This document shows positions 1 to 49,462 of a stretch of 49,462 nt of DNA, piece after piece. The stretch lies in contig NHCB01000001.1 of NCBI GenBank assembly GCA_002167745.1, positions 1 to 49,462 on the forward strand. The letters are read 5' to 3'. The stretch's first letter is position 1, and each line of letters starts with the position of its first letter. Under the pieces are notes generated by a model. It did no database searches and was not told where the DNA came from. It saw nothing but the letters and a program-made list of their open reading frames with translations. A program made the translations under genes and the position numbers. Origin of the DNA: Betaproteobacteria bacterium TMED22 (GTDB lineage Bacteria; Pseudomonadota; Gammaproteobacteria; Burkholderiales; Eutrophovitaceae).

Positions 1-6
1 AACTGA

Positions 7-858
7 CTAATGGTGTCTTAATTCATTCAATGTTGCGTCGATAAGTTTGCGTGATATGCTAATGAGACCGGGAAGACGCTCAGGTAAATTATGAACATTG
101 AACCAGTTCGCATCTTCTATTTCATCTGGGTCAATATTGATTTCGCCCGATGCGTAATCTGCGTGAAATGCGATCATAAGCGAGTGCGGAAAAGGCCAAG
201 GTTGACTTGCGAAATACCGTATGTTTTTAACTCGTATACCTACTTCCTCATAAACCTCTCTATGCACTGTTTCCTCTAACGTTTCCCCTGGTTCTGAAAA
301 GCCCGCTAGTGCTGAGTACATACCAGGAATAAAGTGAGGTGAGCGTGCCAGGAGAAATTCTTCGGCTTTTTGAATCATCACCATAATGGCAGGTGAAACC
401 CTTGGGTAATGGAGTTGTCCGCATGAAGGACACACTAGGCAACGTTCCCCCTCTTGAAGTGAGTTTTTAGTTCCGCAGCGACCGCAATACTGATGACCTC
501 GATGCCAATCAGCTATCTGGTAAGCTCTTCCTGAGACCGAAAATAATTCGTCAGTTAGCCGTCCAAATAAGGCGCGCAGTCCCGACCAAATGAATGAGTC
601 GTTTTCTTTCGGGATACCACTTACCACGGCCGCGTAGCAAGGCTGATCGCCATAGTAACCAATAAATTGTTGGGGTCCGGTGCTGATTCCAAGTTCAGAG
701 GGGTCTGTTAGATTCGGGATTTCAAGCGCTCCCTCGGTCCCACTGTTATGCATGACGAGTAGGTCGTTTTTTTTAAAAATGAACCAAAGTGCCTTAGCGC
801 CAGACACGTGGACTGTTTTTGTTGCTGGCGTAAATTTTTTTGGCGTACTGAAGATCAT
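7..858 (-). CDS. nudC: NAD(H) pyrophosphatase / NAD-capped RNA decapping Nudix hydrolase
   Basis: NudC-family enzymes hydrolyse NADH and related dinucleotides, and can remove NAD caps from RNA, in the cytosol. The 283-residue protein has an N-terminal NudC-like domain. A zinc ribbon follows, with Cys125, Cys128, Cys143 and Cys146 (CGRC and CPSC). The Nudix box spans residues 186-208 (GFSEPGETLEE then REVYEEVGI), with every position of GX5EX7REUXEEXGU present. The NudC-specific SQPWPFPHS signature is at 218-226 and separates it from generic Nudix enzymes. Length is slightly above the E. coli protein. It lies 31 bases downstream of lpd on the same strand and may be cotranscribed. The stop is close to the window edge but the gene is complete. 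Confidence 0.93.
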   Translation of the reverse strand: MIFSTPKKFTPATKTVHVSGAKALWFIFKKNDLLVMHNSGTEGALEIPNLTDPSELGISTGPQQFIGYYGDQPCYAAVVSGIPKENDSFIWSGLRALFGRLTDELFSVSGRAYQIADWHRGHQYCGRCGTKNSLQEGERCLVCPSCGQLHYPRVSPAIMVMIQKAEEFLLARSPHFIPGMYSALAGFSEPGETLEETVHREVYEEVGIRVKNIRYFASQPWPFPHSLMIAFHADYASGEINIDPDEIEDANWFNVHNLPERLPGLISISRKLIDATLNELRHH

Positions 859-889
859 AGGTGACTCGTTTTTTGATTAGGACGCATAT

Positions 890-2656
890 TTACGTTTTTT
901 TCTTTGGCATAAATAGATCTGTGATTGATCCTTCCGCGATTTCTGCTGCCAAAAATACACTCTCAGACAAGGTTGGATGCGGGTGGATTGTTAAGCCAAT
1001 ATCCTGTGCATCTGCTCCCATTTCTAGCGCCAAGACGGTCTCTCCAATGAGCTCTCCAGCGTTCGATCCTACAATTGCGGCGCCGATCAGTCTGCTTGTA
1101 TTTTTATCGAACAATAGTTTTGTAATACCTTCATCCCGTCCCATGGCGAGTGACCGTCCGCTGGCTGCCCAAGGAAAAGTTGCTTTTTCATATTCAATAC
1201 CTTCAGCTTTTGCCTCTGTCTCGGTTATGCCCATCCAAGCAATTTCCGGATCAGTGTAAGCAACAGAGGGAATGGTTTTTGCATCGAATGATGCCTTGTG
1301 ACCCGAAATGATTTCTGCCGCTAATTTTCCTTCGTGAGTGGCTTTGTGTGCGAGCATAGGATTGCCTACAATATCGCCTATCGCGTAGATATGAGGAACA
1401 CTGGTTTGCATTTGTTTGTTTACAGGAATGAAGCCTGAATCGTCCACGTTGATTCCGGCTGACTCCGCCCCAATCAGTTTTCCATTAGGTTTCCTCCCGA
1501 CGGCAACCAAAACTTTTTCGTAACAGGTTACTTTAGGCGTATCGTTACCTTCAAATTGCGCTTTTAATCCGTTTTTTTCGGCAGTTAGGGATTTAACCTT
1601 AGTTTTTAGGTGTATTCCTTCACATTGTTTTTGCAGGCGCTTATGAAGTGGACGGACGATATCTTTATCGGCTCCAGGAATTAAGCTGTCGGCCATTTCA
1701 ACCACTGTGATTTTAGTGCCCAGTGCTCGATAGACTGTTGCCATTTCTAGCCCAATAATTCCACCACCGATAACAAGCATCGACTTGGGTATATTTCGTA
1801 AAGTTAACGCATCAGTAGAGTCCATGACTCTAGGGTCTTCATATGGAATATCCGGAATTTTTGTTACTTGAGAGCCTGCCGCGATAATTGCGGTATTAAA
1901 ACTAACTCGTTTTGGTCCCTCGCTTGTTTGGACTTCAATATTGTTTGGGCCGATGAACCGCCCTTTGCCCTGAATAGTCTCCACTTTTCGCTGTTTTGCG
2001 AGTCCTGTTAAGCCTTTAGTTAGTTTACCAATTACGCCGTCTTTCCAATTTCGAAGTTGATCGAGGTCAATTTTTGGCTTACCAAAAGAGATACCAAATT
2101 CTCCCATCTCTTTAGATTCTTCAATAACCTTTGCCGCGTGAAGCAACGCTTTGGATGGTATGCAGCCTACATTAAGGCATACGCCACCCAGTGTTGAGTG
2201 TTGTTCGATTAATACGACTTTTTTACCAAGGTCCGCAGCTCTAAAGGCCGCGGTGTAACCGCCTGGCCCCGAGCCAAGTACAACGACTTCTGCATGGAGA
2301 TCACTGCTAATTGCAACGTTTTCCGAAGAGATGGTCACGTCGGGTGTGGATATGTCATCTTCGGACAAATTAGAAAGTGTTTGGTTAATTTCTGAAGATC
2401 GCTCTGCAAGTTGTTCATTTTCCGTTTCAATGCTAAATATAAGTCGCCCTTCGGATACTCTGTCGTTCATTTCGACATGTACTTCCTTTACTGTCCCCTT
2501 GAGCGGCGAAGGAACATCCATCGTTGCTTTATCGGATTCGAGTGTAAGTAACGAATCTTCTTTTTGAACTTGATCACCTGGTTTTACTAGAACCTCAATA
2601 ACCGGGATATCTTTGAAGTCACCAACGTCCGGAACATTAACTTTTATGACAGGCAT
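890..2656 (-). CDS. lpdA: Dihydrolipoamide dehydrogenase (E3) with N-terminal lipoyl domain
   Basis: This is the FAD enzyme that reoxidises dihydrolipoamide in 2-oxoacid dehydrogenase complexes, passing electrons to NAD+. Residues 1-80 form a biotinyl/lipoyl domain with the lipoylation site at Lys43 in ESDKATMDVPSP. A low-complexity Ser/Glu-rich linker (about 81-120) joins it to a full disulfide oxidoreductase: FAD-binding GSGPGG near 128-133, redox-active Cys160 and Cys165 in GGVCLNVGCIPS, a second nucleotide-binding GGGIIG motif, and the C-terminal HPHPTLSE active-site motif. At 588 residues it is longer than the usual 470 because of the fused domain, an arrangement common in betaproteobacteria. 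No E1 or E2 gene is in the window; proA is upstream and nudC downstream. Confidence 0.95.
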   Translation of the reverse strand: MPVIKVNVPDVGDFKDIPVIEVLVKPGDQVQKEDSLLTLESDKATMDVPSPLKGTVKEVHVEMNDRVSEGRLIFSIETENEQLAERSSEINQTLSNLSEDDISTPDVTISSENVAISSDLHAEVVVLGSGPGGYTAAFRAADLGKKVVLIEQHSTLGGVCLNVGCIPSKALLHAAKVIEESKEMGEFGISFGKPKIDLDQLRNWKDGVIGKLTKGLTGLAKQRKVETIQGKGRFIGPNNIEVQTSEGPKRVSFNTAIIAAGSQVTKIPDIPYEDPRVMDSTDALTLRNIPKSMLVIGGGIIGLEMATVYRALGTKITVVEMADSLIPGADKDIVRPLHKRLQKQCEGIHLKTKVKSLTAEKNGLKAQFEGNDTPKVTCYEKVLVAVGRKPNGKLIGAESAGINVDDSGFIPVNKQMQTSVPHIYAIGDIVGNPMLAHKATHEGKLAAEIISGHKASFDAKTIPSVAYTDPEIAWMGITETEAKAEGIEYEKATFPWAASGRSLAMGRDEGITKLLFDKNTSRLIGAAIVGSNAGELIGETVLALEMGADAQDIGLTIHPHPTLSESVFLAAEIAEGSITDLFMPKKKT

Positions 2657-2718
2657 AACTCTTTCTGGTTAACATTAAATTTATAAACGGAATATTTCTT
2701 CTTGAGTGAGTTTTCTTT

Positions 2719-3957
2719 TTAGACACGTATCTCGCCATTTCCAAAAACAACCCATTTCAGATTTGTCAGGCCGTCTAATCCAACCGGGCCACGAGCATGC
2801 AGTTTATTTGTTGATATACCAATTTCTGCCCCTAGACCGTATTCAAAACCGTCCGCAAAGCGTGTTGACGCATTGACCATGACTGAGCTGGAATCAACCT
2901 CACGAATAAAACGACTTGCGGTTGAGTCGTTTTCTGTAACGATTGCATCTGTGTGCTGAGAGCCATAAGTACTTATATGCTTGATTGCCTCATCTAGATC
3001 AGAGACAACCTTAACCGCCAGAATGGGGGCCAGATACTCCTCGTACCAATCGGATTCTTCCGCGACCAAGGCATTAGGAATATGGCTTCTGCTTATATGG
3101 TCACCTCGTATTTCAACATCTTTCGTAGATAAAATCTCTCCGATTCTAGGCAAAAATGTTGCAGCTAAAGATTCGTGTATTAAGAGCGTCTCCATGGTAT
3201 TACATGTTCCATATCGCTGTGTTTTAGCGTTATCGGCGATGCTTAAGGCTTTTTCAAGATCTGCATCTTTGTCAATATAAACATGACACACCCCATCTAG
3301 ATGCTTTATAACGGGAATTAGAGCTTCTTTGGATATACGCTCTACAAGTCCTTTCCCGCCTCGGGGGATTATGACATCGACATGATCTTTTAGGGTGATT
3401 AGCTGACCCACGGCATCTCTATCTGTCGTTTCGACTACTTGAACGATGCCTTGTGGAAGATTTGTTGCGTTTAGTGCAGTTGCTATGCACTGGCCAATTA
3501 TTTGATTCGAACAAATTGATTCTGATCCGCCCCTTAGAATAACCGCATTACCTGATTTTAAGCACAATCCGGCTGCGTCAGCGGTAACGTTAGGCCGTGA
3601 TTCGTAGATCATTCCAATGACTCCGATGGGCACCCGCATTTTCCCGACTTTTATTCCTGAAGGACGTGGCTGCATGTCACTAATTTCTCCAATAGGATCG
3701 GGCAACTCGGAGATTTGGACAAGACCTGTCGCCATATTTTCTACTGCCGCACTCGTTAAGGTGAGTCGGTCAATTAATGCGTTACCGAGCCCTTTTTTTT
3801 GCGCTTCACTTACATCTTGTGTATTGGCATTGAGGATATCTGACTGCCTTGCGACAAGCTCATCTGCCACAGCAATCAGGGCTGCATTTTTAGTAAGCGT
3901 GTCTGCGGAGGCGATTATTTGACTCGCTTGTCGGGCGACTTCGCCCAGGTTAGTCAT
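2719..3957 (-). CDS. proA: Gamma-glutamyl phosphate reductase (proline biosynthesis)
   Basis: ProA reduces gamma-glutamyl phosphate to glutamate-5-semialdehyde with NADPH, the second step of proline synthesis. The aldehyde-dehydrogenase-fold protein shows the catalytic cysteine in [15 protein letters not shown] (Cys252 from the chosen start), the IPRGGKGL stretch and the C-terminal GPVGLDGL motif. The frame stays open upstream to a TTG at 4014, but the start is placed at the ATG at 3957. From there the protein begins [12 protein letters not shown], which lines up with the start of E. coli ProA and gives 412 residues, close to the 417 of E. coli. An ATG at 3975 is an alternative. No start has a good ribosome binding site. 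holA lies just upstream on the same strand. Confidence 0.93.
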
Positions 3958-4027
3958 GTAGTGGCTTGAGTTCATAGCCGAATGTTTGATTTCATAGCGA
4001 TATTTTACATTCAAATTAGACTTTAAA

Positions 4028-5038
4028 CTAAGTTCTGGACGGTGTTATCGAAAGTCCTAGCTCTAATAAGTTGGCCCAAGCATTTCCGGTTTCTATCCCT
4101 TTGATCTGTTTGTCAATCTGAGAGGCTTGAATTATTGCGTTTCGTAGCGTCTCGGTTGTAATTTTATGAACAATATTCGGTATGAGTTTTTGCCGTAAAC
4201 CCCAGGCGCCGGCATCTACGCATGCAGTTCGCATATCCATACCTCCGGTTAGCGCCTTTTTAACTCGCAGCAGAACTTTAGCCTCTTCAGCTAGAACCCA
4301 TAGAACTAGGGGGGGCGCTAAATTCTCTTTTTCAAGGCCACGTAATATTCTTGTTAATAGGCCCCTATCGCCCTTCAATATAGCTGGACCCAGATCAAAG
4401 GGATCAAAGCGCGCCACATCAACAACAGCTCTCTTAACATTGTCCATTGACAGGTGTCCCTCTGGTAGTAATAGACCTAACTTTAGAATTTCTTGATGTG
4501 CTGCCATCAGATTGCCCTCTACTCTGCCTGCTAGCAGTTGCAGCGAATCTTGATCTATTGTTTGTTTTTGAAGCTTTAATCGATGTGCGATCCAGCGAGG
4601 AAGCTGCTCTCGATAAATTTTTTTTACTTCAATTGAGACGCCACATTTTTCAATTGCTGCGAACCATTTTGAAGCGCGCGAATTTCGATCGAGCCCAGGT
4701 AGGGTGATTAACGTGATTGTATTGTCGGGTATGTTTTTTACGTAATCCTGTAAAGCTTCGCTACCCGATTTGCCTGGCTTTCCTGTTGGGATGCGGAGGT
4801 CGACAACTTTATTAGTAGAAAAGAGTGAAACTGCCTGCGACTGCTCTTTGAGCTTCAACCAATCAAATCTATTTTCTGCAACTAAAATAACTCGATCTGC
4901 AAACCCTTTATATTTTGCCGCACTCCGAATTAAGTCTGCGGCCTCTGAAGCCAACAATAGTTCATCACCATAAACAATATATAAGCTACCTAAGTTATTC
5001 TTTAGGTGATTGCGTAGATCGAGAGCATCTATTTTCAC
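4028..5038 (-). CDS. holA: DNA polymerase III delta subunit (clamp loader)
   Basis: HolA is the wrench subunit of the clamp loader that opens the beta sliding clamp during replication. The 336-residue protein begins near residue 17 with the family pattern [20 protein letters not shown] and keeps the three-domain AAA+-like delta architecture; E. coli HolA is 343 residues. As is usual for delta, no intact Walker A motif is visible. The start is a GTG, 8 bases after the ptsI stop, so translation may be coupled to the PTS operon. In betaproteobacteria holA normally lies between lptE and proA. The proA link is kept here, but the upstream neighbour is ptsI and lptE is absent from the window. Confidence 0.88.
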
Positions 5039-5046
5039 GGCTATAT

Positions 5047-6774
5047 TTAGCCTGTGTTGAGTTGAGTAATGAGGTCTTCAACGCGCATAGGGTTTTGCGC
5101 CTTTAGAATTTTTTTTGTAATCGATGTTGCCTGCCTAAGGTCAGAGGTGAGCACCTTTTGTTTGACTGGAAGTAATTGTGCTGGATGCATCGAAAATGTT
5201 CGCAACCCCATCCCCAATAGTAATCTCGTAATAGATGGGTCTCCAGCGATCTCCCCGCAAACAGCTACCGATTTATTTAATCGGTTAGCGGAACTAATGA
5301 TATGAGAAAGTAGCTGAAGGATTGCTGGATGCATTGGATCGTAGAGATGCGCTACAGCGTCGTCAGTCCGGTCTATAGCCAAGGTGTATTGGATTAGGTC
5401 GTTCGTACCTATAGAGACAAAGTCCAGCTTTTTAAGAAACGCATTAATCGATAAGGCCGCAGCGGGCACCTCGATCATCCCTCCAATTTCGATTTCACGG
5501 TCATACGCAGCACCTTCAATATCAAGGGAGTCCTTTGCCTCTGCGATCAGGTGAAGCGCCTGGTCGATCTCATGAATATTAGAGAGCATTGGAATTAAGA
5601 TACGAATCTTCCCAAACTTAGATGCTCGAAGTATTGCTCTCAGTTGATGATGGAATAGACGGGGCTCCGCGAGACAGAGTCTAATTGCTCGTTGTCCAAG
5701 TGCTGGGTTAGGAGCAACCCGTGTATATCCTTCAGGTTGTTTATCCGAACCTAAGTCAAAAGTTCTAATTGTAATTGATGCGTTTTTCATGTCACGCACA
5801 ACTTGTCGATAAGCCTCAAATTGTTCGTCTTCTGATGGGAGGTCGCCGCGATTCAGAAATAGGAATTCTGTTCTGAACAAACCAACACCTGTCGCACCAT
5901 TTTCCTTTGCCGATGAGACATCCTCTGGTAATTCAATGTTTGCAATTAATTCGATATCTGCACCGTCAATCGTTGTGGCACGATTGCGCCTCAAACGTCT
6001 AAGTTTTTGTTGTGCTAATAACCATTGCTTACGCAGAACTTCGTACTCGCTCAGTATGATTTCATCAGGATTAACGATTACAACACCGGCTGTGCCGTCA
6101 ACAATAATAAGCTCGTTTTCTCGAATCAGCGTCCTGGCTTGGTGGAGTGCGACCACTGAAGGGATGTTTAAGCTTCGTGCGACAATCGTGGTGTGAGACG
6201 TCGCGCCACCTAGGTCAGTAATAAAGGCCGCAAATTTGTGTTGCTTGAATAGCACAACGTCCGTAGGAGATAGATCATGGGCGACAATTATTGTATTTTC
6301 TTCCGGGTTTTTAGTTGCCGCACTTCCTGGCCTACCAAGTAATACTTTCAATATTCTTTCGGCAACTTGGCGTACATCAGCTTTTCTTTCACGTAAGTAA
6401 GTATCTTCAATTTTTGAGAATTGTTCTATTAGTTTATCTAGCTGAACTTTTAGAGCCCATTCCGCATTGCAGCTCAGTGATTCAATTATATTTTTTGGAG
6501 CCTCCGAAAGTGTGGAGTCTTCTAAAATCATTTTGTGTAAATTGATAAAGGCTTCAAACTCAGCCTCGGGTATATCCGGAGTCAATTGTTTTTTTAAGCC
6601 ATTTAGCTCTTTGCGCACTGTTTTTATTGCGCGGTCAAAACGAATTTTCTCACTTTTAATCTTATTTTTTTGGACAGCATAATGAGTCACTTCTAGTAAT
6701 GCATGAGAAGCGAGTTGTGCGCGTCCTATGGCGATGCCACCTGAAACACCAGCGCCATGTATCGTAAAGCTCAC
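5047..6774 (-). CDS. ptsI: PTS enzyme I (phosphoenolpyruvate-protein phosphotransferase)
   Basis: Enzyme I takes phosphate from phosphoenolpyruvate and passes it to HPr. The 575-residue cytosolic protein has the N-terminal HPr-binding and phosphohistidine domains with active-site His194 in GGATSHTTIVAR, then the PEP-binding TIM barrel. The barrel carries GVGLFRTEFLF, the IGTNDLIQYTLAIDR motif and the catalytic Cys near residue 505 in VCGEIAGDP. There is no N-terminal GAF domain, so this is PtsI rather than PtsP. The start is a GTG preceded by a strong GGAGGA site at about 8 bases. It is the last PTS gene in the order gshB, EIIA, HPr, EI, with holA 8 bases further on. Confidence 0.95.
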   Translation of the reverse strand: MSFTIHGAGVSGGIAIGRAQLASHALLEVTHYAVQKNKIKSEKIRFDRAIKTVRKELNGLKKQLTPDIPEAEFEAFINLHKMILEDSTLSEAPKNIIESLSCNAEWALKVQLDKLIEQFSKIEDTYLRERKADVRQVAERILKVLLGRPGSAATKNPEENTIIVAHDLSPTDVVLFKQHKFAAFITDLGGATSHTTIVARSLNIPSVVALHQARTLIRENELIIVDGTAGVVIVNPDEIILSEYEVLRKQWLLAQQKLRRLRRNRATTIDGADIELIANIELPEDVSSAKENGATGVGLFRTEFLFLNRGDLPSEDEQFEAYRQVVRDMKNASITIRTFDLGSDKQPEGYTRVAPNPALGQRAIRLCLAEPRLFHHQLRAILRASKFGKIRILIPMLSNIHEIDQALHLIAEAKDSLDIEGAAYDREIEIGGMIEVPAAALSINAFLKKLDFVSIGTNDLIQYTLAIDRTDDAVAHLYDPMHPAILQLLSHIISSANRLNKSVAVCGEIAGDPSITRLLLGMGLRTFSMHPAQLLPVKQKVLTSDLRQATSITKKILKAQNPMRVEDLITQLNTG

Positions 6775-6831
6775 TTATTTGTCCTCCGCTTTTCATCATC
6801 TGAGAACATATGACTTTGGTTTGTTTTCACG

Positions 6832-7101
6832 TTACTGTCCTTCCCCAAACAGGTCTATAACTAGATTTTTAATAGCATTGAGAGCCTCATCCTCATCCGA
6901 GCCGTCGACCTCTAAATCGAGAAATACCCCTTTTGCTGCCGCTAACATCATGACACCCATAATGCTTTTGGCATTGACTCTTTGATTATCACGGCTAAGC
7001 CAGATTTCGGATTGATATTGACCCGCAAGTTGTGTCAGTTTTGCTGACGCTCTGGCATGTAAGCCCAGTTGATTCAGTATCTGTATTTTTTCCCGTAACA
7101 T
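6832..7101 (-). CDS. ptsH: Phosphocarrier protein HPr
   Basis: HPr relays phosphate from enzyme I to EIIA-type acceptors. The protein is 89 residues, with the phosphorylated His15 in NQLGLHARAS and the regulatory serine at Ser46 in NAKSIMGVMMLAAAKG. That serine is where HPr kinase acts in organisms that have the kinase. No hprK is present in this window. It sits between the EIIA gene (12 bases upstream) and ptsI on the same strand, as in the compact betaproteobacterial PTS operon. With no sugar permease component visible nearby, the likely role is regulatory signalling rather than sugar uptake; that is inference from context. Confidence 0.95.
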   Translation of the reverse strand: MLREKIQILNQLGLHARASAKLTQLAGQYQSEIWLSRDNQRVNAKSIMGVMMLAAAKGVFLDLEVDGSDEDEALNAIKNLVIDLFGEGQ

Positions 7102-7113
7102 GTTGACCTTTTA

Positions 7114-7503
7114 TTATTTCAGCGGTATCTGCATGACACCCTCGCTGCCACCAGATAAACCTTTTTTGATAAGAGTTTTTATATCCCTATCTTGATAAGT
7201 GAGCACACGGATTAGCATTGGCAAATTTACTCCTGAAATGCCGTAAACATTATCGCTCTCGAGAAGTTTTTTAGTGATGTTGCTCGGACTACCACCGTAC
7301 ATATCAGTTAGGACAATAATGCCTGAGCCGTCATCCACATTCGAGATTGCTTCGGCAGCTTTTTCTGTCATCGCCTCTATCGAGCCACTTCCATTGATTC
7401 CAACCGCAGTGATGTTTTTCAGTGGATCCCCAATGACATGTTTAGCGCAGTCGATGAGAGTTTGCCCAAGAAAGCCGTGAGTGATTAATACAATACCAAC
7501 CAT
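7114..7503 (-). CDS. PTS EIIA component, mannose (ManX) family
   Basis: The small cytosolic acceptor (129 residues) belongs to the mannose-type EIIA family. It opens with MVGIVLITHGFLG, in which His9 is the expected phosphorylation site, and contains the family segment VLTDMYGGSPSN. The protein consists of the EIIA domain alone, without the IIB domain fused in E. coli ManX and without IIC or IID genes nearby. Such single EIIA proteins beside HPr and EI are typical of the regulatory PTS of proteobacteria. It lies 15 bases downstream of gshB and 12 bases upstream of ptsH. The output partner of the phosphorelay cannot be told from the sequence. Confidence 0.88.
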   Translation of the reverse strand: MVGIVLITHGFLGQTLIDCAKHVIGDPLKNITAVGINGSGSIEAMTEKAAEAISNVDDGSGIIVLTDMYGGSPSNITKKLLESDNVYGISGVNLPMLIRVLTYQDRDIKTLIKKGLSGGSEGVMQIPLK

Positions 7504-7518
7504 ATTGTCGATCTTTCT

Positions 7519-8469
7519 CTAAAATTTTTCCCCAACATGTTTTTCTATTGAGTCAATAAACATTTTTGGCACATCGAAGCCTGTTTGGTCTTGTATTTCA
7601 CGCATACAGGTCGGGCTAGTTACATTAATTTCGGTAAGATAATCTCCAATAATATCGAGGCCTACCAACAACAATCCTTTTGCTGAAAGTTCTTGTCCAA
7701 GCGCGTTCGATATTTCCCTCTCTCTTGCTGTTAGTGCCATAGCGACGCCCCGACCGCCTGCCGCGAGATTGCCCCTATGATCCGATCCTTGGGGTATCCG
7801 GGCTAACGAGTAAGGCACGGGTTCACCGTCAATCAATAAAACTCTTTTGTCGCCGGCACTAATTTGTGGAATAAATTTTTGGACCATGATAGTTCGGCAA
7901 CCTAATTCGGTGAGGGTTTCTAGAATCACTCCTAAGTTAGGATCATCCGGCCGGGACCGGAATACCGATGAGCCGCCCATTCCGTCAAGAGGTTTTAAAA
8001 CTACTTCCTTATGATTTTTTATGAAGGATTTAATCGCGGTTAGGTCAGCGGTGACTAAGGACGGTGCTATAAATTGAGGATATTTTGTAATAGCAAGTTT
8101 TTCGTTGAAGTCTCGTATGCTTTGTGGTCTATTAAATACGCGACATCCTTCGTTTTCCAGTGCTTCGAGTAAATACGTGCTGTACACGTACTCCATATCG
8201 AACGGTGGATCCTTTCGCATGATGATGCAATCTAGGTTAGGTGATATTAAATCTTTTGATTCGGTTACCTCGTACCAATTCTCTGATTCATCATTTATAA
8301 GTAATTGTTGGGCGTTAACAACCACTTTATCACCTAAAAACTTAATCTCTTTTGGTGTTGCAACCCAAATTTGATGTCTACGATGCTGCGCTTCTCGCAT
8401 CATTAGGAATGAGGTGTCTTTCTCAATTTTGAGTGTTTCTAGTGGATCAATTATGAAAAGTAAATTCAC
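7519..8469 (-). CDS. gshB: Glutathione synthetase
   Basis: GshB joins gamma-glutamylcysteine and glycine using ATP, the second step of glutathione synthesis. The 316-residue protein has the prokaryotic GshB N-terminal domain (FIIDPLETLKIEKDTS, MRKDPPFD) followed by an ATP-grasp domain with EVVLKPLDGMGGSSVFR, GDKRVLLIDGEP and LTEINVTSPTCMREI. Length equals that of E. coli GshB. The start is a GTG with only a weak ribosome binding site. It heads the PTS operon. The partner gshA, which I recall being next to gshB in related betaproteobacteria, is not here: upstream is the amtB terminator and then amtB. Confidence 0.94.
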   Translation of the reverse strand: MNLLFIIDPLETLKIEKDTSFLMMREAQHRRHQIWVATPKEIKFLGDKVVVNAQQLLINDESENWYEVTESKDLISPNLDCIIMRKDPPFDMEYVYSTYLLEALENEGCRVFNRPQSIRDFNEKLAITKYPQFIAPSLVTADLTAIKSFIKNHKEVVLKPLDGMGGSSVFRSRPDDPNLGVILETLTELGCRTIMVQKFIPQISAGDKRVLLIDGEPVPYSLARIPQGSDHRGNLAAGGRGVAMALTAREREISNALGQELSAKGLLLVGLDIIGDYLTEINVTSPTCMREIQDQTGFDVPKMFIDSIEKHVGEKF

Positions 8470-8574
8470 GGAAGTCTTTGGCTTAAAATTAAAATGGTTA
8501 GTGAAAGAATAAACACACTCTTAATGAATTAGATTCTAACAGACCAGCTAGGAAACATACGTTTTGATAAACAT

Positions 8575-8599
8575 AAAAAAGGGCGCCACGAGGGCGCCC
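8575..8599 (-). terminator. Rho-independent terminator of glnK-amtB
   Basis: Read on the minus strand, the 7-bp all-G/C stem GGGCGCC / GGCGCCC encloses a 5-base loop and is followed directly by six T residues. It lies 30 bases after the amtB stop, so it ends the glnK-amtB transcript and insulates it from gshB. The 105 bases from here to gshB must hold the gshB promoter; I see no convincing -35/-10 pair there. Confidence 0.9.
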
Positions 8600-8628
8600 A
8601 AAAGGGGAGATGGAACTCTAAACTTTAA

Positions 8629-9921
8629 TTAAGGGTGGTAAGCAGCTTCTCCGTGTGATGTTGCATCTAAGCCCTCCCGCTCTTCGTCCTCGGTAGGTCG
8701 AATGCCGACGATAGCGTCAACGATCTTGATGAGGATTAAGCTGGCGATACCACTCCATAGGATTGTAATGACCACGCCCTCTACTTGAATGGCGACCTGA
8801 GAGCCCATTGTGACTCCTTCTCCATAACCGACACCGCCAAGGCTAGGCGCACATAAAATACCCGCGCCAATCGCTCCAATGATTCCGCCAATGCCGTGGA
8901 CGCCGAAGACGTCCAGTGAATCGTCGTAACCAAATGCTGATTTGATCTTTGTACAAGCGACGAAGCAAGCTACGCCGGTGATCGCACCTAAGACGATGGC
9001 TCCCATCGGCCCGACAAATGCGCATGCCGGAGTGATTGCGACCAGACCAGCAACGGCGCCAGAAGCTCCACCCAACATGGTTGGTTTTCCGCGTGTTATC
9101 CACTCAATGAACAACCAACCAAGAACTGATGCTGCTGTACACAGTTGTGTTGTCAAAAGCACTAATCCAGCGGTGCCGTCAGCAGCTAATTCACTACCGA
9201 CGTTGAATCCAAACCACCCCACCCAGAGGAGTGCGGCACCGACCATTGTGAATGGTAGGTTGTGCGGCGGCATGGCTTCTTTACCGTACCCCATACGTTT
9301 GCCAAGCACTAAACAAATAACGAGACCGGCAATCGCAGCATTAATGTGGACAACTGTTCCTCCAGCAAAATCAAGAGCGCCTTTAGATCCTAGATAGCCG
9401 CCACCCCAAACCATATGGCAAATAGGGATGTAGCTTACGAAGAGCCAAAGTGCAGAAAACCACAGAACCGCTGAAAACTTAATCCGCTCTGCAAAAGCAC
9501 CGATAATAAGGGCGGGTGTAATACATGCAAATGTAAGTTGGAACGTTACAAACACGTATTCAGGAATCGTACCGCTGAGTGTGTCAGGCGTAATTCCTGC
9601 TAAAAAGGCCTTATCAAGGCCGCCAATAATACTGTTAAACGGACCTTCCGTAAACGCTAAGCTGTAGCCGGCGATAGCCCATAAAATGGACATCAGAGCG
9701 ACAATCGCAAAAACTTGCATCAAAACGGACAGCATATTCTTTGTCCGAACAAGTCCGCCGTAAAACAAGGCAAGGCCTGGTATAGACATCATAATAACCA
9801 GTACGGTTGCCACAATCATCCAGCTTGTGTCTCCAGCGCTGAGAGTATCCTCTGCAAAACTCGGTCCCGCGGCCGCTGTAAGCCCTAAAGCCGCAGCCCA
9901 AAACAATAGTTTCTTAAGCAT
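8629..9921 (-). CDS. amtB: Ammonium transporter
   Basis: AmtB conducts ammonium across the inner membrane as a trimer and is gated by the PII protein GlnK. The 430-residue precursor has a cleavable signal peptide ending at about residue 23 (GPSFA), then eleven predicted membrane helices. The twin pore histidines are His192 in DFAGGTVVHINAA and His342 in DVFGVHGIGG, and the conserved Asp of DFAGG is Asp184. The charged C-terminal tail (RPTEDEEREGLDATSHGEAAYH) is the GlnK contact region. An AAGGAAA ribosome site precedes the start. It is 21 bases downstream of glnK and shares its sigma54 promoter. Confidence 0.96.
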   Translation of the reverse strand: MLKKLLFWAAALGLTAAAGPSFAEDTLSAGDTSWMIVATVLVIMMSIPGLALFYGGLVRTKNMLSVLMQVFAIVALMSILWAIAGYSLAFTEGPFNSIIGGLDKAFLAGITPDTLSGTIPEYVFVTFQLTFACITPALIIGAFAERIKFSAVLWFSALWLFVSYIPICHMVWGGGYLGSKGALDFAGGTVVHINAAIAGLVICLVLGKRMGYGKEAMPPHNLPFTMVGAALLWVGWFGFNVGSELAADGTAGLVLLTTQLCTAASVLGWLFIEWITRGKPTMLGGASGAVAGLVAITPACAFVGPMGAIVLGAITGVACFVACTKIKSAFGYDDSLDVFGVHGIGGIIGAIGAGILCAPSLGGVGYGEGVTMGSQVAIQVEGVVITILWSGIASLILIKIVDAIVGIRPTEDEEREGLDATSHGEAAYHP

Positions 9922-9942
9922 CGTGCATTTCCTTTCTTAGTC

Positions 9943-10332
<390 letters not shown>

Positions 10333-10374
10333 CTAACGCTTTTGCCATCAGATAGCAGCCCTTGCTCTTTTATA

Positions 10375-10390
10375 AGCAGTTTTCGTGCCA
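10375..10390 (-). promoter_or_regulatory. Sigma54 (-24/-12) promoter of glnK-amtB
   Basis: On the minus strand the 16 bases read TGGCACGAAAACTGCT, close to the consensus TGGCACG-N4-TTGCW. The invariant GG (10389-10388) and GC (10377-10376) are separated by exactly 10 bases. The expected transcription start is near 10364, giving a leader of about 83 bases before glnK. With the dyad at 10456-10470 it indicates activation by NtrC under nitrogen limitation. Confidence 0.85.
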
Positions 10391-10455
10391 ATATGTATAA
10401 AATATTGATTAATATATATTTTTATTTGGATGGGTAGGTTGGCAATCTCAATTCA

Positions 10456-10470
10456 GCACCAATATGGTGC
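10456..10470. promoter_or_regulatory. NtrC-like enhancer binding site
   Basis: A perfect dyad GCACC-AATAT-GGTGC matches the known NtrC consensus (GCAC-N7-GTGC with flanking C/G). Its centre is about 99 bp upstream of the predicted sigma54 start of glnK, the usual enhancer distance. A GGTGC half-match recurs at 10496-10500, but I see no second full site. A perfect TATAAT at 10479-10484 on the plus strand may serve ubiK, though no good -35 accompanies it. Confidence 0.75.
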
Positions 10471-10599
10471 ATCTTTTGTATAATCGACTGCTTCTGGTGC
10501 GTTTGGACCATGGACACATAAAGTTATCTTTACGTTTATCTAATCAGCGATATTTTAGAGACCTTTTTTTATCAAGGCTTTAAAATGATGCTTACAACT

Positions 10600-10614
10600 T
10601 CTGGTCAGACCAGA
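10600..10614. promoter_or_regulatory. 15-bp palindrome, FadR/GntR-like operator, before ubiK
   Basis: The sequence TCTGGTC-A-GACCAGA is a perfect palindrome with 7-bp arms and a single central base. It ends 33 bases before the ubiK GTG start. The core TGGTC-N-GACCA matches what is known of FadR-subfamily GntR operators (E. coli FadR core CTGGTC-N-GACC). The palindrome itself is directly seen; the regulator assignment is inference. The rest of the 10321-10647 gap is AT-rich and holds the sigma54 promoter and the NtrC site. Confidence 0.55.
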
Positions 10615-10647
10615 TTATGTTTTAGATTCTAAGTGGGAGTAATCTGA

Positions 10648-10875
10648 GTGGTAGATAAAAAATCGTTCGAAGATTTGTTAAATAAAATCAATAAGTTGAT
10701 GAATAATAGCCCTGTGCAGGATGTTCAAAAGAATTTACGCGCAATCATATCCGCTTGGTTGGCAAGTCATGATTTGGTAACTCGTGAAGAATTTGATGCC
10801 CAAGTTGAGGTTCTAAGGCGCACGCAAGATAAGCTGCGTATCCTACAAGAAGAGGTTGAGCGAATGGACAAATAG
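10648..10875 (+). CDS. ubiK: Ubiquinone biosynthesis accessory factor UbiK (BMFP family)
   Basis: UbiK (YqiC) proteins bind UbiJ and help assemble the soluble ubiquinone-synthesis complex, and show membrane fusogenic activity in vitro. This 75-residue protein fits the family in size and layout: an amphipathic N-terminal half (FEDLLNKINKLM), the conserved LVTREEFDAQVEVLRR segment, and a C-terminal coiled coil ending in VERMDK. The start is a GTG with GGGAG 9 bases upstream. It is divergent from glnK-amtB, a neighbourhood seen in other proteobacteria. A FadR-like palindrome lies close upstream. Downstream it converges on the Old Yellow Enzyme gene with no clear terminator between. Confidence 0.88.
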   Translation: MVDKKSFEDLLNKINKLMNNSPVQDVQKNLRAIISAWLASHDLVTREEFDAQVEVLRRTQDKLRILQEEVERMDK

Positions 10876-10931
10876 TGTGATTTTTTCCACAGGTCTCCTT
10901 AAGTTCGTAAATCGATTTTGTTGAGGGCTAC

Positions 10932-12011
10932 TTAGTCAGCAAAAAATTCTGGCCATCGCCCCCTAACATAAATCTGAAACTTATCTGATAGGCCTTGAGC
11001 ACTTAAATATTTGCTGGGTACAGGCATTGCCACCGGTTCAAAATTTGGATTGTTCATATACTTATTTGGAAAGTCAGACTCGAGCATTGCGGCCCGGCCC
11101 AGCATTACCCAATCAACTCCGGCGTTCATCGCCGCCTCCGCATCTCTAGGAGAGCGTATTTTCCCGGCCACGCCAAGTTGTACATTTTTACGATCAAGAT
11201 CTGTAAAAAGCTTCATCAATGGTTGCCCTTTAAACTTATCGTCTTCCGCTTCTTTAAATACGTCCCAAAGTGACATATCCAAAAAGTCGATCACATCTTG
11301 GTCAAGCAGCTTTTTTGCGGTTCCGATCGAATCCTCTGTCCGCATGCCAAACTTTTCAGCTGTAAGTCTGACTCCCAGGATGAAGTCACTTCGGCATGTG
11401 CTCTTTATGCCATCAATAATCTCGAATAAAATTCTTGCTCTATTTTCAAATGAGCCGCCGTATTCATCCTTCCGATGGTTGACCTCGGCACTTAAGAAGT
11501 TGCATAAAATATAACTATGCGCACCATGAAGCTCTACACCGTCAAAACCAGCTTTTTCAGCTCGCTTTGCGCCTGAGACAAAGTCTTCAATAAGTTTTTT
11601 TACTTCTGATGTTGTAAGGCCACGAGCCCCACTATCCGCATTATCTGATGCAGTCACCGGTGCGTTGCCTATGATGTCTTTCGGTGATCGTAATCCAGCA
11701 TGATGTAGTTGGACGATGGCCACACTGTTCTCTCTTTTGATCCCATCAGCAAGTTGAGTGAGGCCGTCTAAATGGCGGTCAGACCATATACCTAATTGGC
11801 CCGGGAAACCCTTACCAATTTCTTGAACATGGGATGCGCACGTCATGGTCATCCCAAACCCACCTTCGGCCCGCATGGTGAGCCATTTATATTCGTCGTT
11901 ACTTAGCGTTCCATCTTCATGACTTTGTTGATTAGTAAGTGGTGCGAGAAAAAATCGATTTTTAATAGTTGGTCCATGTTTGAATTGAATAGCATCAAGA
12001 AGTTTGGGCAT
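10932..12011 (-). CDS. NADH:flavin oxidoreductase, Old Yellow Enzyme family
   Basis: The 359-residue FMN TIM-barrel enzyme belongs to the OYE superfamily, whose members reduce activated C=C bonds or oxidise amines. Family landmarks are RFFLAPLTNQQSHEDG near the N-terminus, FDGVELHGAHSYILCNFLS in the middle, the substrate-site HRKDEYGGSFENRARI, and the phosphate-binding GVDWVMLGRAAM near the end. It lacks the extra domains of 2,4-dienoyl-CoA reductase, so it is a single-domain reductase of unknown substrate. It is divergent from the acyl-CoA dehydrogenase across 188 bases, in which I see no confident promoter or operator. A shared role in acyl or enone metabolism is possible but unproven. Confidence 0.88.
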   Translation of the reverse strand: MPKLLDAIQFKHGPTIKNRFFLAPLTNQQSHEDGTLSNDEYKWLTMRAEGGFGMTMTCASHVQEIGKGFPGQLGIWSDRHLDGLTQLADGIKRENSVAIVQLHHAGLRSPKDIIGNAPVTASDNADSGARGLTTSEVKKLIEDFVSGAKRAEKAGFDGVELHGAHSYILCNFLSAEVNHRKDEYGGSFENRARILFEIIDGIKSTCRSDFILGVRLTAEKFGMRTEDSIGTAKKLLDQDVIDFLDMSLWDVFKEAEDDKFKGQPLMKLFTDLDRKNVQLGVAGKIRSPRDAEAAMNAGVDWVMLGRAAMLESDFPNKYMNNPNFEPVAMPVPSKYLSAQGLSDKFQIYVRGRWPEFFAD

Positions 12012-12199
12012 GAGTAAATTCCGTTTTGTTTTTTTATAGATTTGTTCATAAAATATATTCGATCATCTCACAATAATAGCGTTATTAAATTCGAACTTGT
12101 ATTTGGTAGTAATTTCTTAATGAAGGCGTGTGCTAATGTTGAATAAATTAAAATAGGTCATCCGAGACTAACGTCGACACAGTTCATGAAAAGGTCAAT

Positions 12200-13423
12200 A
12201 TGAAAAGATATGGGGAATTCCTAACAGCGGAAGAAGATTTAATGTTTGTAGAAACGGTACGTAAGTACGTTGACAATGAAGTTATGCCTGTCCGTGCCGC
12301 GTTGGATGAAGACTACTCGGTATTTGAAAAAGTTAACCAAGGTTTGGTCGACCTCGGTATTCAGCGTCGGGGCTTTGCAGAAAGGTACGGAGGTTTAGGG
12401 ATTCGAGCTGCAACCACGGTGTGTGCTATTACCGAAGAAATTTCGAGGGGAGATGCCGGTTTGTCGCTACATTGTTTGCTTACTCCATGGTCACTTGCGG
12501 CCGCTATGGGTGCGCGCAATGAATATTTAATGGATAAATATATTCCTATGTTCGCGTCTGATACTCCGCGAGTTGGGTGTATGGCCATTACGGAACCCGC
12601 GGGTGGTTGTAACGTGGAGGATAGCGCTGAACGGGCAAGCACTATTCGTACCCGAGCCCGACGAGAGGGTAATGAATGGGTCATTAAAGGTGAAAAAATG
12701 TGGCCGAGCGCAGCCGGCGTGGCCGATCTTTACTGCGTTGTATGCACCACTGAAGAAGATAACAACGAAGATAGTTTAGCCCTGATCTACGTGCCTAAAG
12801 GGACTCCCGGACTAAGTTTTGGAAAACCTGAGCCGAAGATGGGTATGCGCGTTACCGACGTTAATGCAGCAATATATTTTGATGAAGTGCGGGTGCCCAT
12901 TGAAAATCGAGCTGGCGGTCCCGGGGTTGATTGGCAACTATTCAGAGGGAATATCGCGTGGGGGCGACTAACGAGTGCCCCAATGAGCTTAGGTTGTGCT
13001 CAAGCAGTACTGGAGGAGGTCATTGAATACACGGGAACGCGTGCTTATGGAGGAAAGCCAGTACGCAATCATTCGCTCCAGGGCGCCATGATTGCTGATA
13101 TGGCGATCGGCATTGAGAGCGCTAGAGCATATTATATGAGCGTCGCTAAGATGTTTGATAACCGAAAGGTATACGGTGGCGTGAACGAAGACTATCTACT
13201 TGGTAAGGCGAGTGCGGCAAAAGTTTATGCGTGTGATGTGACTGAAATGGTCTGCGCCAAGGCCATGGAGCTGATGGGCTCTTACGGTTACAGTACTCAG
13301 GCTCCAATCGAGAAATATCTCAGGGACAGTAAGATTATTCAATTATGGCTCGGCGGGGCGCAGCTCGGCCGATTAGATGCAGCGCAGAGTTTGTATCCTT
13401 ATAATCCAATACTCAAATCCTAG
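12200..13423 (+). CDS. Acyl-CoA dehydrogenase family protein, atypical active site
   Basis: The 407-residue protein has the acyl-CoA dehydrogenase fold: N-terminal helical domain (FAERYGGLG), FAD-contacting CMAITEPAGG, the central beta domain with KGEKMWPSAAGVADL, and the C-terminal helical domain with MELMGSYGYSTQAPIEKYLRDSKI. The loop that carries the catalytic Glu in the medium- and short-chain enzymes (normally YEGT) reads WLGG, with Leu384 at the Glu position. The alternative Glu of the isovaleryl/long-chain type is also absent (WGRL, Gly255). It may therefore use another base, another chemistry, or be non-catalytic. The start ATG is clear (MKRYGEF). It heads the run of plus-strand genes to 22.3 kb. 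Confidence 0.9.
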   Translation: MKRYGEFLTAEEDLMFVETVRKYVDNEVMPVRAALDEDYSVFEKVNQGLVDLGIQRRGFAERYGGLGIRAATTVCAITEEISRGDAGLSLHCLLTPWSLAAAMGARNEYLMDKYIPMFASDTPRVGCMAITEPAGGCNVEDSAERASTIRTRARREGNEWVIKGEKMWPSAAGVADLYCVVCTTEEDNNEDSLALIYVPKGTPGLSFGKPEPKMGMRVTDVNAAIYFDEVRVPIENRAGGPGVDWQLFRGNIAWGRLTSAPMSLGCAQAVLEEVIEYTGTRAYGGKPVRNHSLQGAMIADMAIGIESARAYYMSVAKMFDNRKVYGGVNEDYLLGKASAAKVYACDVTEMVCAKAMELMGSYGYSTQAPIEKYLRDSKIIQLWLGGAQLGRLDAAQSLYPYNPILKS

Positions 13424-13507
13424 TGCTCGGTATTTATATTTAGTTTTCGATCGATATAGCTTGAGATAGTGTGTGATTCGAAATCAGTATAGTGATGCAG
13501 ATTGAGT

Positions 13508-14878
13508 ATGATTAAGTCTACGCAGAATGGTGCTTCTGAGGCCGCAATGGGCTCACCCTTAGTAGGCGCTCCGCTTCTGCAGACAATGTTGCGATTGGCT
13601 GTCCCAGGAGTCATAGGCTCGATGATTCAAATGTTATTGATCGTTGTAGAAATTTTTCTACTGAATCGGGCAGGGACAACAGCACTCGCAGCTGTAGCAA
13701 CTGTTTTCCCTTTAGTTATGTTGGCTCATATGCTTTCCGCTGGTGCGATTGGAGGTGCGACCAGCGGTGCAGTGGCCCGTGCTTTAGGGTCCAGTGATTT
13801 GTTGAGGGCGAATTCGATTCTGCGTAGTGCTGTTGTTATTGCGTTGGTCGGTGGTACGGTAATGGGTGTGTTCGTTACGATTTTCGGTTCCACATTTTTT
13901 TATTGGATAGGTGCTCGTGGTGATGTTCTCGTCGCGGCTAATGCATACGCGAAAGTTATTTTTTTCGGCATACCGTTAGTGTGGCTATTCAATATGATGT
14001 GCTCGGTGTTACGAGGAGCTGGTGCCATGACTCGATCGGCATTGGCGATGGGCTCCGTTGTGCTCGTGTATTCAGTCTTAGGGTTCTGGTTGATTCCAGA
14101 GCAAAATACCGGTGACAGCTCCAGTGAGATCATGACTGCCGCAGCGTACATTCTATTGGCGAGTTATGGGATGGGTCTCGTGACTGTATTTAGCTTAATT
14201 TTGTGGCCAGGCCAGCGGATCCGATTTGGTGAGTTTAGAGTTGATTGGCCCATTATTGCCGCAATTTTACGTGCTGGTTTACTTGCAGGGACCCAATCGA
14301 CCGCTACCATTGTGTACTCACTCATTGCGACGGGGTTGCTTGGAAGATTCAGTATCGACTGGCTTGCTGGTTATGGTTTAGCTGTTCGTTTGGAGTTAGT
14401 TATGGTGCCGGTGATTTTTGGTATCGGTAGTGCATTGATAGCGATAGTGGGAGCGTACGCAGGAGCTGGACAAAGAGCGCGAGCAATCGAAGTTGCATGG
14501 CGGGGAACCATTGCCAATATCGTTATCGTCGGGACGATTGGTCTGGTTCTGGGATTAAATCCGACCTGGTGGTGCGATAGGCTTGGTGCAGATCAAGTTG
14601 CCTCGCACTGCGGTAACACTTTGGAAATTTTGGGTCCGTTTTATGGGTTTTTTGCTGCAGGTCTGGGGCTCTATTTTGCCAGCCAAGGACTTAATACTTT
14701 GTTATGGCCTGTCCTAGGCTCTTTATTACGATCGATAATCGTTGCAAGCGTGTTATTGTGGATGAATTTTGATTGGTTCTCGACGCCTGATCCTATTTTA
14801 TGGCTGATTGCTGGTGCAATGGGCTTTTATGGTGTGTTTGTTGTTTTAGGTCTGCGATTTCAGGCTTGGAGGACGTGA
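13508..14878 (+). CDS. MATE-family multidrug / metabolite exporter
   Basis: This is an inner-membrane antiporter of the multidrug and toxin extrusion family (456 residues) with twelve predicted helices in two halves. Family features include PGVIGSMIQMLLIVVEIFLL at the start of the first bundle, RALGSSDLLRANSILRSAV in the first loop, GIPLVWLFNMMCSVLRGAG, and the half-repeat ALIAIVGAYAGAGQRARAIEVAW. MATE proteins use H+ or Na+ gradients to expel cationic organics; the substrate cannot be read from sequence. The start is set at the ATG at 13508, two codons inside a TTG. It lies 84 bases after the acyl-CoA dehydrogenase and 80 before the reductase, so cotranscription is possible. Confidence 0.9.
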   Translation: MIKSTQNGASEAAMGSPLVGAPLLQTMLRLAVPGVIGSMIQMLLIVVEIFLLNRAGTTALAAVATVFPLVMLAHMLSAGAIGGATSGAVARALGSSDLLRANSILRSAVVIALVGGTVMGVFVTIFGSTFFYWIGARGDVLVAANAYAKVIFFGIPLVWLFNMMCSVLRGAGAMTRSALAMGSVVLVYSVLGFWLIPEQNTGDSSSEIMTAAAYILLASYGMGLVTVFSLILWPGQRIRFGEFRVDWPIIAAILRAGLLAGTQSTATIVYSLIATGLLGRFSIDWLAGYGLAVRLELVMVPVIFGIGSALIAIVGAYAGAGQRARAIEVAWRGTIANIVIVGTIGLVLGLNPTWWCDRLGADQVASHCGNTLEILGPFYGFFAAGLGLYFASQGLNTLLWPVLGSLLRSIIVASVLLWMNFDWFSTPDPILWLIAGAMGFYGVFVVLGLRFQAWRT

Positions 14879-14958
14879 TAGACTTTTTATTTAGTCGCTT
14901 TATTGGGTGGTATAAATAGCTGCCAATTAATCTATTACATGAATTTATAAGGATCGTT

Positions 14959-16104
14959 ATGACCAACTCAATTCCGTCTGTCGCTTTACAATTACAATCA
15001 TTAATTCGTAACGAGGGCGAGCTAGAAATATCATTAGCCGAGGTTGAGGTGCCTGAGCCTGAGGCGGATGAGGTACTCGTTCGTATAGAGGCCGCACCAA
15101 TTAATCCATCTGATTTAGGATTACTTTTTGGCGCCGCCGATATGAGTGCTGCAGTTGTGTCGGGAAGTGGCGAGAGACCTGTTATTATTGCACCAGTTCC
15201 TGAAAAATCGATGAAGGCTATGGCTGGCAGACTTGGCCAATCAATGCCAGTAGGCAACGAGGGAGCGGGGGTGGTAGTTAAAGCTGGCAGCTCCGCTGCT
15301 GCTCAAAGCTTAAACGGTAAAAAAGTCGCCATGCTCGGCGGCGCAATGTATGCCCAGTATCGTTGTATTAGTATTGATCGATGTCTAAAACTTCCCGATG
15401 ATGTATCGGCGGCAGAGGGGGCTAGCTGCTTCGTGAATCCAATTACCGCCCTTGGTATGGTTGAAACTATGCGTAGCGAAGGACATAAGGGTTTGGTCCA
15501 TGCAGCCGCTTCTTCTAATTTAGGCCTTATGCTCAACCGAATTTGCATAAAGGATGGTATTCCGTTAGTTAATATCGTGCGGAAACAAGAGCAGGTTGAT
15601 TTGCTGAAATCTCAGGGAGCAAAATTTGTTTGTAATACCGAATCTCCTGATTTTTTAGCGGAATTAACCGATGCAATTGCGGCCACTAATGCTACCGTGG
15701 CTTTTGACCCCATCGGAGGAGGTAGGTTAGCGGGCCAAGTATTAACCGGTATGGAGGCAGCTTTAAATCGGAACCCGATGGAATACAGCCGTTATGGCTC
15801 TACAACGCATAAGCAAGTTTATATTTACGGCATGCTAGATACATCTAAAACCGAAATTGTGCGTAATTTTGGTTTTTCGTGGGGGATGGGTGGTTGGCTA
15901 TTGTTTAATTTCTTAGCAAAGATTGGTCCGGCGGCAGAGGACAGACTGCGTCAGCGTGTCGCAAGCGAATTAAAAACGACTTTCGCAAGTCATTATTCAC
16001 ACGAAGTCTCTTTAGCTGAGACTTTGCAGATGGATGCGATTAAGGCATACACAAAGAAATCTACAGGGGCTAAGTATTTAATGAATCCGAATAAAGGATT
16101 TTAG
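14959..16104 (+). CDS. Medium-chain dehydrogenase/reductase, zinc-free quinone-reductase type
   Basis: The 381-residue cytosolic oxidoreductase is of the MDR superfamily. The N-terminal GroES-like domain has VLVRIEAAPINPSDLGLLFG and GNEGAGVVV. The Rossmann domain starts at GLVHAAASSNLGLMLNRIC, a loosened version of the usual AxGGVG dinucleotide site, and continues with VAFDPIGGGRL. No structural-zinc cysteine cluster or catalytic Cys/His pair is visible, consistent with the quinone or enoyl reductase branch that uses NADPH. A GGAT ribosome site is near the ATG. It stands between the MATE exporter and a GST-like gene, a context suggesting handling of an electrophilic or unsaturated compound; that is inference. 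Confidence 0.85.
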   Translation: MTNSIPSVALQLQSLIRNEGELEISLAEVEVPEPEADEVLVRIEAAPINPSDLGLLFGAADMSAAVVSGSGERPVIIAPVPEKSMKAMAGRLGQSMPVGNEGAGVVVKAGSSAAAQSLNGKKVAMLGGAMYAQYRCISIDRCLKLPDDVSAAEGASCFVNPITALGMVETMRSEGHKGLVHAAASSNLGLMLNRICIKDGIPLVNIVRKQEQVDLLKSQGAKFVCNTESPDFLAELTDAIAATNATVAFDPIGGGRLAGQVLTGMEAALNRNPMEYSRYGSTTHKQVYIYGMLDTSKTEIVRNFGFSWGMGGWLLFNFLAKIGPAAEDRLRQRVASELKTTFASHYSHEVSLAETLQMDAIKAYTKKSTGAKYLMNPNKGF

Positions 16105-16157
16105 TCTGAGTCTTGGTTGCACATTACTCGTTAATTTAATTTAGGTTGAGGATCTTT

Positions 16158-16946
16158 ATGGAGCTACGTATTTTTTCTTATCTACCCAACCCGAGAATTT
16201 GGAAGGCCACCATTGCAGCTCGGCTTTGCGGAATTAACGTTGAAGTGGTCGGAGCTCCGCATACAGAATTGTCGCAATGGTTGTGGGATTTTGAGGCCCA
16301 TTTGATGACTGAAAAGGAGCGTGTAGATCACCGCTCGTTTGGTCGACAGTCTCGTTTAGGATTTGGCGGTGATCTCCTTTATAAAACTGATAGCTTTCTT
16401 AACGCGAATCCCTTTGGGACCGTACCAACAGCCTTTAACCCTGACGGCTCTGTAGGGATATTTGAGTCGAACAGCATTATGCGAACCGTCGCAAGACTTG
16501 GCACTGGTGCGTGTTCGCTTTATGGAGATGATGCTTACTCTGCTTCTCGTATTGACGGTTTTCTTGATGCGAGTTTAGTGTTTGCCCGCGATTCACAGCT
16601 CTATTTGTTGTCCCTTTTGTCTGGAAATGTCACCAGCAATCTACATGGCGCTGCATATCAAGCGTTACATACTTATTTGGATGGGCTCAATCGGGCGCTG
16701 TCTCCGGATCGAACATATTTAGTGGGCGATACTTTGAGTATTGCAGACATATGCGTAGTGGCTGAGCTCGCACTTTTTTTGCGTGAGCGTGACTACGAGA
16801 AAGTGCTGAGCGAGGCTGATCTTGAGCGGATAACCGGCCCTGTACTGTATGAATCTTATCCGTTAATTACTGATCATTTTCGTAAATTATGTGAGCATGA
16901 GGCGTTTGCCCCAGACGTAAATTCATACGTAAAAAAATATTGGTAA
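16158..16946 (+). CDS. Glutathione S-transferase-like protein
   Basis: The 262-residue cytosolic protein has GST architecture: an N-terminal thioredoxin-like domain (MELRIFSYLPNPRIWKAT) with the glutathione-site segments NPFGTVPTAF and IFESNSIMRTVARLG, and an all-helical C-terminal domain containing TYLVGDTLSIADICVVAELALF, the conserved GST C-domain helix. An insertion of about 30 residues (SQWLWDFEAHLMTEKERVDH region) makes the N-domain longer than in standard GSTs. The start at 16158 has TTGAGGATC just upstream; the open frame runs 4 codons further to a TTG. It is 53 bases after the reductase. Substrate unknown; some resemblance to EF1B-gamma-type GST domains. Confidence 0.85.
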   Translation: MELRIFSYLPNPRIWKATIAARLCGINVEVVGAPHTELSQWLWDFEAHLMTEKERVDHRSFGRQSRLGFGGDLLYKTDSFLNANPFGTVPTAFNPDGSVGIFESNSIMRTVARLGTGACSLYGDDAYSASRIDGFLDASLVFARDSQLYLLSLLSGNVTSNLHGAAYQALHTYLDGLNRALSPDRTYLVGDTLSIADICVVAELALFLRERDYEKVLSEADLERITGPVLYESYPLITDHFRKLCEHEAFAPDVNSYVKKYW

Positions 16947-17103
16947 GGCAACTGGATATCTATGTTTCTGATTAGACGGGATTCTACGTTTATAGCAGCT
17001 ACACTTGTATGTCGGGGCAGGAACTTTTGTTATTCAGATTCCTCAAATTGGGTCCTGAGTTAAAATCTACAACCCGATTCGGAGTTAAATAGTCTGCGAG
17101 AAC

Positions 17104-18528
17104 ATGAAAAAATTTAAACTTGTGGGTTTGATGTATGCATGCGTTTATTTGTTTGCCTCTTCCGCTGCTTATGCTGATTACCATTATCATGTTTCAACCG
17201 ATGCGGACTTAAAGAAGTTGGATGTTAATTTATGCTTTAAAGGTGAGGTGCCTAAGGAGCTTGTAGCTGAATCGCTTGATGCATCTGTCGCTTTGATGGG
17301 TGCGTGGTATGGGTCTGGTGAAGAGATTAACGTATCGGGCGTTATTCCTACCGAGCAATTACCTAGTGGCGCCTGCATAGTTTACCAAGTAGACATTTCA
17401 AGGGGTATTCAGAGGCATGACATGACGGGCCCAAAGGTTTATCGGTCTTCAGGGGCGACAGGAGTGTCCAATGGTCTTTGGTTCTGGCGGCCGGAGGTGT
17501 TTGATAAAAATCGCAAGGTCCTTGTCGAATTTCATTTACCCAAGGATTTTATGGTGGCAACGTCCTGGCTTAGCACCGAAAACGAGTATGTTTTGGAAGT
17601 GCCTAAAACCCCTCATGATTGGCCATCTTGGATTGTGCTAGGACGGTTTTTTAAGAAAGAGATTACCGTCGGTGGGATGCAGCTTCATCTGGCGATTTTA
17701 GATGGATCGCCTCAACCTGATGTGGACGCTTTAGCTTATTGGATTGAATCAGAGGCTGGTTATGTTGACGAGGCGATTGGTCCGATACCATTTTCGATGG
17801 TGCAGGTTTTCGTTTTTCCGAATGCGCGCGCGAGGCAACCTGTTCCAATTGCTTACGTTACTCGTGGCGGTGGGCCCACACTTCACATGATGATTAACCA
17901 GCGAAGGTCGATGGAAGAATTCCACGCTGATTGGACAGCAACGCATGAGTTATCTCATTTATATCTTCCGTTCATTGAACCAGAAGATGCGTGGTTCTAT
18001 GAGGGGTTTGCGAGTTATTATCAATATGTTGTTCGCGCTCGGACGGGGGCTATTGATCAACTGAATGCGTGGTCAAACCTGATATATGGTTTTCATAGGG
18101 GTAGTCGTGAGGCGGAAGCTAGAGAGTTAACGCTATTAGAGGCAACTGAAAAGATGTACGCGGGGGAGCCGTTCATGCAGGTTTATTGGGCGGGCGCTGC
18201 TATGATGTTGATTGCCGATGTTCAAATAAGAGAGGAGACGGATGGAGTTTGGTCGCTTGACCGAGTTGTTCGTGAGTTCAACGCTTGTTGTATGGATAAA
18301 ACGCGCGCGTGGAGCGCTCAAGAGGTTATTTTCAAGTTTGATGAGATATACGGTCGTCCTATTTTTTTGCCCCTTATGAGGCGATACGCGGATTCAAATA
18401 ATTTTCCTGATCTGACTGACACTTTTAGCTCCTTAGGCTTGAGCGTAATTGGGAGTAAAGTTTCGTTTTTTGGCAGCGCCGACCAGGGTTCTCTTCGTAA
18501 CCAGATTATGTCAATGCCAGAACGATAG
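17104..18528 (+). CDS. Exported HExxH gluzincin-like metallopeptidase, paralogue 1
   Basis: I do not recognise a named family. The 474-residue protein starts with a Sec signal peptide (cleavage likely after AAYA, residue 24) and has no other membrane segment, so it should be periplasmic or secreted. Zinc-peptidase features are HELSH at 281-285 and a Glu at 300 in WFYEGFASYY, spaced HExxH-x14-E. That resembles Peptidase_MA-type gluzincins and is shorter than the x18 spacing of M1. A TRGGG motif (253-257) precedes the active site. Cys44, Cys91 and the pair Cys395-Cys396 are all matched in the next gene, suggesting disulfides. The C-terminal third has QVYWAGAAMML and FPDLTDTFSSLGL. Substrate unknown. 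The 157 bases upstream hold no clear signal. Confidence 0.85.
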   Translation: MKKFKLVGLMYACVYLFASSAAYADYHYHVSTDADLKKLDVNLCFKGEVPKELVAESLDASVALMGAWYGSGEEINVSGVIPTEQLPSGACIVYQVDISRGIQRHDMTGPKVYRSSGATGVSNGLWFWRPEVFDKNRKVLVEFHLPKDFMVATSWLSTENEYVLEVPKTPHDWPSWIVLGRFFKKEITVGGMQLHLAILDGSPQPDVDALAYWIESEAGYVDEAIGPIPFSMVQVFVFPNARARQPVPIAYVTRGGGPTLHMMINQRRSMEEFHADWTATHELSHLYLPFIEPEDAWFYEGFASYYQYVVRARTGAIDQLNAWSNLIYGFHRGSREAEARELTLLEATEKMYAGEPFMQVYWAGAAMMLIADVQIREETDGVWSLDRVVREFNACCMDKTRAWSAQEVIFKFDEIYGRPIFLPLMRRYADSNNFPDLTDTFSSLGLSVIGSKVSFFGSADQGSLRNQIMSMPER

Positions 18529-18662
18529 ATGGTCTTCAAATTTAAATGCTGAATTGTACTATTCGGCTCTTCGCTAACAGCTTCGAGTTAGAAAAGTTAC
18601 AGTTAATGGTGTGGTAAATTTAGTTTTCGATAACCGTACATGGGAACGCAAACCATTAAACA

Positions 18663-20078
18663 ATGAAGATAATTTTCTATATGGTATGTGTTTTGCCATT
18701 ATGTGCATTTGCAGAATTAAAAAAATCACCTATCCATTATGATGTAGTCGTAGGAGACGACCTACAAAGTATAGAGGTGTCGTCATGCTTTCATGGCGCG
18801 CTTCCCTCCACCTTATCTGCAAATGATGCCGTCGGTTCTTTTGTAAGTAATGTGAGGTTTAAGAACGGACGGACGCTTGCTGTCGAGGTTGATAGAGTAA
18901 ATCTTCCTGCTACACAAACCTCCCGTTGTGTTCTTTATGATGTTCTACTGAAGCCGCGAAACCGCGGTGAGCAGCGGGGTGGCGCTGAAACACGAGTAAT
19001 TGATGATCGAGATATGCTTACCTCCATTGGAGATTGGTTGTTGAGACCTGACGCAGACCCTGAGTATCAGCAATTCTATATAACTTTTGTTATGCCCAAG
19101 GGTGTTCACGTGTCCGCGCCATGGACTCGCGTTAGCGCTACTAGTTTTGTTGGTATGAATACACCTGTCGAGTGGGAGGGTATTGTTGCCTTCTTAAATC
19201 GAGCTCCTAATAGAATAAACATCAACGGTAGTGATTTTGAGATTAGTATTTTAGGTGATTTTCATCGGGCAACTTCCGCGGATATGAATCATTGGGTTGG
19301 ACGATCAGCAGAGGGTATTTCAGCACTCATGGGATTTTTTCCACGACGCCAGGTGCAAGTCATTATCAGTCCGAGTGACCGCACGAACTCCACTGTTCCT
19401 TGGGCCTACATCACTAGAGGCGGAGGGGCAGGGATCCATCTTTTTGTTAAGCGCGATGCCAACCTTGAACAGCTTTTGTGGGACTTTAGCCTGCCTCATG
19501 AGATGTCGCATTTTATGTTTCCGCATATTGATTCTGGTGATTATTGGCTTATTGAAGGATTGCCCACTTATTTGCAGCACTTATCTATGGTGAGGAGTGG
19601 TGTTATCAGTTCCCAAGAGTCCTGGTCTAGGCTTTATCGCGGGTTTTTCTTAGGCAAACGATCTGGTAGAGGTTTTACAGTAGCCGCTTCAATGAGACGT
19701 CTCGCAAGGAGAGGGACCTATCATCACGTTTACTGGGGTGGGGCAGCGTATTTTTTTCGGAGAGATGTGGATTTAAGGATTCGATCTGAAGGTGCGGTGA
19801 CTCTATTGGATATCTTATTGAGATACCATAAATGTTGTTATGAGAAATACCGAAGTGTTTCAGGTGATGAATTGATAAATGATCTTGACTTGTTGTTAGG
19901 CGACGATTTATTTTCGCGTCGCAAATCGGATGAAATCGAGATTGGAGAATTTCCGGATTTTATGACGACATTTAAAAAGCTTGGCATACAATTTCTGGGT
20001 AATAAACCAGTTTTTGAGGAGGGCCCCGCAAATGGGCTAGCCACTCAAATTATGGACCCTGTAAGATTCGATCGTTAA
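18663..20078 (+). CDS. Exported HExxH gluzincin-like metallopeptidase, paralogue 2
   Basis: This is a diverged tandem copy of the preceding gene. The 471-residue protein has a short signal peptide (cleavage near CAFA, residue 17). It shares HEMSH at 279-283 with Glu298 in WLIEGLPTYL (again x14), TRGGG at 251-255 in AYITRGGG, the four cysteines (Cys42, Cys89, Cys391-Cys392), VYWGGAAYF and the ending FPDFMTTFKKLGIQFLGNKPVF. Overall similarity is modest, so the duplication looks old. Both copies keep the zinc ligands and catalytic Glu, implying both are active. The start has no good ribosome site. The 134-base gap before it shows only weak dyads (for example TTAATGGT / ACCATTAA around the start region). 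Confidence 0.85.
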   Translation: MKIIFYMVCVLPLCAFAELKKSPIHYDVVVGDDLQSIEVSSCFHGALPSTLSANDAVGSFVSNVRFKNGRTLAVEVDRVNLPATQTSRCVLYDVLLKPRNRGEQRGGAETRVIDDRDMLTSIGDWLLRPDADPEYQQFYITFVMPKGVHVSAPWTRVSATSFVGMNTPVEWEGIVAFLNRAPNRININGSDFEISILGDFHRATSADMNHWVGRSAEGISALMGFFPRRQVQVIISPSDRTNSTVPWAYITRGGGAGIHLFVKRDANLEQLLWDFSLPHEMSHFMFPHIDSGDYWLIEGLPTYLQHLSMVRSGVISSQESWSRLYRGFFLGKRSGRGFTVAASMRRLARRGTYHHVYWGGAAYFFRRDVDLRIRSEGAVTLLDILLRYHKCCYEKYRSVSGDELINDLDLLLGDDLFSRRKSDEIEIGEFPDFMTTFKKLGIQFLGNKPVFEEGPANGLATQIMDPVRFDR

Positions 20079-20103
20079 ATTTAGATAGTAGTTGCGTAAA
20101 TAT

Positions 20104-21522
20104 ATGACTAGTTCAGATGTTTGTTTCCTACCTGCGCATAAAATGCTCCATATGGTTGCTCGGCGAGAAATTTCAGCGGTGGAATTACTTGATTGTCATT
20201 TGAACCGAGTTGCTGAGGTTAACGGAAAAATTAATGCGATTGTTACGTTGGATGAAGACCGAGCAAGGAGTACAGCTCGAGATATCGATCGACGTATCAG
20301 CGAAAAATTTCCGATACGGATACTGGAGGCATTGCCTGTTGCCCATAAAGATTTAACTGTTACAAAGGGTATTAGAACGACATTTGGATCGCCTCTTTTT
20401 GAACAGTTTATTCCAGACCATAATGCTTTGATCGTAGATCGATTACAACAGTCGGGAGCAGTAACTATAGGTAAAACTAATACTCCCGAATTTGGAGCTG
20501 GGAGTCAAACTTTCAATAAGGTTTTTGGTGCAACGCGAAATCCGTATGATCTCGGAAAAACGTGTGGAGGTTCGAGCGGCGGTGCGGCGGCAGCACTCGC
20601 TGCTGGCCTCATACCAATTGCTGATGGTTCAGACTTGGGAGGTTCACTCAGGAATCCGGCTAGTTTTTGTAATGTTGTTGGGCTTAGGCCTTCAACGGGT
20701 CGCGTCCCAATATGGCCAAATCCATCGGCTTGGTTTCCACTATCGGTTTTGGGGCCGATGGCTAGAACAGTTAGTGATATTTCTTTGATGTTATCCGCTA
20801 TAGCAGGTCCAGATAGACGATGCCCTTTGTCAATTATGGAGAACCCCGAAATTTTTCAGAATGAGTTAAAGCGTGATTTTAGTGGGGTACGGGTGGCATG
20901 GAGCCCTACTCTAGGTGGCTTGCCTGTGGACGACGAGGTGTTAAGAGTGATTGAAGGTGCGGTTCGGGAGCTTGAAGAGCTTGGATGTATTGTGGAGGAG
21001 GTTGACCCCGACCTTAAAGAGGCGGATGAGGTTTTCCACGTGCTTAGGGCATGGCATATGGAGGCATCGCTGGGCGATTTATTAGAGGAGCACCCTGATC
21101 AATTTAAAGACACTTTGGTTTGGAACATTGAGCAAGGCAAGTCTTTTAAAGGTTCCGATATCGGTAAAGCGGAACGACATAGAACAGCACTCTTTGAGCG
21201 ATTTAGTCGATTCATGGATACGTATGAGTTTATAATCTGTCCGGTGACGCAGGTCTTACCATTTGATATTAATCTTCCCTACGTCAAAGAAATTAACGGA
21301 AACGCACTATCCAATTATTTAGAATGGATGAAGTCCTGTTTCCGGATTAGTGTCACTGGACATCCTGCGCTGTCAGTTCCAGCGGGATTCTCTTCTGCAG
21401 GTCTGCCAGTAGGGTTGCAGATTATTGGTCGATTTAGAGATGATTTTGGTGTGTTGCAATTCGGGCACGCTTTCGAACAGTTAAATGAGTTTTGGAAAAC
21501 TCGCCCCAAACTTAAGGAGTAA
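20104..21522 (+). CDS. Amidase-signature family hydrolase
   Basis: The 472-residue serine amidase has a complete Ser-cisSer-Lys triad: Lys82 in PVAHKDLTV, Ser157/Ser158 in CGGSSGGAAAALA, and nucleophile Ser181 in GSDLGGSLRNPASF. Also present are GKTNTPEFGAG and the C-terminal GHPALSVPAGF and GLPVGLQIIGR segments. It has no signal peptide, so it is cytosolic. It is not GatA in context, since no gatB or gatC is nearby, and the specific substrate is unknown. The start is set at the ATG at 20104; the frame extends 4 codons to a TTG at 20092. It follows the second metallopeptidase by 25 bases and touches the next exported protein gene, so these three are probably cotranscribed. Confidence 0.9.
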   Translation: MTSSDVCFLPAHKMLHMVARREISAVELLDCHLNRVAEVNGKINAIVTLDEDRARSTARDIDRRISEKFPIRILEALPVAHKDLTVTKGIRTTFGSPLFEQFIPDHNALIVDRLQQSGAVTIGKTNTPEFGAGSQTFNKVFGATRNPYDLGKTCGGSSGGAAAALAAGLIPIADGSDLGGSLRNPASFCNVVGLRPSTGRVPIWPNPSAWFPLSVLGPMARTVSDISLMLSAIAGPDRRCPLSIMENPEIFQNELKRDFSGVRVAWSPTLGGLPVDDEVLRVIEGAVRELEELGCIVEEVDPDLKEADEVFHVLRAWHMEASLGDLLEEHPDQFKDTLVWNIEQGKSFKGSDIGKAERHRTALFERFSRFMDTYEFIICPVTQVLPFDINLPYVKEINGNALSNYLEWMKSCFRISVTGHPALSVPAGFSSAGLPVGLQIIGRFRDDFGVLQFGHAFEQLNEFWKTRPKLKE

Positions 21523-21525
21523 GTG

Positions 21526-22320
21526 GTGATTTTTAATTACGCAGATTGGAAGTTAAAAATTTCAACGATATTGTTCGTAGCTTTTTTTACCGCGCCGATA
21601 TCTAATATTAATGCAAACGATAGAGTGTTTATTGATGACTTGGAGGGGATTTGGTTTGAAAGGACCTATCTGGATGTGTTGAAGGAGACAAAACAGCCCC
21701 ATCAGGCCGAGAAAAAATCTAAACCGGTACTTATAGCTATTAAAAAAGAAGGTCGTGTCTTTCCTTATTTTGCAACGGATATGGTTAAGGCGACATTAAT
21801 GATCGTATTTGATGTTGAGCCCGGGCAAGAACCAGGTACCTACCGGTTGGTTTTGGGGGAGAGAAATGTGCCTACTTCAGCAGAGGATGTAGTGTATGTG
21901 TGGTTTAGAGGGCAAAAATCTGCGGATGGCCAATTTCGACAATTACAAATCCAAGAACCCTTAATAATGAATGATCAGTGGGCTTCCTTTGAGCGTGTGG
22001 GTAAGGAATTAGGTCCGATTATTAACAACATTGTTCTAAGTGGCACGTATGCTGATAAAAACGGAGGAAAATGGACTTTCACCGATGAGGGAAAGGCGAC
22101 ATTTCCTGGCGAGAGCGCTTTTTATTATGAGGTGTCCTTGATACGAGATGGGGCCAACTGTGATTATATTGAAGCGGAGGACCTAAAATCACCAACAGGC
22201 TTGGCATACTATGGCTTCAGGTGGACTGAGGCCGGAACTGTTGAGATCTTTAAAGCTGATTTAGAAGATGGGGCCGTCTTGTGTCAGTCCGAGCCATTCG
22301 CAGAGTTAAGGCCGATGTAG
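21526..22320 (+). CDS. Exported protein of unknown function
   Basis: I do not recognise this protein. It is 264 residues, starting at the second of two adjacent GTG codons (21526). The amidase's own last codons supply AAGGAG 6 bases upstream, so translation is probably coupled. A signal peptide (STILFVAFFTAPISNINA) predicts export. The mature part looks all-beta, with Gly/Trp/Tyr-rich strands: LEGIWFERTYL, TYRLVLGE, VVYVWFRGQ. A second half begins LSGTYADKNGGKWTFTDEG and carries two cysteines (CDYIEA, LCQSEP) that could pair. The pattern suggests a beta-barrel or lipocalin-like fold, but that is only impression. It could act with the exported metallopeptidases just upstream. Confidence 0.8.
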   Translation: MIFNYADWKLKISTILFVAFFTAPISNINANDRVFIDDLEGIWFERTYLDVLKETKQPHQAEKKSKPVLIAIKKEGRVFPYFATDMVKATLMIVFDVEPGQEPGTYRLVLGERNVPTSAEDVVYVWFRGQKSADGQFRQLQIQEPLIMNDQWASFERVGKELGPIINNIVLSGTYADKNGGKWTFTDEGKATFPGESAFYYEVSLIRDGANCDYIEAEDLKSPTGLAYYGFRWTEAGTVEIFKADLEDGAVLCQSEPFAELRPM

Positions 22321-22368
22321 CTTTATGCTCTTAGCAAATGAATACACTGAAGTGTTTAAGGATGCGCT

Positions 22369-23817
22369 ATGAGCGACTTTGACGCAAAAAATAAGCGAAG
22401 TCGCGACGATACAATTCAGCAGTACCTTGATGACATTAAGCGGATTCTCGAAACCCATCAACGTATTGACGACGAGACTCTTGATCACGAGGCGTTAACT
22501 CAAGGTGTCCTTGAGGAGGAGATTCGAAATTCGGAGCTGAGAGAGCTTCAAAGTCAGTTAGATGCCATTCATCCAGCTGATATAGCGGCAATGTTAGAGC
22601 AATTACCTCTAGTTGAACGGCTGCTTGTGTGGAAACTTATTCCACCGGCCAAAGATGGCGACATATTACTGGAGGTTTCAGAGGCTGTTAGAGAAACTCT
22701 AATAGCTGATATGGACACGCAAGAACTTGTGGCTGCGGCGGAGCAGTTGGATGCTGATGAAATTGCTGACCTCGCACCGGATTTACCAGATGATGTTATT
22801 GCCGATGTATTTAGTTCTTTGTCAGAGGAAGAACGAGCACGGCTTAGAGCGGCACTCTCCTATCCAGACGATACGGTAGGCGCATTGATGGATTTCGAGA
22901 TGGTGACTGTTAGGGAGGATGTGTCGCTCGATGTAGTAATGAGGTATTTACGACGACTTGAGAGTCTGCCACCCAATACCGATAAGCTATTCGTCGTTGA
23001 TCGCCGAGAGATCTTAATAGGTACGCTGTTGATAAGTGACTTGATCGTCGCAGCACCTGAGACAAAAGTTCGTGACGCCATGTCGACAGATGTAGTAACT
23101 TTCAATCCAGATCGGGATGCTGAGAGTGCGGCACATGCTTTTGAGCGATACGACTTATCCTCGGCACCAGTTATAGACGCCTATAGCCGTATTGTTGGAA
23201 GGATAACGATTATAGATATCATTGACTATATTCGAGAAGATGCAGAACAGGAGTCGCTCGGGAAGGTCGGTCTGCGCGACGAAGATCTGTTTTCGTCCGT
23301 CTGGAAGAGCGCGAAAAATAGGTGGCTATGGCTCGCCGTTAATTTAGGAACAGCTTTCTTTGCGTCTCGAGTTATCGGTTTGTTTGAACATTCCATAGAG
23401 AAGCTGGTTGCTCTTGCAGCGTTGATGCCTATTGTTGCTGCGATAGCTGGAAATTCTGGTAATCAAACTATTGCGCTTATTGTGCGAGCTATCGCTTTTG
23501 AAGAGATCAATAAAAGTAACGCTAAAGGACTTCTTCGAAAGGAGTTATTGATTGCACTAGTCAACGGTATTTTGTGGGGCTCAGTTGCAGGAGTATTCGC
23601 ATGGTTGCTTTATGGAAACATCGCACTTGGATTCGTTATGTTAGGAGCGATGTTGCTGAATTTAATTGTGGCCGCTGGAGTGGGGATGTTAGTCCCATTA
23701 GTATTACAAAAAATGGGGAGGGATCCGGCTATTGGTTCCTCAGTCCTGTTAACGTTCAGCACCGACAGCATGGGGTTTTTGATATTTCTTGGTCTTGCTA
23801 CCGTCTTTCTTGTGTGA
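22369..23817 (+). CDS. mgtE: Magnesium transporter MgtE
   Basis: MgtE is a homodimeric inner-membrane Mg2+ channel gated by cytosolic Mg2+. The 482-residue protein shows the standard order: an acidic N-domain (ADIAAMLEQLPLVERLLVWKLI, residues about 60-90, then helical repeats DADEIADLAPDLPDDV), a pair of CBS domains (about 140-265; VGALMDFEMVTV and VRDAMSTDVVTFNPD), a connecting helix, and five C-terminal membrane helices with the pore signature PIVAAIAGNSGNQTIALIVRA. The last helix contains STDSMGFLIFLGLAT. No Mg-sensing leader can fit in the 48-base gap upstream. It follows the exported unknown protein on the same strand but is functionally separate. Confidence 0.95.
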   Translation: MSDFDAKNKRSRDDTIQQYLDDIKRILETHQRIDDETLDHEALTQGVLEEEIRNSELRELQSQLDAIHPADIAAMLEQLPLVERLLVWKLIPPAKDGDILLEVSEAVRETLIADMDTQELVAAAEQLDADEIADLAPDLPDDVIADVFSSLSEEERARLRAALSYPDDTVGALMDFEMVTVREDVSLDVVMRYLRRLESLPPNTDKLFVVDRREILIGTLLISDLIVAAPETKVRDAMSTDVVTFNPDRDAESAAHAFERYDLSSAPVIDAYSRIVGRITIIDIIDYIREDAEQESLGKVGLRDEDLFSSVWKSAKNRWLWLAVNLGTAFFASRVIGLFEHSIEKLVALAALMPIVAAIAGNSGNQTIALIVRAIAFEEINKSNAKGLLRKELLIALVNGILWGSVAGVFAWLLYGNIALGFVMLGAMLLNLIVAAGVGMLVPLVLQKMGRDPAIGSSVLLTFSTDSMGFLIFLGLATVFLV

Positions 23818-23864
23818 TTCAGAGCAAGATTTTTTAACAGGGTCAGGCCACAATAAGGCGTATT

Positions 23865-24818
23865 ATGAGAAAAAAACTATTTAGCTCTAATATTTATCCA
23901 TCAGAAATTACATCTAGAACATTGTTCGATTCTAGACGGCGATGGTTACAGGGGAGTGTCGCGTCCTTGTCTGCGCTAGCGATGCCAGAAAAGATTGTGC
24001 ACTCTCGTGAAGATTCAAAATTTCCTGCGCCAATAGATGCCAATAAGAGTAAGTTTTCGAGTGATGAGGAGCAAACAAGCTACGCTGATGTTACGCGATA
24101 CAATAATTTTTATGAATTTGGCACCGGCAAGGAAGACCCGTTTGAGCAAGCGTATCGATTGAAAACGGAAGGGTGGAGGATACAAGTAATCGGTGATGTG
24201 ATGCGGCCCAAAACGTTTGATATGGATGACATCTTACGATTGGCGCCGGTAGAGGAGCGAATTTATCGGCTGCGATGTGTAGAGGCATGGTCAATGGTGA
24301 TCCCTTGGGTTGGTTTTCCTTTGGCTAAATTGTTGAATGCGGTGCAACCGACAGGAAATGCTCGTTTTGTAGAATTTATTTCTCTTTACGATATAGAACA
24401 AATGCCAGGGCAAAAAAGTCCAGTGCTTCGCTGGCCCTATACCGAGGGATTACGTATCGATGAGGCAATGAATCCACTAACGCTTTTGACACTCGGTTTG
24501 TATGGTGAGATTTTGCCCAATCAAAATGGAGCGCCAGTAAGAATTGTCGTACCTTGGAAATATGGATTTAAAAGTGCGAAATCAATCGTCACTATTAGAT
24601 TGACAGAAAAACAACCGGCTTCTTCATGGAACCTGGCTAATCCGAATGAATATGGGTTTTACTCAAACGTTAATCCGAACGTCTCGCATCCCAGGTGGAG
24701 TCAGAGAAGAGAGAGGCGGATTGGGGAGTTTCTTAAGCGGGATACATTAATGTTTAATGGCTACTCTGAATGGGTGGCTGATCTGTATCGTGACTTAGAT
24801 CTCAATAAGTATTTTTAG
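23865..24818 (+). CDS. msrP: Periplasmic methionine sulfoxide reductase, molybdopterin catalytic subunit
   Basis: MsrP (YedY) repairs oxidised methionine in periplasmic proteins with a mononuclear molybdenum cofactor, receiving electrons from MsrQ. The 317-residue precursor has a twin-arginine signal ([13 protein letters not shown], residues about 23-35). The molybdenum-ligating cysteine is Cys138 in [15 protein letters not shown]. The family ends [19 protein letters not shown] and carries [14 protein letters not shown]. Length is close to E. coli MsrP (334). msrQ follows 12 bases after the stop, forming the usual operon, here extended by a small membrane protein. Confidence 0.95.
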
Positions 24819-24830
24819 CGTGGTTAGTTG

Positions 24831-25460
24831 ATGACGTACTCAGCTCGTGCGCCGAGATCTCCCCGTAACAAAAAGCGTCTTAACATTCCGCTAATCTGGT
24901 TAGCCAGTTCGATACCGATAGTCATCTTGGCGGTACGTGCAATCACGAACAAATTAAGCGCAAACCCGATTGAGTTTATTTCACAATATACAGGATGGTG
25001 GACACTGGTCTTCTTGATGTTGACACTGTCTGTAAGCCCTATTCGGTCTATTTTTAATATGCCGCTTATTTTTCCCCTTCGGAGAACATTGGGCCTCGTT
25101 ACATTTTTCTACTCTTTATTCCATTTTTTAAGCTGGTTGGTTTTAGATCAGTATTTTCATTGGACAGAGATTTTGTTAGACCTCACCGAGCGACCTTTTA
25201 TCTATTTCGGATTTACCGCATTTGCGGGGCTTTTAATATTGGCGATTACATCAATAAATCGTATCAAGATGATCGTGGGGCCGATGCGATGGAGACAGCT
25301 GCATAAGGTTGTCTATGTCATAGCGATCCTAGGCGTAATTCATTTTTTTATATTGGTTAAGCGTGACATCACGGAGCCGTTAATATTCGCTGCCTTGCTA
25401 TTCATTTTGTTAGGCTACCGGTTATTTCTATTCATTCAAAAAACTAGACACAAAACTTAG
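24831..25460 (+). CDS. msrQ: Heme-binding membrane subunit of the MsrPQ system
   Basis: MsrQ (YedZ) is an inner-membrane b-type cytochrome that passes electrons from the respiratory chain to MsrP. The 209-residue protein has a positively charged N-terminus and about six helices of the ferric-reductase-like domain. Candidate heme ligands are His118 and nearby residues in FFYSLFHFLSWLVLDQY, and His in WRQLHKVVYVIAILGVIHFF. TGWWTLVFLMLTLSVSPIR is typical of the family. The start is the ATG at 24831, one codon after a TTG. Gap to msrP is 12 bases, and to the next small gene 11 bases. Confidence 0.93.
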   Translation: MTYSARAPRSPRNKKRLNIPLIWLASSIPIVILAVRAITNKLSANPIEFISQYTGWWTLVFLMLTLSVSPIRSIFNMPLIFPLRRTLGLVTFFYSLFHFLSWLVLDQYFHWTEILLDLTERPFIYFGFTAFAGLLILAITSINRIKMIVGPMRWRQLHKVVYVIAILGVIHFFILVKRDITEPLIFAALLFILLGYRLFLFIQKTRHKT

Positions 25461-25471
25461 GAGAACCGTTT

Positions 25472-25744
25472 ATGAATCACTTGCTAGCGAGTATCGTTGG
25501 TCTTTTGAATGGACTTTTAGCAATGGTAATTATTGGTAGTGGCGGGGTTCTGGGGTGGAATGCTTCCGGTCCTCAGGGAGACGTGAAGTTGGTGCTTTTC
25601 GGCTTGGGGCTGGGGTTTCTCGTAGCACTTTTTGTTTGTGGAATCCTTGCAGTTTTTATTAGCATGCGAGCTGAGTTAGTAGAAATTCGTCGACTTTTGG
25701 AGAAAATATCAAACCCAAGTGCTGGCCTCCACACCAAATTGTAA
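25472..25744 (+). CDS. Small membrane protein linked to msrPQ, unknown function
   Basis: I do not recognise this 90-residue protein. It has two hydrophobic helices (about 5-28, LLASIVGLLNGLLAMVIIGSGGV; about 42-64, VLFGLGLGFLVALFVCGILAVF) joined by a short Gly/Asn loop, and a C-terminal amphipathic helix (MRAELVEIRRLLEKI) that may lie on the membrane or form a coiled coil. A good AGGAG ribosome site lies about 8 bases upstream and the gap to msrQ is only 11 bases, so it is very probably translated from the msrPQ transcript. It converges with the DMT exporter gene with 24 bases between and no visible terminator. Confidence 0.75.
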   Translation: MNHLLASIVGLLNGLLAMVIIGSGGVLGWNASGPQGDVKLVLFGLGLGFLVALFVCGILAVFISMRAELVEIRRLLEKISNPSAGLHTKL

Positions 25745-25768
25745 AATAGTGTCACTCGTAGGCTTTGT

Positions 25769-26728
25769 TTATATCGATTTTCGATTACCCTGTGATTTGG
25801 TTGCAACGAAGATTGAGGGAGAGGTGCTGTAGATTATTATAAAGATCCCAAAAAGAATCCCGACGAAGCCAATAAAGTTGCTTGGACCAATAATTTCATC
25901 AAGGATGATCCATGCCAGCATCGAGGCTGCAATTGGTTCGGCCAATACGGTCATTGAAACAATGTTGGCAGGAAAGTGCCGTAGGCCCCAATTAAGTATG
26001 GTATGCCCGATCAGCTGGGGACCTAATGCTAAACACCAAATGTAAAACCAGGCTGTGGTTGATAGATTCTGCATTAGATTCTGGTCGTGGTATAGAAGAT
26101 GGAATGCAAGCGCAAGAGTGGCGAATCCGTATGTTAGGAAAACATATGTTTTCAATTCTATTTTGTTGCGAAGAGTTCGACCGGTGATTAAATAAGCCGC
26201 GATTGAGATTGCCCCTAAAGTGGCCAGTATTTCGCCCTCAAAGCGTTCCTCTCCTGATATCGGTAATATGTTGTAGCCTTCTTGGTAGAGGATGAAGATG
26301 GCGCTTACCATCGCAATTGATATTCCAATAAATTGGTGTCTCGTGATCGTTTCCTTCAACACTAGAAAGCCTATTATTGCTACCCATATAGGACTTGTTG
26401 TTACTAGAAAAGTACTCTTTGAGACTGGAATGTATTCCAAAGAAATAATCCAAGTCAGAAAGTGTATCGCTAAAAAAATGCCAGCAAGAGCGCTTCTAAG
26501 TATCGTATCGGTTTTACACCGTTTTACGTCCCTACAGATTGATTTAAACGATAGTATTATTAAGCAAATAGTCGCAATCCCTAATCGGAGGAAAGCAATA
26601 CCACCTGAGGTGGCGCCTTCATTTTGAGCGCCCTTAATGAGCACTGCGGCTGTGGAAATGATCAGAACCGCAAGTGCAAGTGCCGCGTAACCCTTATATG
26701 TCCCGTGTTGAGCGGTTGATTTGATCAA
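25769..26728 (-). CDS. EamA/DMT-superfamily transporter
   Basis: The 319-residue inner-membrane protein has ten predicted helices arranged as two EamA repeats. The first contains AAVLIKGAQNEGATSGGIAFLRLG, the second AAYLITGRTLRNKIEL and AEPIAASMLAWIILDE, the most conserved EamA segment. Members export amino acids, metabolites or drugs; the substrate is unknown. The open frame starts at a TTG that directly abuts the TAG stop of the DUF1178 gene, and there is no nearby in-frame ATG. The start is thus uncertain, but tight coupling to DUF1178 translation is likely. Confidence 0.85.
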   Translation of the reverse strand: MIKSTAQHGTYKGYAALALAVLIISTAAVLIKGAQNEGATSGGIAFLRLGIATICLIILSFKSICRDVKRCKTDTILRSALAGIFLAIHFLTWIISLEYIPVSKSTFLVTTSPIWVAIIGFLVLKETITRHQFIGISIAMVSAIFILYQEGYNILPISGEERFEGEILATLGAISIAAYLITGRTLRNKIELKTYVFLTYGFATLALAFHLLYHDQNLMQNLSTTAWFYIWCLALGPQLIGHTILNWGLRHFPANIVSMTVLAEPIAASMLAWIILDEIIGPSNFIGFVGILFGIFIIIYSTSPSIFVATKSQGNRKSI

Positions 26729-27175
26729 CTAGTTTAGCTTATCAGGAGTGGACGGATCGACCGGTAATCCATAGACCTCAATCCCTTCTTCCTGTAGCTC
26801 TTTAATTGCAGCTCCGGAGGCTTCGCCACGAATAGAGCGATTATCTGACTCGCCGTAATAAATCTTGCGAGCCTCATCGGGAAACTTGGTACCGACGTCT
26901 TCAGTATTTTGCATGATGTATTCGATGAACTGCTTTTGAAGGTGTCGCGGGTTCAAGCCAGTAAGTGCGGTTTCGGTTTCCTTGGTTGCTGGCTGGTTCT
27001 TCTCTGCAGTTCCTTTATTTACATAAGGTGCCGAAAGCTGTTTGGTTATTTTAGTTGAGCCGCAGTTCGGGCAAGAAATTTGTCTATTTGCGAGCTGTTT
27101 GTCAAATTCGTCTCCAGAGGCGAACCAACCTTCGAAATGATGATTTTGATCGCAAGCTAAGTTATAAACAATCAT
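26729..27175 (-). CDS. DUF1178 family zinc-ribbon-like protein
   Basis: A 148-residue protein of the DUF1178 family, which has no established function. It begins MIVYNLACDQNHHFEGWF, where Cys and His may bind metal, and has a CPNC pair in RQISCPNCGSTKITKQLSAP, giving a zinc-ribbon-like N-terminus. The C-terminal half is highly charged and ends with the conserved GEASGAAIKELQEEGIEVYGLP. It lies between lysA (98 bases upstream, same strand) and the EamA transporter, which starts at its stop codon. Confidence 0.88.
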   Translation of the reverse strand: MIVYNLACDQNHHFEGWFASGDEFDKQLANRQISCPNCGSTKITKQLSAPYVNKGTAEKNQPATKETETALTGLNPRHLQKQFIEYIMQNTEDVGTKFPDEARKIYYGESDNRSIRGEASGAAIKELQEEGIEVYGLPVDPSTPDKLN

Positions 27176-27273
27176 TATTAAAACCTAAAGAATTCCGAGT
27201 TTAGACAGACCATGCTTTGCTTTTTTAGCCACATAGAAAGATTTTTTATTAAGCTCAACGGAATACTGACTTG

Positions 27274-28518
27274 TTAAGGAGCAATTTGTTCATTAGAGAA
27301 AAGCTCCTCGACCGACTCTTTTTTCCGAATGACATGCGCATGAGTATCATCTATCAGAATTTCTGGGACTCTTACTCTAGAGTTATAGTTTGAGCTCATA
27401 GTCATGCCGTATGCTCCAACCGAGTGAATAGCAAGCACGTCACCCTCATTAACGGATAGTTCGCGGTCTTTTCCCAGAAAATCTCCTGTTTCACAAATCG
27501 GTCCGACAATATCGTAACGTTTTAACGGTCTTTTCTCCTTGTCCAGAATATTATCGATATGGTGGTAGGCATTATATAGAGATGGTCTTGCAAGGTCATT
27601 CATAGCAGCATCTACGACAATAAAATTTTTATTTGATCCATGTTTAAGGTATTCGACGGTAGTAAGTAGCACGCCCGAATTCCCGACGATTGAACGACCT
27701 GGTTCTACGAGTATTTCTTGCTCCCGTCCACCCATGACCTCAAGTAACATTTCGACGAACTGCTCCTGGTGAATTGGTGTCTCATCTTCATATTGAATGC
27801 CAAGTCCACCACCAAAGTCAATATGTTTAATTTCAATATTACTAGCAATTAATGCGTCAGTTAACTCAACCATCTTCAAAGCAGCGTCACGCATCGGTGC
27901 GATATCAGTGAGTTGAGATCCGATATGACAATCGATACCAGTGGGACTGATGTTAGGTAGGTCTGTGGCAGTCTTATATAGTCGAGTGGCATCTTCAACA
28001 TCAACTCCGAATTTATTTTCCTTCATTCCTGTTGAAATATAAGGATGTGTTTTTGCGTCTACGTCGGGATTAACTCTCAAGCTAATATCTGCATCAACAT
28101 TTAATTCTTTCGCTATGTTGGAAATGCGATACAGTTCGGATTCAGATTCGACATTAAAACACTTGATTTTTTGCTCTAACGCGTAGTTAATTTCAGCGTG
28201 AGTTTTACCAACTCCAGAAAAGACAATTTTGCTAGCATCTCCCCCAGCTGCTAACACCCTGCTTAACTCTCCTCCTGAAACAATGTCAAAGCCGCTTCCT
28301 AATTGAGCAAGGATATTAATGATTGCAATATTCGAATTCGCTTTCACAGCATAGCAAACGAGATTTTTGCGCTCTCCAAAAGCATATTTAAATCTATTAA
28401 AATTAGTTTCAATGGAGTTTTTAGAATAGACGTAACAAGGAGTACCAAATTCTTCTGCGATATCACTGGCTGCTCTATTCTCTATATACAGACGACCTGT
28501 TTTTGTATTGATTGTCAT
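27274..28518 (-). CDS. lysA: Diaminopimelate decarboxylase
   Basis: LysA is the PLP enzyme that decarboxylates meso-diaminopimelate to lysine, the last step of lysine synthesis. The 414-residue protein shows the PLP lysine Lys59 in VCYAVKANSN, the GSGFDIVSGGEL segment, HIDFGGGLGI, EPGRSIVGNSGVL for phosphate binding, and the substrate-side GPICETGDFLG with its conserved cysteine. The ATG overlaps the lptM stop by one base (TAATG), so the two are translationally coupled. The lptM-lysA pairing is conserved in proteobacteria. dapF, often next in other genomes, is replaced here by DUF1178. Confidence 0.96.
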   Translation of the reverse strand: MTINTKTGRLYIENRAASDIAEEFGTPCYVYSKNSIETNFNRFKYAFGERKNLVCYAVKANSNIAIINILAQLGSGFDIVSGGELSRVLAAGGDASKIVFSGVGKTHAEINYALEQKIKCFNVESESELYRISNIAKELNVDADISLRVNPDVDAKTHPYISTGMKENKFGVDVEDATRLYKTATDLPNISPTGIDCHIGSQLTDIAPMRDAALKMVELTDALIASNIEIKHIDFGGGLGIQYEDETPIHQEQFVEMLLEVMGGREQEILVEPGRSIVGNSGVLLTTVEYLKHGSNKNFIVVDAAMNDLARPSLYNAYHHIDNILDKEKRPLKRYDIVGPICETGDFLGKDRELSVNEGDVLAIHSVGAYGMTMSSNYNSRVRVPEILIDDTHAHVIRKKESVEELFSNEQIAP

Positions 28519-28682
28519 TATTCTTGTCGTATTTCTGCTGCTTGATCTGAGTTTTGTGTGGTGGTGATCCTTGATTTTTCTGTATCGGGTTTGTCAGGCA
28601 GATATAGCGCCCCAGTTTGTCCACAGCCCGAGATCAGACAGAAGTATAAAATTACAATGGTTATTTTGGGCGTCAAAGTCAT
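28518..28682 (-). CDS. lptM: LptM (YifL-like) small outer-membrane lipoprotein
   Basis: This 54-residue gene is easily missed because of its size. The minus-strand product starts MTLTPKITIVILYFCLISGC, a lipoprotein signal peptide with lipobox LISGC (lipidated Cys20). Then comes CGQTGALYLPDKP, which matches the diagnostic CGQxGPLYLP signature of LptM. In E. coli LptM mimics LPS to help the LptD/LptE translocon mature. Its ATG overlaps the plsC stop (ATGA) and its TAA overlaps the lysA ATG by one base. Signature, lipobox and gene position agree. Confidence 0.9.
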   Translation of the reverse strand: MTLTPKITIVILYFCLISGCGQTGALYLPDKPDTEKSRITTTQNSDQAAEIRQE

Positions 28683-29398
28683 ATGTCTTGGTTTGAGGTT
28701 CTCGGCATATTGGTTTCAATCCAGATTTCTACCTGTTTTATTAGATCCGTGGGCGATTTACCACCTGTTTTTATGGGCTTCCCAATGACTACATTAATTG
28801 TCCCCGGTTTTTTTAGCAACGCATTCTTTGGCCAATATTCGCCTGCATTGTGTGTGACGGGCAGTATATCTGAGTGCAGCTTTGCTGACAGCCATGCTCC
28901 GCCTACTTGATAGTCAACTTTTTTCATCGGCGAGGTTCGTGTGCCCTCGGGAAATACAATGATATGCCAGCCGTCTTTAATACGATCCTTACCTTGATTC
29001 AGCATTTGTTTGAGTGCCCTAGATCCGCTTGACCGGTCTATTGCAATCGGATTCATCATTGCTAGTCCCCAACCAAAAAATGGAACGAGAAGGAGGCTCC
29101 TTTTCAAAACCCAGACTTGAGGTGGAAAGATAGTTTGAAAGGCGAAGGTTTCCCAGGCGGATTGGTGTTTAGATAGGATCACACAAGGAGTATTGGGAAT
29201 ATTGTCTAGGCCTTTAACGCTAAATTTAATCCCGCAAATATATTTAGCGAGAAATGTAATGCAGTATGACCATAGAGTGATGACTCGATATCTTTTGATT
29301 GGAGATAGGGGGAAGGTGAGCACCGCGATAAAAGAAAATACTATAGTTAGCGATACTCTTAATAATTCGAAAGCTAAAGATCTGGCTAAAATAAACAC
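28679..29398 (-). CDS. plsC: 1-acyl-sn-glycerol-3-phosphate acyltransferase (lysophospholipid acyltransferase)
   Basis: The 239-residue membrane enzyme acylates lysophosphatidate to phosphatidate in phospholipid synthesis. It has two N-terminal hydrophobic segments (about 1-30 and 40-57). Acyltransferase motif I reads SKHQSAWETF, with Glu where HX4D is textbook, a variant common in this clade. Motif III is FPEGTRTSP, and VTHNAGEYWPKNALLKKPG follows. It could also be an AlsB-like lyso-ornithine acyltransferase, but the glyQS-gmhB-plsC order favours PlsC. The start is a GTG 2 bases after the gmhB stop. Its own stop overlaps the lptM start. Confidence 0.88.
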   Translation of the reverse strand: MFILARSLAFELLRVSLTIVFSFIAVLTFPLSPIKRYRVITLWSYCITFLAKYICGIKFSVKGLDNIPNTPCVILSKHQSAWETFAFQTIFPPQVWVLKRSLLLVPFFGWGLAMMNPIAIDRSSGSRALKQMLNQGKDRIKDGWHIIVFPEGTRTSPMKKVDYQVGGAWLSAKLHSDILPVTHNAGEYWPKNALLKKPGTINVVIGKPIKTGGKSPTDLIKQVEIWIETNMPRTSNQDI

Positions 29399-29400
29399 GA

Positions 29401-29937
29401 CTACTCGGACGTGATATGTCTTACAGCTTCGTTTAGGTCGGTGAACTGTATAGTGTCCTTGGGCAGTTCATTGCTTGTCGATGTTTGTTCCCCCTTACCA
29501 GTCCTTACTAAAATAGGAAGCGCACCTACCGCGCTCGCGGCTTGGAGATCTTTAAGTGAATCGCCAACGAATGGAATATCCTTCAGATTAACGTTGAATC
29601 GTTCTGCAATGCTCAGAAGCATTCCTGGCTCAGGTTTACGACAGCTACAGTGACTCTCGCCAATGTGTGGACAAAAAAACAAAGCATCTATCCTGCCCCC
29701 GACGTTAGCAAGTGCCCGATACATTTTGTCGTTGATGGCATTAAGAGTGGTCATGTCGAACAGGCCTCTTCCAATTCCAGATTGGTTGGTGGCGACAACA
29801 ACCCGATAGCCCATGTGATTAAGTCGGGCAATAGCTTCTAAACTTTGTGGTATCGGCTTCCATTCCGCTGGAGTTTTTATGTACTTGTCGCTATCGAAGT
29901 TAATGACGCCGTCTCTATCCAGTATCACCAGCTTCAT
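29401..29937 (-). CDS. gmhB: D-glycero-beta-D-manno-heptose 1,7-bisphosphate 7-phosphatase
   Basis: GmhB removes the 7-phosphate in the ADP-heptose pathway for LPS core synthesis. The 178-residue HAD phosphatase has the nucleophile and acid/base aspartates Asp7 and Asp9 in ILDRDGVIN, the threonine/asparagine motif ATNQSGIGRG, and the zinc loop Cys89-x-His91 ... Cys97-x-Cys99 in CPHIGESHCSCRKPEPG, which is diagnostic of GmhB/HisB-N. VGDSLKDLQAA closes the active site. Only one base separates it from glyS and two from plsC, so it is embedded in that operon. Confidence 0.94.
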   Translation of the reverse strand: MKLVILDRDGVINFDSDKYIKTPAEWKPIPQSLEAIARLNHMGYRVVVATNQSGIGRGLFDMTTLNAINDKMYRALANVGGRIDALFFCPHIGESHCSCRKPEPGMLLSIAERFNVNLKDIPFVGDSLKDLQAASAVGALPILVRTGKGEQTSTSNELPKDTIQFTDLNEAVRHITSE

Positions 29938-29938
29938 T

Positions 29939-32044
29939 TTAATTTGTTACTGCTATTGAGAGTTCGGAAAGGTCACCGACGCAATTAAGCAAGGCTGATA
30001 GTTGGCTTAATAGCCCTAATCTGTTCGCGCGCTCGGCCGGGTCGTCTGACATCACCATCACTTCCTCGAAAAAAAAGTCAACTTCATTCCTCACGGTCGA
30101 TAAAGTTTTGAGTGCGTCGGAGTAGCGCATTTGATCAATTGCTTTTGCTACTTTAGGCATCAAAGTTTGAATTTTTTTATACAGAGATTCTTCCTCTTCG
30201 GTACTAAAAAGCCGAGCTTCGACCCGATCATGGTTGTCGGCGTTATTCTTTTTAAGAATATTTTTAATCCGCTTATTTGCGGTTGCTAGCGCGATAGCAT
30301 CATCTGTTTTCAGAAATTCATCTATCGCTGCTAAGCGCGGCTGTACAAGATGAAGATGGTTAGAGTCTGTAGCCAGTATCGCTTCAATTTTGTCTACTGA
30401 ATACCCCTTATCTTTGAGATATCCCTTAAATCGATCAATGATGAAGCTTTTAATTTTTGACTCATCGATATTTAATTCTAATTCTTGGGGAAATTTTTCA
30501 GCAGTCAAACTAATGACTTCGAGGAGATTGAGTTCGACTGGATGCTCAGTTAGGATTCTAATGATTCCTATCGCTTGCCGCCTTAGTGCGAAGGGATCTT
30601 TCTCGCCTGATGGAATGAGCCCAACGCCGAAAATACCTACTATAACGTCAAGTTTATCCGCTAGGGCCAGTGCGGTGGCAACTTTACTGGTGGGAATATG
30701 ATCGTTGGCGAAACGTGGCTGATAATATTGCTCTAAAGCATCGGCTACGTCCGAGGATTCTCCTTGGGCGAGCGCATAGTAGCGGCCCATGGTGCCTTGT
30801 AATGTTGGAAATTCTCCGACCATGCCCGAGAGCAAGTCGGCTTTACACAGTTCTGCTGCCCTTGAAACTTTTGCGTTGTCAGTTCCCATGCGATCTGCGA
30901 TTTGAGCGGATAAACTGCGTAAGCGCGTAACGCGATCCAGTTGGGACCCAAGCCGATTATGATAAATCACATCCTTCAATTTCTTAGCTAGATCGATGAG
31001 TGGTGTTCGAATATCACCCTGGTAGAAGAATTGCGCATCCGCTAGTCGTGGCCTGATAACTTTTTCATTCCCTTTGATGATATTACTTGGATCGTCAAGC
31101 CTCATGTTACTGACCAGTAAAAACATTTCTGCTAAATCCCCATTTTTATCAAATAACGGGAAATACTTTTGATTGGTTTTCATGGTCAGAACAAGACATT
31201 CCTCAGGAATTGAGAGAAATTGTTTGTCAAACTGTGCGACATACACAGTAGGAGATTCCACAAGAGAAGTAACTTCGTTTAAAAGATCTTCGTCATCCTG
31301 AAGTTCCAAGCCTAGCTGATTTGCTTTTTGTTTTAGCTGATCTTCGATTATAGCCTTACGTTTGTTGTAGTCAGGAATTATTTGTCCTGACTCCTCTAGC
31401 GCAGACTCATATAAATTAGCGCTCTGAATTGTAATCTCACCTTTTGACTGGAAACGATGCCCTAGTGACATATTTCCACTGCTTAGTCCTAATGCTTGGA
31501 TGTCAACCACTGTATTGCCGAGAAGCGCTACGAGACGATGTGCTGGTCGAACGAAATTTACGCTTTCCTGATTATCTTGTGGCTGGTAGGTCATTACTTT
31601 TGGAATAGGAAGCTTCGATAAAGAGATATCGATTGCTTTTTGCAAGCCCTCAGCGATGGTTACGCCGGCTCTTTTTTGACTGAGATAAATGAATTCCATT
31701 TTCCCGTCATTCTTTATTGTCGTCTTCTCAACGCTGCTCTCATCCAGCCCGATTGATTTAAGTTTTTTCAACAATGCCTCTGACGGCTCACCACTATTAG
31801 AAAAGCCGACATGTTTAGGCATCAGTTTTTGCTGAACTTTGTCTTCTGGAGATACGGCCAGAACATCATCGATAACGATAGCCAATCGGCGCGGCGTTGC
31901 GAATGTCGAATAGCGCACGTCATTTGAGACAAAATTCTGTTTTTGTAGGCTAGAAACGATACCCGTCCCAAATGAGCTACCAAGTTTTTTTAGGGCCTTG
32001 GGGGGTAATTCTTCTGTTAGTAGTTCTACGAGTAGTGTCGCCAT
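29939..32044 (-). CDS. glyS: Glycyl-tRNA synthetase beta subunit
   Basis: This is the large tRNA-binding subunit of the heterotetrameric bacterial GlyRS. The 701-residue protein begins with the family signature LLVELLTEELPPKALKKLG. It contains FATPRRLAIVI, the HD-like region VVGIFGVGLIPSGEKDPFALRRQAIGI and a C-terminal anticodon-binding helical domain (RIKNILKKNN). Length is typical (E. coli 689). The start ATG is 11 bases after the glyQ stop. gmhB follows after one base. Confidence 0.96.
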   Translation of the reverse strand: MATLLVELLTEELPPKALKKLGSSFGTGIVSSLQKQNFVSNDVRYSTFATPRRLAIVIDDVLAVSPEDKVQQKLMPKHVGFSNSGEPSEALLKKLKSIGLDESSVEKTTIKNDGKMEFIYLSQKRAGVTIAEGLQKAIDISLSKLPIPKVMTYQPQDNQESVNFVRPAHRLVALLGNTVVDIQALGLSSGNMSLGHRFQSKGEITIQSANLYESALEESGQIIPDYNKRKAIIEDQLKQKANQLGLELQDDEDLLNEVTSLVESPTVYVAQFDKQFLSIPEECLVLTMKTNQKYFPLFDKNGDLAEMFLLVSNMRLDDPSNIIKGNEKVIRPRLADAQFFYQGDIRTPLIDLAKKLKDVIYHNRLGSQLDRVTRLRSLSAQIADRMGTDNAKVSRAAELCKADLLSGMVGEFPTLQGTMGRYYALAQGESSDVADALEQYYQPRFANDHIPTSKVATALALADKLDVIVGIFGVGLIPSGEKDPFALRRQAIGIIRILTEHPVELNLLEVISLTAEKFPQELELNIDESKIKSFIIDRFKGYLKDKGYSVDKIEAILATDSNHLHLVQPRLAAIDEFLKTDDAIALATANKRIKNILKKNNADNHDRVEARLFSTEEEESLYKKIQTLMPKVAKAIDQMRYSDALKTLSTVRNEVDFFFEEVMVMSDDPAERANRLGLLSQLSALLNCVGDLSELSIAVTN

Positions 32045-32055
32045 AATGATTGTTG

Positions 32056-33006
32056 TTATGCTTGGGTAGCAATATTCCTACGGATATCGAGAATTTCACT
32101 AACTTCCTCCTGAGGCAAGAAAGCCTTAATCGCCCCATCAGATGCGCGCTCAAATCCGAGGGTTTTACGTGATGCTCTGTATGCTTGAGCTGCCAATCTC
32201 GCAAGATTGCGTACTCGACCAATGTAACTCGCGCGCTCTGTAACCGATATTGCACCTCTGGCATCTAGGAGGTTAAATGCATGAGAACACTTCATGACAA
32301 GTTCATATCCAGGAAGAGGCAGTGATTCCTTGAACATTACGACTGCCTCTTTCTCGAAGGCAGAAAAATTAGCAAACAGCAAATCTGTATTTGCTTTTTC
32401 GAAGTTATATATAGATTGCTCTACTTCATTTTGATGATAGACGTCTCGATATGTAATTCCAGGTGCCCAGTCAAGATCGAACACACTTTCTTTCGATTGG
32501 AGGTACATGGCTAGTCTTTCGAGTCCGTATGTGATTTCCCCCATTACGGGCTTACAGCTTATCCCACCGACTTCTTGGAAATAAGTAAATTGTGTAATTT
32601 CCATACCATTGAGCCACACCTCCCATCCCAATCCCCAGGCACCTAGCGTTGGAGATTCCCAGTCGTCCTCAACAAATCGAACGTCATGTTCGCGTGGATT
32701 AATTCCAATCATTTCAAGTGAACCTAAATATAGATCCAGTATTTCTGATGGCGAGGGTTTGAGGACTACTTGAAATTGATAATAATGTTGTAATCGATTC
32801 GGGTTAGCTCCGTACCTACCATCTTTTGGTCTACGCGATGGTTGAACATATGCCGCCTTCCAGGGTTCTGGCCCAATTGCTCTTAGAAATGTAGCCGTAT
32901 GAAAAGTGCCAGCACCTACTTCTAAATCGTATGGTTGCAGCAGCGCGCAACCACGTGAACTCCAATATTTTTGAAGCTCTAAAATCATGTCTTGAAAATA
33001 GACCAT
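32056..33006 (-). CDS. glyQ: Glycyl-tRNA synthetase alpha subunit
   Basis: This is the catalytic class II subunit that forms glycyl-adenylate and charges tRNA-Gly with GlyS. The 316-residue protein starts [20 protein letters not shown] and continues [21 protein letters not shown], both near-invariant. The class II motifs appear in [19 protein letters not shown]-like sequence (here GANP) and in [16 protein letters not shown] and [15 protein letters not shown]. Length is slightly above E. coli (303). It lies 45 bases downstream of lnt. Confidence 0.96.
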
Positions 33007-33051
33007 TTATAAACCTAGGATATGAATAGCATTGACCAGTGATTAATCATT

Positions 33052-34605
33052 TTACCTTTTTTCGGTTTTGGACCAATACGGCCTGGATTTCAAGCTTAGC
33101 AAAATAATGATAAACGATAGAAGTACGAACGCTAAATTACCCCATTGGCTATATGGTGTAATGCCTTTACGCCCATAAATTTCAGCCCGTAAAACGTTTT
33201 CCGAAAATTGAGGTAAACGAGTAATAATGTGGCCTCTGTGATTAATCACAGCAGTAACACCAGTATTTGTTACACGCAGCAGCTCTCGCCCAGTTTCTAT
33301 GGACCGAGCTTGAGCAATTTGAAGATGCTGCTGAGGTCCAAAGGACTCTCCCCACCAAGCATCGTTCGTAAAGTTTGCAAGAACCGTAGCCTCAGGAAGT
33401 TGTCGAATAATTTCCTCGCCGAACGCATCTTCGTAGCAAATATCGACACCAAGGATCTGCTTACCCAAGTCGAAAGGTTTTTGATTGGCAGCTCCTGACG
33501 AAAAGTTTGACATTGGCATTGAGAGAGCATTAAGCAGAACTGAAGTAATGGATCTCATTGGAAAGTAATCTCCAAAGGGAACCAAGTGATGTTTGCGGTA
33601 ACGATTGGTTTTATCACTGCTTATGTGGAGTACGCTGTTATAAAATTTTCCTTCTTCCGATTTTTCTGGTATCCCCAATAAAATATGCGAATCATTCTTT
33701 TGGGCATGCTCTCGAAGGGCTCTCCAGTACCACTCAGGGACATTAGTCGAGAGTAACGGAATAGCTGTTTCAGGAAGTAGTATTAGATCTGTTTTTTCTT
33801 GGCGGACCATGTCTAGGTATATCATCATCGTTTTGCTGAGCCACTCAGGAGTCCACTTGACATTCTGAGCTATATTTCCCTGGAGCAAAGAAACCGTTGT
33901 GCTTTTTTGACTAATTTTTTCTGTCCACTTAATAGGTGCTAAAGCAATCGATAAACATAAGATTAGAGTGGGCATAATCAGTCCCACTTTCCAGTTAGGA
34001 TTAATCTCTTTTGTAGCTAAATATTTAAAGAGGTAACCAAGACTTCCCGAGCAGCAGGCGCATGCAAGCGATACGCCGTAAATGCCGAGGACTGGAGCAT
34101 AGTTTGAAAGTGGGCTTATGGGTATTTGGGAGTACCCGATTGATAGCCATGGAAAGCCAGTTAAAAACCACCCTCGACACCAGTCTGATAGAGCGAGTCC
34201 AATGGGAAGTATGACCAATAGTCTCCTGTGAGGAGAGGGCACGACTTTAGCCAGTAGCGCTTGAATAATGGCTGGCGGGAGAGCAAAAGTTGCGCTAAGC
34301 AATATAGTAGCAAATATAGCTAAAACCGGATGCATCCCCCCAAAATCATGGAGGCTAACGTAGATCCAACTTGTGCCAGCTATGAGAAGCCCAAATGAAA
34401 AAGAAAACGATATTAAGAATATTTTTTTGGCTGTTTCTTCATGCAGTAAAAAAAACAATAATGCACAGGTAAGTATGGGTATCAAGAACACTGATGAGGG
34501 CGCAAACCCTAGAACCGTTATGGCTCCGAGAATAAATCCCGAACGAACAGGCCTTTTTTCTAATGTTTGCGCTAGCAACGCAATGTATTTACAGTTTTTG
34601 GTCAA
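33052..34605 (-). CDS. lnt: Apolipoprotein N-acyltransferase
   Basis: Lnt adds the third acyl chain to the N-terminal cysteine of lipoproteins at the inner membrane, using phospholipid donors. The 517-residue protein has an N-terminal set of membrane helices (about 20-225) and a periplasmic nitrilase domain with the full triad: Glu279 in ILLPETAIPLL, Lys338 in RKHHLVPFGDYFP and Cys390 in GVDICYEDAFGEE. A final C-terminal helix (LAFVLLSFIIILL) follows. The start is a TTG at 34605 that overlaps corC by 17 bases; a second TTG at 34578 is possible, and there is no in-frame ATG near. The exact N-terminus is therefore uncertain. Confidence 0.93.
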   Translation of the reverse strand: MTKNCKYIALLAQTLEKRPVRSGFILGAITVLGFAPSSVFLIPILTCALLFFLLHEETAKKIFLISFSFSFGLLIAGTSWIYVSLHDFGGMHPVLAIFATILLSATFALPPAIIQALLAKVVPSPHRRLLVILPIGLALSDWCRGWFLTGFPWLSIGYSQIPISPLSNYAPVLGIYGVSLACACCSGSLGYLFKYLATKEINPNWKVGLIMPTLILCLSIALAPIKWTEKISQKSTTVSLLQGNIAQNVKWTPEWLSKTMMIYLDMVRQEKTDLILLPETAIPLLSTNVPEWYWRALREHAQKNDSHILLGIPEKSEEGKFYNSVLHISSDKTNRYRKHHLVPFGDYFPMRSITSVLLNALSMPMSNFSSGAANQKPFDLGKQILGVDICYEDAFGEEIIRQLPEATVLANFTNDAWWGESFGPQQHLQIAQARSIETGRELLRVTNTGVTAVINHRGHIITRLPQFSENVLRAEIYGRKGITPYSQWGNLAFVLLSFIIILLSLKSRPYWSKTEKR

Positions 34606-35428
34606 TCGTAATTTTTTCTACCAATAGCGAGTGCACTCTTCTACTATCTGATCGGGTTACTGTGATACTGAGTTCGCCAATTTTAATTTGTTCGCCAATA
34701 TCGGGTAACTTGCCGAGGTGAGCTAACACTAAGCCACCGATCGTATCAAAATCGCTGTCGGGAAAGTTTGTACCGAAATGATCATTAATATCTGAAATCT
34801 CTGTAATCGCTTTAATTCGGAAGCGACCGAATTTATCCTCTAATATGTTCGCCGCAGACTCATCGACATCGTATTCGTCCTCAATCTCACCAACGATTTG
34901 TTCAAGCACATCCTCAATGGTAATCAGACCTGCCACGCCGCTATACTCATCGACCACGATAGCCATGTGATTTCTATTGCTTCGAAATTCTTTGAGAAGA
35001 ACATTGAGTGGTTTTGATTCAGGAATGAATACTGCCGGTCTTAGCATATCTCTCAGGTCGAATGAGACCGGCTCTTTGTAATAGCTCAATAGGTCTTTGG
35101 CGAGCAAAATACCCAAAATTTCGTCTTTGTTATTTTCGAAAACAGGAAATCTAGAATGGTTGGTTTCAACTGCTAGCCCGATAATATTATTCATGGGGGA
35201 TTTTATGTCTGCCATGTAACATTGAGATCGGGGGATCATAATGTCTCTTGCCGCCATTTCTGAGACTTGTAGGACCCCTTCGACCATAGAAAGCGCATCG
35301 GAATCGAGTAGATTTTTTTCGAAGGATGAATGCAACAATTCGATAAGCTCTTCTTTGTCCTCAGGTTTCCTTCCTAACAGTTGGGCAATTTTTTCGAGCC
35401 AACCGGATTTTTTGATGGGTTTATTCAT
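34589..35428 (-). CDS. corC: CorC/YbeX family CBS-domain protein
   Basis: The 279-residue soluble protein lacks the membrane DUF21 domain. It has two CBS domains (about 60-190; MIPRSQCYMADIKSPM, GILLAKDLLSYYKEP, MAIVVDEYSGVAGLITIEDVLEQ in the second), an acidic linker IVGEIEDEYD, and a C-terminal CorC_HlyC transporter-associated domain (FGTNFPDSDFDTIGG). The family is linked to Mg/Co efflux and ribosome-related phenotypes. Its ATG overlaps the ybeY stop by four bases (ATGA), and its end overlaps lnt by 17 bases. The ybeZ-ybeY-ybeX-lnt order is strongly conserved. Confidence 0.93.
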   Translation of the reverse strand: MNKPIKKSGWLEKIAQLLGRKPEDKEELIELLHSSFEKNLLDSDALSMVEGVLQVSEMAARDIMIPRSQCYMADIKSPMNNIIGLAVETNHSRFPVFENNKDEILGILLAKDLLSYYKEPVSFDLRDMLRPAVFIPESKPLNVLLKEFRSNRNHMAIVVDEYSGVAGLITIEDVLEQIVGEIEDEYDVDESAANILEDKFGRFRIKAITEISDINDHFGTNFPDSDFDTIGGLVLAHLGKLPDIGEQIKIGELSITVTRSDSRRVHSLLVEKITIDQKL

Positions 35429-35880
35429 GATGCGTTTGAGCTGACGTTGTATTCATATGGATTAGGTATTCCCATTTTTTCTAGAATGTCGACTTCCATG
35501 CTTTCCATTATTTCTCTTTCAGTTTCCTCTTCATGATTGAAGTTCTGAAAGTGAAGAGTCGCATGCACACAAAGATGTGCAAAATGATTATGGAATGTTT
35601 TATCTTGTTTTTTTGCTTCTCTCTGTATGACGGGGATGCAGAGAGCAATGTCGGCAGATAAAGGTATTGTCTCTCCGTAAGCGAAAGTAAGTACATTGGT
35701 TGCTTTATCCTGAGCGCGAAAGTAATGATTGAGCTCCTGACCCTCATTTTCGTTGATAAGTCGAACAGTGACATCTGCATCTTCCAGCAGCGAAGCTAGA
35801 ATCCAACGTCGAATATCACGCTTAGTCGGAAGTCCTGGCCATGGTTCTGATTTTTGAACAATAAGCTCTAATTTATTCAT
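35425..35880 (-). CDS. ybeY: Endoribonuclease YbeY (16S rRNA maturation)
   Basis: YbeY is a zinc-dependent protein needed for 16S rRNA 3' end maturation and ribosome quality control. The 151-residue protein keeps the TNVLTFAYGE motif and three zinc histidines, His106, His110 and His116. The usual HGxLHLxGYDH block reads HATLHFQNFNH, with Gly to Ala, Tyr to Phe and Asp to Asn (Asn115) changes. All metal ligands remain, so function is likely retained. The C-terminus EREIMESMEVDILEKMGIPNPY is canonical. It is 16 bases after ybeZ and overlaps corC. Confidence 0.92.
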   Translation of the reverse strand: MNKLELIVQKSEPWPGLPTKRDIRRWILASLLEDADVTVRLINENEGQELNHYFRAQDKATNVLTFAYGETIPLSADIALCIPVIQREAKKQDKTFHNHFAHLCVHATLHFQNFNHEEETEREIMESMEVDILEKMGIPNPYEYNVSSNAS

Positions 35881-35896
35881 GATTCATGAAAATACT

Positions 35897-36844
35897 TTAA
35901 TCATCAGATCTTGCCGCCGCGTATGCTTTGACTATTCTTTGCACTAGGGGATGCCTGACCACATCCTCCGATTCAAATCGTGTGAATGCAATACCCTTTA
36001 CTTTTTTTAGGATCGATTCGGCTTCGTTTAGCCCGCTTTTTTGTCCCTTTGGAAGGTCGATTTGGGTGTTGTCACCGGTTACGACAGCGCGACTGCCAAA
36101 TCCCATTCGGGTTAGGAACATTTTCATTTGCTCTGGTGTTGTATTTTGTGCCTCATCGAGAATAATGAATGCATCATTGAGTGTTCTCCCACGCATATAG
36201 GCAAGTGGTGCGATTTCAATGGCACTGCGCTCGAATAATTTCCCTACTTTTTCATATCCCATTAAGTCATAGAGGGAATCATATAAAGGTCTAAGGTATG
36301 GATCTACTTTCTGTGTTAGGTCTCCCGGCAAGAACCCTAGTCTTTCACCTGCCTCTACAGCGGGCCTCACTAGGACGATGCGTTTTACGTTTCCGCGTTC
36401 AAAGGAGTCTACAGCTGATGCCACTGCCAAGTAAGTTTTTCCAGTTCCGGCTGGCCCTATGCCAAAAGTAATATCATGAGACTGGATTTGATTCATATAT
36501 TGGATTTGACGGGGGGTTCTTCCTCGTAAGTCTCGTCGTCTCGTTTGTAAAACGATCCCTGAGTCTTTGTCTTCTGTTTTGGCATTTCGAGTGATTTCGA
36601 CAATGCCCAGCTGGATGTCTTTGGTGCCGAGATGACGGCGCGAGGACTCATACAATAAACATAGAGTGTCTGCTCCAACTTGAATACTCTCGCTAGTGCC
36701 GCTTAGAGTGAATATTTCACCCTTGCGGATAATCTTAATATTAAGTTCTTGTCCTATCTCTTTCAGGTTGATGTCTAGTGCGCCACACATATTGGCCAGC
36801 CTGACGTTATCAACTGGTACAAATGCGATTTCTGTTGAGTCCAA
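35897..36844 (-). CDS. ybeZ: PhoH-like ATPase YbeZ
   Basis: This is a PhoH-family P-loop ATPase, a functional partner of YbeY in rRNA processing. The 315-residue protein has an N-terminal KH-like part, RTPRQIQYMNQIQ before the ATPase domain, Walker A GPAGTGKT (130-137), VLVRPAVEAGERLGFLPGDL, and Walker B AFIILDEAQNTTPEQMKMFLTRMG with the GDNTQIDLP sensor. The open frame starts at a TTG (36844); no nearby in-frame ATG gives a better start. It lies 51 bases after miaB and leads into ybeY. Confidence 0.93.
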   Translation of the reverse strand: MDSTEIAFVPVDNVRLANMCGALDINLKEIGQELNIKIIRKGEIFTLSGTSESIQVGADTLCLLYESSRRHLGTKDIQLGIVEITRNAKTEDKDSGIVLQTRRRDLRGRTPRQIQYMNQIQSHDITFGIGPAGTGKTYLAVASAVDSFERGNVKRIVLVRPAVEAGERLGFLPGDLTQKVDPYLRPLYDSLYDLMGYEKVGKLFERSAIEIAPLAYMRGRTLNDAFIILDEAQNTTPEQMKMFLTRMGFGSRAVVTGDNTQIDLPKGQKSGLNEAESILKKVKGIAFTRFESEDVVRHPLVQRIVKAYAAARSDD

Positions 36845-36895
36845 TCTTAAATGACCTTATCTTTAGAGAAGAATGAATAGTATATCGGAAGACTA

Positions 36896-38221
36896 TTAAT
36901 TTCTGGTGACTACGGTTCCTCGAAGCGAATTCGGAAGCGCTTCAGTCACTTTGATTTTTATTGTATGGCCAATTAGACGATGTTGCCCCTCAAAGTTAAT
37001 AACCTTATTGTTATTTGTCCTGCCAGAGAGTTTCGACGGATCTTTTTTTGAGACACCCTCTACTAAAACATCAAATTCACCGCCAATCATTTGTTGGCTG
37101 AAACGAAAAGAATTTCTATTTAATTTATCTTGAAGTCGGCTTAATCGTTGTTTTTTGATGGATAAAGGGATGTGCTCAGGCAGCGCAGCAGCTGGAGTGC
37201 CGGGCCGCGGACTGTACATGAAGCTGAAGCTCCCATCAAAGTTTACTTCGTCTACGAGACTCATTGTCTGTTCAAAGTCCGAGTCTGTTTCTCCTGGGAA
37301 GCCTATGATGAAGTCGGAGCTTATTGAAACAGTGCTTCGTGCAGCCTTTAATTTTTTGATGATATTTATGTATTCTGAGCGTGTATAGCCGCGCTTCATT
37401 GCGTCCAGAATTCTATCGGAGCCGGATTGCACAGGAAGATGCACGTGATCTACCAGCTTAGGTAACTTGCGATAGCTGTCAATTAAAGCCAATGAGAATT
37501 CTTTGGGGTGTGACGTGGTAAATCTAATTCTCTCCACTCCAGGAACTTCTGATACGTAATCTAGGAGAGTTGCAAAATCAATGGTTTCGTTGTCTTGTTC
37601 GTGGCAATAGGCATTAACGTTTTGTCCCAGTAGTGTAATTTCTTTAACGCCCTGAGTTGCTAGTGTCGCCACCTCCACGAGAACGTCTTCGAAAGGTCTA
37701 GATATCTCTTCGCCCCGGGTATAAGGCACCACGCAGAAGGTACAGTATTTACTGCACCCTTCCATGATTGACACCATAGCAGACTGGCTCGTGGTTATGG
37801 GGGTTGGCAGGGTGTCGAATTTTTCAACTTCTGGAAAAGAAATGTCAATTTGAGATTTCCCTTTTTGTTGCCGCTCCGCCAGCAGCGATGGCAGCCTATG
37901 GATTGTTTGAGGACCAAATACTAGGTCCACATAGGGTGCTCGAGAAGTAATGACTTTGCCCTCTTGTGAGGCCACGCATCCGCCAACCCCTATTCTGACA
38001 TTAGGGTTGGCTTCCTTTAAATGTCTAACTCGTCCTAGGTCACTGAAAACTTTTTCCTGAGCCTTTTCTCGCACAGAGCATGTATTAAATAGAATTAAGT
38101 CTGCGTCTTCAACCTTAGTGGTTTTTTCGTATCCACCATGCGCACGCAATACATCTACCATTTTGTCAGAGTCGTACTCATTCATCTGGCATCCAAAAGT
38201 TCGGACGTAAACTTTTTTCAT
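36896..38221 (-). CDS. miaB: tRNA-2-methylthio-N6-dimethylallyladenosine synthase
   Basis: MiaB is the radical-SAM methylthiotransferase that converts i6A37 to ms2i6A37 in tRNAs reading UNN codons. The 441-residue protein has the three-cysteine auxiliary-cluster domain (Cys11, Cys48 and Cys82 in [20 protein letters not shown] and GGCVASQ), the radical-SAM CxxxCxxC (Cys156, Cys160, Cys163 in [16 protein letters not shown]), and a C-terminal TRAM domain ([15 protein letters not shown]). The start ATG has GGAG about 4 bases upstream. It begins the long minus-strand envelope/translation run. The upstream gap has several dyads. Confidence 0.96.
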
Positions 38222-38248
38222 AGGAGTTTTGTGTCTTCCGGTTTATTA

Positions 38249-38260
38249 GACATTAATGTC
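38249..38260. repeat. 12-bp palindrome upstream of miaB
   Basis: GACATTAATGTC is a perfect 12-bp palindrome, 27 bases upstream of the miaB ATG. A second small dyad (ATGAG-CA-CTCAT) lies about 14 bases further upstream. Position and symmetry fit an operator, but I cannot match it to a known regulator, and AT-rich palindromes of this size can arise by chance. Confidence 0.35.
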
Positions 38261-38308
38261 CTAATTTTACAAGAATGAGCACTCATCATCTTGTTTCAAA
38301 ATTTATAA

Positions 38309-38353
38309 CGGATAAACTTAATCAAATTTAAGCAGTTTGATTAAGTTTATTCG
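38309..38353. repeat. 18-bp inverted repeat in the miaB / FkbM divergent region
   Basis: Arms at 38309-38326 and 38336-38353 (left arm CGGATAAACTTAATCAAA) pair over 18 bp with a single G-T wobble around a 9-base spacer. The stem is AT-rich and lacks a following T-tract in either direction, so it is not a standard terminator. It lies between two divergent genes, 88 bases from miaB and 83 from the FkbM gene. Apart from this and the smaller dyads, the 215-base gap shows only a weak TATAGA-type -10 before the FkbM gene. Confidence 0.7.
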
Positions 38354-38436
38354 TTGCAGGTGGGCTTTATGCTGGGGATGGTTAGTATAGACTGTCGTTA
38401 GATTATCTATACCAATCTTTTTGAAAAACTATTCTG

Positions 38437-39135
38437 ATGACGTTTAGTGGAATTTTACAATTTGTATCTAGAATCAGACGGGCGTTTCTGTCGCCTACTA
38501 AAGCTGCAACTTCGTATTCGCAGTGCGCTGAGGACTTGATTGTAAAAATGTTCTTAAAATCAGACCCGATAATAAACAATGGATTTTATGTCGATGTGGG
38601 CTGTCACCACCCGAGACGAGGCTCTAATACGTTCGGATTCTACAAAGTAGGTTGGCGCGGCATATTAATTGATATGGAGGAAGATAAAGTTTGTGTGGCT
38701 AAAATGGCGCGGAAACGGGATGTCGTTATCCAATCGGCGATTAGTGACCGAGTGGAAACGTTAAATATCTACAGTCCCGGTAATTTTTCGACGAATGCGA
38801 CAATCGACTCAGAGGCGGCTGCTAAACACCCAGAGTATCAACGACGAAATGATATTACGACTGAAACCCTGACAGAGGTGTTAGATCGATGTGATTGTCC
38901 GGAGAGGTTTGAATTTTTAAATATTGACTGCGAAGGTAATGATTTTAGGGTTCTAAAAGGATTGTCCCTAGTGAAATACCAGCCTAAAGTGATCTGTATC
39001 GAAATATGGGAGTCGAAAGCAGGCTTGGATGACATGATAGCGAGCGATATTCACAAGCATTTAGTAAGCCGTGACTATGAGTTGAAGAGTTGGGCCATTT
39101 TTTCTGCAATTTACGTTAGAAAACCAGGATCCTGA
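38437..39135 (+). CDS. FkbM-family methyltransferase
   Basis: The 232-residue SAM-dependent methyltransferase is of the FkbM type. The SAM-binding motif I is FYVDVGCHHPRRGSNTFGFY (about residues 49-68). The acidic post-I segment is GWRGILIDMEEDK, and LNIDCEGNDFRVLKGL is the characteristic FkbM block. Members O-methylate sugars of polysaccharides, glycolipids or polyketides. Here the gene stands alone, with no glycosyltransferase neighbours, between miaB and a tRNA gene, so the acceptor is unknown. The N-terminus (FVSRIRRAFLSP) is basic and amphipathic and could associate with the membrane. Confidence 0.87.
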   Translation: MTFSGILQFVSRIRRAFLSPTKAATSYSQCAEDLIVKMFLKSDPIINNGFYVDVGCHHPRRGSNTFGFYKVGWRGILIDMEEDKVCVAKMARKRDVVIQSAISDRVETLNIYSPGNFSTNATIDSEAAAKHPEYQRRNDITTETLTEVLDRCDCPERFEFLNIDCEGNDFRVLKGLSLVKYQPKVICIEIWESKAGLDDMIASDIHKHLVSRDYELKSWAIFSAIYVRKPGS

Positions 39136-39166
39136 GCAAGAAGGTGTTATCTGGAGTGCTAGAGAT

Positions 39167-39243
<77 letters not shown>

Positions 39244-39253
39244 ACATGTCTTA

Positions 39254-39283
39254 CTTAGAGTAGGGCCGGCAGATTACTGTCAA
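39254..39283 (-). promoter_or_regulatory. Probable sigma70 promoter of the tRNA gene
   Basis: On the minus strand a perfect -35 TTGACA (39283-39278) is followed after 18 bases by TCTAAG (39259-39254), placing the start a few bases before the tRNA. A second perfect TTGACA is 16 bases further upstream (39299-39294). These two boxes account for the TGTCAAG direct repeat seen on the plus strand. Confidence 0.5.
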
Positions 39284-39346
39284 GCCTGAGAATTGTCAAG
39301 GCAGCTATTTCGAGCAGTAATCCAAGATGGCCGGTAAACTTACCCC

Positions 39347-40501
39347 ATGACTAACTATGATGTATTGATTTCCGGTTCGGGTCTCGTTGGGAGCGCAACC
39401 GCTGTGGCCTTGTCGCGGCTGGGTCTTCGCGTGGCGTTGATACACTCAAATATTTTATCTTCGAGTGCCAGGTCAAAAACGTTAACTGATGAAAATTTCG
39501 AAAATCGAGTTTTTGCGATTCGACCTTCAATTAAGCGGTTTTTAACCGATGAGCAGCTTTGGAATAACATCTCAAAAGAGAGAGTTCAATGTGTTACGCG
39601 AATGCATATCGACGGCGAAGCCCGGGAAAGACTCACGCTGGAAGCCCATGATGCAGGTATTATGGAGTTGGCGAGTATCGTTGAAAGTAATAATTTACGA
39701 CGGTCGATCTGTGCGCGGTTAGATGATTCAGTAGCTAAGCTTAATAGTGAGATACAGGCCATCGAGCAAGACCTTGGATTTGTTACGGTTGTCACTTCAG
39801 CGGGTAAGTTGACCTGCAAATTATTAGTGGGTGCGGATGGTTCTAACTCGTTGGTTCGACATCAATGTGGAATAAGCGTACGCGAGCGCGATTATCGCCA
39901 CACGGGTTTGGTGGCAAATTTTGCTGTAGCGCAACCACATCGGGGGGCAGCTTATCAGTGGATGGGGCCCGAGGGCGTTATAGCTTATTTACCGTTACCT
40001 GGAAACTTAGCGTCGATTGTTTGGTCTGCTCCTGACCACTTAGCGCACCGATTAGACGAAAACGTTTTGTTTGAGGAGTTGGCTAATAGATATGACCCGT
40101 TAGGAATAGTTAGGTTAGTGAGTCAGATTGGACGCTTCCCATTACGGAGAGTCTTGCCTCGAACGACATCGCATCGGAGGGTGATATTAGTTGGTGACGC
40201 GGCCCATCAGTTCTTGCCTTTGGCGGGACAGGGACTTAATGTTGGCTTGGCTGACACCGCTAAATTGACGGCGTTAGTGAGGCAGCACGGCCTAGAGGAC
40301 CCTGGAAGTTTATCTGTTATCAATCGTTATCGTCGCGCAAGAAAAGAAGAGATCGAAAGTTTTACGTATTTCACGGAGGCGATGCACTATATGGGTGTTG
40401 GCGGAATTGATTTTTTTCGATCGATTCAGAAATTTGGATTTGGAGCTGTAGGTAAATCAGAGGCGTTAAAACGCTTTTTTATTCAAAAAGCTGTGGGTTA
40501 G
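39347..40501 (+). CDS. FAD-dependent hydroxylase, UbiH/UbiF/COQ6 family
   Basis: The 384-residue flavoprotein monooxygenase is of the ubiquinone-biosynthesis hydroxylase family. The FAD-binding GSGLVGSATAVALSRLG is at about 10-26, the mid-protein segment is LLVGADGSNSLVRHQCGI, and the second FAD motif is VGDAAHQFLPLAGQGLNVGLAD. These enzymes hydroxylate the ubiquinone ring at C1, C5 or C6. Which position is not decidable by eye, so no symbol is assigned. No ribosome binding site is evident before the ATG. It is followed after 25 bases by the DsbC-like gene on the same strand, an arrangement I recall from other betaproteobacteria. Confidence 0.9.
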   Translation: MTNYDVLISGSGLVGSATAVALSRLGLRVALIHSNILSSSARSKTLTDENFENRVFAIRPSIKRFLTDEQLWNNISKERVQCVTRMHIDGEARERLTLEAHDAGIMELASIVESNNLRRSICARLDDSVAKLNSEIQAIEQDLGFVTVVTSAGKLTCKLLVGADGSNSLVRHQCGISVRERDYRHTGLVANFAVAQPHRGAAYQWMGPEGVIAYLPLPGNLASIVWSAPDHLAHRLDENVLFEELANRYDPLGIVRLVSQIGRFPLRRVLPRTTSHRRVILVGDAAHQFLPLAGQGLNVGLADTAKLTALVRQHGLEDPGSLSVINRYRRARKEEIESFTYFTEAMHYMGVGGIDFFRSIQKFGFGAVGKSEALKRFFIQKAVG

Positions 40502-40526
40502 TTAAAGCTTAGCTGAGAGGTGAGAA

Positions 40527-41255
40527 ATGCATAAATACTTGATTTTGATTTTTATTTTTTTGATAGGAAGCGCGTTTGCCGAAGAGCAGACTTTGGAAGA
40601 GAGAATTCGCGACAGATTTCCCACCGCTTCTATCGATTCAATTTCAGAAACTGCAATTATGGGTCTCTATGAGATAGTCATTAGTGGGTCAATTTATTAC
40701 GTCGATCAAAATTTTACGTATTTGTTCGATGGCAATTTAATTGAATTGAATACCATGCGAAATGTAACCTCAGAAAGAGTCTCTGAAATTGAGCGGGCTG
40801 AGTTACAAGAAATTGCTATGCCGTTTAGTGATCTGCCTTTTGAGATGGCGATTAAGCGTGTTTATGGTAACGGTGAGCGAGAGTTTGCTTATTTTGCAGA
40901 CCCCAATTGTGGATACTGTCGCAAGTTCGATGAGGAGACTTTAGGAAATATTACTGACGCCACATTGTATTTGTTTCTCTATCCGGTCATTACTGAACGG
41001 TCTATTCCTATTTCCAAGGCTATTTGGTGCTCCGCTGATGCTGGCGAAGCATGGGATGATTTTATATTCCACGGTGTTAGTCCGCAGGCTAACGATGGAT
41101 GCGATAACCCCATCGATCAAATTGTTGAATTCGGTAAAAAAATGTTAGTTAGGGCAACACCTACCTTGTTTTTTAGTGATGGGTCAAGGGCGAGCGGAGC
41201 GTTGAGTTTAGAGCAATTAGAAGGACGATTAACGTCTACCCAGGAGACTAATTAA
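40527..41255 (+). CDS. dsbC: DsbC/DsbG-family periplasmic thiol:disulfide isomerase
   Basis: The 242-residue precursor has a signal peptide (LILIFIFLIGSAFA, cleavage near residue 18), an N-terminal dimerisation domain (residues about 20-85) and a thioredoxin-fold domain with active-site Cys128-Gly-Tyr-Cys131 in FADPNCGYCRKF. CGYC is the DsbC-type motif. The cis-Pro segment is VRATPTLFFSDG. A second cysteine pair (IWCSADA, DGCDNP) probably forms a structural disulfide, as in DsbC. It would reshuffle wrong disulfides in exported proteins, possibly including the cysteine-bearing metallopeptidases at 17-20 kb. Confidence 0.9.
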   Translation: MHKYLILIFIFLIGSAFAEEQTLEERIRDRFPTASIDSISETAIMGLYEIVISGSIYYVDQNFTYLFDGNLIELNTMRNVTSERVSEIERAELQEIAMPFSDLPFEMAIKRVYGNGEREFAYFADPNCGYCRKFDEETLGNITDATLYLFLYPVITERSIPISKAIWCSADAGEAWDDFIFHGVSPQANDGCDNPIDQIVEFGKKMLVRATPTLFFSDGSRASGALSLEQLEGRLTSTQETN

Positions 41256-41273
41256 TCAAGGTATATAGCTCGA

Positions 41274-42572
41274 CTAATTTAAATCGCCAGTCAATACAAA
41301 TGTTTTGGGAATTAGGACCCACATGAACCCCTCTTGCTTCATCTTGCCGGCATTAATTCCTGCGGACTCACCGAAGCCCCAAAAGTAATCAGCACGCACA
41401 GCACCCTTTATGGCACCGCCTTTATCCTGAGCGAACATCAGTTGATTTAAAGGGTCCGTTGAGTTGGGTTGGGTTGTAGCCAAATAAATAGGAAACCCAG
41501 CAGGAATGTATGTATCGTCGACTGCGATACTTCGGTTTGGGGTCAGTGGCACACCTAATGATCCGATTGGCCCATCGAGATTTGAGGGTAGCATTCTAAA
41601 AAATACATAGGACGGATTTTCATTCAGCAAGGCATCAATTTTGTCAGGATTATGTTTTGCCCATTTTTTGATTCCTTGCATAGAGGCTTGGCTGAGTTCT
41701 AGTTCTCCTTTTGATACGAGTGATTTGCCGATCGATTGATAGGGATGCCCATTGGATTTGGCAAATCCTAGTCTAACGGTCCTGCCATCCTCCAATTCAA
41801 CGCGCCCAGAGCCTTGAATTTGTAGGAAGAATAATTCAATTTTATCTTTGACCCATAGGATTTCTTTGCCTTTGACTTTTGCAAGCCCCTGTTCTATCTC
41901 TGCTCGGGTGAAGTAAGGCACTAATTTTTCGTCGACTTGCCGCCCTACGCCTCGGAAATTCTTGAAAAATGGATGTGCATTAACGTCGACCGATATTAAA
42001 TCATCCGGCACAGCAAACACCGGATGAGAATATTCAGAGGAGCGTTTCAGGCTACCACTCAGGAGTGGCTCGTAATATCCCGTAACGAGTCCTGCGTTTG
42101 CGTCCTTTTCGTTATGGACTCCAAAAGGCGAGAAGTGTGATTGGTAGAACTCTCTTTGTTCCTCATTTGAGACGCCTACTAAAACCGAAGCTTGTTGGCA
42201 GATATCAGTCCATTCTTGAAATTTTTTGAGCACCCTACACGATTGTAAAAGCGCGGAGATTCCGTTGGAAACCTGATCTATATTCCATCCGGGTAGTTCC
42301 GACCAGTTGACAGCCGTTAAGTGCGCATCGGACTTCAGTGAAAAATATTGAGCGAATTCCGGTCTAAGACGGTGTCCTAATCTTTTTTCTGCAATCGTTG
42401 GCCGTACTTTTTGATCTACTTTTGATTTTTCAATAATAGGGGCTGGTGATTCCATGTCGGACGAGGAGTCCCTTTTTAGCGCTGGCGAAGAGCACGCGCC
42501 TAAGATGACGATCGTTAGAAGTAGAAGCCATCGAACTCGTCCTAAAAGACTGATGGCTGGTGTAGAATTCAT
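41274..42572 (-). CDS. mltA: Membrane-bound lytic murein transglycosylase A
   Basis: MltA cleaves peptidoglycan to 1,6-anhydromuropeptides at the outer membrane. The 432-residue lipoprotein has a lipobox LGAC with Cys27, a Ser/Pro-rich linker and the MltA domain. TGYYEPLLSGSLKRS, IQGSGRVELEDGRTVRLGFAKSNGHPYQSIG and the 3D domain near the end (MFAQDKGGAIKGAVRADYFWGFG) contain the conserved acidic residues, including the Asp of AQDKGGAIKG and ADYFWG expected for catalysis. It is convergent with the DsbC-like gene across 18 bases. Upstream on the same strand is apaG. Confidence 0.95.
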   Translation of the reverse strand: MNSTPAISLLGRVRWLLLLTIVILGACSSPALKRDSSSDMESPAPIIEKSKVDQKVRPTIAEKRLGHRLRPEFAQYFSLKSDAHLTAVNWSELPGWNIDQVSNGISALLQSCRVLKKFQEWTDICQQASVLVGVSNEEQREFYQSHFSPFGVHNEKDANAGLVTGYYEPLLSGSLKRSSEYSHPVFAVPDDLISVDVNAHPFFKNFRGVGRQVDEKLVPYFTRAEIEQGLAKVKGKEILWVKDKIELFFLQIQGSGRVELEDGRTVRLGFAKSNGHPYQSIGKSLVSKGELELSQASMQGIKKWAKHNPDKIDALLNENPSYVFFRMLPSNLDGPIGSLGVPLTPNRSIAVDDTYIPAGFPIYLATTQPNSTDPLNQLMFAQDKGGAIKGAVRADYFWGFGESAGINAGKMKQEGFMWVLIPKTFVLTGDLN

Positions 42573-42599
42573 GTGTTTAAATCACTTGGTATCTGCAGC

Positions 42600-42695
42600 A
42601 TGTTTTGGGCAATTTTTGAGATTTTACTGGGACTCGGACTATTCATTTTTATTATCTGGTGGACTTTGCCCAAAAAGAAAAAAGATAAGCGCTGA
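42600..42695 (+). CDS. Possible 31-residue single-helix membrane protein
   Basis: An ATG-initiated frame encodes MFWAIFEILLGLGLFIFIIW, then WTLPKKKKDKR and stop. One hydrophobic helix (about 4-22) is followed by a Pro and a strongly basic tail, a typical Nin-Cout small membrane protein by the positive-inside rule reversed (tail cytosolic if N-terminus is out). It lies in the 143-base gap between mltA and apaG, on the opposite strand to both. No clear Shine-Dalgarno sequence precedes it, so expression is uncertain. A composition this membrane-like followed by clustered lysines is unlikely in random intergenic DNA. Confidence 0.45.
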   Translation: MFWAIFEILLGLGLFIFIIWWTLPKKKKDKR

Positions 42696-42715
42696 GTATT
42701 GATGCAGCATAGAGG

Positions 42716-43099
42716 TCAGTGCAATACTCTTGGGACGCTCAGAGTAAATTGTGGAATCTGGGCATCGAACTCAATTCCATCTGCAGCGCGCATCTTATAG
42801 GATCCTTCCATTAGCCCTACGGGCGTATCAATTGACGCTGCACTCGTATACTCAAAGTATTCGCCGGGATGAAGGTTAGGGAACTCTCCCACGACACCCT
42901 CTCCACGTACCTGTTCTACTTTCTCATTTGCGTCAGTGATGAGCCAATGGCGGCTGAGTAACTGAGCTCGAACGTCCCCGGTATTTTGAATGCGAATGCG
43001 ATAGGCAAAAAAATATCGAGATTGTTCAGGGTTTGATTGTTCTGGAATAAAGAAGGATTCCGCTGATACGGTGACTTCGTATTTTGATTTTTCATTCAT
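42716..43099 (-). CDS. apaG: ApaG family protein
   Basis: The 127-residue FNIII-like beta-sandwich protein is linked in enterobacteria to Co2+ resistance and Mg2+ efflux. Family blocks are YFFAYRIRIQNTGDVRAQLLSRHWLITDANEKVEQVRGEGVVGE and LHPGEYFEYTSAASIDTPVGLMEGSY in sequence order (shown here in part: QLLSRHWLITDANG-like and PGEYFEYTS). Length is typical. It is divergent from rpe across 120 bases and shares a strand with mltA. Confidence 0.94.
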   Translation of the reverse strand: MNEKSKYEVTVSAESFFIPEQSNPEQSRYFFAYRIRIQNTGDVRAQLLSRHWLITDANEKVEQVRGEGVVGEFPNLHPGEYFEYTSAASIDTPVGLMEGSYKMRAADGIEFDAQIPQFTLSVPRVLH

Positions 43100-43166
43100 A
43101 GACTATATTGTATCGATAAATCGAGTAAGTTTCGTAATCCTGTATTACCTAGGAGTCAAGATTATC

Positions 43167-43195
43167 TTGGGTCGTTCTTTAATTCGGTTTAGAAT
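43167..43195 (+). promoter_or_regulatory. Probable sigma70 promoter of rpe-gph
   Basis: A -35 like TTGGGT (43167-43172) and a -10 TAGAAT (43190-43195, five of six consensus bases) are separated by exactly 17 bases. Transcription would start near 43202, leaving a leader of about 18 bases that contains the strong GAGGTGA ribosome site of rpe. No operator-like dyad overlaps it. Confidence 0.5.
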
Positions 43196-43219
43196 AAGCC
43201 AAAACAACGAGGTGAATCC

Positions 43220-43879
43220 ATGAACGACACGCGCATTGCACCGAGTATTTTATCTGCCGATTTTTCCAAGCTCGGTGAAGAGGTTCGATCCGTTGATGCC
43301 GCGGGTGCGGATGTCATTCATTTCGACGTAATGGACAATCACTATGTGCCCAATCTGACTTTTGGTCCAATCGTTTGCTCTTCGATTAGACCGCACACCA
43401 AGCTTCCGATTGACGTGCATTTGATGGTCGAGCCTATCGATACCCTAGCCACCGAATTCGCTAAAGCTGGCGCTGACCTAATCAGCTTTCATCCCGAGGC
43501 CGCTCCTCATGTGGACAGAACAATCAATTTGATCAAAGAGCAAGGGTGTCGAGTGGGTTTAGCGTTTAATCCCGCTAGTCCACTTCATATTTTAGATTGG
43601 ACGCTCGATAAAATTGACTTAGTGCTCATCATGTCTGTTAATCCGGGTTTCGGCGGGCAAAGTTTTATAGAGCATTCGCTTGACAAGATTGCAGAGGCCC
43701 GTGATTTAATAGATCTGTCAGGATGTGATGTCTGGCTTGAGGTCGACGGTGGGATCAAAGTCGAGAATATAGGCGCAGTCGCTGACGCAGGAGCTGACAC
43801 TTTTGTTGCTGGTTCCGCGATTTTTGGTTCTTCCGATTATCATTCTGTCATCAGCGAGATGAGGGCTGAAATTGAATAG
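43220..43879 (+). CDS. rpe: Ribulose-phosphate 3-epimerase
   Basis: Rpe interconverts ribulose-5-phosphate and xylulose-5-phosphate in the pentose phosphate pathway. The 219-residue TIM barrel has [16 protein letters not shown], the metal-site [41 protein letters not shown] and [12 protein letters not shown]. All metal-binding and catalytic segments are intact. GAGGTGA lies 6 bases before the ATG. It leads the rpe-gph-trpEGDC order, in which pentose phosphate supply sits next to tryptophan synthesis. Confidence 0.96.
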
Positions 43880-43921
43880 GGCTCCTGGTATTTGGTGCGC
43901 ACTTAACTAATAGATAACCGG

Positions 43922-44620
43922 ATGTTGAATAACGATTTGTCGCAACACGTAGGTTTTGAAGTGAGCGTTGTCGCGTTCGATTTGGACGGAACTTTGGCTG
44001 ATACGCTTCCTGATCTTCACACAGCAACAAACCTAACGCTTAATGATCTTGGCCATGATCCGGTTAGTACGGATGTTGTTCGCCAATATATTGGCCAGGG
44101 GATCGAATATTTATTGGTTGAGCTATTTAAAGACCTCAAGATTTATTGGGAAGAGGCGAAATTAAAAAGTATTGCACATCGATTTAGAGAGCATTACGCG
44201 CGGCATGTTTGTGAGCATTCGGTTTTGTTTCCTGGTATCGAGACGGTACTTAACACGCTCCAAAATCGGGGGTTGAAAATGGCCTGCTTAACCAATAAAA
44301 GTGAGCTATTTACTGCTCCAATCTTAATGAAATTAGGTATTCGCGATTATTTCCAAGAGGTGGTTTGTGGAGACACCCTAGAGAAACGTAAGCCTGATGC
44401 TTTGCCGTTACGCGTTCTTGCTTCACGATTTAGTGTTGATATAAAACAGATTTTAATGGTTGGTGATTCAAAGACGGACACCGCTTGTGCTCGAAACGCA
44501 GGCGCTCCGGTTGTGTGTGTGCCTTTCGGTTATCGCTCCGGAATGGCATTGGCCGAACTTGACTGCGATGCGGTTTTAGGCCGCGCTGAGGATTTACTCG
44601 ATTTAGTCAGGTTAGCGTGA
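43922..44620 (+). CDS. gph: Phosphoglycolate phosphatase
   Basis: Gph dephosphorylates 2-phosphoglycolate formed during DNA repair or photorespiratory-type metabolism. The 232-residue HAD phosphatase has the nucleophile Asp20 and acid Asp22 in AFDLDGTLADTLPDL, a helical cap, Thr/Ser motif II in MACLTNKSELF, Lys motif III in EKRKPDALPL, and the metal-binding MVGDSKTDTACARNAG. The gene follows rpe by 42 bases. The rpe-gph pairing supports phosphoglycolate over other HAD substrates. Confidence 0.93.
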   Translation: MLNNDLSQHVGFEVSVVAFDLDGTLADTLPDLHTATNLTLNDLGHDPVSTDVVRQYIGQGIEYLLVELFKDLKIYWEEAKLKSIAHRFREHYARHVCEHSVLFPGIETVLNTLQNRGLKMACLTNKSELFTAPILMKLGIRDYFQEVVCGDTLEKRKPDALPLRVLASRFSVDIKQILMVGDSKTDTACARNAGAPVVCVPFGYRSGMALAELDCDAVLGRAEDLLDLVRLA

Positions 44621-44635
44621 AGGTACTCGTCACTC

Positions 44636-44714
44636 TATAATGGGAGCTGATATGTTTCTCACAGCCACAGCACAAATTGATGTGTCTTCATATAGATTGT
44701 TGAGCTCGATGTGA
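44636..44714 (+). promoter_or_regulatory. trpE leader region: TATAAT box and 20-codon leader ORF
   Basis: A perfect TATAAT at 44636-44641 may be a -10 box, but no good -35 lies 16-18 bases upstream. From 44652 an ATG with GGGAG 5 bases upstream opens a 20-codon frame (MFLTATAQIDVSSYRLLSSM). Its TGA overlaps the trpE GTG start (ATGTGA). The frame has no Trp codon, so it is not a classical trp attenuator peptide. If the -10 is used, the leader's ribosome site would fall outside the transcript, so the two readings exclude each other. Evidence that the leader is translated is only positional. Confidence 0.3.
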
Positions 44715-46180
44715 ATAAAGAAGATTTTGAGAATTTGGCGGACGAAGGTTTTAACCATGTACCTCTGGTTTTAGAGTCTTTTGCAGATCTTGATACGCCA
44801 CTCTCCATTTATTTGAAATACGCAAACGAGCCCTATTCTTACCTGTTGGAGTCGGTCCAGGGCGGAGAGCAATTTGGTCGATATTCGTTCGTCGGCCTTC
44901 CTTCCAGGACTCGTTACGAAGTCCGTGGCCAAACTTGCTGTGAAATTCGTGACGGTGTTGTTGTGGCTCAGGTTACGAGCGAGGATCCTATCAGCTGGGT
45001 TTCTGAACTGCAGGAGCGGACGAGGGCTTATTACCGGGATGATTTACCTCGATTTCTCGGTGGACTGGTCGGTTACTTTGGTTATGAGACGGTTCATATG
45101 ATTGAGAGCCGTGTTGGTCGTGGCGAGAACAAATCTGATCCCATTGATTGTCCTGACATTCTGTTGCTGCACTCCGATGAGGTGATTGTTTACGACAATT
45201 TAGCAGCCAAACTTTATTTTGTTGTATTTGCTAATCCTCAGGAGCCAGATGCATATGAACGCGGCCAAAAACGGTTGGCCGCATTATTTGCGGATCTTCG
45301 TGAGTCGGTGGATGAGCCAAAAGAGGAGATGCTTAAGTTAGCTTTGCCGCATGAGGAGACACCCCAGGACATATTTACAGAGAGTGTTGCCCGAGCTAAA
45401 GAGTACATTCATGAGGGTGACATCATGCAGGTCGTTTTGTCGCAACGTATGTCCGTTCCCTTTCACGCAACACCGCTATCACTCTACCGTTCATTACGTG
45501 CGCTGAATCCCTCGCCGTACATGTTTTATTTTAACCTCGAGGATTTTCATATTGTCGGGGCTTCCCCAGAGATTCTCGTGAGATTGGAAAAGGGTTTGGT
45601 AACTGTGCGGCCAATTGCTGGAACTAGACCTCGTGGTGCGACAAGGGATGAAGATGTCTCTTATGAGCATGATTTGTTGGCAGATCCCAAAGAAATCGCA
45701 GAGCACGTGATGCTTATGGATCTTGGTCGTAATGACTTAGGGCGAGTTGCGCAGGTTGGTTCTGTTAATGTTACAGATCAGATGATGATTGAGCGATACT
45801 CCCATGTCATGCATATTGTCTCGAACGTAGAGGGGCGGTTATTAGATGGATTATCCGCGATTGATGTTTTAAGAGCGAGTTTCCCAGCAGGGACTGTGTC
45901 TGGGGCTCCTAAAGTGCGAGCTATGGAAATTATTGATGAGTTAGAGCCCAGCAAGCGAGGCGTCTATGCAGGAGCGGTCGGATATCTGGGGTTTAATGGT
46001 GATATGGATGTCGCGATCGCGATACGCACTGCGGTTATAAAAGACAACACTTTATACGTTCAGGCAGGTGCAGGCATTGTCGCTGACTCCGTGCCGGAAA
46101 ATGAGTGGATTGAAACAAAAAATAAGGCGAAAGCAATCCTCAGGGCTGCAGAAATTGCAGAGGCTGGGCTCAATCGTTAG
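44711..46180 (+). CDS. trpE: Anthranilate synthase component I
   Basis: TrpE converts chorismate and ammonia (from TrpG) to anthranilate, the committed step to tryptophan. The 489-residue protein starts at a GTG (MNKEDFENLADEGFNHVPL), lining up with other TrpE starts. The N-domain holds the tryptophan feedback motif LLES in YSYLLESVQGGEQFGRYSFVG. The chorismate domain has VGASPEILVRLEKGLVTVRPIAGTRPRG, LMDLGRNDLGRV, SFPAGTVSGAPKVRAMEII and YAGAVGYLGFNGDMDVAIAIRT in order. The feedback site appears intact. trpG follows after 70 bases. Confidence 0.96.
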   Translation: MNKEDFENLADEGFNHVPLVLESFADLDTPLSIYLKYANEPYSYLLESVQGGEQFGRYSFVGLPSRTRYEVRGQTCCEIRDGVVVAQVTSEDPISWVSELQERTRAYYRDDLPRFLGGLVGYFGYETVHMIESRVGRGENKSDPIDCPDILLLHSDEVIVYDNLAAKLYFVVFANPQEPDAYERGQKRLAALFADLRESVDEPKEEMLKLALPHEETPQDIFTESVARAKEYIHEGDIMQVVLSQRMSVPFHATPLSLYRSLRALNPSPYMFYFNLEDFHIVGASPEILVRLEKGLVTVRPIAGTRPRGATRDEDVSYEHDLLADPKEIAEHVMLMDLGRNDLGRVAQVGSVNVTDQMMIERYSHVMHIVSNVEGRLLDGLSAIDVLRASFPAGTVSGAPKVRAMEIIDELEPSKRGVYAGAVGYLGFNGDMDVAIAIRTAVIKDNTLYVQAGAGIVADSVPENEWIETKNKAKAILRAAEIAEAGLNR

Positions 46181-46250
46181 TGCGTTGCGCTATCTAGGCC
46201 GGCCGCATTTATTTACAATACTTGATTAAGTCGATGAGAAGATAGAGACC

Positions 46251-46823
46251 ATGTTGTTGATGATCGATAACTATGATTCTTTTACGTTTAACCTCGTCCA
46301 ATACTTCGGTGAGTTGGGGGTTGACGTTAAAGTCGCACGTAATGACCAAATTGAGATCGCTGAGATCGAATCGCTTGCGCCGAAGTGGATCGTGATCTCG
46401 CCTGGCCCATGTTCGCCCGCGCAGGCGGGTATCTCGGTGGCTGTCATTAAGGCTTTCGGAGGGAAGGTGCCACTTTTTGGTGTGTGTCTGGGGCACCAGT
46501 GTATTGGACAAGCATTTGGTGGCGCTGTCACTTATGCAAAAACTCTAATGCATGGAAAAACGTCTCGTATATCGCATCAGTCCCAAGGTGTTTTTCGCGA
46601 TTTGCCGCAGTTGTTTACGGCGACGCGGTATCATTCTCTCTCGGTACAAAGAGAGGATTTACCTGATTGTTTGGAGGTTACGGCTGAGACCCAGGACGGT
46701 GAAATTATGGGATTGAAGCACCGTTCCATGCCGATCGAGGGGGTTCAATTTCACCCGGAGTCTATCTTGAGTGAGCACGGGCATCAGCTTTTGAAGAATT
46801 TTCTACATCAACTGCACATATGA
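46251..46823 (+). CDS. trpG: Anthranilate / aminodeoxychorismate synthase glutamine amidotransferase
   Basis: This subunit hydrolyses glutamine and feeds ammonia to TrpE, and may also serve PabB. The 190-residue class I amidotransferase starts [18 protein letters not shown]. The catalytic triad is Cys79 in [15 protein letters not shown], with His169 and Glu171 in [22 protein letters not shown] forms the oxyanion region. Its stop overlaps the trpD ATG by four bases (ATGA), so it is coupled to trpD. Position favours the TrpG name. Confidence 0.95.
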
Positions 46824-47839
46824 AGATTCAAGAGGCCATAGAGCATTTTTATCGGAAGGCTGACTTGTCCCGCGACGGGATGTCCCAGGTAATGCATGAC
46901 ATTATGTCTGGCGAGGTTCCGCCGGCTTCTATTGCGGCGTTTTTGGTCGGTATTCAGATGAAGGGGCCTACCGTTGAGGAAGTGGCCGCGGCAGCAGCAG
47001 TCATGAGGGGATTTTCGACCCCTGTGTCGGTTGGTCGTCCAGAGCAGCTAATCGACACTTGTGGAACGGGCGGTGATGGTACAAAAACTTTTAATATCTC
47101 TACCGCGTCCGCTTTTGTAGTTGCCGCAGCCGGCGGGCGCGTTGCCAAACACGGAGGTCGGTCGGTGTCTAGTTCCTCGGGTAGCGCTGATGTCCTTGAG
47201 GCCCTTGGCGTGAGGATTGATTTGTCGCCGGAGAACGTTGTCCGCTGTATCGATTCAGTCGGTATCGGCTTTATGTTTGCACCAGCGCATCATTCGGCGA
47301 TGAAGTACGCGGCGCCGGTAAGGCGCGAGTTAGGCGTTAAAACATTATTTAACGTGTTGGGTCCGTTAACTAATCCAGCCGGCGCTAAACGTCAGGTTAT
47401 GGGTGTTTTTGATCGACAGTTGTTAGTGCAGCAAGCGCTGGTCTTGAGGGCGTTGGGAAGTACGCGCGCTATGATCGTACATGGTGAAAACGGGCTAGAT
47501 GAGCTTTCCCCGACAGGTTTAACCTACGTTGCTGAGCTTCGGGATCATGAGGTTCGTGAATATCAGCTGTCGCCACAGGGGCTCGGTGTTAAACCCATAA
47601 ACCTTGAGGAAATTAAAGTGTCTGGTCCCGAGGACGCTGTATCCATGTTTCTAGGTTCTTTGTCGGGCGAACATCTTCCTGGGAAGGCCGCTGTTTTGCT
47701 TAACGCCGGCGCATCGCTCTATGTTTTGGACATCGCTGCGACCTTAGCTGATGGCGTATCACTTGCCTCAAGTGTGATTGATTCTGGGCGGGCTCGTGAC
47801 AAGTTGAATGAATTTATTGCATTTACGCAGCGGGAGTAA
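46820..47839 (+). CDS. trpD: Anthranilate phosphoribosyltransferase
   Basis: TrpD joins anthranilate with PRPP to give phosphoribosyl anthranilate. The 339-residue protein has the glycine-rich PRPP loop [17 protein letters not shown] (about residues 74-90), [66 protein letters not shown] in sequence order, and [14 protein letters not shown]. All substrate-binding blocks are intact and the length matches the family. Translation is coupled to trpG; trpC follows after 29 bases. Confidence 0.96.
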
Positions 47840-47868
47840 GCTTTCATTGTGTTGAAAAGGATTGGTTT

Positions 47869-48672
47869 ATGACGGCTAGGGCATCTAACATTCTCGATAG
47901 AATCCTCGCAACCAAGCGGGAAGAAATAAAGCTGACCTCTTCGTATCGGTCGCTCGAAGATTTGGAGCGAGAAGTTGCATCTGCGCCGCCAGTTCGCAAT
48001 TTTGAGGCAGCGATTCGTTCCAAATTCGCTGGTGGTTTCTCCGCGGTTATCGCGGAAATTAAAAAGGCGAGTCCGAGTAAGGGGGTTATCAGAGAGGAGT
48101 TCGATCCAATAACGATCGCACAGTCTTATGAGAAACATGGCGCGGCGTGTTTATCGGTATTAACCGATCGGGATTATTTCATGGGGGCGGCGGAATATCT
48201 TGTGGCGGCGCGAAGTGCCACACAGTTACCCGTATTACGCAAGGATTTTATAGTTGATCCGTATCAAATTTTTGAGGCGCGCTGTATGGGGGCTGATTGT
48301 ATTTTGTTAATCGTGGCCGCATTAGAGCAGTCTCAGATGCTGGATTTAGCGCTTGTGGCGAATGAATTGGGGATGTCGGTCTTAGTCGAGGCGCATTCTC
48401 GGGAAGAGTTTGAGCGGGCAATTGAGTTAGACACGCCGCTGGTCGGGATAAATAATCGTGATTTGAGAACTTTTGAAACATCCCTGGAGACAACGTTTGG
48501 TCTTATTTCGGCGCTACCCGGGGATAGGGTATTGATCACGGAGAGCGGGATCCATACTCATGAGGACGTTTTGGCAATGCGCGAACGGGGTGTAAACGCT
48601 TTTCTGGTTGGTGAGGCTTTTATGCGACAGACGGATCCCGGAGAGGCCTTAGAGTCGCTTTTTTCTGAGTAA
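47869..48672 (+). CDS. trpC: Indole-3-glycerol phosphate synthase
   Basis: TrpC closes the indole ring from carboxyphenylaminodeoxyribulose phosphate. The 267-residue TIM barrel starts with NILDRILATKREEIKL, then has VIAEIKKASPSKGVIREEFDP with the catalytic lysine, SVLTDRDYFMG, PVLRKDFIVDPYQIFEARCMGADCILLIVA, VEAHSREEFERA and VGINNRDLRTFE, ending at ITESGIHTHEDV and FLVGEAFMR. It is monofunctional, not fused to trpF, as expected outside enterics. It is the last trp gene before a strong terminator. trpF, trpB and trpA are not in the window. Confidence 0.96.
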   Translation: MTARASNILDRILATKREEIKLTSSYRSLEDLEREVASAPPVRNFEAAIRSKFAGGFSAVIAEIKKASPSKGVIREEFDPITIAQSYEKHGAACLSVLTDRDYFMGAAEYLVAARSATQLPVLRKDFIVDPYQIFEARCMGADCILLIVAALEQSQMLDLALVANELGMSVLVEAHSREEFERAIELDTPLVGINNRDLRTFETSLETTFGLISALPGDRVLITESGIHTHEDVLAMRERGVNAFLVGEAFMRQTDPGEALESLFSE

Positions 48673-48742
48673 TTTAACTTTTTCAACTCCGAAGCTTGTG
48701 CATCTAAGTCAGTTTGATTGGATAGTTTTATCGTTGTACGAA

Positions 48743-48766
48743 AAAGGGGAGCTTAGGCTCCCCTTT
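48743..48766 (+). terminator. Rho-independent terminator of the trp cluster
   Basis: A perfect 10-bp stem (AAAGGGGAGC / GCTCCCCTTT) with the 4-base loop TTAG lies 70 bases after the trpC stop and is followed by CTTATTT. The A-flank gives U-richness on the other strand as well, so it may be bidirectional. It separates rpe-gph-trpEGDC from the porin gene. Confidence 0.9.
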
Positions 48767-48876
48767 CTTATTTAACGTCCAAATAAAAAACTATTTGTTT
48801 TTATATATTGAAAAACCAATCTCTTTACAAGCATAAAAAATAAATAGCCATTAAATACAATGATTTACAGACTTTA

Positions 48877-48913
48877 TTTTACAATATAAAACATAACGTT
48901 TCATATTGTAAAA
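48877..48913. repeat. AT-rich 11-bp inverted repeat upstream of the porin gene
   Basis: TTTTACAATAT (48877-48887) and ATATTGTAAAA (48903-48913) form perfect 11-bp arms around a 15-base spacer. They lie within a very AT-rich stretch (about 48780-48960) containing further CAATG/CATTG-like motifs. The centre is about 106 bases before the porin start of transcription predicted here, a usual distance for an activator or nucleoid-protein site. Which protein binds is unknown. Confidence 0.6.
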
Positions 48914-48985
48914 AACATTGTGTTTCAAAAATACAACAATTACATAAATTTGTAACACTATTACTTTTAGGTCGATAGCGTAAGG

Positions 48986-48994
48986 TGCTATAAA
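48986..48994 (+). promoter_or_regulatory. Extended -10 promoter of the porin gene
   Basis: TGCTATAAA matches the extended -10 form TG-N-TATAAT at eight of nine specified positions counted with the free base. Seventeen bases upstream the -35 hexamer is poor (TTTAGG), which extended -10 promoters tolerate. Transcription would begin near 49001, giving a leader of about 83 bases. Confidence 0.5.
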
Positions 48995-49005
48995 TACGTC
49001 GGGAC

Positions 49006-49073
49006 CAAATTAGAAGTGTTAAGAGTGAATCGCCCGAACACTTGACTCATTAATGCACAGAATTTCTAATTTG
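49006..49073 (+). promoter_or_regulatory. Foldable 5' leader of the porin mRNA
   Basis: CAAATTAGAA (49006-49015) is exactly complementary to TTCTAATTTG (49064-49073), a 10-bp closing stem whose 3' arm ends at the first base of the GAGGAG ribosome site. Inside it, GTGTT (49016-49020) can pair with AACAC (49037-49041). The stem would hold the region next to the ribosome site in a hairpin, which suggests post-transcriptional control or mRNA stabilisation, both known for outer-membrane porin mRNAs. The pairing is seen; the role is inference. Confidence 0.5.
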
Positions 49074-49083
49074 AGGAGATGGT

Positions 49084-49462
49084 ATGAAAAAAGCAATTAT
49101 TGCAGCAGCAGTTGCTGGCGCCTTCGCGGTTCCATCCGCAATGGCAGCTGACCTTTCGGTCAACCTAGAGTGGGGTCAAGCACTTCAATTTGGTGAGACT
49201 ACAACAACAGCTGCAGACGGCACCACTACGTCTACAGACATTCAGTCAATCGCAGATGCGGGCCGTAACCGAATCAAGTGGAACTGGACTGAGACCCTAG
49301 ATAACGGAATCGGCGTTCACGCTTATCTCGTATTCGGTAACTTGGCGACTTCAAATGGTGGCTCTGGGGCTTCAAACGCTGGTGGAGTTGATATTCGTAA
49401 CGCGTTTATTGCATTCAGCGGCGATTTCGGTACGATCCATTTAGGTACAAACGAGAACTTCT
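49084..49462 (+). CDS. Gram-negative general porin (partial, runs off the window)
   Basis: The first 126 codons of an outer-membrane porin are present; the 3' part lies beyond the window. A signal peptide KKAIIAAAVAGAFAVPSAMA (cleavage after residue 21) is followed by alternating beta-strand sequence: LSVNLEWGQALQF, NRIKWNWTETLDNGIGVHAYLVFG, DIRNAFIAFSGDFGTIHLGTNE. The pattern FIAFSGDFGTIHLG is the RNAFVGLSGDFGTLTLGR-type block of trimeric porins. GAGGAG lies 5 bases before the ATG. It is probably highly expressed, given the strong ribosome site and structured leader. Confidence 0.9.
   Translation, partial: MKKAIIAAAVAGAFAVPSAMAADLSVNLEWGQALQFGETTTTAADGTTTSTDIQSIADAGRNRIKWNWTETLDNGIGVHAYLVFGNLATSNGGSGASNAGGVDIRNAFIAFSGDFGTIHLGTNENF

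Follow-up and report, generated by a model that had tools for sequence, protein, structure and literature searches.

A tandem pair of predicted M61-like zinc peptidases with an HExxH-x14-E site in Betaproteobacteria bacterium TMED22

The gene pair and its relation to M61

The window, that is the whole stretch of 49,462 nucleotides of contig NHCB01000001.1 that was analysed, carries two adjacent open reading frames on the same (+) strand, namely peptidase A of 474 residues (positions 17104 to 18528) and peptidase B of 471 residues (18663 to 20078), separated by a gap of 134 bp (18529 to 18662). A is of the first-copy type and B of the second-copy type, and BLASTP aligns them end to end with 27% identity (E 2e-54). 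The zinc site of A reads HELSH-x14-E (H281, E282, H285 and E300), with E300 in the context W297-x2-E300-G, and the codons from H281 to G301, which cover HExxH-x14-EG, occupy positions 17944 to 18006 (+) as computed from the ORF start and the residue numbers. The zinc site of B reads HEMSH-x14-E (H279, E280, H283 and E298), and its Y357 occupies the position of Y361 in A. In both proteins an RGG triplet starts 27 residues upstream of HExxH; in A its codons (R254-G255-G256, positions 17863 to 17871, +) lie at the place of the GGLEH of canonical M61 peptidases.

The initial annotation, which had been made from the letters of the stretch, described adjacent paralogues with shared motifs, and the reading frames, the end-to-end alignment, the RGG at -27 and four cysteines (C44, C91, C395 and C396 in A numbering, conserved without exception among the 35 long forms of the order that were aligned, counting A and B) bear this out. 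Of its TRGGG motif just the RGG is invariant across these 35 long forms, and the RGG is present in only 9 of the 13 long forms from the rest of the class. The C-terminal motif, which had been given as FPD-x6-F-x2-LG, has to be corrected to FPD-x4-F-x2-LG, as read from the ORF translations of A and B. To the eye, the N-termini of both proteins resemble type I signal peptides, with putative cleavage at ...AYA/D in A and at ...AFA/E in B; A and B would accordingly reside in the periplasm after export.

Searches against family profiles gave weak matches at most, as the initial annotation had expected. Peptidase_M61 of Pfam (PF05299) matches A with 20.6 bits and B with 17.5 bits, both below its cut-off of 22 bits, as compared to 152.8 to 162.1 bits for six canonical M61 controls. 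These controls (L003, L094-L097 and L100) were chosen as they had surfaced as weak matches, while L093 and the other M61-like matches of the genome surveys were left out; L003 comes from the window's own genome. Of ten chosen relatives scanned singly, five pass the PF05299 cut-off (23.0 to 27.7 bits), and at E <= 1 the profile matches every one of the 35 long forms in the alignment, which contains A and B, with a best value of 3.9e-6. Peptidase_M61_N (PF17899) finds neither A nor B at thresholds up to E 1 and is matched by 6/6 controls; PDZ profiles of Pfam likewise find nothing in A or B and match all six controls at E <= 0.001, four of them above cut-off. Peptidase_MA_2 (PF13485) is not matched by A or B in Pfam, and just one of the 35 aligned long forms matches it, at E 0.046 and 14 bits against a cut-off of 32.4. 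A search of A and B against NCBIfam returned nothing meaningful.

Comparisons at the level of profiles and models place the pair more clearly. A profile-profile comparison of the x14 group with the six canonical M61 sequences gave 99.1% over 404 columns, with the Y-x2-G and D-x3-R motifs of the two groups in register. The top PDB matches of the 61-row profile of the group are 7xyo, 4fgm and 8j9c/8j9d (E 4.7e-7 to 3.1e-5), and 4fgm itself matches the canonical M61 profile with 704 bits. AlphaFold2 models were obtained with pLDDT of 94.1 (A) and 92.3 (B), and for both models the first four Foldseek matches are M61 entries. VIA-align superposes the A model on 4fgm with Z 26.9 (424 residues, 3.6 Å) and the B model with Z 27.3 (418 residues, 3.9 Å). 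With 8j9c the predicted models score Z 23.3 (A) and 23.4 (B); M1 enzymes reach about 18 to 23, and the M61 entry 7xyo, at 19.7 (A) and 20.5 (B), does no better than they do. Because of the PDB profile matches, the profile-profile comparison, Foldseek and VIA-align, the predicted fold of A and B is assigned to the M61/M1 type, nearest to 4fgm. In the comparison of predicted structures that the initial annotation had proposed, the confident models thus come closest to M61. Its statement that the pair has no recognised family stands as far as the Pfam cut-off goes and gives way to a distant, full-length M61 relation by profile and fold. The architecture would be an N-terminal beta domain followed by a thermolysin-like catalytic domain, with no PDZ.

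Likeness to the M61 entries 4fgm, 8j9c and 7xyo extends over the overall fold of the models, an HExxH followed by a Glu within W-x2-EG, and the aligned Y-x2-G and D-x3-R motifs. On the other hand, canonical M61 proteins have 29 residues between HExxH and the Glu (6/6 controls) in contrast to 14 in A and B, read GGLEH (6/6 controls) where A and B have RGG without an acid, carry PF17899 and PDZ domains that are matched in neither A nor B, and are about 600 residues long as compared to 471-474. The N-termini of A and B look exported by eye, and L003, the canonical M61 encoded in this genome, shows no such N-terminus. GGLEH was treated as typical of M61 on the basis of the controls; 7xyo reads ALDH at this place, and M61 is therefore itself uneven at the motif. 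Since several of the tested family features were not found in them, A and B are not filed as M61 members; they look like a reduced and altered branch of M61 that most likely works by the same chemistry.

M1 enzymes (aminopeptidase N, LTA4 hydrolase and a two-domain Deinococcus M1) share the N-terminal beta and thermolysin-like domains with A and B. For ERAP1, ERAP2 and IRAP, PMC5545687 gives HEXXH-x18-E and GAMEN as M1 motifs. The x18 spacing is absent in A and B, and in place of GAMEN they have RGG followed by no acid at the equivalent position. The initial annotation was therefore right that the x14 spacing is unlike both M1 (x18) and canonical M61. Shorter x14 proteins of Pseudomonadota (about 280-370 residues) resemble A and B in HExxH-x14-EG, an invariant Y-W and an alignable catalytic half but have no counterpart of their N-terminal half. 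Among ten short forms, RGG occurs in three, 33 residues before HExxH as compared to 27 in A and B; none of the ten aligned has GGLEH, and two match the Pfam M61 profile at E <= 1 (best 0.058). Among open-licence PMC literature, searches aimed at the x14 group or at M61 found no paper on the group, nor was one on the structures 8j9c or 7xyo encountered there.

Active-site residues and the cleft-edge acid

Conservation was read from an alignment of 61 x14 sequences, A and B included, from which truncated or fragment members (L043, L064, L070, L071 and L088) and near-copies (L060, L061 and L069) had been left out. HExxH-x14-E is present in 61/61 rows, so that a chance motif is ruled out, the rows having been chosen. 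The residues H281, E282, H285, P289, W297, E300, G301, Y305, Y361, W362 and D372 (A numbering) are invariant in all 61 rows, in agreement with the earlier claim that both copies keep HExxH-x14-E in W-x2-EG with every active-site residue. Y361 of A aligns with the Tyr of the M61 Y-x2-G motif in the profile-profile comparison, a residue that we take to be the counterpart of the M1 catalytic Tyr. The two His of HExxH and the Glu 15 residues downstream would bind the zinc ion, the Glu of HExxH would activate a water molecule, and, as in M1 and M61, stabilisation of the transition state would fall to the invariant Tyr (Y361 in A). A and B are thus candidates for active peptidases.

The position of the GGLEH Glu is where the lineage departs from these enzymes. 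Within the order, none of the 35 long forms has a D or E among the five residues after the RGG, and GGLEH is found in 0/35 as compared to 6/6 canonical M61. In the columns of A255-261 of the 61-row alignment, D or E is absent from all of the first 35 rows and present in 8 of the 26 rows outside them, namely in 3/13 long forms from the rest of the class, which read RGGGD or RGGGE, and in 5/13 shorter or truncated rows. L077 and L078 are relatives with RGGGD or RGGGE. The acid of the RGGG[DE] relatives in the class falls at the position of the GGLEH Glu, and because of this the correspondence between RGG and GGLEH looks right. Loss of the acid across the whole x14 group was considered and dropped, as 8/26 outside rows keep D or E at A255-261; the loss seems to characterise this lineage together with some others.

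In M1 enzymes, according to PMC3244404 and PMC5545687, the Glu of GAMEN contacts the N-terminal amine of the substrate, and the carbonyl of the scissile bond is contacted by a conserved Tyr. PMC5545687 further describes two Glu that hold the N-terminus, of which the position of the first is the one compared in A and B, and an N-terminal domain that blocks the cleft. In the A/B lineage the acid at the edge of the cleft (GGLEH in M61, GAMEN in M1, where it sits at the place that holds the N-terminus) is missing. With this acid missing, cleavage other than ordinary aminopeptidase trimming would be expected, and the enzymes might cut internal bonds or N-terminally blocked peptides. Taking the invariant catalytic residues together with the absent acid, we infer that A and B are competent hydrolases that probably lack ordinary aminopeptidase activity.

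The same residues also have to be read against the possibility that A and B are ordinary exported M61-type aminopeptidases in which other residues hold the N-terminus and only the preferred first residue differs. The M61 fold is retained together with the N-terminal domain, which by analogy with M1 argues for an exopeptidase in the long form; Pfam names M61 for glycyl aminopeptidase, the full catalytic set is present, and some x14 relatives have an acid at the position of the GGLEH Glu. However, the acid is absent in 35/35 long forms of the order, and the x14 spacing differs from the x29 of 6/6 controls. We regard an ordinary aminopeptidase as a doubtful reading, although one that carries appreciable weight.

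Distribution and descent of the two copies

With A as the query, 50 of 150 related genomes match at E <= 0.001. As read from the match table, a full-length form is present in 23 of these (counting the own genome) and a fragment in two (G005 and G012); the remaining 25 show only a short form or partial matches that are weak and mostly fall in ORFs of about 600 codons. Both copies lie in tandem in 12 of the 150 genomes, namely in seven of the window's genus (own included), in G013 and G015 of the same family, and in G038, G084 and G127 of another family. For the second copy of G013 one stop was reported inside the match, yet the ORF is open over 470 codons. G008 has both copies on two contigs, near contig ends. 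G009, G010, G014 and the f29 and f39 genomes have a single long copy, which the tree places on the side of the first copies, and G011 has the second type only. The pair is therefore not obligate, several relatives keeping one copy; the proposed survey for a conserved tandem unit thus recovers the tandem in 12/150 genomes but also single copies.

Further afield, 25 of 369 genomes of a class sample match at E <= 1e-10. Twenty of these (own included) encode proteins of the x14 group, one of which is cut before the motif, four encode canonical M61, and one has a match (L093) without x14. In a phylum sample 23 of 398 genomes match, of which, by score only, 13 (own included) reach at least 226 bits and 10 at most 52 bits. 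The A query gave one stretch that fits a pattern and no relative among viral contigs, and no match among plasmids; the B query gave three loci on genome contigs.

A tree of 48 long forms, for which a midpoint root only was used, places the 13 second copies, including the lone copy of G011, in one clade with support 100/100. The 13 first copies are grouped on the opposite side, where three single-copy rows from the same family are interspersed (100/98); in the window's genus each of the two copies has a long branch (1.15 and 1.81). As two bacterial families are found on each side of the tree, the duplication is most likely older than their split, and a single duplication before the two families separated is most likely the origin of the pair; transfer may be an alternative. 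In any case the tree places the duplication before the window's genus.

Median dN/dS is 0.14 for A (10/21 pairs with finite dS) and 0.13 for B (18/21 pairs), computed from seven sequences per gene with the first copy L041 left out for N runs, and the ratios are rough because dS is saturated in many pairs. For a neighbouring gene that encodes a protein of 265 residues the value is 0.08. These ratios indicate that both A and B are under purifying selection. A decaying copy is ruled out, with the frames open in the window and in the listed tandem relatives and dN/dS of about 0.13. The suggestion that both copies are selected rather than decaying is thus upheld by purifying selection and the old split, but the two distinct activities that it had added are putative, although long separate descent would fit them. 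A and B may differ in their substrates.

It could be argued that one copy is active and that the other serves as its regulator or partner, its site being kept by ancestry. The tandem layout, the overlap of the genes in some relatives and the length of the branches leading to the two copies in the window's genus would fit such a division of labour, but the catalytic residues do not vary in either copy, dN/dS is similar for A and B, and single-copy relatives of either type exist. We consider a single active copy very improbable.

Gene neighbourhood and proposed function

Two conserved neighbours follow B on the + strand: an amidase-signature enzyme (20092 to 21522, with a TTG start as listed) that begins 13 bp after it, and the 265-aa protein (21523 to 22320), which has no Pfam match. 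The downstream order of amidase, 265-aa protein, MgtE and an MsrP/MsrQ-like pair is kept in several families. Promoter-like sites numbered 5 as compared to 10.4 in shuffles, and terminator-like sites 6 as compared to 5.8.

One may suppose that the amidase and the 265-aa protein act in one pathway with the two peptidases, for example for trimming and salvage of envelope peptides. In favour of this, the gene order is retained over several families, the spacings from B to the amidase and from the amidase to the next gene are 13 bp and 0 bp, and the 265-aa protein and a long peptidase (two fragments counted) occur together in 24 of the 26 genomes that have either among the 150 relatives, the two exceptions being 70 and 71% complete. 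Beyond the order, however, the 265-aa protein was found in the own genome only among the 369 genomes of the class sample, where x14 peptidases occur in 20, so that shared synteny explains the overlap as well as function does, and the same row of genes holds mgtE and, in relatives, metH. The case for the 265-aa protein as an obligate partner is weakened by this distribution, and we judge a common pathway unlikely.

A different neighbour appears in relatives. In 5/5 tandem genomes outside the genus a gene for a DUF2214 membrane protein sits between the two copies; its junction with the second copy is a stop-start overlap in three of the five, if the GTG/TTG starts are right, and a gap in the other two. 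DUF2214 lies within 1 kb of a peptidase in all ten genomes that have it together with a full-length long form; it is missing in 13 of the 23 genomes with such a form and present in 21 without one. None of nine genomes of the window's genus has DUF2214, nor does the gap between A and B contain it, and DUF2214 as an obligate partner is rejected by its absence from the genus (0/9). The surroundings of x14 peptidases from the rest of the class, 18 stretches in all, showed no DUF2214, amidase or 265-aa gene, and the neighbourhoods of short forms showed no conserved cluster beyond 4/12 loci. A partnership of the peptidases with DUF2214 is nevertheless suggested by the gene order, and the pair would have been born by one old duplication in a P1-DUF2214-P2 row, of which the small-genome genus without DUF2214 keeps both enzymes.

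Taken together, we find it reasonably probable, although by no means assured, that A and B are competent periplasmic zinc peptidases of M61 fold whose cleavage is not that of an ordinary aminopeptidase, and which arose by an old duplication in the P1-DUF2214-P2 row. More speculatively, and with a good deal less confidence, the x14 proteins, both the long forms with two domains and the short ones with one, may constitute an unrecognised family derived from M61, in which the lineage that lost the acid became envelope peptidases acting on internal bonds or blocked peptides and in which the paralogues form a complex with DUF2214 in relatives with larger genomes.

What is known of the fold and of zinc peptidase chemistry is unchanged by this finding. 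Its value lies in the recognition of a coherent and conserved set of pseudomonadotal metallopeptidases, which the profiles of Pfam and NCBIfam either fail to detect or only just detect. It also provides a prediction at the level of single residues, namely that the lack of the amine-binding acid here and its presence in some relatives would be reflected in different cleavage. The gene order, moreover, ties these peptidases to DUF2214, a membrane protein of unknown function.

Membrane-protein gene between the peptidase copies

In three tandem relatives outside the genus, a gene for a DUF2214 membrane protein lies between the two peptidase genes (L051:9121-9591, L045:9505-9963 and L050:9546-10010), and the stop and start codons overlap or abut at this position. 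DUF2214 is also present in the related genome G011 (L047, L123), whose sole long peptidase copy is of the second type and is located about 0.5 Mb from the row formed by the amidase gene and the gene for a 265-aa protein.

Genes downstream of the amidase

The 265-aa protein (window 21523-22320, + strand) starts directly after the amidase stop codon, has no Pfam match and contains two invariant cysteines. It is confined to the host's order in the samples searched. By eye, its N-terminus appears to be of the exported type. Further downstream, Pfam matches identify a molybdopterin oxidoreductase and an adjoining ferric-reductase-like membrane protein (window 23865-25460, + strand), a pair which we take to be similar to MsrPQ.

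Relatives with the HExxH-x14-E site and canonical M61

Short one-domain HExxH-x14-E proteins (L062, L059, L066, L068 and similar) have almost no Pfam matches, an M61 match at E <= 1 being obtained in 2 of 10. The window's own genome also encodes a canonical M61 peptidase of 600 aa with a PDZ domain (L003:583-2385), judged by eye to be without a signal peptide. Four HExxH-x14-E relatives from elsewhere in the class (L077, L078, L080 and L086) carry RGGGD or RGGGE, the acid of which occupies the position of the GGLEH glutamate of canonical M61, whereas the window's lineage differs.
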